Origin: Flavobacterium saliperosum | Lineage (GTDB): Bacteria; Bacteroidota; Bacteroidia; Flavobacteriales; Flavobacteriaceae | Assembly: GCF_900100625.1 (NCBI RefSeq) | Contig: NZ_FMTY01000004.1 | Coordinates: 1-64,000 of the forward strand | Direction: 5' to 3' | Length of the DNA: 64,000 nt | Part shown: piece after piece, positions 1 to 64,000 of the stretch | Layout: each line of letters starts with the position of its first letter | Position numbering within the stretch: the first letter of the stretch is position 1 | The notes under the pieces: model-generated | Database searches by the model: none | What the model was told of the DNA's origin: nothing | The model's input: only the letters and a program-made list of their open reading frames with translations | Position numbers and translations under genes: made by a program

Positions 1-98
1 ATCCCGGCTTTGGGAGATTGCAGCGCAAGCTCGCAAGGACGGATTGTAACGGAAAGCGGGAATATGGTCCGAAAAAAAGCCCGGAACTTTCGCTCCTA
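1..98 (+). repeat. Dispersed repeat, copy 1 (left part cut by window edge)
   Basis: This stretch directly follows the stop codon of the minus-strand FtsX-like gene. It matches, with gaps and substitutions, the repeat at 5516-5628: both contain ATCC(C/T)GGCTT, GAGATTG, GCAAGCT, a GATTG(T/C)AACGGA-AGCGGGAA core and end in CTTTCGCTCC. The 5' end with AGCCCCGAT would lie outside the window. I recall elements of this style between genes in Flavobacterium genomes; function is unknown. Confidence 0.6.
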
Positions 99-1328
99 AT
101 CGAATCGGATGGCTTTGACCGGTGATATTTTGGTAATAATATAGGAAGGGATTAACAAAACCAGCAAACAAACCAATATTGTTCCCAGGTTAAGCACCAA
201 AATATTCAAGACATCTATGGCAACCGGGGCTTCGGTTACATAATAATTTTCAGGATTAAGCTTGATGACACCGAAATGTTTCTGAACCAGCAACACACTG
301 ATGCCGACAAGGTTCCCCCAAAACAAACCGCGAAGGATTAAATAACCCGCATTATACAGGAATATTTTTCGAACGGTCCAGTTATTGGCGCCAATAGCCT
401 TGAGGATTCCAATCATTTGGGTTCGTTCCAAAATTAACACCAACAAAGCCACCACCATATTGATTGTAGCCACAACAATCATAATAATAAGAATCACTAC
501 AATATTAAAATCAAACAGTTTTAGCCATTCGAAAATATTGAAATATTTTTCCTCTATCGTTACACTATTATAGGTAGAAGGAATTTCAGCATAGATTTCT
601 TCACCCTTTTCTTTTATTTTTGAAAAATCGGTGATAAAAACTTCGAAAGCACCTACCTGATCTTTCTGCCATTTGTTGATGCGTTGCACATGACGAATAT
701 CTCCTAATATATAGGTAGCGTCAAATTCCTGAAAACCGGAATTGTATGTTCCGACGATTTTAAAATTACGGAGGTTGGGCAATTTTCCTTCCTCTTTCAT
801 AAAATAGGTGTTGAATTTATCGCCGACTTTCAACTGAAGTCGGTTTGCCAGGTATTGTGAGATGATGACTTCGGGATTGAGATTCGTTTTTAAGTTGGGT
901 ATTGTTCCGCTGATGATGTATTCCTGCAGGTTTTCCCACTGAAAATCTTTGCCTACGCCTTTGAAAACGATTCCTTCAAACGCTTTTTCGGTTCGGATGA
1001 TACCGGCTTTGGTCGCTACTGCCTGAATATGACTGATACCATCAATGCTTTTGAACTTCGGATAGAACTTCTGATTCAAGGAAATGGGTTCCACACTGAC
1101 TTCCGATTGGTTGTCGTCGTAATTCGAAATAATCACATGGCCGTTGAAAGCAGAAATCTTTTGGCGTATTTTTTGCTGCAAACCCATACCGGTGGCAATG
1201 GAAACGATCATCATAATCATTCCGATGGCTATCGCCGCTATGGCAATTTTTATAATTGGTGCAGATATACTACTTTTATAGTTTTTAGTAGTGATAAGCC
1301 TTTTAGCAATAAAATATTCTAATTTCAA
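96..1328 (-). CDS. FtsX-like / LolC-E type ABC transporter permease
   Basis: Inner-membrane permease of the MacB/FtsX/LolCE superfamily, probably moving lipoproteins or other envelope substrates with a separately encoded ATPase. About 410 residues: one N-terminal membrane helix (around residues 25-50), a large periplasmic domain, then three C-terminal helices with the family feature LERTQMIGILKAIGA between the first two. I start at the TTG giving MKLEYFIAKRLI, because flavobacterial homologues as I recall them begin MNLEYFIAKRL; an in-frame TTG five codons upstream (1343) is also possible. The start lies only a few bases from the divergent start of the next gene, so the promoters must lie inside the neighbouring coding regions. 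The exact substrate cannot be told. Confidence 0.85.
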   Translation of the reverse strand: MKLEYFIAKRLITTKNYKSSISAPIIKIAIAAIAIGMIMMIVSIATGMGLQQKIRQKISAFNGHVIISNYDDNQSEVSVEPISLNQKFYPKFKSIDGISHIQAVATKAGIIRTEKAFEGIVFKGVGKDFQWENLQEYIISGTIPNLKTNLNPEVIISQYLANRLQLKVGDKFNTYFMKEEGKLPNLRNFKIVGTYNSGFQEFDATYILGDIRHVQRINKWQKDQVGAFEVFITDFSKIKEKGEEIYAEIPSTYNSVTIEEKYFNIFEWLKLFDFNIVVILIIMIVVATINMVVALLVLILERTQMIGILKAIGANNWTVRKIFLYNAGYLILRGLFWGNLVGISVLLVQKHFGVIKLNPENYYVTEAPVAIDVLNILVLNLGTILVCLLVLLIPSYIITKISPVKAIRFD

Positions 1329-1333
1329 AGTAT

Positions 1334-2563
1334 ATGATTTCAAATTCGGTCTTCAAAAATACAGTTTTATTCTTGTTTTTATCGATAGTCGCCTGCGGAA
1401 ATTCTGCCAAGACCCAAGAGAAAAGGGAAAAGGAAAAAGAAGAAATCGTTTCCACGGACAAAAAACCGTTATCCGAAATTAAAACCGGAGCCGATAATCA
1501 TGCGGCGTATTTACCTTTATTGAAAAATAAAAAAGTAGGTATTGTCACCAATCAAACCGGAATTTTGTCGGACAAAACTCATTTGGTGGATTTTCTGTTG
1601 GAAAATAAAATTGCTGTTCAGAAAATTTATGCTCCCGAACATGGCTTTCGTGGTACTGCCGATGCCGGGGAATTAATCAAAGACGGAAAAGATACCAAAA
1701 CCGGTCTGCCGATTCTCTCGCTTTACGGCAACAACAAAAAACCTAAACCGGAACAATTAGTTGGAATCGATGTTATGATTTTTGATTTACAGGATGTAGG
1801 TGCGCGTTTTTACACCTATATTTCTTCATTACATTATGTGATGGAAGCTTGTGCGGAAAACAATATTCCGTTACTCGTTTTAGACCGACCAAATCCGAAT
1901 GGCGGCATCGTTGATGGTCCCGTTTTAGAAAAAGAGCATACCAGTTTTGTAGGGATGCATCAAATTCCGGTATTGCACGGCATGACGATTGGGGAATATG
2001 CCAAGATGATCAACGGAGAAAAATGGCTGAAAAACGGAATGACCTGCCAAGTAACTGTAATTCCCTGTTTGAATTACACCCGGAATATGGCTTACAGCTT
2101 ACCGGCAAAACCATCACCAAACTTACCCAACGACCAAGCGATTAATTTATATGCCAGTTTGTGTTTCTTCGAAGGGACGAATGTGAGTATGGGGCGCGGA
2201 ACCGACAAACAATTTCAGCTTTACGGTTCGCCCTTTTTACCCAAAAGTGATTTCAGTTTTGTCCCGCTACCGAATTTAGGCGCCAAAGATCCCACGCATA
2301 ATGGTAAAACCTGTTATGGAGAAGATTTGTCAAAAATTGAAAAAGTAACACAACTGGAATTGAAATGGCTGATGAAAGCCTACCAAACTACCGGTGACAA
2401 AACGAAATTCTTTAATGATTTCTTCACCAAGTTGGCCGGAACCAAAAAACTGCAGCAACAGATTGAAACCGGCGTTTCGGAAAATGAGATCCGAAAAAGC
2501 TGGAAAAAAGGAATAGCAGATTTTAAAACGATGCGAAAACCCTACCTTATATATGGTGAATAA
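1334..2563 (+). CDS. namZ: DUF1343 protein, exo-beta-N-acetylmuramidase NamZ-like (GH171)
   Basis: A 409-residue protein of the DUF1343 family. Characterised members (NamZ) remove N-acetylmuramic acid from the non-reducing end of peptidoglycan fragments, so the role is cell-wall recycling or breakdown. The N-terminus has a hydrophobic stretch ending in SIVAC, which looks like a lipobox, so it is probably a periplasmic-facing lipoprotein. Family blocks are visible: VGIVTNQTG near residue 70, PEHGFRGTADAG near 100 and FDLQDVGARFYTY near 150. It starts divergently from the permease gene and ends in a terminator shared with the converging gene. Exact substrate specificity is inferred from the family. 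Confidence 0.85.
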   Translation: MISNSVFKNTVLFLFLSIVACGNSAKTQEKREKEKEEIVSTDKKPLSEIKTGADNHAAYLPLLKNKKVGIVTNQTGILSDKTHLVDFLLENKIAVQKIYAPEHGFRGTADAGELIKDGKDTKTGLPILSLYGNNKKPKPEQLVGIDVMIFDLQDVGARFYTYISSLHYVMEACAENNIPLLVLDRPNPNGGIVDGPVLEKEHTSFVGMHQIPVLHGMTIGEYAKMINGEKWLKNGMTCQVTVIPCLNYTRNMAYSLPAKPSPNLPNDQAINLYASLCFFEGTNVSMGRGTDKQFQLYGSPFLPKSDFSFVPLPNLGAKDPTHNGKTCYGEDLSKIEKVTQLELKWLMKAYQTTGDKTKFFNDFFTKLAGTKKLQQQIETGVSENEIRKSWKKGIADFKTMRKPYLIYGE

Positions 2564-2592
2564 AAAAGGAGCTCAAATTGAGCTCCTTTTTT
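2562..2592. terminator. Bidirectional terminator
   Basis: Inverted repeat AAAAAAGGAGCTCAA / TTGAGCTCCTTTTTT between the converging NamZ-like and PH-domain genes. Both strands give a GC-containing stem followed by a run of T. Confidence 0.85.
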
Positions 2593-2593
2593 A

Positions 2594-2995
2594 TTATGAC
2601 TTTACTTCAATATTCGGATTGATTACCAACAGATGTTTTATGAATTCTTCCTTGTCCTTTGGTGAAATCTCAATGTCATCAAACTTATTATAGATCAACA
2701 AAATTCGATCTCTTGAAAGTGCCGGAGCACTGATTATACTTTTCGTATTCTCAATTTTTCTGATGGTTTTCACATCAATTTTCTTATTTACCAGAAATCC
2801 GGATTTAACATTCAATGTATTTTCCGAAATGGTGTATTCCGTTTTTTGAATCATTAAACCGATCAACACCAAAATGATCAACGTAATTGCCGACATCAAA
2901 TAACTACCGGTTATAAAACCTTTAACGCATAGAAATATCGGATAGGATAATGGCAAAAAGAAGAACCAATCCACTTTAGATTTGTATACTTTCAT
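2594..2995 (-). CDS. Small membrane protein with bacterial PH-like domain
   Basis: 133 residues. Two hydrophobic segments (about residues 10-28 and 34-50) are followed by a C-terminal domain with the pattern YTISENTLNVKSGFLVNKKIDVKTIRKIE, typical of bacterial PH (bPH/YdbT-like) membrane proteins. No enzymatic motif is seen. It ends 1 nt from the start of nothing else on this strand and lies just downstream of the YkgJ-type gene, so the two are probably co-transcribed. Role unknown; most likely a membrane-anchored structural or stress protein. Confidence 0.7.
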   Translation of the reverse strand: MKVYKSKVDWFFFLPLSYPIFLCVKGFITGSYLMSAITLIILVLIGLMIQKTEYTISENTLNVKSGFLVNKKIDVKTIRKIENTKSIISAPALSRDRILLIYNKFDDIEISPKDKEEFIKHLLVINPNIEVKS

Positions 2996-2996
2996 A

Positions 2997-3494
2997 TTAT
3001 AACGGTAATTTCTTTTTCATTTCTTCAACAATATTATAGGCTGCCGGACAAATCGCAACATTCTTTAACGTCAGATCGGAAATCTGCTGAAACTTTTTTC
3101 GGTCCGTATGCGGAAATTCACGGCAGGCTTTCGGGCGAACCTCATAAATCATGCAGTAATTTTGAGCATCCAAAAAAGTACACGGCACACTTTGCAACAC
3201 ATAATCGTTATCCTCATCGATGCGAAGGTATTGGTCGATAAACTGTTGTGGTTTCTGTTTCAGATGTTTTGCGATGCGCTCAATATCGGCAGAAGTGAAA
3301 AGTGGCCCGGTCGTTTTGCAACAGTTGGCGCATTCCAGACAATCCGTGCGCCTGAATTCGGCATCGTGCAAGTCCTGCATCACATAATCCAGATTTTTAG
3401 GCGTCTTCTTTTTAAGCTTATCGAAATACTTTTTGTTTTCGTTATGCTTATCTTTGGCCAACTTTTGAAGTTCGTTTAAGGACGGTTTGAGCAT
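2997..3494 (-). CDS. YkgJ-family cysteine cluster protein
   Basis: About 165 residues with the zinc/iron-chelating cluster CLECANCCK, a second group C-T-F...NYC, and RPKACREFPH further on, which define the YkgJ (UPF0153) family. The biochemical role of the family is not established; Fe-S or Zn binding is likely. I prefer the ATG at 3494 (MLKPSLNELQKL) over the longer ORF from 3536, because a good promoter element at 3534-3541 would place the transcript start downstream of the longer start codon. Followed closely by the PH-domain gene. Confidence 0.8.
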   Translation of the reverse strand: MLKPSLNELQKLAKDKHNENKKYFDKLKKKTPKNLDYVMQDLHDAEFRRTDCLECANCCKTTGPLFTSADIERIAKHLKQKPQQFIDQYLRIDEDNDYVLQSVPCTFLDAQNYCMIYEVRPKACREFPHTDRKKFQQISDLTLKNVAICPAAYNIVEEMKKKLPL

Positions 3495-3533
3495 TTTGGA
3501 TCTGGTTATTCGTTTATTCGAAAAATAACCCTG

Positions 3534-3541
3534 CAAAATTA
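3534..3541 (-). promoter_or_regulatory. Promoter -7 element of the YkgJ-type gene
   Basis: TAATTTTG on the minus strand fits the Bacteroidota -7 consensus TAnnTTTG; it lies about 40 nt before the chosen ATG. Confidence 0.5.
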
Positions 3542-3585
3542 CTCAATTCAGACAAACAAATAACCATCGTAACAAATTTACAACA

Positions 3586-4296
3586 ATGAAAGACCTTTTC
3601 GGAAAAGCCATACTGGATTACCAAACCAACAATTCCCCGGAAGATTTAATTACGGAAACCTCCATATCGGAAGCCGATGAAATGAGTGTTGCCTATTTGT
3701 TTCGCGAGTATAAAGCCATGCCGAAAATGGAACGAAAAGCCTTGGATCTGGCCAAAGGAAAAGTATTGGATGTGGGCTGTGGAGCGGGAAGCCATGCTTT
3801 GTATCTGCAAAATGAGCGAAACTTAGACGTGACTGCCATTGATATTTCTGCCAATGCGATTAAGGCTTGTGAACTGCGTGGCGTAAAAAAGGCCCGTGTT
3901 CAAAATGTAATGGAGATCGAAAACGAGAAATACGATACCATTTTACTGATGATGAACGGAGCCGGAATGTGCGGAAAGCTGAAAAAGATTGCCGGTTTTC
4001 TTCAAAAACTAAAATCACTGTTGAATGAAAATGGTCAGATTTTATTGGACAGTTCCGATATCATCTATATGTTTGATGAAGATGAAGACGGTGGTAAATG
4101 GATTCCGAGCGACAATGAATATTATGGGGAAGTGATTTTTAATGTTTCATATAAAGGCGAAAAAGAAACCCCTTTTGACTGGATGTACATTGATTATAAC
4201 ACACTACAAAACGCCGCTTACGCCAACGGATTGAAAAGCGAATTGCTTTTGGAAGGGGAACATTATGATTATCTGGCCAAACTGACCCATTTATAA
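3586..4296 (+). CDS. Class I SAM-dependent methyltransferase
   Basis: 236 residues. The SAM-binding motif I is VLDVGCGAGSHALYL (about residues 60-74), followed by the acidic motif VTAIDIS and a central region typical of the Rossmann-type methyltransferase 11/25 group. The substrate cannot be deduced. The gene is monocistronic, divergent from the YkgJ-type gene, and ends in its own terminator. Confidence 0.85.
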   Translation: MKDLFGKAILDYQTNNSPEDLITETSISEADEMSVAYLFREYKAMPKMERKALDLAKGKVLDVGCGAGSHALYLQNERNLDVTAIDISANAIKACELRGVKKARVQNVMEIENEKYDTILLMMNGAGMCGKLKKIAGFLQKLKSLLNENGQILLDSSDIIYMFDEDEDGGKWIPSDNEYYGEVIFNVSYKGEKETPFDWMYIDYNTLQNAAYANGLKSELLLEGEHYDYLAKLTHL

Positions 4297-4302
4297 AACA
4301 AA

Positions 4303-4329
4303 AATCCCAAACCATTACAGCTTGGGATT
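4303..4329. terminator. Terminator between converging genes
   Basis: AATCCCAA and TTGGGATT form a stem with an 11-nt loop, followed by eight T on the plus strand; the minus strand also gives T-rich sequence. Confidence 0.8.
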
Positions 4330-4352
4330 TTTTTTATATTCAGACCATGCTA

Positions 4353-4760
4353 TTATTGCATGTATTTCATCATCATTCCTTGTAAGCCCATAGCCCACTC
4401 CTGACTTGCAGCCATGTTTTTCTCGGCTAAAACCCCTGATTTTTCAGTCATTTTTTTTCCAACTGGCGTTTCGTAAAATTTCAAAATCGCTTTTATATCG
4501 TCATGAGTGTATTCGGTCATCATCACTCCGGCCATTTTATCATACAGGGCTGGTAATGTGGATTCGAATTCCACTAAGAAAGCAGCTTGCTTTTCTTTCG
4601 GAACCATTTTCAGGATCTGATCTTTTGCCAATTTCATCTGACCGGCCGAACCCGTAAGTTCAATCATTTTCAATACGTCTTTTTTGAAGGCTTCGTTAAC
4701 CTGAGCCATTCCTAAGTTCGCTACTAAAACAAGTGCGAAAGTTACCATCAGTTTTTTCAT
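4353..4760 (-). CDS. Secreted DUF2059 protein
   Basis: 135 residues with a clear signal peptide (MKKLMVTFALVLVANLGMAQ). The mature part is helical, with the family pattern YTHDDIKAILKFYETPVGKKM around residues 85-105, which defines DUF2059. Function of the family is unknown. It lies 25 nt downstream of queE on the same strand and may be read through from it. Confidence 0.8.
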   Translation of the reverse strand: MKKLMVTFALVLVANLGMAQVNEAFKKDVLKMIELTGSAGQMKLAKDQILKMVPKEKQAAFLVEFESTLPALYDKMAGVMMTEYTHDDIKAILKFYETPVGKKMTEKSGVLAEKNMAASQEWAMGLQGMMMKYMQ

Positions 4761-4785
4761 TGTTTTTGGTTGTTGGTTATAAAAA

Positions 4786-5418
4786 TTATGGAATATTCAA
4801 ATATTTATGGGTTTGTAAAGATACGCGCCATTTGGGATTATTCATAACATAATCTACAATTAACGGGGTCATTTCCTCTTTTTTGCTCCATTCGGGTTGC
4901 AGGAATAAAATGGCGTTGTCGTTAATTTTTGCCGCCTGTTCTTCGGCAAACTGGAAATCGTGTTTGTTATGGATAATCACTTTTAGTTCGTGTGCGATTT
5001 TATAGGCATCCTCCACCGGAAGTTTTGTTTTCTTGGGGGAAAGACAAAACCAGTCCCAGCTGCCCGTTACGGGATAGGCACCGGAAGTTTCGATATGCAC
5101 ACGAAGATTTTGTTCCTTTAACTTGTTGGTCAACACGGTCATGTCCCATGTTAACGGTTCACCGCCGGTTACCACAACCGTTTCGGCGTATTTTTTGGCA
5201 TTGGCTACGATAATATCGATACTAGTTGGCGGATGCAATTCGGCATTCCAGCTTTCTTTCACATCGCACCAATGGCAACCTACGTCGCAACCGCCGATTC
5301 GGATAAAGTAGGCCGCTGTTCCCGTATGGTAACCCTCGCCCTGAATGGTATAAAACTCCTCCATTAAAGGCAACATTTCGCCTTTTTCAACCGCTATCTG
5401 TATTTCTTTTTTTAACAT
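4786..5418 (-). CDS. queE: 7-carboxy-7-deazaguanine synthase QueE
   Basis: 210 residues, radical SAM enzyme that makes 7-carboxy-7-deazaguanine from 6-carboxytetrahydropterin in the queuosine/preQ0 pathway. The [4Fe-4S] cluster motif is C44-x3-C48-x2-C51 (GGCDVGCHWC), preceded by FYTIQGEG and followed by VVTGGEPLTW, both hallmark QueE blocks. The window also carries queA, a later queuosine gene, at 22-23 kb, but the two are not linked. A promoter-like element lies 20 nt upstream. Confidence 0.93.
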   Translation of the reverse strand: MLKKEIQIAVEKGEMLPLMEEFYTIQGEGYHTGTAAYFIRIGGCDVGCHWCDVKESWNAELHPPTSIDIIVANAKKYAETVVVTGGEPLTWDMTVLTNKLKEQNLRVHIETSGAYPVTGSWDWFCLSPKKTKLPVEDAYKIAHELKVIIHNKHDFQFAEEQAAKINDNAILFLQPEWSKKEEMTPLIVDYVMNNPKWRVSLQTHKYLNIP

Positions 5419-5437
5419 CTCGCTTTAAAATAGTCTG

Positions 5438-5445
5438 CAAAGGTA
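5438..5445 (-). promoter_or_regulatory. Promoter -7 element of queE
   Basis: TACCTTTG on the minus strand matches TAnnTTTG and lies 20 nt upstream of the queE start codon. Confidence 0.45.
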
Positions 5446-5515
5446 CGCAATTAGAATATTAGATTTTTAGCTTTTTGAATGCTTCGATTCCAAAGAAGCG
5501 GAAAATTTCCTTTCC

Positions 5516-5628
5516 AGCCCCGATGGGAGTGGAAATCCTGGCTTGAGAGATTGTCGTGCAAGCTTTCAAGACAGATTGCAACGGACAGCGGGAACATGGT
5601 TTGCAGGAATTCCCGAACCTTTCGCTCC
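5516..5628 (+). repeat. Dispersed repeat, copy 2 (apparently complete)
   Basis: Begins AGCCCCGATGGGAGTGGAAA and ends CGAACCTTTCGCTCC, with an internal GATTGCAACGGACAGCGGGAA core shared with copy 1. It sits between the queE promoter and the terminator of the TPR gene. On the transcript of the minus-strand TPR gene it would lie after the terminator. A degenerate partial copy of the 5' end (AGAAGCGGAAAATTTCC) precedes it at about 5494-5512. Confidence 0.65.
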
Positions 5629-5635
5629 AAAAAAA

Positions 5636-5657
5636 ACCGACAACTTTCGTTATCGGT
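5636..5657 (-). terminator. Terminator of the TPR gene
   Basis: On the minus strand ACCGATAAC and GTTGTCGGT form a 9-bp stem (one G-U) with a 4-nt loop, followed by eight T. Confidence 0.75.
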
Positions 5658-5676
5658 TTCTATTCTGTTGGTATCC

Positions 5677-7353
5677 TTATGCTTTTAAAGCTTTCAGTGT
5701 TTTGGAAGCATATTCGTTTGCCGGGTCGATCGTTAAAAGTTTTTGCAGGTTTTCCACTGCTTTTGCTTTATCAGACGAGTTGGCATAATGCGCGCCTACA
5801 AATGTTAAGGCTTCAATCAATCCTTTTTTGTTGTTCGGTTTTGCTTTTTCGGCATCGCCTTTTCCGTCAAGGATTTTCACGTATTGCTCATAACTTGCCA
5901 AAGCCACCAATTTCGATTCCGGTGTTCCGATCTGGTCGTTCACTCGCGCTTTGAACAAATGAGCATCCTGCGTGGTTGGCGACACTTCAATTACCTTTGA
6001 AAAGGCTGCATCCGCTTTCGTTAACTGGTCTTTAGGTGACGTTTTGTCATCATAATCAAAATACAAGGCATATCCCAAGTAGAAGTTATCGTAAAGATAA
6101 TTTTTCGATTTTGGGTTTTTGATGGCGACTTCGAACAAACGAGCGGCATTTTTGTATAATTTATCCTTGAACATTTTTTGTCCGATAGCATTCAGTTCGT
6201 TAGCGATAACCGGATCTTTATCCACTGCTTTGTTCAATTCCACAACACCTTCGCTGAAGATTTTCTCATCGTAGGTACCATCTGCCTTTTTAGCTTCAGC
6301 CATTTTGGTCAACCCCAAATACAGGTAATCTCTTGCGATGATTCTTTTAGGCTCCACTTTGGCGAAAAACTCGGCAATTGCTTTGGAACTTTCGGCATAA
6401 TTTCCGTTTTCGTACGCGGCATATCCCAAATAACGTAAAATACGCGGATTTACCTTGTCCAGTTTTTTCATTTCGTTCGCTTCGATTTCCAACGCTTTGT
6501 AATCTTTTGCCAAGATTAGGAAATCAGCATGACGCATACGGGAAGCTACCGAATAATCCGTCAGGCTCATGTATTTCTCATAGTACCCTAAGGCTTTCTT
6601 GATGTACTCTTCGTATTTAGCCGGTTCGCTGGCACCCCAGAAATAATAGGTTTCCGCCAATTCTCTGTATACCGGACCATAATTCGGGTTGATGGCAACA
6701 ATCTCATTGAACGATTTAACCGCTTCGGTGAAGGCTTTCGCGTTTTTGGTAATGGAGGCCACTTTCATTTTGGCGGAAAGCAACGAACTGTCTAAATCGT
6801 AGGCGTTACGGTAGGCGCTATAGGCTTCATTGGAGTCTTTATCACCGTAATAGGCGTTTCCTAAAACCAAATACGCCTGAGCGTTTTTATCGTCAATCAA
6901 TAATGCTTTTTTAGCGATTTCGATTGCTTTTTTGTAATCTGGGTTTTCGGAATTGATGTAGGCTCTGGCAATCAGCAACAATTCATCCACATCTTTTTTC
7001 TTGATGCCTGCGGCTGCCTTGTCGAAGTTTGCCTGCGCTGCTGCCGCTCTTTTACCGTCCAGATCAATTTGCCCCAAACCGATAAAATTTAAAGTCGCTT
7101 TATCTTTGGTGGCCAGACCTTTATTAAAAACGATAGTGGCAGAATCCGCTTCCGATTCTCTTAGGTAAACATCGCCTAGGTAGAAGAAATTTTTACCGTT
7201 ATCAGGATTCGATTTTACCAACCCTTTTAATATTTTTTTTGCTTTATCATATTGTTCCGCATCAATAGCTTTTTTTGCCTGCTCCAAATCCTGCGCAAAA
7301 GCGGCAGTGGAAAACACAGACAATAATAAACTTAAAAATTTAGCATTTTTCAT
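5677..7353 (-). CDS. Secreted tetratricopeptide repeat protein
   Basis: 558 residues with a signal peptide ending near FSTAAFAQ. Most of the chain is TPR-like helical repeats (for example residues 25-100, 150-200 and 405-545, with motifs such as AKKILKGLVKSNPDNGKNFFYLGDVY). It is probably periplasmic and acts as a scaffold. It is the last gene of the ExbB-ExbD-TonB-PstS cluster, 30 nt downstream of the PstS-like gene, an arrangement that I recall as common in Flavobacteriaceae, so a part in TonB-dependent transport or its regulation is likely but inferred. Confidence 0.8.
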   Translation of the reverse strand: MKNAKFLSLLLSVFSTAAFAQDLEQAKKAIDAEQYDKAKKILKGLVKSNPDNGKNFFYLGDVYLRESEADSATIVFNKGLATKDKATLNFIGLGQIDLDGKRAAAAQANFDKAAAGIKKKDVDELLLIARAYINSENPDYKKAIEIAKKALLIDDKNAQAYLVLGNAYYGDKDSNEAYSAYRNAYDLDSSLLSAKMKVASITKNAKAFTEAVKSFNEIVAINPNYGPVYRELAETYYFWGASEPAKYEEYIKKALGYYEKYMSLTDYSVASRMRHADFLILAKDYKALEIEANEMKKLDKVNPRILRYLGYAAYENGNYAESSKAIAEFFAKVEPKRIIARDYLYLGLTKMAEAKKADGTYDEKIFSEGVVELNKAVDKDPVIANELNAIGQKMFKDKLYKNAARLFEVAIKNPKSKNYLYDNFYLGYALYFDYDDKTSPKDQLTKADAAFSKVIEVSPTTQDAHLFKARVNDQIGTPESKLVALASYEQYVKILDGKGDAEKAKPNNKKGLIEALTFVGAHYANSSDKAKAVENLQKLLTIDPANEYASKTLKALKA

Positions 7354-7383
7354 TTCTAAACTCGTTTTTATAATTATTCAATA

Positions 7384-8313
7384 TTATTCAACTTCGTTTC
7401 TCACCGAAACCTGACGGGTGGGAAAATGTTTGGGAACCAGGCCTGATTTTAAAATAATCCTTTGCCCCTGTTGCCCTGCAATGTAAGAAGCAAAACCCAT
7501 GCCTAAACCTGTTGACCCCTGAAAATTTAACATATATAATTTTCGGGTAACCGGGTAACTCCCGTCTGCAATATTAGTTTGATTCGGTTTAACAAACTTA
7601 TTTTTTTCGTTAACTTTAACATTTTCAACAGCTAACACCTGTATTTTCGGAAGATATGCCGTTAAATCGTTTGAGGGCTGCAGTAACCAATTGATACCGA
7701 TAATTCCGATTGCCCCTTTATTTTCTGTAACGTATTTCACCACTTCTTTATTGGAATGAACTGAAAAAACATTTTGTTTTGGCAATTCCTTTATTCCTGC
7801 AAGTGTTTTTAATTCGCGAACTGTACTTGAATTGGGGTTGTCAAAAACCAATGTTTTTATCTTACTGTTTGCATTGCCACGTAAAACGTTCAGGACGTCG
7901 TTCAATACGATGGTTGAATCCGCTATACTCCCGTTTCCGATAAAGGCGAGCGCATCCTTACCAAACTCGGTGATTCTCGGATAAACTTTTTTTGTGTTGT
8001 TGTAGTATTTCATCTCTGTGGAATCCAGGGTTTTGGCCAGAACTGCGATACGTGATTTATCCTCCTGAATCATTTGTATGATTTCGGTTTCCGATTTACT
8101 GATTAGAGTGACTTTGGCACGTTTATATTCGTTTTCAAAAAGAATCGCAACATCTTCCACTAAAGGAAAAATCGTTTCATCTACCAGAATGGTCGTCGAA
8201 CCTGCTACGGCAGTCTCTTTGACATCCGATGCATCAGAAGGTTTCTTAGTACAACCGTTGATTGACATCAGAAATAAGCCGATTATGGCGAAGAAGAAAA
8301 TAGTTTTTTTCAT
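7384..8313 (-). CDS. PstS-like substrate-binding lipoprotein
   Basis: About 309 residues. The N-terminal hydrophobic segment ends in SINGC, a plausible lipobox. The rest resembles the PBP type 2 / PstS phosphate-binding fold: GSTTILVDETIFPLVEDVA early, GKDALAFIGN in the middle and TRKLYMLNFQGSTGLGMGFASYI near the end. I use the ATG at 8313 rather than a GTG two codons upstream. There are no pst transporter genes nearby; its place in the TonB cluster suggests it serves outer-membrane transport rather than a classical Pst system. Confidence 0.75.
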   Translation of the reverse strand: MKKTIFFFAIIGLFLMSINGCTKKPSDASDVKETAVAGSTTILVDETIFPLVEDVAILFENEYKRAKVTLISKSETEIIQMIQEDKSRIAVLAKTLDSTEMKYYNNTKKVYPRITEFGKDALAFIGNGSIADSTIVLNDVLNVLRGNANSKIKTLVFDNPNSSTVRELKTLAGIKELPKQNVFSVHSNKEVVKYVTENKGAIGIIGINWLLQPSNDLTAYLPKIQVLAVENVKVNEKNKFVKPNQTNIADGSYPVTRKLYMLNFQGSTGLGMGFASYIAGQQGQRIILKSGLVPKHFPTRQVSVRNEVE

Positions 8314-8525
8314 GTTCACTTACAAACTTTAAATTATTGCACTTTTACTGCAATCGGTAATATCAATTGGCAAAACAGAATCCACTATCGTTTGCCGATG
8401 TCCAACGCAGTAATACATTAAAAAACACTGCGGTTGTGGAAATCCACTTCGCAACAAGTTTTTGGGCTGATTTTGAATATCCTGACAAAACACAAAGGTC
8501 AAAATTGAAGCAAAACTACTTCTAT

Positions 8526-8747
8526 TTACTCTTGGGTTTGTTGCAAACGCACAAAACGTATGGCCGCATAGATAATCAATATTCCGCCTAAAATCATCCT
8601 TCTTGTATAGGATATTTCCACCGGCATACTTTTCCAAACAAACAAAGTTACGCCTAAAAAAATATACAATCCTAAAAAGACAAGTCCTAAAACAAACAGA
8701 AATCGCTGTTGTGGCGATTTCTGTTTAAAATTTTGAAATAATTTCAT
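8526..8747 (-). CDS. Small two-helix membrane protein of the TonB cluster
   Basis: 73 residues, two membrane helices (about 17-37 and 50-66) and a short basic loop. No known motif. It begins 1 nt after the tonB stop codon, so it is almost certainly co-translated with it. Function unknown. The following 212 nt to the PstS-like gene contain no convincing gene; a longer overlapping frame there was rejected. Confidence 0.7.
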   Translation of the reverse strand: MKLFQNFKQKSPQQRFLFVLGLVFLGLYIFLGVTLFVWKSMPVEISYTRRMILGGILIIYAAIRFVRLQQTQE

Positions 8748-8748
8748 A

Positions 8749-9564
8749 TTACTGGGCTACCTGAATGGTAATTGGCAATGTAAATTGTGATCGCACCGGG
8801 CGTCCGTTTTGGATGGCCGGTTTCCAGTTTGGCATGCTTCGTAAAACACGCATCGCCTCTTTTCCAGCACCGTAACCCGGATCTCTCAATACTTTCACGT
8901 CGGTAAAACTTCCGTCTTTTTCAACAACGAAACTTAACATTACGCGAATTTGAGAAACACCTTCGTCTACTTCAGGAGCCACGAATGAACTTGCAAACTT
9001 CTTATAGAAACCCTGCATCCCTCCGGCAGGACCTGCCTGAACTTCAACGGCAACATATACTTTATTGTCGTCTACAATTTCGGCACCTTTATCACCATCA
9101 CCCGTAGGTTGGTCGATAACGATATCACCGGCGGTTTTATCCCCTTTAACATCCTTTTGTCCAGGATCGGCGTCTTTCAATTCTTCCACTGTAGGCGGAT
9201 CCTCATCACGAACCAATTCCTTTTTCACCACTTCCGGTGGAGGGAATTTCACCTGATCGTTCACTGATTTTGGTGGTTCCGGTGGTGGAGGTGGTGGTAA
9301 ATCTTCTTTAGGTGGTGGCGGCAATAGTACTGTTTCCACAATTTTGTCCTTGTTTTCCTCTTCACCTTTAGCCAATCGATCGTTAATGATGTTTTTTACA
9401 ACCGGTCCAGCTATTGCCGCGGCAAATAAAAACGCACCAATAAGCAACGATCTCGTTGTAGTCTTTGGATTTTCTGAACGCAACTGATAAGCACCGTAGG
9501 CTTTGTTACGGCCTTCAAAGACCATATCAATCCACTCTGTCTTAAATATGTTTAATTTTGACAT
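8749..9564 (-). CDS. tonB: TonB-family energy transducer
   Basis: 271 residues. One N-terminal membrane helix (about residues 38-60), a long Pro-rich periplasmic spacer (LLPPPPKEDLPPPPPPEPPK), and a C-terminal TonB domain with the features VMLSFVVEKDGSFTDVKVLRD and MPNWKPAIQNGRPV. It carries energy from the ExbB/ExbD motor to outer-membrane receptors. The N-terminal sequence WIDMVFEGRNKAYGAYQLR is typical of Bacteroidota TonB. Fourth gene of the cluster exbB-exbD-exbD-tonB. Confidence 0.92.
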   Translation of the reverse strand: MSKLNIFKTEWIDMVFEGRNKAYGAYQLRSENPKTTTRSLLIGAFLFAAAIAGPVVKNIINDRLAKGEEENKDKIVETVLLPPPPKEDLPPPPPPEPPKSVNDQVKFPPPEVVKKELVRDEDPPTVEELKDADPGQKDVKGDKTAGDIVIDQPTGDGDKGAEIVDDNKVYVAVEVQAGPAGGMQGFYKKFASSFVAPEVDEGVSQIRVMLSFVVEKDGSFTDVKVLRDPGYGAGKEAMRVLRSMPNWKPAIQNGRPVRSQFTLPITIQVAQ

Positions 9565-9593
9565 AATTTTATTTTTTAATGATTGAAAAGAAG

Positions 9594-10154
9594 TTATTTG
9601 GTATACAAACCTTCTTTTTCCAACATTGCGTTTTCTTCCGGAGTAATGTCTACAATCGCATAAGTCGGAACTTTAGCGATAGCCATCTCATCCAATACAT
9701 CCACTAAGTTTCTGTATGTGGATTTCTTACTTGCTTTGATAAGAACGATTAACCCTTTCTTAGGATCACCGTATTTAGACAAAACTGTTTTCTCTTTCTC
9801 CAACAGTTCTTTTCTAATCCCATTTTTGCCGTAACCCACTTTCGTCGGCCCTTCAATCGGACTGTCAGGCAAACCATAATACCAAACGATTTGGTTTTTC
9901 TCCCCTAACAACAAAGTCATTGTACGATCATCAGCAACATCAATAACTGGTTTCTCAGTTTGATCTTCAGTCTTATCCGGCATTGCCAAGTTCATGGACT
10001 GTGGTTTGGACAATGAAGTGGTTAACATGAAGAACGTAATCAAAAGGAATGCCAAATCCACCATTGCGGTCAAATCGACACTTGCGTCCTGCTTCTTACT
10101 TCTTACATGGCCTTTCTTCTTGCCGCCGCCACCGCCGGTATTTAATTCTGCCAT
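9594..10154 (-). CDS. exbD: ExbD/TolR-family biopolymer transport protein (second copy)
   Basis: 186 residues. Gly/Lys-rich cytoplasmic N-terminus, then one membrane helix preceded by the essential acidic motif VDLTAMVDLAFLLITFFM, and a periplasmic domain ending in YRNLVDVLDEMAIAKVPTYA. Works with ExbB as proton-driven stator for TonB. It lies 19 nt downstream of the first exbD. Confidence 0.9.
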   Translation of the reverse strand: MAELNTGGGGGKKKGHVRSKKQDASVDLTAMVDLAFLLITFFMLTTSLSKPQSMNLAMPDKTEDQTEKPVIDVADDRTMTLLLGEKNQIVWYYGLPDSPIEGPTKVGYGKNGIRKELLEKEKTVLSKYGDPKKGLIVLIKASKKSTYRNLVDVLDEMAIAKVPTYAIVDITPEENAMLEKEGLYTK

Positions 10155-10173
10155 TTTACAGTATTTTTTTTAA

Positions 10174-10788
10174 TTAAAAATCTTCACTTCTTAAGCCGGT
10201 AACCAAGAAAAACTTGTTTACCTTCTGTTGCTGCAAAATATCGATTACTTTTTTAATAGTAGGATATTCTTCTTTCGCATCACCTTTGATTGCAATTTTT
10301 AGCTCAGTCTGGTGAGCATTCTTTGCAGCCGTACGTGCCGCCAAAACCCACTCTCTTAACTGATTGTCCAAGGAATCATAAGGGATTCCCGGCTGAACAC
10401 CCGGCTTGTTTCTTTCATCACCTTTCAGTGAAATCAACTGTTTCAGATTCCCCACAGGAACTCCGAAACCATCAATTAAAGAAAAACGCTTGGTCTCTTC
10501 CTCAGTAAATGTTACACTGTATTTTTCAGCAATAATACCCAACGCTTCTCTACGAAGATCTTGACCTGCAATCCCGAAGAACACTTTTTTATCCCCTACG
10601 GTTATGGTAGCCAAATCCGTATCCGGTAATTTGGTTTCTCTGGTAGAAGCAGGTGTGTCAACAGGAAGTGGCTCGGGTATTTTAGCTGTAGATGTCATTA
10701 CGAAGAAAGACAATAATAAGAATGCTACGTCACACATAGCCGTCATATCAATCTTCGTACTCTTTTTTGACATTTTTACTTTTGCCAT
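10174..10788 (-). CDS. exbD: ExbD/TolR-family biopolymer transport protein (first copy)
   Basis: 204 residues with the same layout as the next gene: short basic N-terminus, KIDMTAMCDVAFLLLSFFVM containing the conserved Asp in the single membrane helix, and a periplasmic domain ending in YPTIKKVIDILQQQKVNKFFLVTG. Two different ExbD proteins encoded in tandem are usual in Bacteroidota Ton clusters and probably form a heterodimer in the motor. Confidence 0.9.
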   Translation of the reverse strand: MAKVKMSKKSTKIDMTAMCDVAFLLLSFFVMTSTAKIPEPLPVDTPASTRETKLPDTDLATITVGDKKVFFGIAGQDLRREALGIIAEKYSVTFTEEETKRFSLIDGFGVPVGNLKQLISLKGDERNKPGVQPGIPYDSLDNQLREWVLAARTAAKNAHQTELKIAIKGDAKEEYPTIKKVIDILQQQKVNKFFLVTGLRSEDF

Positions 10789-10877
10789 TTTCTTTTGGTT
10801 TTAATCACAACTGCAGAATGCTGAACACATTCTTTCAATTGCAACAAATTAATAATTAACTCTCTTTTGACGTGTGA

Positions 10878-11708
10878 TTATACACGGGCTTTCATACGTC
10901 TGTAGGCTTGCGTGATAGCAAAACCAGCCTCGTCGATAGAGTAAGTTAATTTATCAATTTTAGATGTAAATACGTTGTACATGATAATTGCTAACGTAGA
11001 AGTTCCAATACCTGTAGCCGTATTAATAAGGGCCTCGGAAATACCTGTTGCCAAAGCAGCCTGGTCAGGAGCACCGGCAGCAGCTAATCCGGAGAACGCT
11101 TTAATCATCCCCGATACCGTACCTAACAATCCCATTAACGTACCGATTGATACCAATGTAGCGATGATTGTCATATTTTTTTCCAACATTGGCATTTCCA
11201 ATGAAGTAGCCTCTTCAATTTCCTTTTGAATTGTTTCTGTAGCTTTTTCGCTGTCGAAACCTTCTCTTTTCACTTCCTGATATTTAGTCAAACCAGCTCT
11301 AACAACATTAGCAACTGAACCTTGTTGAACATCACACTCAGCAATAGCCTCATCAATTTTTCCCTGACCGATTAAAACCTGTACATTTTTAACGAAACTT
11401 TCAACGTTTCCTTTTCCAGCAGCTTTACTAATAACGAAGAATCTCTCAAACGAGAACACAACTGCCATTAAGAACAATCCCATCAACATCGGTACAATAA
11501 AACCTCCTTTATAAACCATTCCTAAATAGTTTCCTGGTAGTGGGTGACCAGTATTGTCTCCATTTTCAAAATTGGATGAATGCCCCATAACGAATTTCCA
11601 CACTAGAAATCCAATCACTAAACAGATTACAATTGCTAAACCTGCAAATAAGTTTGAGCTTTTAGAGCTAGCTCCATTTTCAACAGTTTCGTTAGATACG
11701 TTTGTCAT
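10878..11708 (-). CDS. exbB: MotA/TolQ/ExbB proton channel family protein
   Basis: 276 residues with three or four membrane segments: near residues 22-42, 72-92, then the conserved pair around residues 175-200 and 220-245 (TIIATLVSIGTLMGLLGTVSGMI and ATGIGTSTLAIIMYNVF). This is the proton-channel subunit of the Ton motor. First gene of the cluster, with a promoter about 70 nt upstream. The extra N-terminal helix is common in the Bacteroidota version. Confidence 0.9.
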   Translation of the reverse strand: MTNVSNETVENGASSKSSNLFAGLAIVICLVIGFLVWKFVMGHSSNFENGDNTGHPLPGNYLGMVYKGGFIVPMLMGLFLMAVVFSFERFFVISKAAGKGNVESFVKNVQVLIGQGKIDEAIAECDVQQGSVANVVRAGLTKYQEVKREGFDSEKATETIQKEIEEATSLEMPMLEKNMTIIATLVSIGTLMGLLGTVSGMIKAFSGLAAAGAPDQAALATGISEALINTATGIGTSTLAIIMYNVFTSKIDKLTYSIDEAGFAITQAYRRMKARV

Positions 11709-11776
11709 TTTTTTAATTTTTAGTTTTTTCGATTTATTTAACTGCTCTTACACACAAAAAACATGTATAAGAGTCG

Positions 11777-11784
11777 CAAATTTA
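11777..11784 (-). promoter_or_regulatory. Promoter -7 element of the TonB cluster
   Basis: TAAATTTG on the minus strand. The 336-nt gap 11709-12044 between exbB and the divergent ATPase gene is very AT-rich and holds this promoter and the one at 11999-12006; I see nothing else in it. Confidence 0.5.
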
Positions 11785-11998
11785 TGTTTTTAGAATAAAT
11801 AAAAAAACAAATTCGCTTTTTTTTACTGTGAGTTTACGATTTATTTAACCTTGTAAACACGTTTTGTTTTAAATCCTTTATTCTTTATTAACACAAGTTT
11901 AATTTTATAACGCTTAAATGTTAATTTTATTCTTATTCCAATTTACTATTTTTCATAATTATTTAAAAGAATCCAATTTCGCGTAGAATTAATACTAT

Positions 11999-12006
11999 TA
12001 TATTTG
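11999..12006 (+). promoter_or_regulatory. Promoter -7 element of the HerA-like ATPase gene
   Basis: TATATTTG matches TAnnTTTG; 38 nt upstream of the start codon. The -33 element is only weakly TTTC. Confidence 0.45.
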
Positions 12007-12044
12007 TAAATAAAACCATTCTTACAAGAAAAACACTTCAAGAC

Positions 12045-13562
12045 ATGTCAAATAACGATTTTTCAGCACATATCAATTCGGGATACAACTGCAGCGGTGA
12101 TCATATTGTTTTGGGAGGCGCCATTTTAAACGGCGAAGCCATTCCGGACACCCTTGTAAAAATCCCCTTAAAAACGATTAACCGTCACGGTTTGATTGCA
12201 GGTGCCACCGGTACCGGGAAAACCAAAACGATTCAGGTTTTATCGGAACAATTGTCCCAGAACGGCATTCCGGTGCTGATGATGGATATCAAAGGTGATT
12301 TTTCCGGAATTGCAGCTGCGGGAGAAGAAAAACCATTCATTACTGAACGTCATGCGAAAATCGGAATTCCCTATCAGACCAAAGCGTTTCCGGTGGAACT
12401 GATGACCTTGTCGGAACAAAACGGCGTTCGCCTCCGTTCTACAGTTTCCGAATTCGGGCCGGTGCTGTTTTCGAGAATCCTGGATCTAAATGATACGCAA
12501 GGCGGTGTTGTAACCGTGATTTTTAAATATTGCGACGACAATAAAATTCCGCTTCTCGATTTAAAAGACTTCAAAAAAGTACTGCAATATGCCACCGATG
12601 AAGGCAAAGACGAATTTGAATCCAATTACGGCCGAATTTCAACAGCTTCCACCGGATCCATTCTTCGAAAAGTTATAGAACTCGAACAACAGGGCGCCGA
12701 TGTGTTCTTTGGCGAACTGTCCTTTGACATTGATGACTTAATGCGCATCGACGAAAACGGGTACGGGTACGTTAATATCATCCGTCTGACGGACATTCAG
12801 GACAAACCTAAATTGTTCTCGACGTTTATGCTGAGTCTTTTGGCGGAAGTGTACCAGCAAATGCCGGAAATAGGCGACAGCGGAAGACCGGAATTGGTTA
12901 TTTTCATTGACGAAGCTCATTTGATTTTCGATCAGGCCAGCAAAACCTTATTGGACCAGATTGAAACGATTGTGAAACTAATTCGTTCCAAAGGCATAGG
13001 GGTGTATTTTATCACTCAAAATCCTACTGATGTCCCGGCAGGCGTTTTAGCGCAGTTGGGTCTGAAAATCCAACATGCCTTGCGGGCGTTTACCGCCAAT
13101 GACCGAAAAGCCATCAAAATGACGGCGGAAAATTACCCGTTATCCGATTTTTACAAAACGGAAGACGTGATTACGCAATTGGGAATCGGAGAAGCTTTTG
13201 TTACGGCTTTAAACGAAAAAGGAATCCCAACGCCGCTGGTTGCCTGCATGATGCGTGCACCCATGAGCCGAATGGATGTGTTGACCGAAGCTGAAATCAG
13301 CGCCATTAACGCCAATTCCAAATTGGTTACAAAATACAATCAGGTTATCGATAACGACAGTGCTTATGAGATGCTGACGAAAAAAATCGAAAAAGCAACA
13401 GAACAGGCGCAAGCCCAAGAAGAAGCGGAAGGGGAAAAGAAAAGAACAAAAAGCGAGCCGAGTACGGCTGAAGTGATCGGAAAGTCCGTTACAAAAGTGG
13501 TCACAAGTGCCTCTTTTATTCGTGGGGCTTTCGGAATCCTAATGAAGCTGTTTAAAAAGTAA
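12045..13562 (+). CDS. HerA-like helicase, DUF853 family ATPase
   Basis: 505 residues. Walker A is GATGTGKT at residues 53-60 and Walker B is LVIFIDEAH near 285; the protein is of the DUF853 (HerA C-terminal-like, bipolar DNA helicase-related) group. The C-terminal part contains an acidic/basic low-complexity region (EKATEQAQAQEEAEGEKK) followed by a hydrophobic stretch. Members of the family are ring-forming ATPases thought to act on DNA, but the physiological role is not settled. No NurA nuclease gene is next to it. The downstream cupin gene starts 2 nt after its stop, so they form an operon. Confidence 0.85.
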   Translation: MSNNDFSAHINSGYNCSGDHIVLGGAILNGEAIPDTLVKIPLKTINRHGLIAGATGTGKTKTIQVLSEQLSQNGIPVLMMDIKGDFSGIAAAGEEKPFITERHAKIGIPYQTKAFPVELMTLSEQNGVRLRSTVSEFGPVLFSRILDLNDTQGGVVTVIFKYCDDNKIPLLDLKDFKKVLQYATDEGKDEFESNYGRISTASTGSILRKVIELEQQGADVFFGELSFDIDDLMRIDENGYGYVNIIRLTDIQDKPKLFSTFMLSLLAEVYQQMPEIGDSGRPELVIFIDEAHLIFDQASKTLLDQIETIVKLIRSKGIGVYFITQNPTDVPAGVLAQLGLKIQHALRAFTANDRKAIKMTAENYPLSDFYKTEDVITQLGIGEAFVTALNEKGIPTPLVACMMRAPMSRMDVLTEAEISAINANSKLVTKYNQVIDNDSAYEMLTKKIEKATEQAQAQEEAEGEKKRTKSEPSTAEVIGKSVTKVVTSASFIRGAFGILMKLFKK

Positions 13563-13564
13563 GT

Positions 13565-13930
13565 ATGAAAAACTATTTTATTCAAAACGCACCTTTTGTG
13601 GTTCCTACTACCGATGGCAAACTGATTGAAGAACACCACGGATTGGCAACAACAAACAACAAAGCGATTTCAATCGCTCACATGATTGCGCCTCCGGGGT
13701 GGAGCGAACCGTTTCAAACGCCGGAATTCGACGAATACACCTATATCATCAAAGGGAAAAAACAATTTATCATTGAAGGGGAAACCGTGGTTTTAGAAAC
13801 CGGTCAGTCCATAAAAATTGAGAAAAACGTAAGGGTACAATATTCCAATCCGTTTGACGAACCTTGTGAGTATATCGCGGTTTGTACACCGGCTTTCAGT
13901 ATGGATTTAGTTCATCGGGAGGACGAATAG
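13565..13930 (+). CDS. Cupin-domain protein
   Basis: 121 residues forming a single beta-barrel cupin: PPGWSEPFQTPEFDEYTYIIKGKKQF carries the first metal-binding motif region and SIKIEKNVRVQYSNPFDEPCEYIAVCTPAF the second. The usual His pair of motif 1 is not evident, so metal binding is uncertain. It lies 2 nt behind the HerA-like gene and converges with the kynurenine monooxygenase gene (5 nt apart). Substrate unknown. Confidence 0.75.
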   Translation: MKNYFIQNAPFVVPTTDGKLIEEHHGLATTNNKAISIAHMIAPPGWSEPFQTPEFDEYTYIIKGKKQFIIEGETVVLETGQSIKIEKNVRVQYSNPFDEPCEYIAVCTPAFSMDLVHREDE

Positions 13931-13935
13931 AGAAT

Positions 13936-15279
13936 TTATTTTCTAAGTAATTCCAGAATTCTTTGTTCCACCACTTCGGTATCCCAAATCTGTTCGATAC
14001 TTTCCATGCTCAGAATTTCTTCCATGATACGGTTCTGTTTATCGCCTTCCGCCAGTGCTTCCGAATACGGCTGGTGACTGAACGTTACGCGACTGTACAA
14101 CGGCACCCATTTGTCAGGATGTTTGCCTGAGAACCATTTTTCGATTTTTTTCTGCAGGTGGAATTTCGCGTCTGCCGTTTTCGAACTCATTTCCATAAAG
14201 TTGCGATAGGAAAGTTCGGCTATGGCATCGGCATTGGGTTTTCGGGATTCCTGATATTCTTTGAAAATGGTGTTCCAATCGTCGCCATATTTTTCCATCA
14301 TTTGATTCAAAATGGTAATGTCTTCAAAACCGGCGTTCATTCCGTGACCGTAAAAAGGCACAATGGCATGAGCCGCATCCCCTATTAACGCCACTTTATC
14401 CTCATAGGTCCAAGGATAGCATTTCATGGTTACTAGATAACTGGTTGGGTTTTTGAAGAAATCTTCCACCAAATCCGGAATAACTTCTTTGGTGTCCGGG
14501 AAATGTTTGGCAAAAAAGGCAATTAAGGTGTCCTTATCTTTCAGTTTTTCAAAAGAATTCTCGCCTTCGTGCGGCATGAAAAGGGTACAGGTAAATGTTC
14601 CATCCGGATTGGCCAACCCCATCAGCATGAATTCGCCTCTGGGCCAAATGTGCAACGAATTTTTATCGATTTTATGGGTCCCGTCTGCGTTTGCGGGAAT
14701 ATGCAGTTCTTTATAACCCACGCGAATAAAATCCTGCGAATAATTGAACATGCTCTGACGCTGCATACGGTGACGTACTCTTGAAAAAGCACCATCGGCA
14801 CCAAAAACAATGTCGTAATCCAGCTCTTCCCACTCGCCTCTTTCGGTATCACCTTCATGCAAAGTAGCGGTAGCCAAAGTAACATCCCACACTTTTTTAT
14901 TGAAGAAAAATTCCACTCCGGCCGCTTCTGCCAAGTCCACCATTTTACGATTCAGCACACCTCTTGACAATGAAAAAATAGCTTCGCCGTCTTTTCCGTA
15001 GTGCTGGTAACTCAATTCGTTGCCCAGCATGTGAATCGCCCGCTTATCCACCGGGATTCCGATTTTTTTAATCTCTTCATCCAAACCGATTTCCTGTAAG
15101 GTTCTCCAGCCCCTGTCGGACATTACCAGATTGATGGAACGGCCTGAGAAAGCTACGTTACGAATATCGGGACTCCTGTCGTAAACGTGAACGGTGTGAC
15201 CTGCTTTCTTGAGGTAAATTGCCAATAGCGTTCCTACTAATCCGGAACCGACTACGGCTATTTTTTGGGGAGTTTGCAT
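13936..15279 (-). CDS. kmo: Kynurenine 3-monooxygenase
   Basis: 447 residues, FAD-dependent aromatic hydroxylase that turns L-kynurenine into 3-hydroxykynurenine with NADPH and O2. The dinucleotide fold GSGLVG is at residues 11-16, the second FAD motif GDAAHAIVPFYGHGMNAGFED lies in the middle, and RSINLVMSDRGWRTL near residue 50 is typical of KMO. Kynureninase lies 4 kb away on the same strand, so a tryptophan degradation route through 3-hydroxyanthranilate is likely; tryptophan 2,3-dioxygenase is not in this window. Confidence 0.92.
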   Translation of the reverse strand: MQTPQKIAVVGSGLVGTLLAIYLKKAGHTVHVYDRSPDIRNVAFSGRSINLVMSDRGWRTLQEIGLDEEIKKIGIPVDKRAIHMLGNELSYQHYGKDGEAIFSLSRGVLNRKMVDLAEAAGVEFFFNKKVWDVTLATATLHEGDTERGEWEELDYDIVFGADGAFSRVRHRMQRQSMFNYSQDFIRVGYKELHIPANADGTHKIDKNSLHIWPRGEFMLMGLANPDGTFTCTLFMPHEGENSFEKLKDKDTLIAFFAKHFPDTKEVIPDLVEDFFKNPTSYLVTMKCYPWTYEDKVALIGDAAHAIVPFYGHGMNAGFEDITILNQMMEKYGDDWNTIFKEYQESRKPNADAIAELSYRNFMEMSSKTADAKFHLQKKIEKWFSGKHPDKWVPLYSRVTFSHQPYSEALAEGDKQNRIMEEILSMESIEQIWDTEVVEQRILELLRK

Positions 15280-15297
15280 TGCGGAATTAACTTTTTA

Positions 15298-15305
15298 CAA
15301 ATTTA
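15298..15305 (-). promoter_or_regulatory. Promoter -7 element of kmo
   Basis: TAAATTTG on the minus strand, 19 nt before the kmo start codon; very close spacing suggests a short leader. Confidence 0.45.
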
Positions 15306-15380
15306 TGTTTTTTCAATGAATGTGCGATTCTTTTTGTATTTATTTGCTTTTGAAAAACAATGGTTACCGATAAAACAAAA

Positions 15381-15407
15381 AAAGTGCGCCATTCACTGAC
15401 GCACTTT
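15381..15407 (-). terminator. Terminator of the glycine-zipper gene
   Basis: On the minus strand AAAGTGCG and CGCACTTT form a stem with an 11-nt loop, followed by a T run. Confidence 0.8.
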
Positions 15408-15425
15408 CAAAAAACACCATTGTAT

Positions 15426-15827
15426 TTATTTTTTCTTAATCTCATCGATGATTGCCCCTGTACCGGCACCCACTCCGGCACCCGCAACCCCACCGATAAT
15501 TGCTCCTTCCGTCTTTTTATCACTGACAATCGCTCCGGTTACTGCACCAACGCCCGCACCAATTAATGCTCCTTTAGCGGCACCACTCATTTTTTTTCGG
15601 GGCGCTGCGGTTGGATTGGATTGCGAATCGGTAGTGTTGACCACCACAGCCTCTTTTTTACTGTTCTCCGCCATTTTTACCGAGTCGATGATGCGTTGTT
15701 TTTCCATTTCCAGTTTCATCGAATCGATAACAGCCGTTTTGCTTGTCAGTTCCTGATTTTCTTTCTGGATCTCTTTACACGATACCATTGCCAAGAAAAC
15801 CATTCCGAATGCCACTATCTTATTCAT
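15426..15827 (-). CDS. Lipoprotein with glycine-zipper repeats
   Basis: 133 residues from the ATG giving MNKIVAFGMVFLAMVSCKE; MVSC is a lipobox. A short helical region follows (residues 20-70), then two Gly/Ala-rich zipper segments (GAAKGALIGAGVGAVTGAIV and GAIIGGVAGAGVGAGTGAII). Such segments resemble the YMGG/glycine-zipper family of outer-membrane or inner-membrane inserting proteins. The longer frame extending to 16064 runs through the promoter region and the next gene's terminator, so I reject that start. Role unknown, perhaps envelope stability. Confidence 0.75.
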   Translation of the reverse strand: MNKIVAFGMVFLAMVSCKEIQKENQELTSKTAVIDSMKLEMEKQRIIDSVKMAENSKKEAVVVNTTDSQSNPTAAPRKKMSGAAKGALIGAGVGAVTGAIVSDKKTEGAIIGGVAGAGVGAGTGAIIDEIKKK

Positions 15828-15925
15828 AACCGTTTGCTTTAAAATTACTATACAAAGTAAGCACCAATAGCTTTTAAGCTTGTTATAAAATTTCCGGAAA
15901 TAATTACATTTTTTTAAGGTCATAA

Positions 15926-15954
15926 AAAAGGCGAACCTTATCAGCTCGCCTTTT
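15926..15954 (-). terminator. Terminator of the agmatinase-family gene
   Basis: AAAAGGCGA and TCGCCTTTT form a 9-bp stem; the minus strand continues in six T. Confidence 0.85.
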
Positions 15955-15961
15955 CGTAGTA

Positions 15962-17038
15962 TTATCGGTTGAATTTTATTTTTTGTCCGACCTTCATCTT
16001 TTGGGATTTCGCAAAAACGCCACACATGTGAAATAACATTCTGGCACCTACATTTCCATCCCAATCATCATCACCCGGAGCGACTTCCACCAAATCAAAT
16101 CCAATAATTTCCTTGTTGGTTTCTGCCAGACGACTTAACAAATAGGCCGCTTGTTCATATGAGAAACCTCCCGGAACCGGCGTACCCGTATTAGGACAAT
16201 ACCAAGGATACATTCCGTCGATATCAAATGAAACGCACACTTTTTCCGGTAAGGATGCGATAATTCGATCACATTGGGCTTCCCATGTTTTTCCTTCGAA
16301 GGTTTCCTGTTTCAAATCCATATCCGTATGCACCAAAACACGGTCTTTCAACGCCACTTCCACTTCCTGTTCGCAGAAATCACGGATTCCCACCTGAACG
16401 ATTTTGGAAATCTGCGGAATTTGCAACGCATTGTACATAATGGAAGCATGGGAATACGTAAATCCTTCATAAGCGATACGTAAATCCATGTGTGCATCCA
16501 AATGCAGAATACCGAAGTTCTCATGCTTTGTTGCCAATGCCTGATAATAACCAAGGGGCGTACTGTGATCTCCTCCTAAAAGCGCCACTTTCTTGCCTTG
16601 ATTCATCCAATGAAGCGTGCGGTTTTTCACTTCTTCATTCATTGCTGCACACGCCTTATTAATCTTGTCTAAATCGGATTGTAATGCCGGGAACGTCGAT
16701 ACGTCTTCACCAGCTTCCAAAGCTTCAATAATAGGTTGTGCCAAGCCTTTGAATTTATGAGAATTCTTATTCCAGTGTTCCGGAGCTTCGTCCATATAAA
16801 TTCCAAGTTTCCATAATTCGGGAAATTCCTGATGATTCAAATCCACCTGAAAAGAGGCTTCCATAATGGCTTCAGGCCCTTCTGACGCGCCGGCTCCGTA
16901 GCTTACCGTTACTTCCCATGGCACCGGAATTACAATAATTTCACTTTGGTCTGCAGAAAACGGCAATCCGAAAACGGTCGCGTCTGCCAATCCCGGTTGA
17001 GAAGGATCAAAATTCTCTAAAATTTGTTCTTTTGTCAT
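15962..17038 (-). CDS. Agmatinase/arginase-family ureohydrolase
   Basis: 358 residues of the ureohydrolase fold, binuclear Mn enzyme. Metal ligands are visible in LLGGDHSTPLG (His), LHLDAHMDLR (Asp-His-Asp) and SFDIDG (Asp-Asp). The block after the last motif reads MYPWYCPNTGTPVPGG in place of the more usual LDPxxxPGTGTPxxGG, so substrate specificity may differ. Bacteroidota homologues are usually called agmatinase (agmatine to putrescine plus urea); formiminoglutamase is an alternative. It is a single gene with its own promoter and terminator. Confidence 0.8.
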   Translation of the reverse strand: MTKEQILENFDPSQPGLADATVFGLPFSADQSEIIVIPVPWEVTVSYGAGASEGPEAIMEASFQVDLNHQEFPELWKLGIYMDEAPEHWNKNSHKFKGLAQPIIEALEAGEDVSTFPALQSDLDKINKACAAMNEEVKNRTLHWMNQGKKVALLGGDHSTPLGYYQALATKHENFGILHLDAHMDLRIAYEGFTYSHASIMYNALQIPQISKIVQVGIRDFCEQEVEVALKDRVLVHTDMDLKQETFEGKTWEAQCDRIIASLPEKVCVSFDIDGMYPWYCPNTGTPVPGGFSYEQAAYLLSRLAETNKEIIGFDLVEVAPGDDDWDGNVGARMLFHMCGVFAKSQKMKVGQKIKFNR

Positions 17039-17066
17039 GATATATTAACTGCATAATTTCGAATAG

Positions 17067-17074
17067 CAAAGATA
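17067..17074 (-). promoter_or_regulatory. Promoter -7 element of the agmatinase-family gene
   Basis: TATCTTTG on the minus strand, 29 nt from the start codon. Upstream are two copies of TCATATATGT (17082-17091 and 17111-17120), discussed as a possible operator pair. Confidence 0.45.
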
Positions 17075-17182
17075 CTTTATTTCATATATGTAAAATGTAT
17101 TTTTCAGCAATCATATATGTTATCGCTTTTATTTATTGGTGTTTGCATACGCAAACCTGTTGTTAACGGCGATTTCATAAAA

Positions 17183-17207
17183 AAAGCCGAACGATTTGTC
17201 CGGCTTT
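17183..17207 (-). terminator. Terminator of the M36-type peptidase gene
   Basis: AAAGCCG and CGGCTTT form a 7-bp stem with an 11-nt loop; the minus strand continues in seven T. Confidence 0.8.
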
Positions 17208-17228
17208 CTGATTTATTATTTTAAAGCT

Positions 17229-19310
17229 TTACTGTTTTACGAACTTGTTTGAAACTTTAGCATTTACAAAATACAAAGTATAAACCCCATTGGCTAATTT
17301 AGAGACATCAAGAGTCGATTCATTAGTAATTAAGGAACGCTGCATTACTTTTTGTCCTAACATATTGTAGATTTCAACCTCTTCATTTTCAAAATTTTCA
17401 CCTTTAATCGTGATGGAAGTAGCAGCAGGGTTTGGATACACAACAAATAAATTCTTAACGAAATCATTTGTACCTAAGTTTTGATTAACAACCAAATTAA
17501 AATTACATGTTGCAGTCCCCCCACCAGTAGCGGTCATTGTTACGGTATGTGTTCCAACACCAACTACAGCACCGACTGCTGGAGATTGTGTAACTATGGC
17601 ATCGCAATTTGGATTAATGGCATTCGCTAAACTTGAGAAACTCGGAACGGTATAATTACCTAGTCCATCAGCGGTTACGGTTTGTGTCCCCGGACAATTG
17701 ATTCGCAAAGTAACGGCCGGCATTGTATAACCCGCTGCCGTGAATTTTTCTGTCATCGTTTTTATGTCTGCACAAGGATAATTCATATCAATAGCTGCCT
17801 GACGAACAGCAATCGCAGCATTTTGCTGGTTTGTTGAACTATTGGTCATTGACAACCCTTCAAGGAAAGCTTTGTCTGTTTTCTCACGTCCAATGGCGTC
17901 CCAAATTTTCATCAAAACAGTAGCCCAAATCTGACCGTCCGTATGCACTTGATTTACTAAACCACCCGGATAAACCGCTCCGTAATTTGTGGTTCTTCCT
18001 CCCCAACACGCATTGTGTCCGTCCCAGTTAAACATGTAATGATATGCCGCATCCGAAGAAGTCCACTGACCTAAAGCTCTACTGTGAGATTGTGCCCAAT
18101 AATCACCGCTTCCTTCGCTCAATCCGTTTACCTGAGACAATGAACCTCCGGTAATCCAATCGTGTAAACCATGTCCCAACTCATGCCAGATAACATCCCC
18201 ATCCTCACCATCATCCACACAACCTTCTCCAAACACCAATCTTCCGTTGGAATAATAGGAATTATCCGCTCCGTTAACCCCAGACGGGTCAAACCAAAGT
18301 ATCCCGGAATTTGTTAACGGTCGGCACACAATACCCAATGTTTCATTTATGTAGCGCAGACTGTTGTCGGTTTGGTAGAAAACATTTGTCGCTTCAAAAC
18401 CATCCTGACTTCTGTTGAAAAGAAAATCTGCTGTTGCTTGGGTAAACAATCCCTTATTAGGGTTTTCCAGGTTTTTGATTTCGACATACGAACTCTTCAA
18501 GGTATAAACACCTCCTGTTAAATCTATCTCAGGCAATGTTACTGTTGAGCGTGCAGCATCTAAAGAAGCGTTTGTCGCATCGTTTCCATCCACATAATTT
18601 CCGGAATAACCAACACGGGCAACGGAAAGAGGATCGGAACTGAAAACCATTCCGGTACCTGAAACGAAAGCCAATGGTTGTGCGCTTTCATTGGTGATAA
18701 AATATTTCTGTTCCTTTTTATCAGAGGAAAAAGTATGATTGTGGGAAGTGGCACATTCGCTGCCACAGTATATTGCAATATCTTTGTTACTGATTATTTC
18801 TCCGGAATTCGCATCTACAATTACTTCCCAACTTCCAGGTTTGTTCTCAAAATTCGTTACCACCCGATAAACCAATTTTGTCACTCCGGTTTTATTGTAA
18901 ACAAATAACTTACTCTCCTGAAAAGTGACCATTCCTGAAACTTCAATGGCTTTATCTGACAATTCGACTGCACGCTCCTTGGAAATTTGAGGTGTCGTAC
19001 TTATGGAAGCTACGTTTTTATCGATATTCAAATCAGAATGGGTAATCTCTCCGTTTGTAGAAAAGTGAATTACGATTTCGGTGTCAAAAACTGGCACACC
19101 ATTCACCATTTGCTGAAAACGCAGCGTTTCACCAGATAAGCTTTTTCGAACAAATCGAAGGTTCAAATCGCTTTCCGAGTGAAGATTTAATTCTTTAACA
19201 TTGGATGTGATCCATTCTCTTGCCGCCTGTTCCTTATCGGATGTTTGGGCGTTCGAAAAAAACGAAAACCCGAGCAATAAAATCGCAACACTTAGTAGTT
19301 TTTTTTTCAT
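17229..19310 (-). CDS. Secreted M36-type metallopeptidase with T9SS sorting domain
   Basis: 693 residues. Signal peptide to about residue 21, a fungalysin/thermolysin-type propeptide (roughly 25-175, ending in WEVIVDANSGEIIS), and a catalytic domain with the zinc motif HELGH at 376-380 and the third zinc ligand Glu at 399 (EGSGDYW). Residues 535-608 form an HYR-like immunoglobulin domain, and residues 622-693 form the type A C-terminal sorting domain (FVVYPNPA...ANGVYTLYF) used by the Bacteroidota type IX secretion system. So the protein is exported to the surface or medium to degrade proteins. Single gene with its own terminator. Confidence 0.92.
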   Translation of the reverse strand: MKKKLLSVAILLLGFSFFSNAQTSDKEQAAREWITSNVKELNLHSESDLNLRFVRKSLSGETLRFQQMVNGVPVFDTEIVIHFSTNGEITHSDLNIDKNVASISTTPQISKERAVELSDKAIEVSGMVTFQESKLFVYNKTGVTKLVYRVVTNFENKPGSWEVIVDANSGEIISNKDIAIYCGSECATSHNHTFSSDKKEQKYFITNESAQPLAFVSGTGMVFSSDPLSVARVGYSGNYVDGNDATNASLDAARSTVTLPEIDLTGGVYTLKSSYVEIKNLENPNKGLFTQATADFLFNRSQDGFEATNVFYQTDNSLRYINETLGIVCRPLTNSGILWFDPSGVNGADNSYYSNGRLVFGEGCVDDGEDGDVIWHELGHGLHDWITGGSLSQVNGLSEGSGDYWAQSHSRALGQWTSSDAAYHYMFNWDGHNACWGGRTTNYGAVYPGGLVNQVHTDGQIWATVLMKIWDAIGREKTDKAFLEGLSMTNSSTNQQNAAIAVRQAAIDMNYPCADIKTMTEKFTAAGYTMPAVTLRINCPGTQTVTADGLGNYTVPSFSSLANAINPNCDAIVTQSPAVGAVVGVGTHTVTMTATGGGTATCNFNLVVNQNLGTNDFVKNLFVVYPNPAATSITIKGENFENEEVEIYNMLGQKVMQRSLITNESTLDVSKLANGVYTLYFVNAKVSNKFVKQ

Positions 19311-19397
19311 TTTTGGTTGTTTTTTAGTTAAGTTCTCACAAATAAAATAAAAAAAATTTTATCCGCAACATAAACGCCTAAAAAACAACCAAATAAA

Positions 19398-20675
19398 TTA
19401 TTTCAGTATGCCTTTTTTAAGAATCTGACCAAACTCATACATATCTTCAAACGAACAATAAAACGGAGCCGGTGCCAAACGGATCACATTGGGTTCACGC
19501 CAATCAGTAATTACTCCGTTTTTCATCAGATAGTCAAACAGTTCTCTTCCCTGACCATGAAGAAAAACAGACAGCTGGCAACCTCTCTCCTCTTGTTTGG
19601 CCGGTGTAATCACTTCGAATTCGGAACCTTCAATGTCTTTATCCACTTCATGAAGGATAAACTCCAAATAGGCTGTAATCAGGTTTCGTTTGGCAATTAA
19701 TTTCTCCATTCCCACTTCGGCAAACATTTCGACCGATGCCAGATAAGGAGCCAAAGACAATATCGGTAAGTTACTGATTTGCCAACCATCGGCGCCGTGT
19801 ACCGGATCGAAATCGGGTTCCATCTTGAATCGTCTTTCCTTATTATGACCGTACCAGCCAGCGAATCTTGGCAAATCCGGATTATTGTGATGTTTTTCAT
19901 GAATGAAACATCCGGAAGCATTTCCCGGGCCCGAATTCATGTATTTGTAACTGCACCAAACGGCAAAATCCACATTCCAATCGTGTAGCTGCAGGGCAAT
20001 ATTCCCGGCGGCATGTGCCAGATCCCAGCCCACATAAGCTCCGTATTTATGTCCGGCTTCGGTAATTGTTTTCATATCAAAAACCTGTCCGGTATAATAA
20101 TTCACGCCTCCTATTAAAACCAGGGCCAATTCCTCACCAACCTCATCAATTTTAGCCAGAACATCTTCCAGACGGATATTGTGTTCTCCGTCACGGCGTT
20201 TGATTTCCACTATGGCGTCTTTTGGATCCCGTCCGTGAAACTTAACCTGACTCTGAAACATATACTGATCGCTTGGAAATGCTTTTTCTTCGCAAATGAT
20301 TTTATATTTTTTGGCAGTTGGTCTGTAAAAAGAAACCATCAGCAAATGAAGATTTACCGTTAACGTATTCATTACGGTAATTTCACTTGGTTTTCCTCCT
20401 ACTATCTTGCTTAGTGGCGCTGCAAAACGTTCGTGGTAATCCCACCAGGGCTTGTCGGCATAAAAATGCCCTTCAACCGCAAGGTTTGCCCAATCGGTCA
20501 TAATTTCATCCACATAGGCTTTTGTTCGTTTAGGCTGCAGCCCCAGAGAGTTTCCGGTAAAGTAAATTACCTGTTTCCCATTTACCTGAGGAAAAAAGAA
20601 TTCATCCCTGTATTTTCGTAGCTCGTCCTTAGCGTCGAGTTGTTGAGCAAATTCACGTGTGTTTTCGAAGTTCAT
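19398..20675 (-). CDS. kynU: Kynureninase
   Basis: 425 residues, PLP enzyme splitting (3-hydroxy)kynurenine into (3-hydroxy)anthranilate and alanine. Recognised by YFTGNSLGLQPK near residue 40, GWDLAHAAGNI in the middle, and the PLP-lysine region WCSYKYMNSGPGNASG. Pairs metabolically with kmo in this window. Separated from kmo by the lipoprotein, agmatinase-like and peptidase genes, all on the same strand but with terminators between, so not one operon. Confidence 0.93.
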   Translation of the reverse strand: MNFENTREFAQQLDAKDELRKYRDEFFFPQVNGKQVIYFTGNSLGLQPKRTKAYVDEIMTDWANLAVEGHFYADKPWWDYHERFAAPLSKIVGGKPSEITVMNTLTVNLHLLMVSFYRPTAKKYKIICEEKAFPSDQYMFQSQVKFHGRDPKDAIVEIKRRDGEHNIRLEDVLAKIDEVGEELALVLIGGVNYYTGQVFDMKTITEAGHKYGAYVGWDLAHAAGNIALQLHDWNVDFAVWCSYKYMNSGPGNASGCFIHEKHHNNPDLPRFAGWYGHNKERRFKMEPDFDPVHGADGWQISNLPILSLAPYLASVEMFAEVGMEKLIAKRNLITAYLEFILHEVDKDIEGSEFEVITPAKQEERGCQLSVFLHGQGRELFDYLMKNGVITDWREPNVIRLAPAPFYCSFEDMYEFGQILKKGILK

Positions 20676-20783
20676 CGATTGGTTTTTTAAATAGGGGGTA
20701 AAAATAAGAAAAAATAGGAATTGACGTTAACAAATATTAGACCGATATTCCATACATTTATAACACCTAAAAACTTATTCGTT

Positions 20784-21515
20784 ATGAAAACCAATGCCAA
20801 TTCCATTATCATTGCTCTAGCCGTAATTATTTCGGCTTTTTTGTTTTCCGATGCGTTTAAAAAACGCAACCAGAGTAATGACACAATCAGCGTAACGGGT
20901 TTGGGCAAAAAAGATTTTGTTTCGGATCTGATAGTATGGAGCGGTAGTTTTTCCAGAAAGAGTTTTACCCTGAAAGAAGCCTATGCCGCGTTGGACACCG
21001 ACAGGGAAAACATCAAGAAATACTTGACTTCCAAAGGAATTGGTGCGGATGAAATTGTGTTTTCGGCAGTAAACTTCAATAAAGATTTCCAAACCACTTA
21101 CAATGAAAACGGCACCATGAGAGAACAGGTTTTTACCGGATTTACCCTTACGCAAAACGTATCGATACAGTCAAAGAACGTGAATAAAATTGAAGAAATA
21201 TCGAGACAATCAAGCGAACTGATTAATTCGGGAATCGAATTTTATTCCAATGCGCCGGAATATTATTACACGAAACTGGCCGAACTGAAAATAAAAATGA
21301 TTGCCGAAGCCACGAAAGATGCCCAAACCAGAGCAAAAAGCATCGCAGAAAATGCGGGTGCCGATTTGGGGAATCTGAAAAAATCAGACATGGGTGTTTT
21401 TCAGATTACGGGACAGAATTCGTCGGAAGACTTCTCCTATGGCGGTTCTTTCAACACCTCTTCAAAAAATAAAACTGCAAATATTACCGTAAAATTGGTT
21501 TATCAGGTGGATTAA
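20784..21515 (+). CDS. SIMPL-domain protein
   Basis: 243 residues from the ATG giving MKTNANSIIIALAVIISAFL (the open frame extends upstream to 20721, but the signal-anchor start is more natural). One N-terminal membrane segment, then a SIMPL (DUF541) domain starting NDTISVTGLGKKDFV and ending in KNKTANITVKLVYQVD. Family members are periplasmic or outer-membrane proteins of unclear function. Followed after 31 nt by the SRPBCC gene on the same strand. Confidence 0.8.
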   Translation: MKTNANSIIIALAVIISAFLFSDAFKKRNQSNDTISVTGLGKKDFVSDLIVWSGSFSRKSFTLKEAYAALDTDRENIKKYLTSKGIGADEIVFSAVNFNKDFQTTYNENGTMREQVFTGFTLTQNVSIQSKNVNKIEEISRQSSELINSGIEFYSNAPEYYYTKLAELKIKMIAEATKDAQTRAKSIAENAGADLGNLKKSDMGVFQITGQNSSEDFSYGGSFNTSSKNKTANITVKLVYQVD

Positions 21516-21546
21516 TTATATTTGACTTCTAAACCAAATTTCAATT

Positions 21547-21987
21547 ATGAAATACACATGTGAAGTTGACATCAATCAGCCTGTTGACAAAGTCATTGCT
21601 TTATTTGATAATCCCGACAATTTAAAAAAGTGGATGGACGGATTACAGCATTTCGAACACCTGAGTGGCGAACCCGGACAACCCGGTGCCAAATCCCGTT
21701 TGAAATTTAAAATGGGAAAACGCGAAATGGAAATGATTGAGACGGTCACTGTACGCAACCTTCCGGAAGAGTTTTCTGGAACGTACGAAATGGAAGGAAC
21801 ATTGAATACCATCAAAAACAAATTCATCCCGATTTCTGATACCAAAACAAGATATGTTACCGAGAATGAATTCCAGTTCGATAATCTGATGATGAAAATT
21901 CTAGGCTTCCTGATGCCGGGCATGTTTAAGAAGCAAAGCATGAAATACCTGGAGAGCTTCAGGAAATTTGCTGAGAGCCAGCCATAA
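21547..21987 (+). CDS. SRPBCC (START-like) family protein
   Basis: 146 residues with the START/Bet v1-like helix-grip fold: MKYTCEVDINQPVDKVIALFDNPDNLKKWMDG at the N-terminus is a typical polyketide-cyclase/SRPBCC opening, followed by an antiparallel sheet and a long C-terminal helix. Probably binds a hydrophobic ligand; identity unknown. Likely co-transcribed with the SIMPL gene. Confidence 0.8.
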   Translation: MKYTCEVDINQPVDKVIALFDNPDNLKKWMDGLQHFEHLSGEPGQPGAKSRLKFKMGKREMEMIETVTVRNLPEEFSGTYEMEGTLNTIKNKFIPISDTKTRYVTENEFQFDNLMMKILGFLMPGMFKKQSMKYLESFRKFAESQP

Positions 21988-22019
21988 AAAAAGCGTTCGC
22001 CTAGGCGAACGCTTTTTTT
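21986..22019. terminator. Bidirectional terminator
   Basis: AAGCGTTCGCC-TA-GGCGAACGCTT flanked by A and T runs, between the SRPBCC gene (+) and queA (-). Confidence 0.9.
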
Positions 22020-22039
22020 TTTTAGTATTTATCTTATGA

Positions 22040-23089
22040 TTATAAAATCAGCATGGCATCACCATACGAATAGAATTTATAACCTTCTTTAATCGCTTCA
22101 TCATACGCTTTACGCATTAAATCGTGACCACAGAATGCTGATATCATCATTAACAAGGTCGATTTTGGCGTATGGAAATTCGTAATCATGCAATCCGCAA
22201 CGCTAAAATCGTAGGGAGGGAAGATGAATTTATTGGTCCATCCTTCAAAAGCGTTTAGGGTTCTGGAAGACGAAACCGAACTTTCCATCGCACGCATCGT
22301 AGTGGTTCCTACAGCGCAAACGCGTTTCTTGTTTACTTTGGCTTTGTTTACGATATCACAGGCTTCCTGAGAAATTTTCAATTCTTCGGAATCCATTTTG
22401 TGTTTTGACAAATCTTCCACTTCAACCGGATTGAACGTTCCCAATCCTACGTGAAGGGTTACTTCGGCAAATTCCACGCCTTTAATCTCAAGACGTTTCA
22501 TTAAATGTTTGGAGAAGTGCAAACCTGCTGTTGGTGCAGCCACCGCTCCTTCTTCTTTCGCGTAAATCGTCTGGTAACGTTCTGCATCTTCCGGAGTCAC
22601 TTCACGGTTGATGTATTTCGGAATCGGGGTTTCGCCCAATTCTAATAATTTCGCTCTGAATTCTTCATACGAACCGTCATATAGGAAACGCAAGGTTCTT
22701 CCGCGTGAGGTGGTGTTATCGATAACTTCAGCCACTAACGAATCGTCGTCTCCGAAGTATAATTTATTTCCGATACGGATTTTTCTTGCCGGATCTACCA
22801 ATACATCCCAAAGACGTTGTTCCGCATTCAATTCTCTCAACAAAAACACTTCGATTCTTGCACCGGTTTTTTCTTTATTTCCGTAAAGACGTGCCGGGAA
22901 AACTTTGGTGTTGTTCAGAACCATGACATCGCCTTCTCCGAAATATTCCAAAACATCTTTGAACAACTTGTGTTCTATGGTTTGTGTTTTTCTGTTCACA
23001 ACCATTAAACGGGCTTCGTCTCTGTTTTCTGCTGGATATTCGGCTAAAAGTTCTGCCGGAAGATTAAAATTGAAATTGGATAACTTCAT
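22040..23089 (-). CDS. queA: S-adenosylmethionine:tRNA ribosyltransferase-isomerase QueA
   Basis: 349 residues. Transfers the ribosyl part of SAM to 7-aminomethyl-7-deazaguanine in tRNA, giving epoxyqueuosine. Family signatures are FDYDLP-like [19 protein letters not shown] at the start, [29 protein letters not shown] and the C-terminal [11 protein letters not shown]. Start supported by a promoter element 24 nt upstream. It uses SAM, which makes its presence beside a methionine-rich region notable but not linked. Confidence 0.95.
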
Positions 23090-23112
23090 TCTACGTGTTT
23101 TAATATTGACTG

Positions 23113-23144
23113 CAAATATACTATCGCGAGAGAGGCGTTGTCAA
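23113..23144 (-). promoter_or_regulatory. Promoter of queA
   Basis: TATATTTG at 23113-23120 on the minus strand with TTG at 23142-23144, a 21-nt spacer. The remaining part of the 300-nt gap 23090-23389 up to the divergent sensor kinase gene shows no gene or clear structure. Confidence 0.5.
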
Positions 23145-23389
23145 GTAAATCCCTGTTTATTTTCAACATCCCTTGCCTACACTGCTGAAAACGAAAGCCT
23201 AACGTTTCTATTTAACACCCTTTTTCCTTGTTTTGTCATGGTTTTCAGTATGCTGACCAGTGGCAACGACCGTTACGGAAACCAACAAGAAACACCAATC
23301 GTTTTTCAAACTGCTATTTCGGCATCAAATCATAACTTCCTTATTTTTACAATTCCAATGCAGGTTTCACAAACTCATTCGTAAAATGG

Positions 23390-26296
23390 ATGCGTAATTT
23401 TATACATTTGTTAAAAACGTATTCCCTTTTGAAACAACTCATTACGATATTCCTTTTATGCATTCTCGAATCGGCTTTCGGTCAGAATCCGTATTATCAT
23501 ACAATCAACAAATCGTCGGGGTTGCCTTCCAACAGTGTATACGATATTTTTCAGGACAGCAAAGGGTTCATGTGGTTTGCCACCGGAAAAGGCTTATGTC
23601 GTTATGACGGAAATATGGTAAAAACAGTATCCGAAGATTTTCAAACCTCAAAATCCGGCTCCTGCATTTCGGAGGATGCTTACGGAAGAATCTGGTATGA
23701 AAATTTCGACGGGTATTTGTATTATGTGGAAAACGGAAAGTTACACGCCTTACAGCAACCTGTCTCCATGGGGTTTTATAAATACGGTATCCTTAAAAAC
23801 AAATTATTCGTTATCCAGTCCAAAAGTCTTATTATCTATGACCTTAAAACCCTGAAAATCATAAAAACGATTCCGCTGGGGTTCAAAACCTTAAAATTCA
23901 CTTGCAGTGACGGCTCTTACTTTTATGCTTTCGCCGAAGAAATGCATTCCTTTGATGAAAACGGAAACAAAACCACCATTCCGCTACCTGAAAATTTTGA
24001 AGAAGAAATCGGCACACCTATCATACAAAACACTTCGGAAGGATTGTTTATCGCTTCCAAATACTCAAATAACTATTACTTCTATCAAAACGGAACGTTT
24101 TTAAAGAATCGGTTCCCCTTTTCGACAGAATTCATTCAAAATGTGGCCTCAACCGAAAAAAACGACTGGCTGTGTACCACCAAAGGTGTTATTCGGCTGG
24201 ATCGTGTTACCAATACTTCCAAAACGTATTTTAACGATAGTAACGTTTCCAGTGTTTTCATGGATAAGCAGAAAAATCATTGGGTCTCCACAATAAATAA
24301 TGGTGTCTATTTCATTGAAAACTTTGATACAAAATTATACGAAATGACCCCGAGGCCCATCGTTTTGGCGCATTCGGAAACCGATCTGTTCATTGGTACC
24401 GATAAGGATGCGCTGTATAAAATGGAATTGGGGAACAATAAAATCAGTTCACCATACAAGGGCAACAGCAATCATAGCGTGTACCAACTGACTTATGACA
24501 AATCCAACGAACAGTTGTTTTTTACTTCTTCAAAATTTAAAACCTTTAAAAGAGAAGTCCGATTCGAAATTGCCTTTGCCGTAAAAGACATCGCTCCCAT
24601 TGATTCCAAATATTACAGTTATGCGGCCAGCGGCATATCGGGGATTTTTGCAGCGAATAAAACCCAAACCAGCGAGTGGGATTCTCTTTTTGAGAAAAAC
24701 AAAACGGAATTCGAACCGAATTTCAACCAAGCCTACCTGGTTCCAAATGCTAACGGAAAATCCACTGCCTACAATCCGGCAAACAAAACCATTTATTATG
24801 CTACCAACAACGGATTAATGGCCTGTTCGCTAAAAGCAACCAAAGAAATCAAATACCAAAACCAAACGATTCATCTTACCCGTATAAAATGCTTCCGCAA
24901 CAATCTGTACGGGGTTTCGAATAACGAAAAAGTGTATGTGATTACTTCATCAAACCAGATCACACTGTTTCAATTACCTAAAGCCATGGAAGGGGAAAAA
25001 ATTGAGAAAATCGATTTGGAGAAACAGTACCTCTATCTGTACGCCGCAAACGCTATCTATGAAATCGATTTGGTATCCGAGCAATTTCAAAAAATCCTAA
25101 CGCTAACTCCGGATATCGACATTAGCGACATTTCACTGATTGACAATAAATTCTATTTTGCCTCCTCAAAAGGGATTATTGTAAAGGAACGGAAGAAAAA
25201 CAAAGCCTCGATACAACCCAAATTAATCATCGACGAAATTCTGATCAATGATATGGCGATTGCTTCCGGGAACATTCCCGAATTGCGGCATAACGAAAAC
25301 AATATCAAAATAAACTTCTCGGCTTTATCCTATATCCCAAATGAAAAACACGAGTTCTTTTACAAGATCAACAATGGCAATTGGAATAAGTTAGACCACA
25401 ACACCCGAAGCTTAATTTTATCGGCACTGTCACCCGATGTGTATACCGTACATTTAAAAATCGGAGAAGAGGACAATAGCCCTGTTCAAAAAATCAAATT
25501 CACCATAAAAAACCCTATTTGGCTGAATCCCATTGTAATATCGGTTCTTGGCTTAGGTCTGTTGCTATTGCTTCATGCTTATTACAAATGGCAGATTCTG
25601 AAAATTGAAAAAAGAAATGCGCTTCTTTTGGAAAAGGTCAATCTGGAAAAAAACCTCAACCAGTCGAAATTAAAAGCGATTAAATCCCAAATGAATCCGC
25701 ATTTTTTCTACAATGCACTTAACACCCTTCAATCCTATATTCTATCCAACGATAAAAAACAGGCGGTAAGCTATTTGTCGAAATTTTCGAGTCTGACCCG
25801 AACCATTTTGGAGATGACTGAAAAAGAAACCCTTTCCGTTTCAGAAGAAGCGAAAACACTCGGATTGTATCTCGACATTGAGAAAGCAAGGTTTGATGAC
25901 GATTTCAGTTACGACATTAAAATCGGAACCACTGTGGATGCCGATAATATCAAAATCCCAACCATGTTACTGCAGCCCTATGTGGAAAACGCCGTAAAAC
26001 ACGGATTACTGCACAAAAAAGGAAAAAAACACCTTCAGATACGTTTTGAAAAAGAAGACGATGTTTTAAAAATATCAATAGACGATAACGGTATCGGAAG
26101 GCAAAAAAGCGAAGAACTTAACGCCATAAAAAACAAAAAACACCACTCTTTTGCCACGGAAGCGATGCAAAACCGGGTAACTTTGTTAAATCAGTTCAAC
26201 CGTAAAAACATTACCATACAATACACCGATAAAGCCAATACGAACAACGAACCCACAGGCACTCTTGTGGTATTCGAAATTCCAATAACGTATTAA
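23390..26296 (+). CDS. LytS-type sensor histidine kinase with periplasmic propeller
   Basis: 968 residues. Signal peptide ending near SAFGQ, then a long periplasmic two-component-regulator beta-propeller region (motif SSGLPSNSVYDIFQDSKGFMW and LCRYDG at the start), a Y_Y_Y Ig-like domain around residues 625-700 and one membrane helix near 705-725. The cytoplasmic part carries the LytS-type phosphoacceptor motif SQMNPHFFYNALNTLQSYI with His771 and an ATPase domain with NAVKHG and DDNGIG. This is the envelope-sensing architecture of Bacteroidota carbohydrate or envelope stress kinases. Partner regulator lies 56 nt downstream. Ligand unknown. Confidence 0.88.
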   Translation: MRNFIHLLKTYSLLKQLITIFLLCILESAFGQNPYYHTINKSSGLPSNSVYDIFQDSKGFMWFATGKGLCRYDGNMVKTVSEDFQTSKSGSCISEDAYGRIWYENFDGYLYYVENGKLHALQQPVSMGFYKYGILKNKLFVIQSKSLIIYDLKTLKIIKTIPLGFKTLKFTCSDGSYFYAFAEEMHSFDENGNKTTIPLPENFEEEIGTPIIQNTSEGLFIASKYSNNYYFYQNGTFLKNRFPFSTEFIQNVASTEKNDWLCTTKGVIRLDRVTNTSKTYFNDSNVSSVFMDKQKNHWVSTINNGVYFIENFDTKLYEMTPRPIVLAHSETDLFIGTDKDALYKMELGNNKISSPYKGNSNHSVYQLTYDKSNEQLFFTSSKFKTFKREVRFEIAFAVKDIAPIDSKYYSYAASGISGIFAANKTQTSEWDSLFEKNKTEFEPNFNQAYLVPNANGKSTAYNPANKTIYYATNNGLMACSLKATKEIKYQNQTIHLTRIKCFRNNLYGVSNNEKVYVITSSNQITLFQLPKAMEGEKIEKIDLEKQYLYLYAANAIYEIDLVSEQFQKILTLTPDIDISDISLIDNKFYFASSKGIIVKERKKNKASIQPKLIIDEILINDMAIASGNIPELRHNENNIKINFSALSYIPNEKHEFFYKINNGNWNKLDHNTRSLILSALSPDVYTVHLKIGEEDNSPVQKIKFTIKNPIWLNPIVISVLGLGLLLLLHAYYKWQILKIEKRNALLLEKVNLEKNLNQSKLKAIKSQMNPHFFYNALNTLQSYILSNDKKQAVSYLSKFSSLTRTILEMTEKETLSVSEEAKTLGLYLDIEKARFDDDFSYDIKIGTTVDADNIKIPTMLLQPYVENAVKHGLLHKKGKKHLQIRFEKEDDVLKISIDDNGIGRQKSEELNAIKNKKHHSFATEAMQNRVTLLNQFNRKNITIQYTDKANTNNEPTGTLVVFEIPITY

Positions 26297-26351
26297 AAAT
26301 GAATCGCTAATAAATAACATAGACAACTAGGACTAAATAAATTTTAAACAT

Positions 26352-27098
26352 ATGAAAGCAATACTAATCGACGACGAAAAAAGAGCCCGTGTAACCCTAT
26401 CCTTACTGCTGGCCGACTATTGTCCCAATATAACGTTGGTTGCCGAATGTGAGAATTTATCCGAAGGTGTCAAAGCCATCCGAAAACACCAACCCGATTT
26501 GGTTTTGCTCGACATCGAAATGCCCGGGCACAGCGGTTTGGAATTGCTCGATTTTTTTGATGAAAACGAAGTGCATTTTTCCATTATCTTCACAACGGCC
26601 TATAATCAGTATGCCATTCAGGCGTTTAAATTTTCGGCGATAGACTATTTGCTGAAGCCTATCGTTCCCGAAGAACTGGCCGATGCGGTCAAACGATTGG
26701 AAAAACAAAAACACAAGCTGGAAAACTACAAAGTCCTCAAGGAAAACATGCAGCAGGACAACCTGACCAAAATTGCGGTTCCTTCCGGAAACAGTCTGAT
26801 TTTTTTAGACATTGCCAAAATATTGTATATCAAAGGAGAAGGTTCCTATTCGGAAGTGTTTTGCAGTAACGGCATCAAACGGATGGTAAGCCGAAACCTG
26901 AAAAACTTCGAAGACATTCTGTGTTCCGACAACCGGTTTCTGCGGGTTCACAAATCGTATGTGGTTAATTTTGATCATGTGGTCGCCTTCAACAAATCGG
27001 ATGGTGGCAGTCTGGAATTGGAAAACAACATCCATATCCCCGTTTCATCAGACAAAGCACAACTGATTTTGGACAACGTACAGATTGTGAAACGCTAA
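26352..27098 (+). CDS. LytTR-type response regulator
   Basis: 248 residues. Receiver domain with the acidic pair Asp7-Asp8, phosphoacceptor Asp54 (LVLLDIEMPGHSG) and Lys102 (LLKPI); C-terminal LytTR DNA-binding domain from about residue 143 with the motif GSYSEVFCSNGIKRMVSRNLKNFE. Partner of the upstream sensor kinase. Its stop codon directly abuts the stop codon of the converging aroA gene, with no space for a terminator between. Confidence 0.92.
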   Translation: MKAILIDDEKRARVTLSLLLADYCPNITLVAECENLSEGVKAIRKHQPDLVLLDIEMPGHSGLELLDFFDENEVHFSIIFTTAYNQYAIQAFKFSAIDYLLKPIVPEELADAVKRLEKQKHKLENYKVLKENMQQDNLTKIAVPSGNSLIFLDIAKILYIKGEGSYSEVFCSNGIKRMVSRNLKNFEDILCSDNRFLRVHKSYVVNFDHVVAFNKSDGGSLELENNIHIPVSSDKAQLILDNVQIVKR

Positions 27099-28325
27099 CT
27101 AAACCCTCGCCATCCGAAAACCGATATCCTCTAAATCCTTCCAGAAATCAGGATACGATTTGGAAACGACTTCGGCCGCTTCGATAACAATGTCCGTACG
27201 CAAAGCCAAAGGCGCAAAGGCCATCGCCATTCGGTGGTCCTGATACGTTTTGATTCTGATATTTTCTTTTATTTCAGAGGAAGGTTCCAAGGTTAAGCTG
27301 TCGTTGGTTACCGAAACGTTTGCCCCTAATTTGCCCAACTCGTTTTTCAAGGCTTCCAGACGGTCGGTTTCTTTGATTTTCAGCGTATGCAGTCCGGTTA
27401 AACGGCATCCGATTCCCAATCCGAAGCAGGTTACTGCGATGGTTTGGGCAATATCCGGTGACGCGTTCAGATGGCAGGTTATTACTTGGAGTTCACAAAC
27501 GGTTTTCTTTAAAACGATGGAATTGCCAACAAAAGTAGTGGTTACTCCGAAGTTTTTATAAATTTCTGCCAAAGCACTATCACCTTGCAGACTGTTTTCC
27601 CTGTAGCTGGACAAGGTAATTTCGGTACCGATATCGGACAAAGCGACAATCGAATAAAAATAGGAAGCGGAAGACCAATCGGATTCGACAATTATTGGTT
27701 TCGCTTCGGCAACGACTTCGGCATGAGCCACTGTAATGGTATTGCCAACAAAAGAAGTTTTTACCCCAATCCCGTCCAACAACGCCAACGTCATTTTGAT
27801 ATAAGGAACGGACGTGATTTCCCCTTCCAAGGTGAGTTCCAAACCGTTTTCCAGTTTTGGAGCGATTAGCAATAAAGCCGAAATATACTGGCTGCTTACA
27901 TCGGCCTTCAAGGTAACTTTATGCTTGGTGATTTTCTTTCCGGTGATTCGCAAGGGTGGAAAACCTTCATTTTCAGCATAAGTAATATCCGCATCCAATT
28001 GTCGTAAAGCTTCCACCAGAATTGTAATCGGGCGTTCTTTCATTCGGGAAGAACCCGTCAGAATAACAACTTTCCCTTCCTGAATGGCATAAAAAGCGGT
28101 GAGAAAACGCATGGCGGTTCCTGCATGATGAATATCCTTTATCTCATCATTACTTTGCAACGCTTTCGTCATTACTTCAGAATCATCGGAATTGGAACTG
28201 TTTTCCAAAATAATATTCGGATACAGTGCCTGCAAAAGCAACAGGCGATTCGTCTCCGACTTGGAACCGGAAATACAGATTGCAGATTGCGGATTGCAGA
28301 TTGATGACTTAAGAAGTAAGTTCAA
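27099..28325 (-). CDS. aroA: 3-phosphoshikimate 1-carboxyvinyltransferase (EPSP synthase)
   Basis: About 408 residues. Joins shikimate-3-phosphate and phosphoenolpyruvate in chorismate synthesis. Active-site blocks: GSKSETNRLLLL, HHAGTAMRFLTAF, SSRMKERPI, KETDRLEALKNELGKLG and YQDHRMAMAFAPLAL. I start at the TTG reading MNLLLKSS, 2 nt after the stop of the MazG-like gene, because flavobacterial homologues as I recall begin MNL and the upstream frame (to 28439) lies inside the neighbouring gene. The N-terminal stretch before ISGSKS is encoded by a heptamer repeat. Last gene of the aromatic operon. Confidence 0.9.
   Translation of the reverse strand: MNLLLKSSICNPQSAICISGSKSETNRLLLLQALYPNIILENSSNSDDSEVMTKALQSNDEIKDIHHAGTAMRFLTAFYAIQEGKVVILTGSSRMKERPITILVEALRQLDADITYAENEGFPPLRITGKKITKHKVTLKADVSSQYISALLLIAPKLENGLELTLEGEITSVPYIKMTLALLDGIGVKTSFVGNTITVAHAEVVAEAKPIIVESDWSSASYFYSIVALSDIGTEITLSSYRENSLQGDSALAEIYKNFGVTTTFVGNSIVLKKTVCELQVITCHLNASPDIAQTIAVTCFGLGIGCRLTGLHTLKIKETDRLEALKNELGKLGANVSVTNDSLTLEPSSEIKENIRIKTYQDHRMAMAFAPLALRTDIVIEAAEVVSKSYPDFWKDLEDIGFRMARV
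28276..28303. repeat. Four tandem heptamers at the start of aroA
   Basis: CAGATTG CAGATTG CGGATTG CAGATTG on the plus strand, lying within codons about 8-17 of aroA. The 7-bp unit is not a multiple of three, so a change in copy number would shift the aroA frame. Confidence 0.85.
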
Positions 28326-28327
28326 AA

Positions 28328-28654
28328 CTATTTTAGTTTTTCGTTGTTTTGATGACGGTCGTGATCGCGTTTGGTTTTCAGATCCAGTTTCTTGTCGAAA
28401 GCGGCCTGCAAATCCACACCGGTTTGATTGGCCAGACACAGTACCACAAACACCACATCGGCCAATTCTTCGCCAAGGTCTTTGTTTTTATCGCTTTCTT
28501 TTTCGGATTGTTCTCCGTAACGACGCGCTATGATTCGGGCTACTTCACCTACTTCTTCGGTAAGTTGCGCCATATTGGTCAATTCGTTAAAATAACGGAC
28601 TCCGTGATTTTTGATCCAGTTGTCCACTTCCTGTTGGGCGTTTTTTAGGTTCAT
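28328..28654 (-). CDS. MazG-like nucleotide pyrophosphohydrolase
   Basis: 108 residues with the all-alpha NTP pyrophosphatase pattern: EEVGEVARIIARRYGE, then KDLGEELADVVFVVLCLANQTGVDL, which supply the Mg-binding acidic residues. Likely hydrolyses non-canonical or house-cleaning NTPs. Its ATG overlaps the stop codon of dtd (TAATG), so translation is coupled. Confidence 0.88.
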   Translation of the reverse strand: MNLKNAQQEVDNWIKNHGVRYFNELTNMAQLTEEVGEVARIIARRYGEQSEKESDKNKDLGEELADVVFVVLCLANQTGVDLQAAFDKKLDLKTKRDHDRHQNNEKLK

Positions 28655-29106
28655 TATTCCTTATTTTTTGTATCAATTACTATCGTTACCGGTCCGTCGT
28701 TTATCAATGCCACTTTCATGTCGGCACCAAACTGTCCGGTTTGTACTTTTTTACCCAATTCGACTTCCATTTGTTTTACAAAACTTTCATATAACGGAAT
28801 GGCAACTTCGGGTTTTGCCGCTTTGATGTAAGACGGGCGATTGCCTTTTTTGGTTAAGGCGTGCAATGTAAACTGACTTACCACTATCATTTCGCCGTCA
28901 ATGTCTTTTAGGGAAAGATTCATCACATCATTATCGTCTCCGAAAATACGAAGGTTGGCAATTTTTGAAGTCAGCCAATTACTATCTTCCTGATTGTCGG
29001 CATCTTCAATTCCAATAAGCACCAGTAATCCTTTTGGGATAGCGGCTACTGTATTTCCTTCTATAGTTACCGATGCTTCGGAAACTCTTTGTAGTACGGC
29101 TTTCAA
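28654..29106 (-). CDS. dtd: D-aminoacyl-tRNA deacylase
   Basis: 150 residues; removes D-amino acids (and Gly mischarged on tRNA-Ala) from tRNA. Starts MKAVLQRVSEASVTIEG and carries SQFTLHALTKKGNRPSY and the GPVTIVID C-terminal block (variant of GPVT). Length is standard. Lies 12 nt downstream of rsgA. Confidence 0.93.
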   Translation of the reverse strand: MKAVLQRVSEASVTIEGNTVAAIPKGLLVLIGIEDADNQEDSNWLTSKIANLRIFGDDNDVMNLSLKDIDGEMIVVSQFTLHALTKKGNRPSYIKAAKPEVAIPLYESFVKQMEVELGKKVQTGQFGADMKVALINDGPVTIVIDTKNKE

Positions 29107-29118
29107 ATCAATTACAAA

Positions 29119-30099
29119 TTACGATTGTCTGGTTTTGTCACTGGCTTCGCGGTCGTCTCCGTAAATATCGGAACGGTAATGTTCGTCATCGCCTTCTAAA
29201 ATCTGGATATAACTTTTATAGCGGGACCAGGCAATTTCATCTTTTTCCAAGGCGTCTTTTACGGCGCAATGCGGTTCTTCTTTGTGCAGGCAATTGTTGA
29301 ATTTGCATTGGTCTTTCAACGCGAAAAACTCCGGAAAATAATTCCCGATTTCCTGCTTTTCCATGTCGACGATTCCGAAACCGCGAATCCCGGGTGTGTC
29401 AATAATTTGTGCGCCAAACGACAAATCGAACATTTCCGCAAAAGTGGTGGTATGTTGTCCTTGCTGGTGTTGCTCGGAAATTTTTTTGGTTTTCAGGTTT
29501 AGTGTAGGCTCCAAGGCATTTACCAATGTGGATTTTCCCACACCGGAATGTCCGGAAAACATCGAAACCTTTCCTTTCATCATGGCTTTCAGTTCCTCAA
29601 TCCCTTTTCCTTCTGTGGAAGAAACACGCAGGCATTTGTAACCGATATTGGAATAAATGTATTGCAGGTATAGCTGTTCGTCCAAAGTCGCTTCGTCGAA
29701 GGTATCAATCTTATTGAAAACCAAAACGGCTTCAATTCCATAGGCTTCGGCAGTTACCAAAAAACGGTCTATGAAACTGGTAGTGGTTGGCGGGTTGTTA
29801 ATCGTAACCAACAGAAAAACCACATCGATATTCGACGCGATAATGTGCATCTGATGCGACAGGTTAACCGATTTCCGAACGATATAATTCTTTCTTTCGT
29901 GGATATTTGTGATGGTACCGGTGGTTACATCGGTGGTTTCCTCCAATTCATAGTCAACAATATCGCCCACAGCAATAGGATTGGTACTCTTGATGCCCTT
30001 CATTCGGAATTTACCCTTGATACGGCATTCTAAAAACGAATTGTCTTCGGTTTTTACGGTGTACCAGCTCCCTGTGGATTTATAAACGGTTCCTGTCAT
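29119..30099 (-). CDS. rsgA: Ribosome small-subunit GTPase RsgA
   Basis: 326 residues. N-terminal OB-fold, then a circularly permuted GTPase domain in the order FNKID (G4), SSTEGKG (G5), GHSGVGKSTLVN (G1) and DTPGIRGFG (G3), and a C-terminal zinc domain with CKFNNCLHKEEPHC. Helps late maturation of the 30S subunit. A second promoter-like TAATTTTG lies in the 85-nt gap upstream (30138-30145), so it may also be transcribed apart from the aromatic genes. Confidence 0.93.
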   Translation of the reverse strand: MTGTVYKSTGSWYTVKTEDNSFLECRIKGKFRMKGIKSTNPIAVGDIVDYELEETTDVTTGTITNIHERKNYIVRKSVNLSHQMHIIASNIDVVFLLVTINNPPTTTSFIDRFLVTAEAYGIEAVLVFNKIDTFDEATLDEQLYLQYIYSNIGYKCLRVSSTEGKGIEELKAMMKGKVSMFSGHSGVGKSTLVNALEPTLNLKTKKISEQHQQGQHTTTFAEMFDLSFGAQIIDTPGIRGFGIVDMEKQEIGNYFPEFFALKDQCKFNNCLHKEEPHCAVKDALEKDEIAWSRYKSYIQILEGDDEHYRSDIYGDDREASDKTRQS

Positions 30100-30104
30100 A
30101 TTTA

Positions 30105-30188
30105 ATTACGAATTGTGAATTCCAAATTACGCACTGCAAAATTACAACTATTCTCGTTGATAATCCGTAATTTGAAATTCGTAATTAT
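30105..30188. repeat. Large inverted repeat between DAHP synthase and rsgA
   Basis: The arms 30105-30132 and 30166-30188 carry AATTACGAATT...AAATTACG and CGTAATTTGAAATTCGTAATT, which can pair with a small bulge. The gap between holds a -7-like element. Such AATTACGAATT arms resemble intergenic repeats common in flavobacteria. Confidence 0.55.
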
Positions 30189-31264
30189 CGCATTACTTTC
30201 TCCTGATGCGAAATACTTTCCTGGTGAATGGCTTTGAATAATTTCAGAATAAACTCTTCACTCAATCCTTTCTCTTCGCCTTCCAACACCATTTTGCCCA
30301 AAATTTCATGCCAACGGCTGCTTTGTAAAATGGAAACGTTCTTCTCCTTTTTCAATGCTCCGATTTTCTCGGCAATTTTCATACGTTTCCCTAAAATTTC
30401 CAATAATTTGACATCGGCATCGTCAATTTGTGCACGCAATTTTGTCATTCGTATATTGAAATCATCCGCTTCATCCGTTGCTTTTCGCACGCGTAAGTCA
30501 ACGAAAATGCGTTTTAAAGCATCCGGCGTAACTTGCTGTGCGGCATCGCTCCAGGCATTGTCCGGATCGATATGGGTTTCGACGATTAAACCATCATAAT
30601 TTAAATCCAGGGCTTGTTGGGAAACCTCAAGAATCATATCGCGTTTTCCGGTAATATGGGACGGATCGCAAATTAGGGGCAAATCCGGGAAACGGTTCTG
30701 CAAATCAATGGCTATCTGCCATTCGGGGTTGTTACGGTATTTCGATTTTTCATACGTCGAAAAACCACGGTGAATTACGCCTAACTTCTTAATTCCGGCA
30801 TTGTACAAGCGTTCCAATCCGCCCAACCATAACGACAAATCGGGGTTTACGGGATTTTTCAGCAAGACAATCTTGTCGGTATTCTGCAAGGCATCGGCTA
30901 TTTCCTGAACCGCAAACGGATTTACGGTAGTACGGGCACCAATCCACAACACATCAATATCGTGTTCTAATGCTAATTTCACATGTGCCGCATTAGCTAC
31001 TTCCACCGCCATTAATAAACCGGTTTCGGCTTTGGCTTTCTGCAGCCATTTCAGACCGATTTCGCCTACGCCTTCAAATCCGCCCGGACGCGTTCTGGGT
31101 TTCCAGATTCCGGCACGAAAAACACTCACATCGGAACCTTGCAGTTCGTGTGCGATTTTCAACACCTGTTCTTCGGTTTCGGCACTGCAGGGTCCTGCAA
31201 TTACTAAGGGATGTGACAATTTGAAATCATCCAACCAGGTTCTCAGTTCTTTTTTATTTTCCAT
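30185..31264 (-). CDS. Bifunctional DAHP synthase / chorismate mutase type II
   Basis: 359 residues. The N-terminal domain (about 1-255) is a KDO8P-synthase-like DAHP synthase: VIAGPCSAE, VSVFRAGIWKPRTRPGGFEGVG, GARTTVNPF and ICDPSHITG. Residues about 265-345 form an AroQ chorismate mutase (LRAQIDDADVKLLEILGKRMKIAEKIG). So the enzyme opens the shikimate pathway and channels chorismate to prephenate. Second gene after pheA, in the operon under the aromatic leader peptide. Confidence 0.93.
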   Translation of the reverse strand: MENKKELRTWLDDFKLSHPLVIAGPCSAETEEQVLKIAHELQGSDVSVFRAGIWKPRTRPGGFEGVGEIGLKWLQKAKAETGLLMAVEVANAAHVKLALEHDIDVLWIGARTTVNPFAVQEIADALQNTDKIVLLKNPVNPDLSLWLGGLERLYNAGIKKLGVIHRGFSTYEKSKYRNNPEWQIAIDLQNRFPDLPLICDPSHITGKRDMILEVSQQALDLNYDGLIVETHIDPDNAWSDAAQQVTPDALKRIFVDLRVRKATDEADDFNIRMTKLRAQIDDADVKLLEILGKRMKIAEKIGALKKEKNVSILQSSRWHEILGKMVLEGEEKGLSEEFILKLFKAIHQESISHQEKVMR

Positions 31265-31300
31265 ACTATTTATGCTGCTGTAAAATTAATTCATTCCTTT

Positions 31301-32122
31301 TTATCCTTGCTGATATTCTCCTAAAACTTTAAAATGCGTCGTCATAATTTCCATGAGCTTTTTGGCTTTTTCGAAGTGTTTGTATTTGTCAAAAATGACA
31401 TCCACGAAAAAAGAGTACTTGAACGGGGTTTCAATTACCGGTATCGACTGGATTTTCGTGAGATTCAGTTTGCAGTTGTTCAACACATTCAGTACCGTAG
31501 CCAAAGAACCCGGCGTGTCATCCAACTCGAAACGGATGGATGCCTTATTGACTATCTCTTTGTTTACTGACGCTTCATTTGCGTTCAGAATCACAAATCG
31601 GGTCTTGTTGCTTTTTACGGTGTGCACACCCTCCGCTAAAATGGTAAGCTTGTAAATCTCTGCAGCGGCAGGCCCTGCCAAAGCACCTATTCCTTTTAAT
31701 TGCTGCTCCTGAATCCGTTTTGCGGTGATGGCCGTATCCGAACTTTCCACGAGTTTAATATGCGGATACTGGTTAAAAAAATTGGCACACTGCAACAACG
31801 CAATCGGGTGGGAATGCACTTCTTTGATGTCTTCAATCGTTTGTTCGGGTAATGCCATGAGATTCATGTGGATGTTCAGGAAAAACTCTCCCGTAATCTG
31901 CAAATCGCTGTTGTCGATTAGGGTGTAATTCGGTAAAATCGAACCTGCAATCGAATTTTCCAAAGCCATTACCGCTTTATGGGAAGTGGCGTCAAGCACA
32001 CTCGCAATCACCTCACGAAAGGAAACGCATTCTTCCAACACTACATTTTCCCCAAAATAGGATTGCGCCACCTGATGATGATACGACCCTCTAATTCCCT
32101 GAATTGCTATTCTTTCTTTCAT
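31301..32122 (-). CDS. pheA: Prephenate dehydratase
   Basis: 273 residues; makes phenylpyruvate for phenylalanine. Catalytic domain with IQGIRGSYHHQVAQ and the TRF motif (SNKTRFVIL), then a C-terminal ACT domain (RFELDDTPGSLATVLNVL) in which the usual ESRP regulatory motif reads QSIP. I use ATG at 32122 (MKERIAIQG); the TTG at 32131 lies inside the terminator's T run. The gene directly follows a leader-peptide attenuator, so its transcription should respond to charged aromatic tRNAs. Confidence 0.93.
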   Translation of the reverse strand: MKERIAIQGIRGSYHHQVAQSYFGENVVLEECVSFREVIASVLDATSHKAVMALENSIAGSILPNYTLIDNSDLQITGEFFLNIHMNLMALPEQTIEDIKEVHSHPIALLQCANFFNQYPHIKLVESSDTAITAKRIQEQQLKGIGALAGPAAAEIYKLTILAEGVHTVKSNKTRFVILNANEASVNKEIVNKASIRFELDDTPGSLATVLNVLNNCKLNLTKIQSIPVIETPFKYSFFVDVIFDKYKHFEKAKKLMEIMTTHFKVLGEYQQG

Positions 32123-32137
32123 TGTAATCAAAAAAAA

Positions 32138-32161
32138 AATCCCGATGTTGCCATCGGGATT
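32138..32161 (-). terminator. Attenuator terminator of the pheA operon
   Basis: A perfect 10-bp stem (AATCCCGATG / CATCGGGATT) with a GCAA loop followed by ten T, ending 15 nt before the pheA ATG. Its 5' arm together with adjacent bases (GACAATCCCG) is exactly complementary to CGGGATTGTC at 32210-32219 within the leader ORF, giving a competing antiterminator. Confidence 0.92.
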
Positions 32162-32195
32162 GTCTGTTTATATTTTCAGTTAGTTTTTACACCAA

Positions 32196-32279
32196 TCAAA
32201 TAACCCTACGACAATCCCGCTCTCCTTTCCAGAAAAAATAAAAAGAATTGTTGCTGTAAAACGTGTTATTTGTATTCAT
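32196..32279 (-). CDS. Aromatic leader peptide (Phe/Tyr/Trp-rich) of the pheA operon
   Basis: A 27-residue ORF on the minus strand with Phe7-Tyr8 and then Phe13-Tyr14-Phe15-Phe16-Trp17, i.e. seven aromatic residues in the first 17 and five in a row. The antiterminator arm CGGGATTGTC begins 10 nt after the Trp codon, within codons 21-24. The stop codon lies 14 nt after that arm. A ribosome stalled at the aromatic codons would leave the arm free to disrupt the terminator, while one that reaches the stop codon would cover it. This is the classic design of ribosome-mediated attenuation. Confidence 0.88.
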   Translation of the reverse strand: MNTNNTFYSNNSFYFFWKGERDCRRVI

Positions 32280-32303
32280 TGCTTTAATGCGCTGTTTGAA
32301 AGA

Positions 32304-32311
32304 CAAACTTA
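32304..32311 (-). promoter_or_regulatory. Promoter -7 element of the pheA operon
   Basis: TAAGTTTG on the minus strand fits TAnnTTTG and lies 24 nt before the leader peptide start; no clear -33 element is seen. Confidence 0.45.
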
Positions 32312-32353
32312 GTAAAAAAATGTTTCGGAGGTGTCTTTTTTCGAAATTTAAGT

Positions 32354-33661
32354 TTATTTCATGTATTTTTCAAAATCGTTAATTCGGATAGTGGCTTTCA
32401 GATCGAACATCAGATTGTACAAGCCGAAAAACGTTCGGTTCACGTAAATAAAATGCTTGGAACCCCGGTTACCGTTCATTTTTCGCAGGACTTTGTCATT
32501 GGCGAATTTATCACTCAACTCGGCAATCTCATTGGAAAACGTCGGGTCCGAAAAATCGAAGGTTTCTTTGTGAATCGGTTTTGTAAATACGGTTAGCAAT
32601 TCATGAAACATCTGTGTGAAAAACTTGATTTCTGTAGGGCTGTCCGTCGGTTTCAGAATTTCCAATTCGTATAATTTCTTCGTAAACAAGTCCGGATTAT
32701 TCAATACTTCCGGTGAGGAAACCTCAAAATACGGTTTGTAAAAAGACTCCGGAATCTGTTTCATGCAACCGAAATCAATCGCAATAAGATTACCTTCTTT
32801 GTCCACCAAAAAGTTGCCCGGATGCGGATCGGCGTGGAATTTCTTTAACTGATGAATCTGAAACATGTAAAAATTCCAAAGCGTCTGTCCTACTTTTTCC
32901 CTTTTTTCCTGAGCCGTTTCCTGATTGCAGAATTCGGAAAGATGAATCCCGTGCATCCAATCCATGGTAATGATCCTGTCGGAAGACAATTCCGGATAAT
33001 AGGATGGAAACTTCAGATTTTCGATGTGCTCGCATTCTTTTCGGGTGACTTCACTTTGTTGCAGTTCCAACTTATAATCGGTTTCTTCCGTTAATTTATC
33101 TTCGACTTCCTTAAAATAGTCATCGGAGGTGCCCTGCAAATTGAACATGCGCACCGCAATGGGTTTCACCAGCGCGATATCGGTACTGATGCTTTCGCGA
33201 ATGCCGGGGTACTGAATTTTCACCGCCAATTCTTTACCGTCTTTTTTGGCTTTATGAACCTGTCCGATGCTCGCAGCATTGATGGAATTAGGCGAAAACT
33301 CATCAAACAATTGTTCGGGGTAGGCGTTAAAATAATTTTTAAACGTTTTTCGAACCAAGGGTGCCGACAAAGGCGGAACCGAAAATTGCGACAAGGAAAA
33401 CTTATCCACGTACGATTGTGGCAGTAAATTCTTTTCCATACTCAACATTTGCGCCACTTTTAACGCACTTCCTTTCAGTTCTTTCAAGCCATCGTAAATA
33501 TCTGCGGCATTGTCTTCATGGAGTTTGTCTTTGGTCAGATTGGGGTTTACGGCTTTTTCCCCGTAATATTTCAGGTAATTCCCTCCGACTTTTACACCGG
33601 TGGTTACTAACTTCGCTACACGTTCCATTTTATTAGTGGGGATGCGGTCTATTTTTTTCAT
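32354..33661 (-). CDS. ABC1/UbiB-family atypical kinase
   Basis: 435 residues from MKKIDRIPTNKMERV. Family features: KGSALKVAQMLSME (the KxGQ-type motif, here KVAQ), SINAASIGQVHKAKKDGKELAVKIQYPG (Ala-rich loop and Lys), DPHPGNFLVD and IDFGCMK. Members are atypical kinases or ATPases, often linked to quinone or lipid metabolism. Its start follows the stop codon of the TetR-like gene by 1 nt, so they are translationally coupled. Substrate unknown. Confidence 0.88.
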   Translation of the reverse strand: MKKIDRIPTNKMERVAKLVTTGVKVGGNYLKYYGEKAVNPNLTKDKLHEDNAADIYDGLKELKGSALKVAQMLSMEKNLLPQSYVDKFSLSQFSVPPLSAPLVRKTFKNYFNAYPEQLFDEFSPNSINAASIGQVHKAKKDGKELAVKIQYPGIRESISTDIALVKPIAVRMFNLQGTSDDYFKEVEDKLTEETDYKLELQQSEVTRKECEHIENLKFPSYYPELSSDRIITMDWMHGIHLSEFCNQETAQEKREKVGQTLWNFYMFQIHQLKKFHADPHPGNFLVDKEGNLIAIDFGCMKQIPESFYKPYFEVSSPEVLNNPDLFTKKLYELEILKPTDSPTEIKFFTQMFHELLTVFTKPIHKETFDFSDPTFSNEIAELSDKFANDKVLRKMNGNRGSKHFIYVNRTFFGLYNLMFDLKATIRINDFEKYMK

Positions 33662-33662
33662 T

Positions 33663-34343
33663 TTATTTATTGGATGTAAAGGCATCACCCATTTTTTCTT
33701 TCCAGATGAATTTCCCGAAGTCGATGATGCTTTCTACCGGAACATTGTACACCATATCAAAAGCTGCTTTGACCGATTTTTCAATATAAATGTCGGTTTT
33801 TTCGAAATTTGGAGAAGTGTCTTTCAGCCAAAAACCTATGATTGACAGGAATTGAATCCAGGCTCCTTCGGCAACCAGTTTGTTCTGAAGCGATTTGATT
33901 TTCTCGTTGTCCAATTTTAAAGGTGCATCCAAAACGGTTTTCACATAGTTTAGGAAATCCAAACGCAATTGTTTCAGTTTGAGAATGTTCTTCAATGGTA
34001 GGGTTCCGTCTTCCAAAAGGTATTTCACAAAACTTCGGTTTGCCGTCGCCATTTCGAAAAAGGTAAAATAGAAGCTGGTCAGTTTTTGTGCGGGGTCGTA
34101 TTCCAAATACTCCTTATTTTCGGCCAACAATTCAAGCGTGTAATGAAACATCTTGGAGAAATACTCCGATTCCAGACTTTCAAACGAAGAAAAATGTTTG
34201 TAAAAATCGGTTTCCTCGAAAGCATTTTGTTTTGAGAATTCATATACCGAACTTGGTTTTTTGCCGTTAGTCATACAGAAATCGGTGTACCATGTAACTA
34301 TTTGCTCGTCAGTAATGTTCTTCTTTTTTCTTTGCGTTGCCAT
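33663..34343 (-). CDS. TetR-family regulator
   Basis: 226 residues from MATQRKKKNITDEQIV. A helix-turn-helix region lies near residues 25-60 (KPSSVYEFSKQNAFEETDFYKHFSSFESL), followed by a helical C-terminal domain that I recall as the TetR C-terminal domain variant found next to ABC1 kinases in Flavobacteriaceae. The ORF extends to 34385, but a promoter element at 34362-34369 favours the shorter start. Probably regulates its own operon; ligand unknown. Confidence 0.75.
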   Translation of the reverse strand: MATQRKKKNITDEQIVTWYTDFCMTNGKKPSSVYEFSKQNAFEETDFYKHFSSFESLESEYFSKMFHYTLELLAENKEYLEYDPAQKLTSFYFTFFEMATANRSFVKYLLEDGTLPLKNILKLKQLRLDFLNYVKTVLDAPLKLDNEKIKSLQNKLVAEGAWIQFLSIIGFWLKDTSPNFEKTDIYIEKSVKAAFDMVYNVPVESIIDFGKFIWKEKMGDAFTSNK

Positions 34344-34361
34344 AATAACTTTTTTGTCTAA

Positions 34362-34369
34362 CAAATTTA
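34362..34369 (-). promoter_or_regulatory. Promoter -7 element of the TetR-ABC1 operon
   Basis: TAAATTTG on the minus strand, 18 nt from the chosen ATG. Confidence 0.45.
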
Positions 34370-34437
34370 AACAAAGGCTAAACATAAAAATACTTATTTA
34401 ACTTAAAATTATCGAATAGGATTTAGCGGTTATTTAC

Positions 34438-34445
34438 TATTTTTG
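34438..34445 (+). promoter_or_regulatory. Promoter -7 element of gldA
   Basis: TATTTTTG matches TAnnTTTG and lies 16 nt before the gldA start codon. Confidence 0.4.
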
Positions 34446-34461
34446 CTTCAAATCACGAATT

Positions 34462-35361
34462 ATGTCAATTGAAGTTCAGAATATTTCCAAAAATTACGGC
34501 GAGCAGAAGGCGCTGGATGCTGTTTCCTTTTCGGTAAAAAAAGGAGAAATCGTAGGTTTTTTGGGTCCGAATGGAGCCGGAAAATCCACTTTGATGAAAA
34601 TTCTGACCACCTATATCACTGCTGATTCCGGTGAAGCTTCCGTGAACGGATACAATGTATCCGGTGCTCCGAAAGACGTACAGAAATCGGTAGGTTATTT
34701 ACCGGAACACAACCCGTTGTATCTGGATTTGTACGTTCGTGAATACCTTTCCTTTAATGCCGATGTATACAAAGTAGCCAAATCGCGCATTAATGAAGTG
34801 ATTGCCTTAACGGGATTAACACCGGAAAGCCATAAGAAAATAGGCGAATTATCCAAAGGATACCGTCAGCGTGTGGGATTGGCGACGGCGCTACTTCACA
34901 ATCCGGACGTATTGATTTTGGACGAACCTACTACCGGATTGGATCCGAACCAATTGGTGGAAATCCGCGATTTGATTCGTAACATCGGAAAAGACAAAAC
35001 CGTATTCCTTTCCACACACATCATGCAGGAAGTGGAAGCGATTTGCGACCGCGTAATTATCATCAACAACGGAAAAATCGTTACCGATAAAAAACTGGAC
35101 AATTTGGTTTCCGATATCCAGGAACAGGTTATAGAAGTGGAATTTGACAAGGAAATTTCTGCCGATTTACTGGCCACCATTCCGAATATCAAATCGTACC
35201 AAAACATTCAGAACACGATTTGGACCCTGACTTTTGAAACCAATGACGACATGCGTCCGACCGTTTTTGACTTTGCACAGAATAACGGTTTCAGAACTCT
35301 GCAACTGGCATTGAAAAACAAAAATCTGGAGCAGATATTCCGCGAAAAAACAAAAAAATAG
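34462..35361 (+). CDS. gldA: Gliding-motility ABC transporter ATPase GldA
   Basis: 299 residues. ABC ATPase with Walker A GPNGAGKSTL (about residues 35-44), signature ELSKGYRQRVGLA in place of LSGGQ, Walker B VLILDEPTTGLDPNQLVEIRDLI and the H-loop STHIMQEVEAICD. The full-length match to GldA includes the long C-terminal extension (EVEFDKEISADLL to the end). In Flavobacterium it works with the GldF and GldG membrane proteins and is needed for gliding. gldF and gldG are not next to it here, as in F. johnsoniae. Strong sign of the phylum. Confidence 0.92.
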   Translation: MSIEVQNISKNYGEQKALDAVSFSVKKGEIVGFLGPNGAGKSTLMKILTTYITADSGEASVNGYNVSGAPKDVQKSVGYLPEHNPLYLDLYVREYLSFNADVYKVAKSRINEVIALTGLTPESHKKIGELSKGYRQRVGLATALLHNPDVLILDEPTTGLDPNQLVEIRDLIRNIGKDKTVFLSTHIMQEVEAICDRVIIINNGKIVTDKKLDNLVSDIQEQVIEVEFDKEISADLLATIPNIKSYQNIQNTIWTLTFETNDDMRPTVFDFAQNNGFRTLQLALKNKNLEQIFREKTKK

Positions 35362-35454
35362 TTTCGGAACACAGAGGAAACTGTTACAGGCAATTCGGAT
35401 TTTTACCGGTTTTCAGTAAAGGAAAAAACTTTTGCGCCCATTGCGGTTAAAAGT

Positions 35455-36195
35455 TTATTGATAAATAACGTGCCCGGTATAATGTTCTGTAACATTAACT
35501 ATTGGTGGCTGACTCAGTAAAATCACATTCCCGTTGCTGTAGATATTTCCCTCTATTTTATTGGAAGGCTTCAAAATCATGTCATTGGAACTGCGTTGAA
35601 AAATAAACACGTCCTGAACCGTCAGATTACCGCCCTCAAATCGGGAATCACCCGCATAAAAAGAAACGTTCAAAGAATTCGTTGTTCCCTTGATTCTGAA
35701 AATGGTCGTGTTATTGTTTTCCACCACTAAATTCAGGCAATTGACATTCAGATCAAAAATATTCGATGCCGTTTTACCGAACAACCCCTGTTGCAGGTTC
35801 AGATATGGAAAATTCAATATACCTTCCGAAACCACATCGTATTGTGAAGACGAATAAATCTTGACAATATCCGGAGCGGTTACGGTGACTTTTGCCGGTA
35901 TGGTGGTTCCCAAACTGCATTGCAGATTATTTTTGACATACAGAACACCGTCAACAACTTCCGTTGTAACCTCATCGATTATATTTTCACCGGTTTCCAC
36001 TTTTACTTCTGCCGTAGTTCCCTGTTTCACAACCAGATTGACACCTTCTCCAATGTTAATCTGATTGAACACGGCAACCGCATCAACACGTATGATGGAC
36101 GCACCCGGTTCCCGATAGCATCCCGGAATAATTTCGGATTCACAGGAAACCAAAAGCAACATAACCGCTAAACATGAAACTAATTTTGTTCTCAT
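35455..36195 (-). CDS. DUF2807 (GIN-domain) lipoprotein
   Basis: 246 residues; MLLLVSCES is a lipobox. The rest is a right-handed beta-helix type auto-transporter-adhesin head GIN domain (INIGEGVNLVVKQGTTAEVKVETGENI and repeats of similar strands). Probably outer-membrane or surface lipoprotein of unknown role. Its start overlaps the end of the PagL-like gene by 4 nt (ATGA), showing co-translation. Confidence 0.8.
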   Translation of the reverse strand: MRTKLVSCLAVMLLLVSCESEIIPGCYREPGASIIRVDAVAVFNQINIGEGVNLVVKQGTTAEVKVETGENIIDEVTTEVVDGVLYVKNNLQCSLGTTIPAKVTVTAPDIVKIYSSSQYDVVSEGILNFPYLNLQQGLFGKTASNIFDLNVNCLNLVVENNNTTIFRIKGTTNSLNVSFYAGDSRFEGGNLTVQDVFIFQRSSNDMILKPSNKIEGNIYSNGNVILLSQPPIVNVTEHYTGHVIYQ

Positions 36196-37283
36196 AATCG
36201 TACGCCTAAACCAAATTCAATAGCTTCTGCACGGGAAACGTGTGTTTTCAAACTCACGCCTGCCGAAACATTTTTTGTTATATAATATTTTGCTCCCAAT
36301 CGCTGGTACAATGCTCCGAATTTATCGGAAGGATCGTAAACATAATAGCCCATTTGGGTATCGATTGCTAATTTATTGATAAATAATTCATGTCCGGCAA
36401 AAACACCAATTCTTCTGTAATCGGCCGTACCGTCATAATTGTTTTCGAAATAGGCAATGGATTGATATCGGATAAATTCTTTCATATACATCATCCAGAA
36501 AACATCCGTTCCCAGCTGAATCGCGCTTTTACGATTAATTCGTTTGTCTACATAGGCCGAAGCCACATAAAAAGGATACTGACCACTGTTCACCACATCG
36601 CTTTCATTGACACCGCTTCGGAAAACCAAATTATAGCGAATCGGTTCGGTCAATTTCTCTTTGGGATGGGTAATATAATGAAGGGAATCGTTGGTTTCGA
36701 TATCATAATTCACCCCAATATTGAAAGCAATCGTATTTGTGCTGGTATTCGGCGCTTTGAGATTGGCATTGGAATGGTGAACAAAATTGATTCCGGTTTG
36801 TACTCCAAAACCTTTCCAGATATTGGGTTTGTGGTAATTCAGCATGAAATAAGTTGACGGCATGTACCGGGCGCCGTAAGCCAAATTACGGTAATTCGTT
36901 TCCCTGTCATACGGATTGGTATTATACGTTACCCCTTGTGCCACACGCAATTGCAGCCTTCTGTTCAGGAAATAAAAATTATAATGGGCATATAGTCCGT
37001 ACAAATCACCCAACTCGGGGTTTTTATTATTTTGGTATTGGAAGGAGAGTCCATAATCCGGATAATTATACCAGGCCTCCCATTTTTTACTGCCGAATGT
37101 TTTTCGGTTAAAGCCGATTATTGCTCCTTCGGGATGTCCTTTTATCAAATGGAGTATGTTGGTATGATGTGGTAAAATACTTCCGTAAAAGTAATTCACA
37201 TCCACCGAGTATTGTTTCATTTCTTTTTCCTGCGCAAAGATTGCAACCGAAAAAAACAGTAAAATGTAGGTTAGTAATCGCAT
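36192..37283 (-). CDS. Acyloxyacyl hydrolase / PagL-like lipid A deacylase
   Basis: 363 residues with a signal peptide (ending IFAQ). Predicted beta-barrel; the PagL active-site motif appears as NFVHHSNANL (His-x-Ser), and an acidic residue lies further on. PagL removes the 3-O acyl chain of lipid A in the outer membrane. At 363 residues it is longer than classical PagL (about 190), which is usual for Bacteroidota acyloxyacyl hydrolase annotations. Translationally coupled to the GIN lipoprotein, suggesting an envelope modification pair. Confidence 0.78.
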   Translation of the reverse strand: MRLLTYILLFFSVAIFAQEKEMKQYSVDVNYFYGSILPHHTNILHLIKGHPEGAIIGFNRKTFGSKKWEAWYNYPDYGLSFQYQNNKNPELGDLYGLYAHYNFYFLNRRLQLRVAQGVTYNTNPYDRETNYRNLAYGARYMPSTYFMLNYHKPNIWKGFGVQTGINFVHHSNANLKAPNTSTNTIAFNIGVNYDIETNDSLHYITHPKEKLTEPIRYNLVFRSGVNESDVVNSGQYPFYVASAYVDKRINRKSAIQLGTDVFWMMYMKEFIRYQSIAYFENNYDGTADYRRIGVFAGHELFINKLAIDTQMGYYVYDPSDKFGALYQRLGAKYYITKNVSAGVSLKTHVSRAEAIEFGLGVRL

Positions 37284-37303
37284 TTTGGGTTTTGAAAATC
37301 AGG

Positions 37304-37311
37304 CAAATATA
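37304..37311 (-). promoter_or_regulatory. Promoter -7 element of the PagL-like operon
   Basis: TATATTTG on the minus strand, 20 nt from the start codon. Confidence 0.5.
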
Positions 37312-37341
37312 AAAGAATATTTTATTTGAAGTCCAATAAAA

Positions 37342-37368
37342 AACCCGATTTGCATCACAAATCGGGTT
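37342..37368 (-). terminator. Terminator of the small secreted gene
   Basis: Perfect 11-bp stem AACCCGATTTG / CAAATCGGGTT with a 5-nt loop; the minus strand continues in six T. Confidence 0.9.
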
Positions 37369-37388
37369 ATACTATTTTTCCGGATAAA

Positions 37389-37823
37389 TTATCTTGACAG
37401 TGCGGCATATTCTTTTCTTACTTCGTTACCGATTTTTAAAGTATACACCCTACGTAAATTATCATAATCCATTTGAATTGAACTCCATGCCGTTGCAGTA
37501 AAATCTTTATTCAAAATCTGATTGTTCTGAACATCTTCCTGCGTTGCGCCATAATTACGAATTGCGACTTTAAGGAATTTAACCGCACTTTTTTCATTGC
37601 CGTCTTTCGCAAAACAATCGGCAATTTCGAAACAGATTTTTCTAGCTACCTCAACATCATCTTCCTGAACTTTAAGGGTTTTTATAAAAAGCTTTACCGC
37701 TTCCTGATAATTCGCCTCCTTTTTTAATTTGACAGCAAGATTAAAAGTTTCAATATCTTCATTGGCAAATACATTTGCAGAAGTAAAAACGAACAAAACG
37801 ATTAGTAGTAATATTTTTTTCAT
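37389..37823 (-). CDS. Small secreted TPR-like protein
   Basis: About 144 residues from MKKILLLIVLFVFTSANVFA, a signal peptide; the frame opens 8 codons earlier. The mature part has helical TPR-like units (LAVKLKKEANYQEAVKLFIKTLK and a second similar unit) and a C-terminal extension with WSSIQMDYDNLRRVY. Function unknown. Monocistronic with its own terminator. Confidence 0.65.
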   Translation of the reverse strand: MKKILLLIVLFVFTSANVFANEDIETFNLAVKLKKEANYQEAVKLFIKTLKVQEDDVEVARKICFEIADCFAKDGNEKSAVKFLKVAIRNYGATQEDVQNNQILNKDFTATAWSSIQMDYDNLRRVYTLKIGNEVRKEYAALSR

Positions 37824-37949
37824 AACAGTAGCATTTGGGGTAAACAATACTTGAACTCTTCATAAAAATACTAATTATATTTGTAATATAAAATATTTTA
37901 TGTTAAAATTTTAAATATTATTATTTCTCAAATCCTAAACGCAAGAAAA

Positions 37950-38906
37950 TCAGAACACTTCGCCGGCAATCGCTTTAATGTTTTCCGATTTTCCCATCGA
38001 ATAATAATGCAAGACCGGAATTCCGGCTTTCAACAATTCCTTACTTTGATTGATACACCATTCGATTCCGATTTGTGCCACCGCTTCATTATCTTTTGCC
38101 TTTACGACAGCCATAATCAAATCATCCGGCAAATCCACTTTAAAGCGATGCGGAATCAGATTCAACTGTTTTTTGGTGGAAATCGGTTTCAGTCCCGGAA
38201 TAATCGGCACGGTGATTCCGGCAGCACGGCATTTGTCCACAAATTCAAAAAATTTCTGATTGTCGAAAAACATCTGGGTGATGATATAATCGGCGCCGTT
38301 TTTAATTTTCTTTTTCAGAAAGTGGATATCGCTGTCGATACTGGGCGCTTCCATGTGCTTTTCGGGATAACCCGCGACTCCGATACAGAAATTGGTTTTG
38401 TTGGTGTTTTGTAAATCGGCATCCAGATAAATTCCGTTATTCAGATTGCTGATTTGCGTTACCAGTTCCGAGGCATAATGGTTTCCTTCTTTTTCGGGCT
38501 TGAAATAGATTTCGCTTTTCACCGCATCCCCACGAAGTGCCACTACATTATCGATTCCGAGGAAATCCATGTCAATCAGAAAGTTTTCGGTATCTTCTTT
38601 GGTAAAACCGCCACACAAAATATGCGGAATGGCATCCACCTGATATTTATTCTGAATCGCCGAACAGATACCTACGGTGCCCGGGCGTTTTTTTACGATT
38701 TTCTTTTCCAGCAATCCGCTTGACAATTCCTTGAACTCGTATTCCTCACGATGATACGTAACATCAATGAATGGCGGTTTGAATTCCATTAACGGTTCAA
38801 TGTTGTCAAAAATGCATTGGATGTTTTGCCCTTTCAACGGCGGTAAAATTTCAAAGGAGAATAGGGATTTTCCGTTGGCGTTTTCTATATGTTGCGTTAC
38901 TTTCAT
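37950..38906 (-). CDS. metF: Methylenetetrahydrofolate reductase
   Basis: 318 residues, FAD enzyme that makes 5-methyl-THF, the methyl donor for MetH. Family blocks: FSFEILPPLKG near the start, FIDVTYHR, GIDNVVALRGDA, NFCIGVAGYPEKH and ADYIITQMFFDNQKFFEFVDKC. Lies 1 nt downstream of the second metH gene, so it is the third gene of the SAM-I controlled operon. Confidence 0.94.
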   Translation of the reverse strand: MKVTQHIENANGKSLFSFEILPPLKGQNIQCIFDNIEPLMEFKPPFIDVTYHREEYEFKELSSGLLEKKIVKKRPGTVGICSAIQNKYQVDAIPHILCGGFTKEDTENFLIDMDFLGIDNVVALRGDAVKSEIYFKPEKEGNHYASELVTQISNLNNGIYLDADLQNTNKTNFCIGVAGYPEKHMEAPSIDSDIHFLKKKIKNGADYIITQMFFDNQKFFEFVDKCRAAGITVPIIPGLKPISTKKQLNLIPHRFKVDLPDDLIMAVVKAKDNEAVAQIGIEWCINQSKELLKAGIPVLHYYSMGKSENIKAIAGEVF

Positions 38907-38907
38907 T

Positions 38908-41586
38908 TTAATCTGCTATGTTTGGGTTTAGCCATTTTTCGGCATATTCATACGTACAATTTCTTCTTTTGGCATAATCGCGGACCTGATCTTCCTTTAT
39001 CTTTCCGAGTCCGAAATACTTACTTTCCGGATGTCCGAAATAATACCCGGAAACCGAAGACGCCGGCCACATCGCCATACTCTCGGTTAAGGTCACGCCG
39101 ATGTTTTCTTCCACGTTTAACAATTTCCAGATAGTTGGTTTTTCCAAATGATCGGGACAAGCCGGATATCCGGGAGCCGGACGAATTCCTTTGTATTTTT
39201 CGGAAATCAGTTCGTCGTTGCTCAGTACCTCATCATTGGCATAGCCCCAAATTTCCTTCCGGATTTTCTCGTGTAAATATTCGGCGAAAGCCTCTGCAAA
39301 TCGGTCACCTAATGCTTTTACCATAATCGAACTGTAATCGTCGTTGCTTTCTTCAAAGGCTTTGGCTTTTTCCTCCACTCCAAAACCGGTTGTTACGCAG
39401 AAAGCGCCCATATAGTCTTTTTTTCCAACCTCTTTTGGGGAAATGAAATCCGACAAAGCAATATTGGGCGCACCCGCGGTTTTTTGCGATTGCTGACGCA
39501 GGGTTAAAAACGTTTCCAATACGTTTCCGTTTTCGTCATACAATTCGATATCGTCATCATTTACCTGATTTGCTGGGAAAATGCCGTAAATTCCTTTGGC
39601 TGTTAGCCAGTTTTCTTCCAACAGCTGCTGCAGCATTTTTTGGGCATCCTCGAACAAAATCGTCGCCTGTTCGCCAACTACCTTATCGGTTAGTATCGCC
39701 GGATATTTTCCGAACAATTGCCAAGATTGAAAAAACGGCGTCCAGTCGATGTACGGAACCAATTCTTTAAGATTCACTTCAATCGTTTTTACACCAATGA
39801 AGTTTGGCTTTTTGGCTTCAAATACCTCCCAATCCAATGCCAATTTATTAGCTCTTGCTTTTTCAATCGTATGATAACTTTTATCGCGTTGACGGTTTAA
39901 AAACGTTTCGCGGAAGGTTTCGTATTCCGACCGAATGGTACTTGCGTAAAGTTTTTTATCCTTGTTTAATAAATTTCCGGCTACGGTTACCGCTCGGGAA
40001 GCATCGTTTACATGCACCACGGTTTCACTATATTCCGGAGCAATTTTTACTGCCGTATGCGCTCTGGATGTGGTAGCCCCTCCAATCATGATTGGAATCT
40101 TGATGTTCCGCTTGTCCATTTCTTTGGCCAGATACACCATTTCGTCCAACGATGGCGTAATCAAGCCGCTCAAACCGATGATGTCTACGTTTTCTTTAAT
40201 CGCCGTTTCAATGATTTTTTCCGGAGGCACCATCACGCCCAAGTCTATAATTTCGTAATTGTTGCAGGCCAAAACCACCGACACAATATTTTTACCGATA
40301 TCGTGTACATCACCTTTCACGGTTGCCATCAGTACTTTACCGGCATTTGATGATTTTCCGTCTTTTTCCGCTTCAATATAAGGTAACAGATACGCTACCG
40401 CTTTTTTCATCACACGGGCGGATTTTACCACTTGCGGCAAGAACATTTTACCGCTTCCGAACAAATCCCCTACCACATTCATCCCGGCCATCAGATTGAT
40501 TTCAATGACTTCGATAGGTCTTGCCGCTTGTTGCCTCGCTTCTTCAACATCGGATTCAATGAACTCGTCGATTCCTTTTACCAAAGCATGTGTGATTCTA
40601 TCCTGAACCGAACCACTTCGCCATTCCTGTACCTGCTTTTCGTTGACTTTCACATCGCCTTTGAAGCTTTCAGCTAAATCCAGCAGTCTTTCGGTGGCAT
40701 CCTCGCGTCGGTCGAGCAATACATCCTCCACATGTTTCAGTAAATTCTTATCTATTTCATCATAGACTTCCAGCATTTCCGGATTTACGATTCCCATCGA
40801 CATGCCATGTTGAATCGCATGGTACAAAAACGCCGAATGCATCGCTTCCCTTACTTTATCATTGCCTCTAAACGAGAACGACACATTGCTCACGCCTCCG
40901 CTCACGTTCGTATACGGAAGGTTTTCACGAATCCATTTGGTGGCTAAGAAGAAATCGAGTGCATTGCGACGGTGTTCTTCCATGCCGGTGGCTACTGGAA
41001 AAATGTTCGGGTCGAAAATGATGTCTTCGGCAGGAAAGCCTACTTTATCCACTAAAATATCATAGGAACGCTTGCAGATTTCGATGCGGCGTTCGTAATT
41101 ATCGGCCTGACCGACTTCGTCAAAAGCCATCACAATTACAGCCGCGCCATAGCGCTTTACCAATTTGGCATGATGGATAAACGTTTCCTCGCCTTCTTTT
41201 AAGCTGATGGAATTCACTACGCATTTTCCTTGTGCGACTTTCAGTCCGGCTTCAATGATTTCCCATTTGGAACTGTCAATCATTACCGGCACTCGGGAAA
41301 TATCGGGTTCGGAAGCGATCAGATTCAGGAATTTGGTCATGGCATACACGCCGTCCAGCATGCCTTCATCCATGTTGATGTCGATGATCTGCGCGCCGCC
41401 TTCCACTTGGGCACGGGCGATATCCAGCGCTTCTTCGTAGTTTTCTTCTTTGATTAAACGCAAAAACTTTCGCGAACCGGTTACGTTTGTACGTTCCCCT
41501 ACGTTCACGAAATTCGTTTCGGGCGTAACGATTAAAGGTTCTAATCCTGATAGTTTTAAATATCTTTTACAGTCTGTGTCCGTCAT
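38908..41586 (-). CDS. metH: Methionine synthase, folate/cobalamin/activation subunit (MetH C-terminal part)
   Basis: 892 residues. Domains in order: pterin-binding ([17 protein letters not shown]), cobalamin-binding cap, B12-binding Rossmann domain with [12 protein letters not shown] (His ligand), and the C-terminal SAM activation domain (about residue 590 on, ending [14 protein letters not shown]). The homocysteine-binding module is a separate gene just upstream, overlapping by 1 nt (TAATG). Together they equal one full MetH; the split form is usual in Bacteroidota. Confidence 0.94.
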
Positions 41587-42572
41587 TATGCTTCCTCCAG
41601 TATTCTTGGTTTGTAATTCGCGGCTACTTCAGCAATTAGTCTGATGTGTTCCGGTGTCGTACCGCAACAGCCACCGATGATGTTGATTAAATTATCGTCT
41701 AAATAGTCCTTGATTAACGCCTGCATTTCTTCCGCTGTCTGGTCGTATTGTCCGAACGCGTTAGGCAATCCGGCATTGGGATGCGCTGAAATATTGAACG
41801 AGGTATTGTGCGCCAAACGTTTCAAATACGGTTTCAGCTGATCGGCTCCTAAGGCGCAATTGAATCCGACGCTCAGCAACGGAATGTGTGATATCGAAAT
41901 TAAAAACGCTTCCACGGTTTGCCCGGACAACGTTCTACCCGAAGCATCGGTAATCGTACCCGAAACCATAATCGGAATATCGATGTTACGTTCTTCCTTT
42001 ACTTCCTCGATGGCGAATAAGGCCGCTTTGGCATTTAACGTATCAAAGATGGTTTCCACCAACAACAAATCACAACCGCCATCGATTAGCGCTTCTACCT
42101 GTTCTTTGTAGGCAATTCGCAATTCGTCAAACGTTACGGCGCGGAATCCCGGGTCGTTCACATCGGGGGACATGGAGGCTGTTCGGTTGGTTGGACCTAT
42201 GGAACCGGCTACAAATCTTGGTCTGTCGGTGAATTCATCAGCCACTTCTCTGGCAATTTTTGCCGATTGGTAGTTTAATTCATAGACGATATCTTCCAGA
42301 TGGTAATCGGCCATTCCGATGGTGGTTCCGGAAAAAGTATTGGTTTCGACAATATCCGCTCCGGCTGCAAAATAGGCGCGGTGCACTTCTTTCACGGCTT
42401 CGGGTTGGGTTAACGACAACAAATCGTTGTTTCCTTTTAACGGATGCGGAAAATCCTTGAAACGCTCGCCCCGAAAATCTTCTTCTTCAAATTTGTAGCG
42501 TTGCAGCATTGTTCCCATCGCTCCGTCGAGGATCAGGATTCGGTTTTTTATTGCTTCGTGTATTTTTGACAT
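41586..42572 (-). CDS. metH: Methionine synthase, homocysteine-binding subunit (MetH N-terminal part)
   Basis: 328 residues. Homocysteine S-methyltransferase domain with zinc-binding cysteines in VGFNCALG and [14 protein letters not shown], and [20 protein letters not shown] at the start. It presents homocysteine to the cobalamin subunit. First gene of the operon behind a SAM-I riboswitch. Confidence 0.94.
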
Positions 42573-42632
42573 ATCTTTATTATTTCACGGAGTTTCACAA
42601 AGAAACCCAGAGATTCACAAAATTCATTTACT

Positions 42633-42692
42633 AGCCCCGATATTAATTGGGAGCAAAAACGCGCATCCCGATAGCTATCGGGACATTCGCTC
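42633..42692 (+). repeat. Dispersed repeat, copy 3 (short form with palindrome)
   Basis: Starts AGCCCCGAT and ends ATTCGCTC followed by A run, the same ends as copies 1 and 2, but the inside is replaced by a palindrome TCCCGATAGCTATCGGGA (42666-42683) with flanking arms. On the minus strand it sits between the SAM-I aptamer and metH and may form a strong hairpin with a following T run. Confidence 0.65.
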
Positions 42693-42749
42693 AAAAAAAA
42701 ATAAAAAGTTATCCGGAAATACAGAGAGAATATCTAAAAAATATTCTTT

Positions 42750-42850
42750 GTTATCTATACCGTCCAAAGACGAGTTAGAATGTAGCACCTTTCCTTGATG
42801 GAGGTTGCTAAGCTTTCATTGGGTCTATTCCCTCCAGCTTTCGTGATAAC
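42750..42850 (-). promoter_or_regulatory. SAM-I riboswitch (S-box) of the metH-metH-metF operon
   Basis: On the minus strand the sequence carries all S-box hallmarks: P1 GTTATC / GATAAC, GCTGGAGGGAATAGACCCAA, ATGAAAGCTTAGCAACC, GGAAAGGTGCTACATTC and a P4 hairpin CGTC-TTTG-GACG. SAM binding should switch off the operon. The expression platform is not clear: the next hairpin is an AT-rich stem (AGAATAT / ATATTCT), a second GATAAC copy is followed by a T-rich run, and the repeat copy 3 hairpin follows. Confidence 0.93.
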
Positions 42851-42874
42851 GATTCAGTGTGTGTATGAACGTTG

Positions 42875-42882
42875 CAAATGTA
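42875..42882 (-). promoter_or_regulatory. Promoter -7 element of the metH operon
   Basis: TACATTTG on the minus strand, about 25 nt before the SAM-I aptamer. Confidence 0.55.
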
Positions 42883-42991
42883 AACATAAAATTCACATTT
42901 GGAAATATTTTCTAAATTATTCATTATTTGCACTTCTAAACAGATTTACATTCCTTAAATGTTTTTATTTATAGATTTTTATTCCAAAAAC

Positions 42992-44164
42992 CTACCCCAA
43001 AGCCTGTTGCAAATCATTGATTACATCCTGAACGGTTTCCAAGCCTACGGAAACGCGCACCAGTCCGTCCGTGATGCTTACCGCCAGACGTTCTTCTTCC
43101 GATAGTTTGCTGTGTGTGGTGGAGGCCGGATGCGTAACAATCGTTCGTGTATCGCCTAAATTGGCCGAAAGCGAGCAAAGTTGAATCTTATCCAAGAACT
43201 TTCTCCCGGATTCGATACCGCCTTTAATTTCAAACGCCACGATGTTTCCGCCCAAACGCATTTGTTTTTTGGCGATTTCATATTGCGGATGTGATTTTAA
43301 AAACGGGTATTTTACGGTATTCACATTCGGATGATTCTCCAGAAATTCGGCTACTTTTAACGCATTTTCACAGTGTTTTTCCACGCGAACCGGCAGGGTT
43401 TCCAAACTTTTGGATAATACCCATGCATTGAACGGCGACAAGGCTGGACCGGTGTTTCTTGAAAACAGATAAATTTCACGAATCAAATCTTCGCGACCCA
43501 CCGTGATTCCACCCAAAACCCTTCCTTGTCCGTCGATTAGTTTCGTGGCGGAATGCACTACCAAATCGGCACCAAAAGCAATCGGATTCTGAAGGTACGG
43601 TGTGGCGAAGCAGTTGTCGACAATTAAAATCAGGTTGTGTTTTTTGGCAATTTGCCCCAACAGTTCCAAATCAATGATATCAACCGCCGGATTCGTAGGC
43701 GATTCCGCAAAAAGGATTTTAGTATTGGGTTGTATAAAATCCTCAATCGTTTCCGGCTTGTTGATATCGAAATAACTTGTGGTGATGTTCCACTTCGGAA
43801 AATATTTGGTAAACAAGGTATGTGTCGACCCGAAAACACTTCCCACCGATACGATATGGTTGCCCGATTCCAGCAACGCCGCGAAAGTGGAATAGACAGC
43901 CGCCATTCCCGTAGCAAAGGCATAACCGGCTTCGGCACCTTCCATCTTGCAGATTTTTTCCACCAACTCCGAGGTGTTCGGATTGGTGAAACGACTGTAA
44001 ATGTTGCGCTGTTTTTCTTCCGTGAACGATGCTCGCATGTCTTCGGCATCGTCAAAAACGAAACTGGAGGTTAAATAAAGCGGAACGGAATGCTCCAGAT
44101 ATTGGGAACGCTCGGTTTGGGTGCGGATGGCTTGGGTTTCGAAGCCGAATTGGGAATTGCTCAT
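42992..44164 (-). CDS. metZ: O-acyl-homoserine sulfhydrylase / trans-sulfuration enzyme
   Basis: 390 residues from MSNSQFGFETQAIRTQ; the frame opens 11 codons earlier. PLP-dependent Cys/Met metabolism enzyme: YSRFTNPNTSELVEKICKMEGAEA, SVGSVFGSTHTLF, the PLP lysine in VVHSATKLIDGQGRVLGG and TRTIVTHPASTTHSKL at the C-terminus. It resembles the MetZ group that joins O-acetyl- or O-succinylhomoserine with sulfide to give homocysteine directly; with MetX next door, O-acetylhomoserine is the likely substrate. Third gene of the metX-thrA-metZ unit under the leader peptide array. Confidence 0.88.
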   Translation of the reverse strand: MSNSQFGFETQAIRTQTERSQYLEHSVPLYLTSSFVFDDAEDMRASFTEEKQRNIYSRFTNPNTSELVEKICKMEGAEAGYAFATGMAAVYSTFAALLESGNHIVSVGSVFGSTHTLFTKYFPKWNITTSYFDINKPETIEDFIQPNTKILFAESPTNPAVDIIDLELLGQIAKKHNLILIVDNCFATPYLQNPIAFGADLVVHSATKLIDGQGRVLGGITVGREDLIREIYLFSRNTGPALSPFNAWVLSKSLETLPVRVEKHCENALKVAEFLENHPNVNTVKYPFLKSHPQYEIAKKQMRLGGNIVAFEIKGGIESGRKFLDKIQLCSLSANLGDTRTIVTHPASTTHSKLSEEERLAVSITDGLVRVSVGLETVQDVINDLQQALG

Positions 44165-44248
44165 TTTTTTTTTATTTTTTTGAAACATATAAGTCATATA
44201 AGGATATGCAAGACCGTAAAACTCATATGGCTTATTATGGTTAATTAA

Positions 44249-46666
44249 TTATTTACTTTTTTCTGCCAGACGTAAAATATCTCCAAAAACTCCACGTGCA
44301 GTTACGGCTGCACCGGCTCCGGCGCCTTGAATTACGATGGGATGTTCTCCGTAGGATTCGGTATAGATTTCAAAAATGGAATCGGAACCTTTGAGTTGTC
44401 CCAGCGAACTTTCTTTCGGAACAGAAACCAAGCTCACTTCAAGCGTTGCTCCGTTTTCTACCGACAAATCGCCGGACAAATCGCCCACATAACGCAACAC
44501 GTGGTTTTCTGCCTGATTGTTTTTGATGTCCTGATAAATCGGATTGAACGCTTCCAGTCGGGCAAGGAAATCGGAAACACTACCTTCTCTTAGGTTTTCG
44601 GGGATCAGGTTTTGGATTTTCACTTCGGAGAATTCGTTACTTAAATCCAATTCGCGGGCCAAAATCAATAATTTCCGGCCGACGTCGTTTCCGTTTAAGT
44701 CTTCGCGCGGATCCGGTTCGGTAAACCCTTTTTCAATCGCTTCGTTTAACACGTCGCTGAAATTCTTATCGAAAGCGGAAAACGTATTGAACAGGTAACT
44801 CAGCGTTCCCGAGAAAACTCCACGTATTCTTGTGATGTTTTCACCGGAATGATGCAGCAAACGGATTGTGTCAATTAACGGCAATCCCGCGCCCACATTG
44901 GTTTCGTACAAATAATTCTTTTGATAGAAATTAAGATTTTCGCGTAGGTTTTTATAGAAACTGAATTCTTTGGTATTGGCGATTTTATTCGCGGAAACCA
45001 AGTCGAATCCGTTTTTAATCAGTTCGACATAATTGGCTACAAAGTCTTTGTTTGCCGTGGCATCAATTGCGATTAAATTCCCTAAATGATGTTCTTTTGC
45101 CGCTTTCAGAATTTCTTCCACAGATGATTTATGAGAGGAACTTTCCAATTCCGACTGCCATGCTTTGGAAACTCCTTTGGCATCGAAAATAAACTGACGG
45201 GAATTCGCAATCGCTACGATATTCAGTTCGATTCCTTTTCGCTGAATAATGTTTTCGCGGGTTTCCAGCAATTGATTGATCAGCGTTTTCCCAACGGTTC
45301 CATGTCCGAAAATAACCAAATTCACTTTTTTGGTGATGCCGAAGATTTCGCTGTGAATGACATTCAGCGCCTTTTTAAGTTGGACTCTTTCCATCACCAG
45401 ACTCACGTTCTTTCCGGTTATGGTATTATTGAATAAAATCGGTACAATCTGATTGCGGATTAAGGCATCATAAGGTTTGTTGAACGTGGCCAATTCCTGT
45501 CCGATAATGGAAATTACCGACACATTTTCCGTTAGATACACACTGCTTACATCGTGCGTGTAGAAATCCAATTCGAATTCGGCTTCAATAGCATCTTTTG
45601 CTTTTTGAGCGTCTTTTGCATCAACAACCAAACCGATACCGCGCTCGGAAGACCCTTGCGAAATGATGCTCACACTGATATTATTCTGAGCCAAAACCCT
45701 GAAAATTCGCGCGTCAATTCCCGGTTTTCCCAACAGACCTCGGCCTTCCAGATTCACCAATGTTACATTCTCCAGCACCGAAAGCGATTTGATGCCTTTA
45801 CGTGAATTTTCGGAACTGATTAAGGTTCCGTTGTGCGTATGGTTGAAGGTATTTAAAATTCGGAGCGGAATTTTCTTTTCGATAAGCGGAATGATGGTTT
45901 TCGCGTGAAGAATCGTGGCGCCGAAAGTGGCAATTTCATTAGCTTCTTCGAAAGAAAGCTGGTCTATTTTTTTGGCATCAGGCACCAAATCCGGATTGGC
46001 GGTGAAGATGCCGTCCACATGGGTAAAGCTTTGCAGTTCTTCGGCATCGAGGTAATTGGCCAATAAGGAAGCGGTGAAATTGCTCCCGTTTCGACCCAGC
46101 GTCGTGGTTTCTCCATCGGTACTGGAAGCGATAAATCCGGTTACGACATTTACGGTGGTGCCGTTATGCGAAGAAAAGTAATTCTGAACGTTTTTTCGGG
46201 AAATCACATCCACTGGTTGGGCATTTCCGAATTTCGCATCGGTCTTAATCAGTTGGCGGGTATCGGAAAAATTGGCGTTGACACCTTTTTCTTTTAAGGC
46301 TTGCGTGACCACTTTCCCGGAAATCACTTCCCCTTGCGCCAATACGTTGTCCTTTATTTTCTTGCTGTAATCGCCTAAAAGTGCGACCCCTTCAAATAGT
46401 TTTTCCAATAAACCGAATTCTGAAGACAAATCTACCGCTGAATTTCCTTTCTGATAGGTTTTGAAATTTTCCAACTGCACCTGATAAACTCCGTTTTTCT
46501 TCGCTTTTTCCAGAATCTCTTCCAGTTCATCGGTCGCATTTCCGATGGCAGAAACCACTACCGCAAACTTTTCCTGTTGCTTGACCTTATCCAGAATAAT
46601 GTTGATTGCTTTGTCGAAACCGTCGCCGTAAGCCAACGATTTTCCACCGAATTTTAAAATTTTCAT
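44249..46666 (-). CDS. thrA: Bifunctional aspartokinase / homoserine dehydrogenase
   Basis: 805 residues. N-terminal aspartokinase (MKILKFGGKSLAYGDG; TLGRNGSNFTASLL), two ACT domains around residues 305-460 (LVNLEGRGLLGKPG; ISIIGQELATF), and a homoserine dehydrogenase from about 465 (LVIFGHGTVGKTLINQLLETRE; NVGAGLPLIDTIR; FTEPDPREDLNGNDVGRKLLILARE). It supplies homoserine for MetX. The start overlaps the end of metX by 4 nt (ATGA), so they are translationally coupled. Confidence 0.94.
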   Translation of the reverse strand: MKILKFGGKSLAYGDGFDKAINIILDKVKQQEKFAVVVSAIGNATDELEEILEKAKKNGVYQVQLENFKTYQKGNSAVDLSSEFGLLEKLFEGVALLGDYSKKIKDNVLAQGEVISGKVVTQALKEKGVNANFSDTRQLIKTDAKFGNAQPVDVISRKNVQNYFSSHNGTTVNVVTGFIASSTDGETTTLGRNGSNFTASLLANYLDAEELQSFTHVDGIFTANPDLVPDAKKIDQLSFEEANEIATFGATILHAKTIIPLIEKKIPLRILNTFNHTHNGTLISSENSRKGIKSLSVLENVTLVNLEGRGLLGKPGIDARIFRVLAQNNISVSIISQGSSERGIGLVVDAKDAQKAKDAIEAEFELDFYTHDVSSVYLTENVSVISIIGQELATFNKPYDALIRNQIVPILFNNTITGKNVSLVMERVQLKKALNVIHSEIFGITKKVNLVIFGHGTVGKTLINQLLETRENIIQRKGIELNIVAIANSRQFIFDAKGVSKAWQSELESSSHKSSVEEILKAAKEHHLGNLIAIDATANKDFVANYVELIKNGFDLVSANKIANTKEFSFYKNLRENLNFYQKNYLYETNVGAGLPLIDTIRLLHHSGENITRIRGVFSGTLSYLFNTFSAFDKNFSDVLNEAIEKGFTEPDPREDLNGNDVGRKLLILARELDLSNEFSEVKIQNLIPENLREGSVSDFLARLEAFNPIYQDIKNNQAENHVLRYVGDLSGDLSVENGATLEVSLVSVPKESSLGQLKGSDSIFEIYTESYGEHPIVIQGAGAGAAVTARGVFGDILRLAEKSK

Positions 46667-47667
46667 GCTTGTTTTGTTTTTAGTTTAGTTGTTTTAAATA
46701 TGTTTTTGAGAATAGTGTTCAATTGTTCAAACTCGATTAAAAAAGCGTCGTGGCCGTGAATCGAATTTATTTCGCTATAAGCCACATTCTGCGTTACCCT
46801 TTTAAGAATTTCGTAGGTTTCGCGGTTTTCATCGGCAGTGAAAAAATAATCGGAATTCACGGCGACCAGATGAATATCGGCCGTTGTTTCTTTGGCAAAA
46901 GCCAAAAACCGACCGCAATTTGTTGTTTCTCCGATAGTTTTCAGCAGGTGATTCATCAGTTTGTAGGCTGCCAATTCAAAACGGCTTTCCAGTTTCTTTC
47001 CGTGGTGCAGCAGCCAGCTTTCAATCTGATACAAGTCATCATTTTCATTTTCATTTTTACTTCGGTTGAATTTGGCTTTCAGCGATTCCGGTGTGCGGTA
47101 CAACAACATCGCGTGCAATCTTGCGTCGTGAATGGGAGCAGAAGAATTATTCAGAATCTGATCCTGTACCAAAACATTGGCAATCAACCAATCGGAGGCT
47201 TTCCAGTCGGAGGCAATCGGAATGAGATGCTGTATGTTTTTCGGTTGTAAAAAGGCCATTTCCCAGGCAATTGCACCACCCAAACTTCCGCCGATAGCTG
47301 CAAAAAGCTGTTTTACATTTAAGGAATAAAGCCCTTCCCAGAAAAGTCTGGCCACATCTTTGGTTGTAAAATCCTTGTAATTCGGAATCAGATTTTCGGA
47401 ATTGCCATCGAAACCATTCCCGGGCACATTAAAGGCAATCACGGTATATACTTCGGTGTCGATGGTTTTATTTTCCCCGATCAAGTTCTTCCACCAGCCG
47501 TTTTTTCCGGTTACTTCGGAATTTCCGGTTAAGGCATGATTCACCAAAACCACCGGTGCTGTTCCAACCGGCTGTCCGAAAACCTGATAATACAAAGGCA
47601 ACCAACGTTTGTGGGTCGCATTTTGCAATGTGAAATCAAAAATATCTACTCTTTGTAATGCACTCAT
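46663..47667 (-). CDS. metX: Homoserine O-acetyltransferase
   Basis: 334 residues, alpha/beta hydrolase fold. The nucleophile elbow is GGSLGG, with VNHALTGNSEV near the start, the acidic residue in VNSDYFFTADENRE and the His in SIHGHDAFLIE. It acetylates homoserine with acetyl-CoA at the branch into methionine. First gene of the metX-thrA-metZ unit; two leader-peptide attenuators lie in the 600 nt upstream. Confidence 0.92.
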   Translation of the reverse strand: MSALQRVDIFDFTLQNATHKRWLPLYYQVFGQPVGTAPVVLVNHALTGNSEVTGKNGWWKNLIGENKTIDTEVYTVIAFNVPGNGFDGNSENLIPNYKDFTTKDVARLFWEGLYSLNVKQLFAAIGGSLGGAIAWEMAFLQPKNIQHLIPIASDWKASDWLIANVLVQDQILNNSSAPIHDARLHAMLLYRTPESLKAKFNRSKNENENDDLYQIESWLLHHGKKLESRFELAAYKLMNHLLKTIGETTNCGRFLAFAKETTADIHLVAVNSDYFFTADENRETYEILKRVTQNVAYSEINSIHGHDAFLIEFEQLNTILKNIFKTTKLKTKQA

Positions 47668-47753
47668 TTTTACTTTTTTTAAAGGATTCGTTTTTCGATA
47701 ACAAATCGCCTGACTTTCAACTTTTAGTTGTGTTCCTTACCCGATTTAATTAA

Positions 47754-47789
47754 AAAAGTCCTTTTGGAAGTGTTACCAAAAGGACTTTT
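47754..47789 (-). terminator. Attenuator terminator T4 in front of metX
   Basis: A perfect 14-bp stem AAAAGTCCTTTTGG / CCAAAAGGACTTTT with an 8-nt loop, followed by a T run. The 5' part (TCCTTTTGGTAACA, 47771-47784) can instead pair with TGTTGCTGAAAACGGA at 47821-47836, which overlaps the end of the leader peptide ORF, giving a competing antiterminator. Confidence 0.9.
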
Positions 47790-47824
47790 ACAGTTTGAAC
47801 TATAACCTGAGATTAACTCATCCG
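47771..47824 (-). repeat. 54-nt direct repeat (metX copy)
   Basis: Identical except for one base to 49079-49132. Contains the 5' arm of the terminator, the antiterminator partner, and two small hairpins (TGAG-TTAAT-CTCA and TATAGTT-CA-AACTGTA). Confidence 0.9.
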
Positions 47825-47827
47825 TTT

Positions 47828-47902
47828 TCAGCAACAATAGAGGGAACGACACATGCGCATCATTCTTTTCATATCCATCATTTTCATTGCTGTTGTTTTC
47901 AT
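47828..47902 (-). CDS. Met/Cys-rich leader peptide L4 (proximal to metX)
   Basis: A 24-residue ORF with Met at 1, 6, 8, 9, 11, 14, 15 and 17 (eight of 24) and Cys at 18, 23 and 24. The stop codon lies within TGTTGCTGA, the first arm of the antiterminator. A ribosome stalled on Met codons would leave that arm free; a ribosome at the stop would mask it and let the terminator T4 form. No Shine-Dalgarno is expected in this phylum. Confidence 0.88.
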   Translation of the reverse strand: MKTTAMKMMDMKRMMRMCRSLYCC

Positions 47903-47968
47903 CTGGTTTCTAATTCGGTTGTAAATAATTAAAATTGTAGTTGTGTGATTAGGTTATTCTATTAAAAA

Positions 47969-47991
47969 AACCCCTGCGACATACAGAGGTT
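47969..47991 (-). terminator. Attenuator terminator T3
   Basis: AACCTCTG / CAGGGGTT (one G-U pair) with a 7-nt loop, then seven T. The 5' arm can also pair with CAGGGGTC inside leader L3 (48031-48038), so the same switch logic applies. Confidence 0.85.
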
Positions 47992-48017
47992 TCAGCTTTA
48001 TGTTCTTTTCAGACAGA

Positions 48018-48089
48018 TTAAGCAAAAAAAGACCCCTGCGGAAGTTTCTTCCACATCATGCACATCATAAATTGCGTAATCGTTTTCAT
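48018..48089 (-). CDS. Met/Cys leader peptide L3 (distal, metX unit)
   Basis: A 23-residue ORF carrying Met8-Met9-Cys10-Met11-Met12-Trp13. The antiterminator arm CCGCAGGGGTC lies directly after these codons (codons 17-20). The ORF is preceded by a very good promoter and followed by terminator T3; L4 and T4 then come next on the same transcript. Confidence 0.87.
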   Translation of the reverse strand: MKTITQFMMCMMWKKLPQGSFFA

Positions 48090-48111
48090 TTTGTTGTTTT
48101 TTATTACGTTG

Positions 48112-48142
48112 CAAATTTAGATTAATTTTCTAAATAAACAAA
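48112..48142 (-). promoter_or_regulatory. Promoter of the metX unit
   Basis: TTTG (48139-48142) and TAAATTTG (48112-48119) on the minus strand with a 19-nt spacer: a perfect match to the Bacteroidota consensus TTTG-N19-TAnnTTTG. It is the only clear promoter before both attenuators. Confidence 0.8.
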
Positions 48143-48212
48143 TTAAATAGTTTTTTTTTCTTTATTTTTTAAATTTAAAACTCTTTTGTAGTTATTTATT
48201 CCGTTTATAAAA

Positions 48213-48247
48213 AACCGTCTCCGTCATCAATAAGTCGAGAGACGGTT
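48213..48247 (-). terminator. Terminator of the osmC unit
   Basis: AACCGTCTC / GAGACGGTT stem, with a long loop, followed by six T on the minus strand. Separates the osmC unit from the metX promoter. Confidence 0.8.
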
Positions 48248-48272
48248 TAAAAACAAACAAAAACAACTTGTA

Positions 48273-48746
48273 TCAGGCAGCACCGTGCTGACTGTATTCT
48301 TTGAGCAATGTGAGTACGACCGGAGTAGAATTCATCAGGTTATCACGCAAAGGACATCGCTCTTTGACCTGATCAATCCATTGTTTTAACAGTTCCAACG
48401 GTGCATCCGAAATCGGCTTAACGATGACATCGATTTTTCTGAAACCGGCTCTGGATCGAGTTTGAATCCCTTCTGCCTTTTTGGTCCCGATAGCTATCGG
48501 GACCAATTCACCGATGATTTCAACTTCCACCGACTGCAGTTCGATTCCCAATTCTTCGGCTACCATCAGCCCTACCGCATTAATGCTTCCCGCAAAACCG
48601 GCCAGCAGATAATCCGTCGGACTCGGCCCTGTACCCGATTCACCCGAAACCGAATTACTGATGGTCACCTTGGAATCTGTGGTTTGCACCAAAAACTGAT
48701 TCCCTATCCCTGAAGTCCCTTTTATTGCTATTGTTCTGTTACTCAT
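48273..48746 (-). CDS. OsmC-family protein
   Basis: 157 residues with the OsmC/Ohr fold. GPSPTDYLLAGFAGSINAVG carries the helix that normally holds the first reactive cysteine; here the position is Ser54 (AGSINAVG), while CPLRDNLMN near residue 125 retains the second cysteine region. So a peroxidase role is doubtful. A perfect 26-bp palindrome is embedded in frame at residues 81-89. Lies in the methionine region under its own leader peptide array, so a link to sulfur metabolism is likely, although the activity is unknown. Confidence 0.82.
   Translation of the reverse strand: MSNRTIAIKGTSGIGNQFLVQTTDSKVTISNSVSGESGTGPSPTDYLLAGFAGSINAVGLMVAEELGIELQSVEVEIIGELVPIAIGTKKAEGIQTRSRAGFRKIDVIVKPISDAPLELLKQWIDQVKERCPLRDNLMNSTPVVLTLLKEYSQHGAA
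48481..48506. repeat. Perfect 26-bp palindrome within osmC
   Basis: The 26-bp palindrome has arms TTGGTCCCGATAG and CTATCGGGACCAA. It encodes Leu81 to Lys89 of the OsmC protein in frame. Its centre CCCGATAGCTATCGGG also occurs in repeat copy 3 at 42667-42682, showing a mobile or propagating palindrome. Confidence 0.95.
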
Positions 48747-48771
48747 GTCTCGATTATGTGTACTGTTCTTA

Positions 48772-48948
48772 TTAAATGAAAAGAAATTCGTTTTCTTCGG
48801 AATTGATTTGTAAAATCAGTAATTCGGAAGCGGCAATGGTTTCTTCTTTCACTTCGTTTATTTGGTGTTCCACTGCGATATTGTGTGCGTTCTCTATGGA
48901 TGAAACAATGGATTGTATTCTTCTTATTTTGTTTTTTAAAGCTGTCAT
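48772..48948 (-). CDS. Small 58-residue protein upstream of osmC
   Basis: A 58-residue ORF from ATG at 48948 ending 25 nt before osmC. The composition is that of an amphipathic helix rich in Glu, Ile and Asn (KNKIRRIQSIVSSIENAHNI), with no cysteine and no signal peptide. It is the first real gene after the leader peptides L1 and L2, so it belongs to the same unit as osmC. Not recognised; a true gene is supported by position, length and codon use only. Confidence 0.55.
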   Translation of the reverse strand: MTALKNKIRRIQSIVSSIENAHNIAVEHQINEVKEETIAASELLILQINSEENEFLFI

Positions 48949-49061
48949 GATCTATTTATTTTATTTGATTGAAATTTATTTTAAACGCCCATTAATATAT
49001 TTTCTTCCGGTTGAAGGGCGTTCTTGACGACCTTGGGCAAACAATGTTTTTCGGAAAATAA

Positions 49062-49097
49062 AAAAGCCCTTTCGGATTTGTTACCAAAAGGACTTTT
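49062..49097 (-). terminator. Attenuator terminator T2
   Basis: AAAAGTCCTTTTGG / CCGAAAGGGCTTTT, 14 pairs with two G-U, then a T run. Compared with T4 the 3' arm has two changes (A to G) that keep the stem as G-U pairs. Antiterminator partner TGTTACCGAAACCGGA at 49128-49143. Confidence 0.87.
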
Positions 49098-49132
49098 ACA
49101 GTTTGAACTATAACTTGAGATTAACTCATCCG
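49079..49132 (-). repeat. 54-nt direct repeat (osmC copy)
   Basis: Differs by one base from 47771-47824; see that entry. Confidence 0.9.
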
Positions 49133-49219
49133 GTTTCGGTAACAACAATGGGAATTAGGGCGCATATAATTGCACATAAATCGTTTATTAAACTTTGTAA
49201 TTGCTGTTGTATTTTTCAT
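49121..49219 (-). CDS. Met/Cys leader peptide L2 (proximal, osmC unit)
   Basis: A 32-residue ORF with Met15-Cys16 and Met19, then Cys25-Cys26. Fewer Met codons than L4, but the Cys-Cys pair, the overlap with the antiterminator arm and the terminator T2 are all kept. The ORF ends downstream of the arm because the L4-type stop codon position is lost and translation runs to TAA. Confidence 0.75.
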   Translation of the reverse strand: MKNTTAITKFNKRFMCNYMRPNSHCCYRNRMS

Positions 49220-49266
49220 TTTGTTTTGAACTTGTTTCGAAATATTTTTTAACCGATTTCATAAAA

Positions 49267-49293
49267 AAAGCCCCTGCGGTTGGCAGAGGCTTT
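49267..49293 (-). terminator. Attenuator terminator T1
   Basis: AAAGCCTCTGC / GCAGGGGCTTT (one G-U) with a 5-nt loop, then seven T. The 5' arm can also pair with GCAGAG inside leader L1. Confidence 0.85.
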
Positions 49294-49321
49294 AACTGTA
49301 TATTAAAATTTGACTTTCAAT

Positions 49322-49390
49322 TTAAACAATAGCATGCTCTGCGGAGGTTTTCCACTTAAAATTACACATATATCGCTTAATTGAATTCAT
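49322..49390 (-). CDS. Leader peptide L1 (distal, osmC unit)
   Basis: A 22-residue ORF with Met8-Cys9 and Trp13; layout matches L3 (I..[FY]-Met-Cys...Trp-Lys), but with single Met and Cys codons in place of the Met-Met-Cys-Met-Met run. The antiterminator arm GCAGAG lies at codons 17-18. It seems a weakened copy of L3 or a more Cys-directed sensor. Confidence 0.72.
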   Translation of the reverse strand: MNSIKRYMCNFKWKTSAEHAIV

Positions 49391-49411
49391 TTTTTCTCTT
49401 ATTTGTTGATG

Positions 49412-49443
49412 CAAAATTGAGGACTAATTTCGAACTAACCAAA
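49412..49443 (-). promoter_or_regulatory. Promoter of the osmC unit
   Basis: TTTG at 49440-49443 and CAATTTTG at 49412-49419 with a 20-nt spacer; the first base of the -7 deviates from TA. Confidence 0.5.
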
Positions 49444-49549
49444 CAAAAAAGTAAATTTTAACATTTTTTGTTGTTGATAATTTATTTAAAACCTTCAAAA
49501 CCAACTTTTGTTTGCGAATTCTTAAAAAACAAAAAAAAGACAAGTTTCG

Positions 49550-49579
49550 TTTGGAAATTAAATTTGTTTCATACATTTG
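49550..49579 (+). promoter_or_regulatory. Promoter of metK
   Basis: TTTG at 49550-49553 and TACATTTG at 49572-49579 with an 18-nt spacer, close to the Bacteroidota consensus. It places the transcript start just before the SAM-II-like element. Confidence 0.7.
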
Positions 49580-49591
49580 CAAACGAAAACC

Positions 49592-49645
49592 AGAGGAAAA
49601 ATTTGAACTGATTGCAACCTCATTAAAAAATGCTAAAGCAGTAAC
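49592..49645 (+). promoter_or_regulatory. SAM-II-like riboswitch of metK
   Basis: P1 GAGG / CCTC encloses the loop ATTTGAACTGATTGCAA, followed by ATTAAAAAATGCTAAAGCAG. This matches the SAM-II layout (loop ending TTGCAA, then the TAAA-(T)GCTAAA segment). ACTG in the loop pairs with CAGT downstream to give the pseudoknot. Lies 64 nt before the metK ATG. Identification rests on motif recall; a covariance model would settle it. Confidence 0.72.
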
Positions 49646-49708
49646 TACTACTCCTTTAGGCATTCCCTGCAATTATTTTTCCTCGCTTAAATTTAAAACA
49701 ATTTAATT

Positions 49709-50995
49709 ATGGCTTATTTATTTACGTCAGAATCAGTGAGTGAAGGACATCCGGACAAAGTGGCGGATCAGATTTCAGATGCATTAATCGATAACTTTTT
49801 AGCGTTTGACGCCGATTCTAAAGTGGCTTGTGAAACTTTGGTAACAACAGGACAGGTAATTCTTGCCGGTGAAGTAAAATCCAACACCTATCTTGATGTA
49901 CAAGAGATTGCACGCGAGGTAATCAAAAAAATCGGGTATACTAAAAGTGAATACATGTTCGAGGCGAACTCTTGTGGTATTTTATCTGCCATTCATGAAC
50001 AATCGGCTGATATTAACCAAGGAGTTGAACGTGCAAACAAAGAAGACCAAGGTGCCGGTGATCAGGGAATGATGTTTGGCTATGCCACCAATGAAACAGA
50101 AAATTACATGCCGTTGGCACTGGATTTATCTCATGCTTTATTGATTGAATTGGCTAGTTTAAGAAGAGAAAATAACGAGATCAAATATTTACGTCCGGAT
50201 GCAAAATCTCAGGTAACTTTAGAATATTCTGATGACAACAAACCACAGCGTATTGATGCTATTGTAATTTCTACACAACACGACGATTTTGTAAAACCAA
50301 AATCAGATTCAAAAGCTGACAAAGAAGCCGCCAATAACGAAATGTTAGCTAAAATTAAGAGTGATTTAGTTTCGATTCTGATTCCAAGAATCAAAGCTAA
50401 ATACCCGCAATATGCTCATTTATTCAATGATAACATTACCTACCATATCAACCCGACCGGTGTTTTCGTAATCGGAGGTCCTCACGGAGATACCGGTTTA
50501 ACCGGAAGAAAGATTATTGTGGACACCTATGGTGGAAAAGGAGCTCACGGTGGTGGTGCTTTCTCCGGAAAAGACCCTTCAAAAGTAGACCGTTCCGCTG
50601 CGTATGCAACGCGTCACATTGCTAAAAACTTGGTGGCTGCCGGATTGTGTGATGAAGTTTTGGTACAGGTTTCATATGCGATTGGAGTTGCAAAACCAAC
50701 TTCTATCAATGTGGTAACTTATGGAACTTCCAAAGTGAATTTGACTGACGGTGAAATCAGCAAAGTAGTGGAGAACGTTTTTGATATGCGTCCGTATTTT
50801 ATCGAGCAACGTTTGAAATTGAGAAATCCAATTTACAGTGAAACCGCTGCTTACGGTCACATGGGTAGAAAACCAGAAACGGTAACAAAAACGTTCCAAT
50901 TACCAAATGGCACTCCAAAAACAGTTACTGTAGAATTGTTTACTTGGGAAAAACTGGATTATGTTGATCAGGTAAAAGCGGCTTTCGGATTGTAA
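49709..50995 (+). CDS. metK: S-adenosylmethionine synthase
   Basis: 428 residues; makes SAM from methionine and ATP. Signatures: [62 protein letters not shown] split over the active site and [19 protein letters not shown]. Slightly longer than the E. coli enzyme due to an insertion near residues 185-215. Opposite strand to the other methionine genes and under a different (SAM-II-like) switch. Confidence 0.95.
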
Positions 50996-51014
50996 TTCAA
51001 AACCGTTTTGATAT

Positions 51015-51047
51015 AAAAAAACCATTCGCCGCGGCGAATGGTTTTTT
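51015..51047. terminator. Bidirectional terminator
   Basis: AAAAAACCATTCGCCGC / GCGGCGAATGGTTTTTT between metK (+) and the beta-barrel gene (-). Confidence 0.9.
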
Positions 51048-51055
51048 ATTTTATA

Positions 51056-53767
51056 CTATAACGCATACTTCACGCTCAAAATCAAATAGCGCGGCTGAAC
51101 AATATAACTTGAAAAGGTACTTCTTCCTCCTAACTGTTCAAAACTACTGTCATTAATCGACTTCGTATCCAACAAATTGGTTCCGGAAAGTTTCCACTCC
51201 CACTTGCTGTCTTTCTTTTGATACATCAGACTTGCGGTTAAGAAATCGTATTCGTTATTGGACGTTTTGGTTTTGTTTCGGTTGTGATAAAACGAATATT
51301 CCGAAGTAAATGAAAAGGCATCCAGGAAGTAATATTCCAAAGTTACCGAAGGGCTGTCGACATAAAACGTATCACTTGAAAAATCATTAACCGTGAAATT
51401 ATAGGCAAATTCAAGATTCGGAATCTTTTTGTAATTCGTCGAGAAACGAGCCGTATAATTTTGCGTAAACGATTCTGTCGTTTGAACACTTTCTTCCGTT
51501 GGCGAATAAACACGCAGGTTGTTAAACTTACTCCAGTTCAAACTTGCACCCAACGATGCCTTGTAATAACGAAGAAACGAACGCCCATAAGTTCCGCTTC
51601 CCGTAAGGGTTTCATCGGCGAAAGCAGAATTCATATTTACCGACGAAGATTGTTGATTTACCCCATCGAAGAAAGCCTTGTTTTTCACTGCATCAACTTG
51701 TCTGGTATAGGTAATGTTACCGAAAATATTCTCGAAATTAAACATGTTGTATTTGAAATAACGCAACGAATGTACCTGAGAAAGCGAATTTTCTAACATT
51801 CTGTTACCGCTGAACAAACTGTTGTAATTGGAGAAAACATAGCCTTGTGCTAACTTATTAATATCAGTGAAATTATTGCTCATCGAGAAATTATACGTCA
51901 GCGTTTCTGCTTTTTTCAATTGCCATAACGCGTAAAAATCAGGTAAAACCCTATTGAATGAATTCTTGTTGGATGTACCCAATTGTTCATCATTCGTCAG
52001 ATAATTATGCACACTGAATCCCGGATTAAAGGTAAATTTCCCGGTAATGAATTTATAATGCAATGCCATGAACACATCGTTAAACGCGTAATTCACATCG
52101 TTATTATTTTCCGGATCATTCAAATCGTTTTGCGTTCCGTCATCCAGTATCTGGAAAATATGGGAATTGAAATTTTGGTACGAATAGGTATTTCCCAATG
52201 TAAGATTGATGTTGCTCTTTGGCGTTACCATGTAATAATAATCAAACTTCGCATCCACTTTATTGGTCTTTACAAAACGGTTTTGCGTTAGGTCGTTACG
52301 AGTTTGAGTGTTATTGTAACCCGAAAACACAAACGGCTGATTCGCTAAATTAGCGTTGTAAAACGGATCTTCATCCTGATACATATGCTGCATTTCAAAG
52401 GCAAACACGTTTTTATCGTTCAGCGTATAATAGTAATTCATATTCTGATTGAACGAAAACGGATTCTGCTTTTTGGTCGTATAAATATCATCCAGCAAAC
52501 TGGAAAAAACGCTGGTATTTTCTTTTTGATCCGACAATTTCAGCAAAGCGTCATAATCGAAATGCACTTTTTCCGAAGGCACATAACTTGAGCTCAGCTT
52601 AAACAATCCTAATGACGATTGCTGACGGGAAAGATCCTGACGGGTTTCATTTACAACCACAGACGTTCCGTCGGGTAACCGGTCGGTTCGTGTGGTTTTG
52701 GCATTGGTTTCGATATCGGTTTCATTGGAAGAAAAGATTCCGAATCCGCTCAAGGTCCAGGCTTTCGATGGGTTGTAACTGAAATTGGCCGCTCCGAATT
52801 TGGTGTCGATTTCTTTCGCCTGATTATTTCGCAAGCCTAAAATCCCCAAATCATTCGAGGCCACATTAAAACTGGAACCGCCTTTTTTCATCATGTTTTT
52901 GAATCCGCCGGTAAACTTGAAGTAATCCTGCATGGTCAGAGGCAACTCGCCGATATTGTTACGGTTACCGATGACATTCAAACTGTATTTCGGACTGTAA
53001 TAAAAGAGTTTCGGATTAATAATGTACCGGTCTTCCTTATGCCCCACACCGATTCCTGCAGTCATGTCGCCAAACCAGAAGTTCTTTTTCCCTTCTTTCA
53101 GTTTGATGTTGATGGCTACGTTTTCCTCATTGTTTTCCAGGCCTTTCAGGTTGGTTACTTCGTTGTAGTTTCGAAGCACCTGAATTTTATCCAACGCATC
53201 GGCAGGAATGTTTTTGGTAGCAATTTTGGTATCGCCATCGAAGAAATCTTTGCCTTCCACCATTATTTTCTGCACTTTCTTGCCTTCCACCTGAATTTCG
53301 CCGTCTTTATTGACTTCGACTCCGGGAAGTTTTTTCAGTACATCTTCCAGCTTACGCTCCGTCCCGTTTCTGAAAGAATCGGAATTGTAAATAATGGTAT
53401 CGCCACTTATGGAAACCGGCATTTCTTTTACGATTTCGATTTCCTTGAGCAGCGTTCCTTCTTTAAGTACAATGTTTTTTATGATATTTTCGGTACCGGT
53501 CTTCAGCGTGATTTCATACGGCTGAAAACCAACATAACTAACTTTAATGTCATAAGTGGTATTGGCGTTCAGTGATATTTGAAAACGCCCTTTGTCATTG
53601 GTAATGGAATAGCCGTCCATAGCTTTGGTTGCCTGATTGACTGCCATAATATTGGCCATCTCCAAAGCCACTCCAGTGGTGTCCTTGATAACTCCTTCAA
53701 ATTTCACGTTTTGTGAAAAAGCGATTGTTGTAACCAGAAACAGCACAACAAGGTATATTTTTTTCAT
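51056..53767 (-). CDS. Outer-membrane beta-barrel protein with carboxypeptidase-like domain
   Basis: 903 residues. Signal peptide (ends IAFSQ), a carboxypeptidase-D-type regulatory domain (VKFEGVIKDTTGVALEMANIMAV), a plug-like region (LEDVLKKLPGVEVNKDGEIQVEGKKVQKIMVEGKDFFDGDTKIATKNIPA) and a C-terminal TonB-dependent-type beta-barrel. No SusD partner. It is 46 nt downstream of a GLPGLI gene, the usual Bacteroidota pairing. Substrate unknown. Confidence 0.87.
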   Translation of the reverse strand: MKKIYLVVLFLVTTIAFSQNVKFEGVIKDTTGVALEMANIMAVNQATKAMDGYSITNDKGRFQISLNANTTYDIKVSYVGFQPYEITLKTGTENIIKNIVLKEGTLLKEIEIVKEMPVSISGDTIIYNSDSFRNGTERKLEDVLKKLPGVEVNKDGEIQVEGKKVQKIMVEGKDFFDGDTKIATKNIPADALDKIQVLRNYNEVTNLKGLENNEENVAINIKLKEGKKNFWFGDMTAGIGVGHKEDRYIINPKLFYYSPKYSLNVIGNRNNIGELPLTMQDYFKFTGGFKNMMKKGGSSFNVASNDLGILGLRNNQAKEIDTKFGAANFSYNPSKAWTLSGFGIFSSNETDIETNAKTTRTDRLPDGTSVVVNETRQDLSRQQSSLGLFKLSSSYVPSEKVHFDYDALLKLSDQKENTSVFSSLLDDIYTTKKQNPFSFNQNMNYYYTLNDKNVFAFEMQHMYQDEDPFYNANLANQPFVFSGYNNTQTRNDLTQNRFVKTNKVDAKFDYYYMVTPKSNINLTLGNTYSYQNFNSHIFQILDDGTQNDLNDPENNNDVNYAFNDVFMALHYKFITGKFTFNPGFSVHNYLTNDEQLGTSNKNSFNRVLPDFYALWQLKKAETLTYNFSMSNNFTDINKLAQGYVFSNYNSLFSGNRMLENSLSQVHSLRYFKYNMFNFENIFGNITYTRQVDAVKNKAFFDGVNQQSSSVNMNSAFADETLTGSGTYGRSFLRYYKASLGASLNWSKFNNLRVYSPTEESVQTTESFTQNYTARFSTNYKKIPNLEFAYNFTVNDFSSDTFYVDSPSVTLEYYFLDAFSFTSEYSFYHNRNKTKTSNNEYDFLTASLMYQKKDSKWEWKLSGTNLLDTKSINDSSFEQLGGRSTFSSYIVQPRYLILSVKYAL

Positions 53768-53813
53768 ATAATGGGAATGGGAATAAAAATAAGTTTTTGT
53801 TTAATTAATTGCA

Positions 53814-54713
53814 TTAATGTCCCATTCTCATTCCCCCTCTGTTTCCGCCTTGTGACTGGAACTGCTCCTGCATTTCCTGCATTTTTTTCACCACAATATC
53901 GTCGTATTCTTTCTGTTTGACTACTTTCCCGTTTTTGGGCGCTTTAATTTCCACTTTGTCTTTCGTATTCATTACCAGTTTCGAACACATAACAACCGTT
54001 TTTCCATCGTTCACTTCCAATATCAGACCCGGTAATCCCCAATAACTCTCAGGTCCTTGACTGATTGGAATTTCCGGAGTGTACCATGCGGTGATTTCAA
54101 TTTCTTTCGGCATGTCAAAATCCGCCATGAAATTGGTTTTCTTTTCTTTGGTCTCTTCGCCTTTTTTAGCCTCCTCTTTTTTAGCTTCTTCTTTTTTAGG
54201 ACGGGCATTTCTGAAATCGGAAGCGCTAACCGGTTTTATCGCCGTTGCCTTAAAGCAGGTATAATCCCCGATTTTCTTGGTTTCGCTTCCCAGCTTCCAT
54301 GCCAATTTGGGCAGGGAATCCACCACTAAAAATTCCTTACTCATGAATTCCTTATCCACCGTATAGGTTTTATCCTTAACGTTTTTGTAGAACGTTCCGC
54401 CGCCGCCCATCATGGAGCTCATCACACGGAAACCGCCTGCATTTTGTCCTGGAGCGTCTAGTTTCTCTTCTTCTTTATAAATCGAACTTGTCTTGTCAAA
54501 ATTCAGAATAAATGTTTTCTCAAACATTTTCTTCATACGTTCTTCAATCATTTTTCGCATCTCGGGAGTCACCTCTTTGTTACCATCCATTCGCGATTTG
54601 AAATCGGCCGTACTGGTTTTCGACTCATAAACCGCCATCCCTTGAAATTCCTGGGCAAACGAGGATAATGAAGTACAAAATAATACTAGCAATGCTATTG
54701 AAATTTTTTTCAT
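53814..54713 (-). CDS. GLPGLI-family protein
   Basis: 299 residues with a signal peptide (ends SSFAQ). The family motif appears as YWGLPGLILEVND (residues about 215-227). A Lys/Glu-rich insert (KKEEAKKEEAKKGEETKEKK) precedes it, and the C-terminus is rich in Gly and Met (GGNRGGMRMGH). Secreted protein of unknown function coupled to the outer-membrane barrel gene. Confidence 0.87.
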   Translation of the reverse strand: MKKISIALLVLFCTSLSSFAQEFQGMAVYESKTSTADFKSRMDGNKEVTPEMRKMIEERMKKMFEKTFILNFDKTSSIYKEEEKLDAPGQNAGGFRVMSSMMGGGGTFYKNVKDKTYTVDKEFMSKEFLVVDSLPKLAWKLGSETKKIGDYTCFKATAIKPVSASDFRNARPKKEEAKKEEAKKGEETKEKKTNFMADFDMPKEIEITAWYTPEIPISQGPESYWGLPGLILEVNDGKTVVMCSKLVMNTKDKVEIKAPKNGKVVKQKEYDDIVVKKMQEMQEQFQSQGGNRGGMRMGH

Positions 54714-54767
54714 GATTTTTTTAAGTTAATTAACGACATATAAGACGATTGAAAACGTTTTTTGTTA

Positions 54768-54775
54768 CAAAAATA
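54768..54775 (-). promoter_or_regulatory. Promoter -7 element of the GLPGLI operon
   Basis: TATTTTTG on the minus strand, about 55 nt from the GLPGLI start codon. Confidence 0.4.
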
Positions 54776-54826
54776 TTCTTGTTAGACTGCTGTTTTTGTA
54801 AAAGGTTTATTCGTAATTTGGCTTTC

Positions 54827-55618
54827 ATGCAAAATATCTTCAAAATCGTTTTCCTGTTTCACTTTTGTTTCGGCTTTTGCCAACAAAAAAACATTGGCTT
54901 AACCCACCTTGAAACTCAGAAAACCGAGGCGGACGCTTTTGTTGGCAAAGACGCCTTTGGTTATAATTATACCCTATCAGACAATGTCTTCCGAAAAGAG
55001 AACAAGCAGCAAAAATGGGATTATAAAAACATCGCTTTAGGAAAAATCGAACAGGTGGACTTAACCAATCCGTTGCAGATTGTCTTGTTTTACAAGGTAA
55101 TGAATGCTGTGGTCGTATTGGACAATCAACTGAATGAAACGATTAAAATTAATTTTTCGGAAACCAATCCCGAATTGCTCCCCCAGTGGGTCGGCTTAAC
55201 GACACAAAATCGGCTTTGGCTTTACGATCAGGCCTCGCAAAAACTGGGTATGTACGATTATCAGAAGAACACCTTCCATCCCATTTCAGTGCCGTTTGAA
55301 ACACCGATTATCCATTCAAAATCGGATTACAACTATTTTTACTGGGTTGACAATCAGCAGAATCTGTATGCGTCCAACAACTACGGAAAAATAAGTTTCC
55401 TTGGAAAAATACCGGAATTCGATCAGATTCAAATTATTTCTTCCAAGCAAATCCTGTTAAAAAAAGGCGCTTTATTAAATCTTTTTGAGGTAGAAAAACA
55501 AACTTCACAAATCGTTTCCTTACCCGAAAAAAGCTTTGACAATTTTTATTATAAAGAACAAATTTTGTCTATTTTTACCACCAACGAAATCAGGAATTAC
55601 AAAATAATTTTACCATAA
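54827..55618 (+). CDS. Secreted propeller-like protein upstream of deoxynucleoside kinase
   Basis: 263 residues from MQNIFKIVFLFHFCFGFCQQ, a signal peptide. The mature part has repeated strands with Trp/Asp-rich turns (LPQWVGLTTQNRLWLYDQASQKLGMYDY), like a small beta-propeller. I do not recognise the family. Its stop overlaps the kinase start by 1 nt (TAATG), which couples the two genes, though no functional link is obvious. Confidence 0.7.
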   Translation: MQNIFKIVFLFHFCFGFCQQKNIGLTHLETQKTEADAFVGKDAFGYNYTLSDNVFRKENKQQKWDYKNIALGKIEQVDLTNPLQIVLFYKVMNAVVVLDNQLNETIKINFSETNPELLPQWVGLTTQNRLWLYDQASQKLGMYDYQKNTFHPISVPFETPIIHSKSDYNYFYWVDNQQNLYASNNYGKISFLGKIPEFDQIQIISSKQILLKKGALLNLFEVEKQTSQIVSLPEKSFDNFYYKEQILSIFTTNEIRNYKIILP

Positions 55619-56232
55619 TGCATATAGCTGTAGCAGGAAACATTGGCGCCGGAAAAACCACTTTAACCCGACTTTTATCCAAACATTTCAAATGGGAACC
55701 TCATTTTGAAGATGTGGTGGACAATCCGTATCTGGATGACTTTTATCATTCGATGGACCGATGGTCGTTTAACTTACAGATTTATTTCCTGAACAGCCGT
55801 TTCCGTCAGGTATTGCAGATTCGTGAAAGCGGAAAAAAAATCATTCAGGACCGAACCATTTATGAAGACGCCCATATTTTTGCGCCGAATCTTCACACAA
55901 TGGGATTGATGAGCAACCGCGATTTCGAAAATTATTCCTCGTTATTCGAACTGATGGAAAATTTGGTTGGCGCTCCCGATTTGCTGATTTACCTGAGAAG
56001 TTCCATCCCGAATTTGGTTTCCCAGATTCACAAACGCGGACGTGATTATGAAAATACCATATCCATCGAATATTTGAGCCGATTGAACGAGCGTTACGAG
56101 GCCTGGGTGCAAACCTATAACAAAGGAAAATTATTGATTATCGATGTGGACAACATCAATTTTGTAGATAATCCTGAAGATTTAGGAATGATCATCAACC
56201 GAATCGATGCCGAAATAAACGGATTATTTTAA
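55618..56232 (+). CDS. Deoxynucleoside kinase
   Basis: 204 residues. P-loop GNIGAGKTT at residues 7-15, catalytic DRTIYEDAHIFA, the LID region HKRGRDYE and the substrate helix region NSRFRQVLQI. Salvages deoxynucleosides to monophosphates. Typical length for the dNK family of Bacteroidota. Confidence 0.9.
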   Translation: MHIAVAGNIGAGKTTLTRLLSKHFKWEPHFEDVVDNPYLDDFYHSMDRWSFNLQIYFLNSRFRQVLQIRESGKKIIQDRTIYEDAHIFAPNLHTMGLMSNRDFENYSSLFELMENLVGAPDLLIYLRSSIPNLVSQIHKRGRDYENTISIEYLSRLNERYEAWVQTYNKGKLLIIDVDNINFVDNPEDLGMIINRIDAEINGLF

Positions 56233-56241
56233 ATTCTACAC

Positions 56242-56259
56242 TCCCGATTTACATCGGGA
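56242..56259 (+). terminator. Terminator after the deoxynucleoside kinase gene
   Basis: TCCCGAT / ATCGGGA stem with a 4-nt loop, then seven T. Confidence 0.85.
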
Positions 56260-56292
56260 TTTTTTTATACCTTTATTTCAAAAGGATTGGAA

Positions 56293-56685
56293 ATGGCACC
56301 TTCAGGAAAACACAAATGGCTTTGTTATCTTTTGACAATGAGTTTATTATTCGGGAGTTGTCATGTGTACCAAAAAATTCCCGTGCCGCTTGAAGAAGTT
56401 GCTGTATCCAATCAAAGGTTAAAAATCACTACAGTCGACAACAAGAAACGATTCTTCAAAAGAATCGAAAAAACGGACAGCACCTATTATGGCCTTGAGG
56501 AATCCGGGTTAAACATCATCAAAAAAGAAATCAAAAAAGAAGAAATCCAACAAATCCAAATAATCAACAAACCAAAGTCACGACTACTTACCATTGCCGG
56601 CGTCACGGTTACCATCGGACTTTTGGTTGCACTTATTACATCGAGTGGTTGGAGTACCGGTGCGGGTCCGGTTGGAGGTTTTTAA
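56293..56685 (+). CDS. Small lipoprotein with C-terminal membrane segment
   Basis: 130 residues; LLFGSC is a lipobox. The middle is basic and helical (IIKKEIKKEEIQQIQIINK), and residues about 98-116 form a hydrophobic segment, with a Gly-rich end. No recognised family. It ends inside the last codons of the converging beta-mannosidase gene (4-nt overlap). Confidence 0.6.
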   Translation: MAPSGKHKWLCYLLTMSLLFGSCHVYQKIPVPLEEVAVSNQRLKITTVDNKKRFFKRIEKTDSTYYGLEESGLNIIKKEIKKEEIQQIQIINKPKSRLLTIAGVTVTIGLLVALITSSGWSTGAGPVGGF

Positions 56686-59150
56686 AACTCGTTCAATGTC
56701 TTAATCTTAAGATTTTCAATATGTCCTGAGAAGTGGATAATTCGTTTTTCACCCGGTAACAAATCAAAATAATTATCTGAAAAATGAACAGCATCAACTG
56801 AAAGAAAAACATTTTTCGCCAAAACATCGGAAGAAATTTCCATCGTATTTTCATTCCGGTATCTGATGGTGATTTTCGGTTCCTTCAATTCTAAATCCTT
56901 TGGTTTTTCAAAATAAAACAATGTCGATTTCACATCTGCATCAGACAATAAAAGCTTTACCGAAAGTACCACCTGTTTGGAATTGAACTTCTCCATCTCT
57001 TTTCCAGCAATCGCATAATACTCTTTACCGGTGTTTCCCTCTACCTGAATTTCCGAAGTTGATTTCCATAAAACATTTCCTTTAAAATCGATCAATTCAA
57101 GTTGCAATCTTCCCTTTTTCGGAGTCAATTCATCGCTAACCACATACACTTTATACTGATTGTCCTCTTCTGCAACCGAAACCAGGATAGGTTCAAAACT
57201 GCGCTTCGCCTGATAATGGAACGCTTTCCAATTTCCAAAATAATCCACCGAACTCCACGACGTCACCGGCCAGCAATCGTTCAATTGCCAATACAAGGTG
57301 CCCATACAATACGGTTTTGCCCTCCGATGCGCCTCAATCGCGGTTTTCATTCCTTCCGCCTGTAACAATTGGGAAACATAAATATACTCTTCGAATTGCG
57401 TCGGAACTTTATACTCCCGTTCCATATACGTTTGAATGGTCTGATAGCCTGTTGGATGTTTCTGATGGTTTTTTACCGTTTCGGAAGCAAGATGTAAGTC
57501 GGTTTCATTTGCAAAAGCCTTAAATGCTTGCAGTTTGGGCATCCCTTGAAAACCGTATTCCGACATAAATCGGCCGACTTTTTTCTTATAAATTTCAAAC
57601 GGCTCCATGCCCCACCAAACGCCCCAATAATGGGAATCACCCTGAAGCAGACTCTCCTTTCTTCCCCAGCCGATGGACGGTGAGGACGGCCAATATAAAT
57701 TTTTCTCTTTCGTCAGTAAACTATCGAGTGTTTTCGGAATCAGTTCATGAAACAGTTTTTTATAGTCGTTCCAGATTTTAGTGGAATCCGCAGCCGAATA
57801 TTGGTATTGTTTCTGCCAACCCCAATTGTGCCAACCTTCATCGTTTTCATTGTTTCCGCACCAAAGCGCCAGACTCGGATGATTTTGAAGTCGGTTTACA
57901 TTATCGATGACTTCCTGTTTTACATTATCCATAAATGCTTTATCACCCGGATACATCGCGCAGGCAAACATAAAATCCTGCCAAACGAGAATCCCGTTTT
58001 TATCGCATTCGTCGTAAAAAGCATCATCCCCATACACCCCGCCACCCCAAATACGGAGCATGTTCATATTCGCATCTACGGCATTTTTAACGATACTTTT
58101 ATATACCGAATCTTTTGCTCTTGGCAGAAAACTGTCGGGAGGAATATAATTGGCTCCTTTCATGAAAACCGGAACGCCATTCAGTCTAAAATAAAAACTT
58201 TTACCGAAGTCGTCTTTTTCCTGAACCAGTTCGATGGTGCGCAACCCGATATTCAACTCTCTTTTATCCAAATTTCCGTTTTTATCCGAAAGTGAAATGG
58301 TAAACGGATACAAATGCGGTTCCCCCAAACCATTGGACCACCAACGTTTCGGATTTTTGATTTCGTAACTGATTTTCAGTTGGTTTTTGCCTTTTTTCAG
58401 AGAATAGGTTTCCGATGTATCATTGATTTTCAGCTTGTATTTTCCAGATTTCCGACAATTCACCTCGGCCGTAAAAAGCAATTGCGCTTTGGCATCTGAA
58501 AGGGATTGCTGTTCAAATCTGACATTTTCGAGTTGCGCCGAATTCCAGAGATGGAGTTGTACTTTTTTCCAGATTCCTGCCGTTACGAATCGTGGGCCCC
58601 AATCCCAACCGTACTGATATTGCGCTTTTCGGGTGAATATTTTTTCATCGCCCGGCAACGTGTATTTGAGTTTTTTCGCTGCTTCTTTTCCTTTTCTTAC
58701 TGCGGATTGAAAAACAACCGTTATTTTATTGTGTCCGACTTTCAGCTGTTTTTTCACCTCGATGTTCCAGATTCGGAACATGTTATCGGCTTTTAAAACC
58801 GATTTTCCGTTCAGAAAAACTTCAGCATACGTATCCAATCCGTCAAACTGTAAATCGATATTTTCGTTTTTAAAATCTTTGGCAGATAAAACAAAAGTCG
58901 TTTCGTATTCCCAATCTTCATTTTCAATCCACTGCAATTGCTTTTCATTCGTTCCGGAAAAAGGATCCGGAATCACTTTATTGTTAAACAAATCCGTGTG
59001 AACGGTTCCCGGAACGGAAGCAGGAAGCCAATTCGCATCGCCTTTCTTTCTGAAATTCCAATTTTCCTTTCCCAAATCGGAATGGAAATTTTGTGCCGTA
59101 ACCATCATCGGCAAACAGAAAATAAAAAGAAATCTCAAGAGGTTTTTCAT
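56682..59150 (-). CDS. Beta-mannosidase (GH2)
   Basis: 822 residues with a signal peptide (ends MVTAQN). GH2 layout: N-terminal jelly-roll, immunoglobulin-like and TIM-barrel domains. The acid/base motif is WCGNNENDEG and the nucleophile lies in RFMSEYGFQGMP. Removes the beta-1,4-mannose of the N-glycan core or of beta-mannans. It leads a tight minus-strand group with CutC and glycosylasparaginase (1-nt overlaps), and a hexosaminidase gene lies further upstream, which points to N-glycan core breakdown. Confidence 0.9.
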   Translation of the reverse strand: MKNLLRFLFIFCLPMMVTAQNFHSDLGKENWNFRKKGDANWLPASVPGTVHTDLFNNKVIPDPFSGTNEKQLQWIENEDWEYETTFVLSAKDFKNENIDLQFDGLDTYAEVFLNGKSVLKADNMFRIWNIEVKKQLKVGHNKITVVFQSAVRKGKEAAKKLKYTLPGDEKIFTRKAQYQYGWDWGPRFVTAGIWKKVQLHLWNSAQLENVRFEQQSLSDAKAQLLFTAEVNCRKSGKYKLKINDTSETYSLKKGKNQLKISYEIKNPKRWWSNGLGEPHLYPFTISLSDKNGNLDKRELNIGLRTIELVQEKDDFGKSFYFRLNGVPVFMKGANYIPPDSFLPRAKDSVYKSIVKNAVDANMNMLRIWGGGVYGDDAFYDECDKNGILVWQDFMFACAMYPGDKAFMDNVKQEVIDNVNRLQNHPSLALWCGNNENDEGWHNWGWQKQYQYSAADSTKIWNDYKKLFHELIPKTLDSLLTKEKNLYWPSSPSIGWGRKESLLQGDSHYWGVWWGMEPFEIYKKKVGRFMSEYGFQGMPKLQAFKAFANETDLHLASETVKNHQKHPTGYQTIQTYMEREYKVPTQFEEYIYVSQLLQAEGMKTAIEAHRRAKPYCMGTLYWQLNDCWPVTSWSSVDYFGNWKAFHYQAKRSFEPILVSVAEEDNQYKVYVVSDELTPKKGRLQLELIDFKGNVLWKSTSEIQVEGNTGKEYYAIAGKEMEKFNSKQVVLSVKLLLSDADVKSTLFYFEKPKDLELKEPKITIRYRNENTMEISSDVLAKNVFLSVDAVHFSDNYFDLLPGEKRIIHFSGHIENLKIKTLNEF

Positions 59151-59818
59151 TACAGTAAGTGTGACTTCAACGCTTTAACCTCATCAATATTAGCGGTTTC
59201 CCTTCCGTCGGTTATGGCTGAAGAATGGTAAAAACCGGCATTGGTTTGTTGTTGCAGCATTTTTATATTACCGGAACGCAATCCGCCGCCCGGCATGATG
59301 GTAATTCGGTTCTTCGCTTTTTCCACCAATTGCTGCAAAACCGTAATACCTTCAATTACATTCGGCATGGTTCCCGAAGTGAGCAATGTTGAAAATCCGC
59401 ACTGTATTACTGCTTCCAATGATTCGAAAACATTTTGCACTTCGTCAAAAGCCCTGTGAAACGTACAGGGAAATGGTCTGGCCAATGCAACCAATTCTGA
59501 ATTTTGCTGCACATTTACGGTTTTGTCATCGTTCAGTATCCCAAACACAAAACCATACACTCCGATTTTTTTGAAATGCTGAATGTCTTTTTTCATCTGT
59601 TGGAATTCTTCTTCCGAATACACAAAATTCCCTCCTCGCGGACGAATCATCACGTATAAGGGAATGGTTAATTGCTCGCGGATTTGTCGGGTAACCTCAA
59701 AATCGGGCGTGGTTCCGCCTAGATGAATGTTATCACAAAGTTCTATTCTGTCGGCGCCGCCTTGTTGTGCAATTACTGCCGATTCCGGGTTAAAGCAGGC
59801 TATTTCTAATTTTTCCAT
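59150..59818 (-). CDS. cutC: CutC-family protein
   Basis: 222 residues; TIM-barrel of the CutC (copper homeostasis) family, with IACFNPESAVIAQQGGADRIELCDNI, MIRPRGGNFVYS and TIMPGGGLRSGNI. The copper role in the original literature is disputed; in this sugar-degradation context a metabolic enzyme role is possible. The start overlaps the neighbouring gene by 1 nt. Confidence 0.9.
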   Translation of the reverse strand: MEKLEIACFNPESAVIAQQGGADRIELCDNIHLGGTTPDFEVTRQIREQLTIPLYVMIRPRGGNFVYSEEEFQQMKKDIQHFKKIGVYGFVFGILNDDKTVNVQQNSELVALARPFPCTFHRAFDEVQNVFESLEAVIQCGFSTLLTSGTMPNVIEGITVLQQLVEKAKNRITIMPGGGLRSGNIKMLQQQTNAGFYHSSAITDGRETANIDEVKALKSHLL

Positions 59819-60816
59819 TATCGTAAAAAGTAATCGGCGTCAATTAATTTGTTTCCGGTGTCGTCGTATTTTGCGTAATTGAATCCGCCTTGAACGCAAT
59901 ACGCTCCGTGTTCGCCTTTTTTGTTCAATGCGATGAATCCTACCTGAATGTCTTTCAGATTTTTATTTCGGATTTTAGTCAGTTTTACGATTCGTGCCAC
60001 GGCTTCTTCACAGGCTTTTTGCGGTGATCTTCCCTGACGCATCAGTTCCACCACCAGATGACAGCCGGTAATCCGGATGACTTCTTCCCCGTGTCCGGTT
60101 GCGGTAGCGGCTCCGATTTCGTTATCGACATATAATCCCGCTCCGATAATAGGGGAATCGCCTACGCGTCCGTGCATTTTATACGCCATACCGCTCGTAG
60201 TACAGGCTCCCGACAGATTTCCGTGAGTATCCAACGCAATCATTCCAATGGTATCGTGATTTTCAATATTCGCAATAGGTTTATAATTGCTGGTTTTCAG
60301 CCATTCCTTCCATTCCTTTTCGGAAGCCTCTACCAGCAGGTTTTCTTTTTTATGTCCTTGCGTAAGTGCAAATTGCAAGGCCCCTTCGCCTACCAACATT
60401 ACATGCGGCGTTTTTTCCATCACGGCGCGTGCCACCATAATCGGGTGTTTGATGTGTTCCAGACACGCTACCGAACCGATGTTGGAAAACTCGTCCATGA
60501 TAGAGGCATCCAATGTCACTCGGCCGTCACGATCCGGTCTTCCGCCGTAACCTACACTGCGCTCGTTCGGATCACCTTCGGGAATTTTCACACCGGCTTC
60601 CACAGCATCCAAGGCACGCCCATTATTTTTCAAAACTTCCCAAGCGGCTTCATTGGCAAGGATTCCGAAATTCCAGGTGGAAAGCACGATAGGTTTTTTT
60701 ACTTTTCCGGGAGGAATAATGATTTCATCCTCTTCCGGTTTCCCACGAAAGGCATTCAATGCTACCGCTACCGAAGCGATGGCGGTGGTCTTTAAAAAAT
60801 TTCTGCGGTTGGCCAT
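59818..60816 (-). CDS. N4-(beta-N-acetylglucosaminyl)-L-asparaginase (glycosylasparaginase)
   Basis: 332 residues. Twin-Arg-like signal (MANRRNFLKTTAIASVAVAL). N-terminal nucleophile hydrolase: autoprocessing is expected between Asp188 and Thr189 (ENHDTIGM), which frees the catalytic Thr; DGNVTLDASIM-like RVTLDASIMDEFSNIGSV is the active-site block. Cleaves the GlcNAc-Asn bond, the last step of N-glycoprotein degradation. Coupled with cutC. Confidence 0.9.
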   Translation of the reverse strand: MANRRNFLKTTAIASVAVALNAFRGKPEEDEIIIPPGKVKKPIVLSTWNFGILANEAAWEVLKNNGRALDAVEAGVKIPEGDPNERSVGYGGRPDRDGRVTLDASIMDEFSNIGSVACLEHIKHPIMVARAVMEKTPHVMLVGEGALQFALTQGHKKENLLVEASEKEWKEWLKTSNYKPIANIENHDTIGMIALDTHGNLSGACTTSGMAYKMHGRVGDSPIIGAGLYVDNEIGAATATGHGEEVIRITGCHLVVELMRQGRSPQKACEEAVARIVKLTKIRNKNLKDIQVGFIALNKKGEHGAYCVQGGFNYAKYDDTGNKLIDADYFLR

Positions 60817-60870
60817 ACTCTATGTTTTTAAATTAAAGAAAGCTACAAGGCTCTAAAAACCTTGCATGAG

Positions 60871-63138
60871 CTATTCCACCATAATTTCATCCACGAACAG
60901 CCAGCAATCGGAACCTGCGCCCGGTTTTCCGTCGGGAACTTTACCTGCGTTGGGTGCGATGACTCTGATGTATTTGGTTTTTTGTTTTCCGAATTCAATC
61001 GTCACAATACCTTTCATTTTACGGATTTCTTCAGCAGTAACTTTCTTTACCGACTGGAACGCTTTTCCGTCTTTGGAAACCAACACTTCGATGTATTTCG
61101 GATAATGAATCCAACTTCCGTCATTGGTTAGCACATCCATCGTTACTTTGGAAACGCATTGTTTTTTTCCTAAATCGATGGTCGCGTCCAAATCTTTTCC
61201 CCAGAAACCGATCCAGTCGCGCCCGTATTTTTCCATGTTCCCGCGCATGCCGTCCACCAAGGTAAAGGAACCTCCAATCCCGTAATTCTCGTGCGGTTGG
61301 TTTATCAGACTTATTTTCTTTCCGGTGGATTTGGTGATGAAAAACGGCTGTTCGATTACGGCGCTTTTCTGTTTTCCATTTTCAAAATAAGCCGCTTTTA
61401 TAGTTTGGTTTTTCGTTACCAAAACGGGGTTATCATATTTTCTTGAATTGCCGGTCGGAGTCGTTCCGTCGGTTGTAAAATGAATGCCGGGGTTGGCCGA
61501 TTTAAGTGCGAAGAGAACGCCCTTTCCGTTTTCGGACGGACTCACTTTGGAAGTCACTTCAAATAGTGCCCGACTGTAATTGATTCCTTTTTTATCGTAA
61601 ACCGAAAAATGTTGGATCAGTCGGTTTTGGAAACTCTGATATTTTGTGGCATCGGAAGTACCCCAAACCACTTCGGCCAAAGCGGCCATTCGCGGCATGA
61701 TCATGTATTCCACGTGTTCGGATGTATTCATGTATTCGGTCCAGACATTGCCTTGGGCGCCCAAGATATACTTTGCCTCTTCGGAAGTCAGTTCTTTTGG
61801 TGTCGGTTCGAACGAATACACTTTTTCCACGGTCGTATAACCACCGATAGCTACCGGTTCGTTCTTCGGTTCACCCTGATAATGGTCGAAATAGCAATGC
61901 GAACCCGGCGTCATTACCGCATAATGTTTTTGTTTTGCCGCGGCGATTCCTCCTTCGGTACCGCGCCAGCTCATTACAGCCGCGTTGGGTGCCAATCCGC
62001 CTTCGAGAATTTCATCCCAACCGATAATTTGGCGTCCTTTTCCGTTTAAAAATTTCTCGATACGTCGGATGAAATAACTTTGTAATTCGTGTTCGTCTTT
62101 CAGTCCTTCTTTTTTGATTAGATTCTGGCAATGTGCGCAGTTTTTCCAGCGGGTTTTCGGACTTTCATCGCCTCCGATATGAATGTATTCAGAGGGGAAC
62201 AAAGCTAAAACCTCATCCAAAACATTTTCTAAAAACTGAAAAGTAGTTTCTTTCGGGCAATAGACATCGTCCAGAACACCCCATTGGGTAGCCACTTCGA
62301 ATGGTCCGCCGGTACAGGATAATTCCGGATAGGCCGCTAAAGCCGCTTGCGAATGTCCGGGCATTTCGATTTCGGGAACTACGGTGATGTGACGCGCTTT
62401 GGCGTAGGCCACGATTTCCTTAATTTCCTCCTGTGTATAAAAGCCGCCGTATTTTTTATCATCAAACGTCTGATCGTTATAATGCCCCACCATCGAGCCT
62501 TTTCTCCAGGCGCCGACTTCGGTTAATTTCGGATATTTTTTGATTTCAATGCGCCAGCCCTGGTCTTCGGTTAAATGCCAATGAAACGTATTCATCTTGT
62601 ACATCGCCAGATAATCAATGTATTTTTTGATGAATTCCTTCGGAAAGAAATGGCGGCCCACGTCTAAATGCATGCCGCGCCAGGTGTATTTTGGTTCGTC
62701 TTTAATTTCGAGACAAGGGATTTTTATTTCTGTCGAATTTTGAATTGGAAGCAATTGCTGTAAGGTCTGAAACGCGTAAAAAAGTCCGATGTTTCCTTGG
62801 GCGGAAATCTGGATTTGTGAATTGATTACTTTCAGCTCGTATTTTCCCGATTGTTTTTCTTTGGGATTTTTAACCTGAATCTGAATCGTATTTAGCGGAC
62901 TTTTGGAATTATTCGTCGTTATCAGTTCGAAACCGTAACTAGTCTTCAGGAACTGATTGAACAGTTTAATTTCCGTATCGCTTTCGGAATTTCCAATTAG
63001 AATAAGTGTTCCTGGGTTTACAATGAAGTTTCCTTCTTTTTGAATCAGTTCTTTGGGTTGTGGAATTAATGGCAATTGGCCTTGGGCAAAACCAATGTTA
63101 ACCACTAAAAGCAGAAAAAGTGCAGCTATTTTGGGCAT
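60871..63138 (-). CDS. Beta-N-acetylhexosaminidase (GH20)
   Basis: 755 residues from MPKIAALFLLLVVNIGFAQG; the ORF opens 17 codons earlier. Signal peptide, GH20b N-terminal domain, and a catalytic TIM barrel with WHLTEDQGWRIEIKKYP and the acid/base pair in YIHIGGDESPKTRW. A C-terminal chitobiase-like domain (HFTTDGTTP) and an F5/8-type C-terminal module (LGKKQCVSKVTMDV to the end) follow. Removes terminal GlcNAc/GalNAc from glycans. 54 nt upstream of the glycosylasparaginase gene. Confidence 0.92.
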   Translation of the reverse strand: MPKIAALFLLLVVNIGFAQGQLPLIPQPKELIQKEGNFIVNPGTLILIGNSESDTEIKLFNQFLKTSYGFELITTNNSKSPLNTIQIQVKNPKEKQSGKYELKVINSQIQISAQGNIGLFYAFQTLQQLLPIQNSTEIKIPCLEIKDEPKYTWRGMHLDVGRHFFPKEFIKKYIDYLAMYKMNTFHWHLTEDQGWRIEIKKYPKLTEVGAWRKGSMVGHYNDQTFDDKKYGGFYTQEEIKEIVAYAKARHITVVPEIEMPGHSQAALAAYPELSCTGGPFEVATQWGVLDDVYCPKETTFQFLENVLDEVLALFPSEYIHIGGDESPKTRWKNCAHCQNLIKKEGLKDEHELQSYFIRRIEKFLNGKGRQIIGWDEILEGGLAPNAAVMSWRGTEGGIAAAKQKHYAVMTPGSHCYFDHYQGEPKNEPVAIGGYTTVEKVYSFEPTPKELTSEEAKYILGAQGNVWTEYMNTSEHVEYMIMPRMAALAEVVWGTSDATKYQSFQNRLIQHFSVYDKKGINYSRALFEVTSKVSPSENGKGVLFALKSANPGIHFTTDGTTPTGNSRKYDNPVLVTKNQTIKAAYFENGKQKSAVIEQPFFITKSTGKKISLINQPHENYGIGGSFTLVDGMRGNMEKYGRDWIGFWGKDLDATIDLGKKQCVSKVTMDVLTNDGSWIHYPKYIEVLVSKDGKAFQSVKKVTAEEIRKMKGIVTIEFGKQKTKYIRVIAPNAGKVPDGKPGAGSDCWLFVDEIMVE

Positions 63139-63178
63139 TGTTGTTTGTGTTGTTGTTTTGCTAAAATTAGTAAAATAA

Positions 63179-63205
63179 AAAAGTCCCACAAATTGTGAGA
63201 CTTTT
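63179..63205 (-). terminator. Terminator of the membrane pyrophosphatase gene
   Basis: AAAAGTCTCACAA / TTGTGGGACTTTT followed by a T run on the minus strand. Confidence 0.7.
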
Positions 63206-63223
63206 ATTTATTGTCTGAAAAAA

Positions 63224-64000
63224 TTATTCCTTTTTAAACTCCGCTATTTTAGCATCGACTTCGGCTGCCGTTCCTTCGAAAGTTTCCACTTTTTCCGTTT
63301 CCTTGCCGTTTTCCACCGTTGCAATTTTTACCGTTGCTTTGGTTTTACCGTTATTGGTTTCTTTTTCAATCGAAACGCGTTTCATTGTTTCGTTTTTCAT
63401 ATCCTCATTTCCGGCGCAGCATTCCATTTTGCACTCACCACCTTTAAATTTTCCGTTTTCGTCGTAATGGGACAGGCACATTGCTTTTTCTTCCGGAGAG
63501 CAACCCATATCGTCGCACATTTTAGCGCATTCTTCTTTGGTCATTGTGGCGCATTTTGACATGTCGCACTTCATCCCTTTTCCGCCGATGAATTTTCCGC
63601 TTTCGTTGAAATGGGACATGCACATGGCTCTTTCTTCTTCCGAACAGCCCATTTCGTCACACATTTTGGCGCATTCGTCTTTGGTCATCATGGCCATTTT
63701 GGACATGTCACATTTCATTTTGTGACCGGCATGCATTTCCGATTGGGCACAACAGGCTTCTTTTCCTGATGTTGCAGAATGTCCTCCTAAAATTGGCGCT
63801 ATCACCAATCCAATCAAACAGGTTAATTTGATTAGAATGTTCATTGATGGTCCTGAAGTATCTTTGAAAGGATCTCCAACCGTATCTCCGGTAACAGCCG
63901 CTTTGTGGGCATCCGAACCTTTATAAGTCATTTCGCCGTTAATCAAAACTCCGGCTTCAAACGATTTTTTAGCATTATCCCAAGCACCTCCGGCATTGTT
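63224..64000 (-). CDS. hppA: Membrane-bound (sodium) pyrophosphatase, C-terminal part with Cys-rich tail (partial)
   Basis: Open to the window edge. The first visible part, from [17 protein letters not shown] to [22 protein letters not shown], is the well-known last part of K+-stimulated membrane pyrophosphatases, followed by a membrane helix. Then comes an unusual tail: two tandem 48-residue repeats (63575-63718 and 63431-63574) with the pattern MKCDMSK...TK(D/E)ECAKMCD(E/D)MGCS, twelve Cys in all and a further Cys-Cys pair before and after, then a charged end. In this family both termini face the periplasm, so the tail should be exported and probably binds metal. Confidence 0.9.
63431..63718 (-). 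repeat. Two 144-bp tandem units coding Cys/Met-rich repeats
   Basis: Units 63575-63718 and 63431-63574 encode 48 residues each, about 75 percent alike at the protein level by eye. Shared landmarks are MKCDMSK, ECAKMCD, MGCS and a final KF.GG. Confidence 0.88.

Follow-up and report, generated by a model that had tools for sequence, protein, structure and literature searches.

Organization of the two leader regions

The region analysed (positions 47,754-49,443) is part of a window of 64,000 nucleotides from Flavobacterium saliperosum (assembly GCF_900100625.1, contig NZ_FMTY01000004.1, positions 1-64,000). Two loci with the same layout lie on the minus strand. The order at the osmC locus is L1-T1-L2-T2, a 58-aa ORF and osmC, and at the metX locus it is L3-T3-L4-T4 and metX-thrA-metZ (L, short leader ORF; T, predicted intrinsic terminator). 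In every unit the terminal part of the short ORF (A arm) is able to pair with the 5' side (B) of its terminator (B:C). The four ORFs, terminators and pairing arms described in a first-pass annotation were all located, on this strand. The features are as follows.

49322..49390, minus: L1 leader ORF, MNSIKRYMCNFKWKTSAEHAIV; kept in 6/6 clade species
49337..49342, minus: A arm core of L1, GCAGAG, the antiterminator strand within the ORF
49267..49293, minus: T1, predicted intrinsic terminator
49121..49219, minus: L2 leader ORF, MKNTTAITKFNKRFMCNYMRPNSHCCYRNRMS
49127..49146, minus: A arm of L2, GTTGTTACCGAAACCGGATG
49097..49127, minus: 31-nt conserved element, from L2 arm to T2
49062..49097, minus: T2, predicted intrinsic terminator
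48772..48948, minus: 58-aa ORF, first gene 3' of T2; no Pfam or NCBIfam match
48273..48746, minus: osmC-like gene; PF02566 above cut-off
48112..48119, minus: predicted promoter element 5' of L3, TAAATTTG
48018..48089, minus: L3 leader ORF, MKTITQFMMCMMWKKLPQGSFFA
48031..48040, minus: A arm of L3, CGCAGGGGTC
47969..47991, minus: T3, predicted intrinsic terminator
47828..47902, minus: L4 leader ORF, MKTTAMKMMDMKRMMRMCRSLYCC
47819..47837, minus: A arm of L4, TTGTTGCTGAAAACGGATG, extending beyond the stop codon
47789..47819, minus: 31-nt conserved element, from L4 arm to T4
47754..47789, minus: T4, predicted intrinsic terminator
46663..47667, minus: metX-like (homoserine O-acetyltransferase); NCBIfam MetX models rank best, below cut-off
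44249..46666, minus: thrA (aspartate kinase/homoserine dehydrogenase); NF006959 above cut-off
42992..44197, minus: metZ-like (Cys/Met PLP enzyme); PF01053 above cut-off, top NCBIfam model just below cut-off

A promoter had been proposed before each pair of units. Both promoters are predictions: upstream of L3, the element at 48119-48112 fits the consensus that we assumed, and upstream of L1 only a look-alike was seen that is weaker than that of L3 (judged by eye).

The predicted folds of the osmC and metX leaders gave z-scores of -3.8 (0/100 shuffles equally good) and -2.9 (1/100), respectively. When the arm-terminator duplexes were compared with shuffles, p was 0.025 for L1, L3 and L4, and 0.005 for L2.

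Conservation in Flavobacteriaceae

L1-T1-L2-T2 is present 5' of osmC in all six species of a Flavobacterium clade. L3-T3-L4-T4 is found 5' of metX in three of them (F. saliperosum, SM15 and F. cauense); L3-T3 alone occurs at this locus in F. limnosediminis and F. enshiense, and F. suncheonense has neither unit. The first-pass annotation had made conservation of the ORFs and of the terminator pairing one touchstone of its proposal. The ORFs, the arms and their tandem order are indeed kept in relatives, and the arms covary.

When the L4/T4 block was compared with 148 other genomes of the family using blastn, no match was observed. To conclude from this that the locus is specific to the window would be misleading, as arms-based and model searches recovered the family of leaders. 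An arms-only pattern search yielded 17 matches in 15/249 Flavobacteriaceae genomes, and the reversed pattern was absent among the matches listed. Ten of the 17 are followed by a T-rich tail; all ten (eight from other genomes) carry a Met/Cys-rich ORF. Since the inspected RNA-model matches below ~45 bits were mostly terminators 3' of genes, the tallies obtained at E 0.01 (208/249 and 90/238 genomes) were set aside. For the family of G836, a single pattern search and a single protein search in 76 genomes gave no second member.

Similar leaders are located 5' of Met/Cys genes across many genera, with metY, metX, osmC and cysE-like genes as further targets. Two leaders in series were counted at 27/42 loci (this count leaves out the weak leaders of G773, G751 and G022). 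The serial arrangement is thus common in Flavobacteriaceae, and its description as unusual was not upheld.

Pairing of the antiterminator and terminator arms

In 40 L1-type leaders, A:B pairing was observed in 92.0 % of cells, against 23-63 % when the arms were slid. Eleven cells were altered on both sides and 0/500 shuffles reached both measures. B:C pairing was 98.3 % in 29 L1-type leaders. The corresponding values for L2-type leaders were 95.6 % for A:B (18 leaders; at most 59 % when slid) and 97.5 % for B:C. Judged from these alignments, the antiterminator pairing is maintained through compensatory changes; comparison and covariation both point to a terminator and an antiterminator that exclude each other.

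Several results count against this. The number of double-change pairs in L2-type A:B was no higher than in shuffles (281/500), nor was the number of pair types in L1-type A:B (141/500). The arm duplex had p > 0.05 against shuffles in 12/40 L1-type and 11/26 L2-type leaders scored (p 0.575 for the second unit of G610), and in 2/68 leaders (G795 and G100_L2) the script found no terminator. The alignment rows are also not independent, because the six-species clade supplies 11/40 L1-type and 9/18 L2-type rows. When folds were predicted without a ribosome, the antiterminator formed in some leaders and failed in others; this test is partly circular, as A was chosen for being the best duplex and the set-up itself makes the terminating ribosome mask A.

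Recurring peptide ends, for example SAEDSIV, could suggest that functional small proteins are made from the short ORFs and that the hairpins are ordinary terminators separating small genes. However, the codons of this recurring end make up the A arm and covary with the terminator, and small proteins would leave both the position 5' of Met/Cys genes and the SAM-I exclusion at metY (see below) unaccounted for. We regard this as the least likely of the readings considered.

Codon content and stop position of the leader ORFs

As expected of attenuator leaders, the ORFs are enriched in codons of the amino acids of the pathway. Met and Cys codons 5' of the arm account for 137/450 codons in 30 L1-type and 144/464 in 21 L2-type leaders, values that are biased as some leaders in the set were picked for their Met/Cys content. 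A fairer subset consists of the leaders of other genomes selected by arms and T-rich tail, where a Met/Cys-rich ORF was found in 8/8. The arms-only matches, like the metY comparison below, are fairer tests than codon enrichment over leaders picked by eye.

The stop codon lies 18-19 nt past the A core in 24/30 L1-type ORFs and is less regularly placed in L2-type ORFs. With the ribosome footprint values that we assumed for this spacing, a terminating ribosome would therefore cover A. Stall site and stop codon are both placed such that the antiterminator strand would be freed or covered. Two observations count against attenuation by Met/Cys codons: osmC-operon leaders of the clade have just 2-5 such codons 5' of the arm, and Trp is common in L1-type peptides (16/450 codons). 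For the Cys codon pair that closes L2 and L4, a role as sensor was considered, but the pair is likely structural because it lies in or adjoins the A arm.

The RNA itself could be the sensor (a riboswitch, a T-box or a protein-binding leader), with the ORFs being incidental. This would suit the 31-nt element of the clade L2/L4 units, in which 29/31 columns are invariant in 9 copies and which lies within a predicted three-way junction. The element is found in second units only, however, and the Met/Cys codons and the stop distance are conserved. An Rfam search of 47754-49443 returned nothing at gathering score and four matches at E <= 1, all far below it, so a known RNA or riboswitch was rejected. 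Among the amino-acid leader families, leu-phe_leader and Phe_leader fell below the gathering score (E 0.62) and none reached it; T-box had no match, either at gathering score or among those at E <= 1. An RNA sensor in place of the leader peptides thus seems very improbable. Less improbable, although still doubtful, is a hybrid in which the antiterminator of the second unit (L2/L4) might be a sequence-invariant three-way junction with a translation-independent input (ligand or protein). If true, one 5' region would hold two ribosome-stall sensors and an RNA sensor in series.

Gene context and the SAM-I riboswitch

The SAM-I riboswitch (S-box, RF00162) is an unrelated RNA found 5' of the same genes (metY and metX) in relatives. 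Neither SAM-I nor SAM-II gave an Rfam match within 47754-49443; the matches obtained are at 42748-42852 and 49587-49646, beyond this region. When 109 metY loci were compared, a Met/Cys-dense short ORF was present in 10/15 loci without SAM-I and in 0/94 with SAM-I (Fisher p 7e-11); metY is the best-sampled gene, and the query P0001 came from leader-bearing G590, whose locus is one of the ten. SAM-I is missing from 10/10 leader-bearing metY loci, and five metY loci have neither device. At the metX locus of G143, a leader and SAM-I occur together in one 5' region. Some leaders sit 5' of a TonB-dependent receptor gene, which, like the five loci with neither device and the locus with both, counts against the Met/Cys attenuator reading.

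These data also bear on the nascent peptide as the sensor, where a thiol- or thioether-binding metal (e.g. copper) or oxidation would arrest the ribosome on a Met/Cys-rich peptide and operate the same RNA switch. Met and Cys side chains are copper ligands and OsmC proteins are often peroxide-related, and RNA evidence by itself cannot tell codon from residue. The named targets, however, are mostly Met/Cys synthesis genes, metY leaders were found only at loci without SAM-I, and the residues shift with the pathway in G016, where Cys leaders precede cysE-cysK-like genes and Met/Cys leaders precede metY. We consider peptide sensing unlikely, if slightly less so than sensing by the RNA alone.

Proposed mechanism

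Conservation, arm covariation and the similar leaders 5' of Met/Cys genes support the leader-peptide attenuators of the first-pass annotation. From sequence comparison, we consider the probable mechanism to be ribosome-mediated transcription attenuation in which charged tRNA-Met and/or tRNA-Cys is sensed (probability roughly 0.86). We infer that the leaders are translated and that scarcity of Met or Cys would make the ribosome stall at Met/Cys codons, typically ~15 nt 5' of the A arm in leaders of the L1 type. A would then be left free to pair with B, the terminator B:C would be blocked and RNA polymerase would continue. With Met and Cys both in good supply, the ribosome would translate as far as the stop codon and cover A, so that B:C could form and transcription would terminate. 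With two units in series under one promoter, the read-through probabilities would multiply, so that the off state would be tighter and the response steeper.

Relation to known systems

The classical attenuators of Proteobacteria (thr, his, leu, ilv, phe and trp) likewise combine a short ORF rich in codons of the pathway amino acid with alternative antiterminator and terminator structures 5' of the cognate operon. The Flavobacterium leaders differ in their proposed Met/Cys specificity, in often forming two serial units and in the three-strand A:B:C arrangement with A inside the ORF. No Met leader peptide was found in the literature searched.

For Actinobacteria cys operons, Cys-rich leader peptides with runs of Cys codons are described 5' of sulfur amino-acid genes; the relevant passages report a search that gave no conserved terminator hairpin, and they suggest Rho (PMC1262725). 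Unlike those, the leaders here have predicted intrinsic terminators, covarying antiterminators and mostly both Met and Cys codons. Within the genus, leader-peptide attenuation of amino-acid operons, with a short peptide governing elongation, was reported in Flavobacterium psychrophilum (PMC9723704). The section on attenuators names no amino acid for them, pheA and hisG are given as structured 5' elements kept in other genera, and the word "methionine" is absent from the main text. In Bacteroides thetaiotaomicron, short ORFs that lie within long 5' UTRs were likened to attenuating leader peptides (PMC7366714); the example in the relevant passage is a hypothetical protein gene and no Met/Cys case appears there.

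If our reading is correct, ribosome-mediated attenuation would extend to Met (with Cys) as a sensed amino acid, and two attenuators in series would be a recurrent natural design. SAM-I and leader peptides would be unrelated RNA devices that substitute for each other 5' of the same gene, and this interchange would allow tests of why SAM is sensed in one case and charged tRNA in the other. The analysis also yields a covariance model of the leaders and a named clade of species.

Leader units in the window

The minus strand of the window carries, in order, L1-T1-L2-T2-58-aa ORF-osmC, a hairpin between the genes and L3-T3-L4-T4-metX-thrA-metZ, where L1-L4 are short Met/Cys leader ORFs and T1-T4 are predicted intrinsic terminators. 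Promoters and the intergenic hairpin aside, this is the order that the first-pass annotation had read. The first units (L1-T1 and L3-T3, L1-type) share an arm A (GCAGRG) near the ORF end, B (CCTCTG, terminator 5' arm) and C (CAGGGG, 3' arm). In this design, A and C would compete for B. In the second units (L2-T2 and L4-T4, L2-type), which are 88-89 % identical across 96-99 nt, an ORF-end arm around TGTTACC (TGTTGCT in L4) pairs with the terminator's TCCTTTTGGTAACA. When the leader regions were searched against Rfam, no family was found at gathering score, and four matches at E-values up to 1 were all far below it. Other features are as follows.

49587-49646, SAM-II before the divergent metK (Rfam; metK named from translation)
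42748-42852, SAM-I after metZ and before metH (Rfam; metH named from translation)
5512-5599, Flavo-1 RNA (Rfam RF01705)
48772-48948, 58-aa ORF before osmC, without Pfam or NCBIfam match, C-terminal end ENEFLFI
49097-49127 and 47789-47819, 31-nt element (L2/L4 arm to terminator)

Within one 7-kb part of the window there are three kinds of Met/SAM-related RNA control (leaders, SAM-I and SAM-II). The 58-aa ORF has three consecutive copies in F. enshiense (58, 58 and 61 aa; locus L047, reverse strand 4893-5490), and a 56-aa look-alike lies upstream of metY in genome G127.

Conservation and arm pairing

The leader units are real and conserved in relatives. Across 40 L1-type leaders, all six A:B positions taken together were paired in 92.0 % of cells, compared with 23-63 % when slid by 1-3 columns, and 11 cells were changed on both sides; 0/500 shuffles were as high on both measures. 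The pair-type count was not above the shuffles (141/500), and the last pair was broken in 15/40 leaders. Across 18 L2-type leaders, A:B was paired in 95.6 % of cells, and sliding lowered this to 59 % or less. Both sides had changed in 3 cells (13/500 shuffles as high), but there was just one double-changed pair, which 281/500 shuffles reach. The ORFs and terminator pairing were found to be conserved in relatives; a lack of such conservation is what the first-pass annotation had named as refuting its reading. The arm duplex reached p ≤0.05 in 28/40 L1-type leaders and in 15/26 scored L2-type leaders with a terminator. A, B and C co-vary at the same positions, and the sets seen include GCAGAG/CTCTG/CAGAGG, GCAGCG/CGCTG/CAGCGG (five genomes, four genera), GCAAGG/CCCTTG/CAAGGG (G021) and GTAGGG/CCTCTA/TAGAGG (G648).

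Among 42 loci examined, an L1-type ORF was followed by a second Met/Cys ORF in 27 and stood alone in 15; in 26/27 tandem loci, a script predicted that the second ORF is followed by a terminator. Serial leaders are thus common in these leader-bearing loci, and the earlier view that two attenuators in series are unusual does not hold within this family.

The arms were also searched as a pattern (GCAGRG, spacer, CCTCTG, loop, CAGRGG) that ignored the peptide. In 249 Flavobacteriaceae genomes, 17 matches were found in 15 genomes, and the reversed pattern gave none among the matches listed. A T-rich tail followed ten of the 17 (the weakest in G143, CTCTTTTATTT), and a Met/Cys-rich ORF ended over A in all ten. 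These are L1 and L3 plus eight from other genomes, which precede metY (5), metX (2) and cysE-cysK-like genes (1), metY and metX being named by likeness to P0001 (the metY query from G590) and the window's gene. Of the seven tail-less matches, the two covered by the script had no leader ORF.

Leaders and SAM-I upstream of metY and metX

A metY gene was found with P0001 in 170/249 Flavobacteriaceae genomes at an E-value of 1e-100. From these, 110 upstream regions were taken, mainly from the top of the match list, and 109 were oriented. The SAM-I motif was present in 94/109, and Rfam confirmed SAM-I in 20/20 regions checked (19 motif-bearing and the unoriented one). Met/Cys leaders are present at ten of the 15 loci without the motif, in tandem at seven, L135 among them. 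The other five have SAM-II before metY (1), metK-metY operons with SAM-II (2) or nothing recognised (2). By a fixed rule that scored short ORFs ≤600 nt upstream of metY with five or more Met/Cys among 12 residues, 10/15 loci without SAM-I scored versus 0/94 with it; on the opposite strand, none of the 109 loci went above 3 Met/Cys. The exclusion is not absolute at genes besides metY, since the metX 5' region of G143 contains a leader (locus L053, reverse strand, 1452-1518), a terminator and then SAM-I (L053 1263-1362).

The close Flavobacterium clade

With three mismatches permitted, the 31-nt element was found in 8 copies in 5/398 Flavobacterium genomes, all with zero mismatches. When contigs were scanned for its 21-base core, five records matched (F. 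limnosediminis, F. sp. SM15, F. suncheonense, F. cauense and F. enshiense), the window's own genome possibly being outside that scan. Together with the latter, all six species carry L1-T1-L2-T2 at the osmC operon. At the metX operon, three of the six carry L3-T3-L4-T4, F. limnosediminis and F. enshiense carry L3-T3 only, and F. suncheonense has no leader. By eye, 11/18 other Flavobacterium metX loci have a SAM-I-like sequence upstream. The remaining seven have neither device within 600 nt upstream (less at contig ends), mostly because another gene directly adjoins.

In nine copies from six species, 29/31 columns of the element are invariant, and the flanks have 20/92 invariant columns in the preceding ORF and 26/43 after. 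In 9/9 clade copies, the A-to-B segment is predicted to form two hairpins enclosed by a long A:B helix; G127 shares this shape, though its hairpins are altered, and the shape is absent from the folds of G356, G111 and G590. Pairing alone or coding does not account for this strict conservation; coding is not the reason, as L4 stops before the element.

Ribosome geometry and codon specificity

The best reading of the units is that they are ribosome-mediated attenuators responding to Met and/or Cys, often arranged in series. In 24/30 L1-type leaders the stop codon lies 18-19 nt past the A core; the last Met/Cys codon typically precedes that core by about 15 nt. A ribosome covers about 12-13 nt downstream of the codon in its A site and 15 nt upstream of the P site. 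From these spacings, a ribosome stalled on a Met/Cys codon would leave A free, and one terminating at the stop codon would cover it. When the RNA downstream of a ribosome placed on the median Met/Cys codon was folded as it would stand before C is transcribed, A:B formed in 49/49 leaders scored (68 collected), a partly circular result because A was picked as the best duplex and the terminating ribosome masks A by construction.

In G016, the metY leaders are MRFENKNMMCSMMCKEIYAKGTIV and MNNNLGYNTYYFMEMCMMMQIMQMYYPD, and those before cysE-like and cysK-like genes (the cysE-like protein being under NCBIfam cut-offs) are MNYNKSNNCCKTLCCNNAEVYYIY and MNNTLIIENTNCCKVQTICCTCCWCPKVLCVM, which contain Cys but lack inner Met ahead of the arm. 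In this one genome, the codons appear to shift with the pathway, as expected under attenuation. It is not a strict rule, since a cysE-like gene in G439 has a mixed Met/Cys leader.

The mechanism would be of a known kind, and what appears new is the Met/Cys specificity, the arrangement in series and the way leaders and SAM-I replace one another. Literature searches found no Met leader peptide, a prior listing being possible in the supplement of PMC9723704; the part of that paper covered presents strong clues that amino-acid operons in F. psychrophilum are attenuated through leader peptides. The covered passages of PMC7366714, PMC2965389 and PMC3766115 contain no Met/Cys leader-attenuator case; PMC2965389 mentions that the rimP leader has a second, tandem terminator. 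As far as covered, PMC1262725 reports that Actinobacteria have Cys-rich leaders and that their Met operons are not preceded by conserved RNA structures; those leaders lack terminators, whereas the leaders described here have predicted ones.

Wider occurrence

A covariance model (R1) was built from 29 L1-type leaders. In the same 249 genomes it gave 24 matches at ≥50 bits, 22 of them leaders: 18 already in the seed and four additional ones (G007, G021, G592 and a second G016 locus). When 238 genomes drawn from the phylum were searched, a match at ≥50 bits was found in 11 of the 14 Flavobacterium genomes listed. The G439 leader is among the new contexts from these searches; others are a leader before osmC outside Flavobacterium (G610, 49.9 bits) and, in three Flavobacterium genomes, a Met/Cys leader before a TonB-dependent receptor (G225, with G760 and G778 by likeness; loci L244, L243 and L246, the family search covering L244 alone).

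Beyond Flavobacteriaceae, isolated cases were seen in G174, G795 and G836. The last, outside the class, has a Met/Cys leader and a CCCCC-ending ORF upstream of a sulfate-binding protein (locus L251, 1473-1808), its score of 43.6 bits being inside the R1 noise range. In G878, also outside the class, a His-rich ORF (peptide by eye) with a similar arm/terminator layout lies before hisG (locus L250, reverse strand, about 1490-1640).
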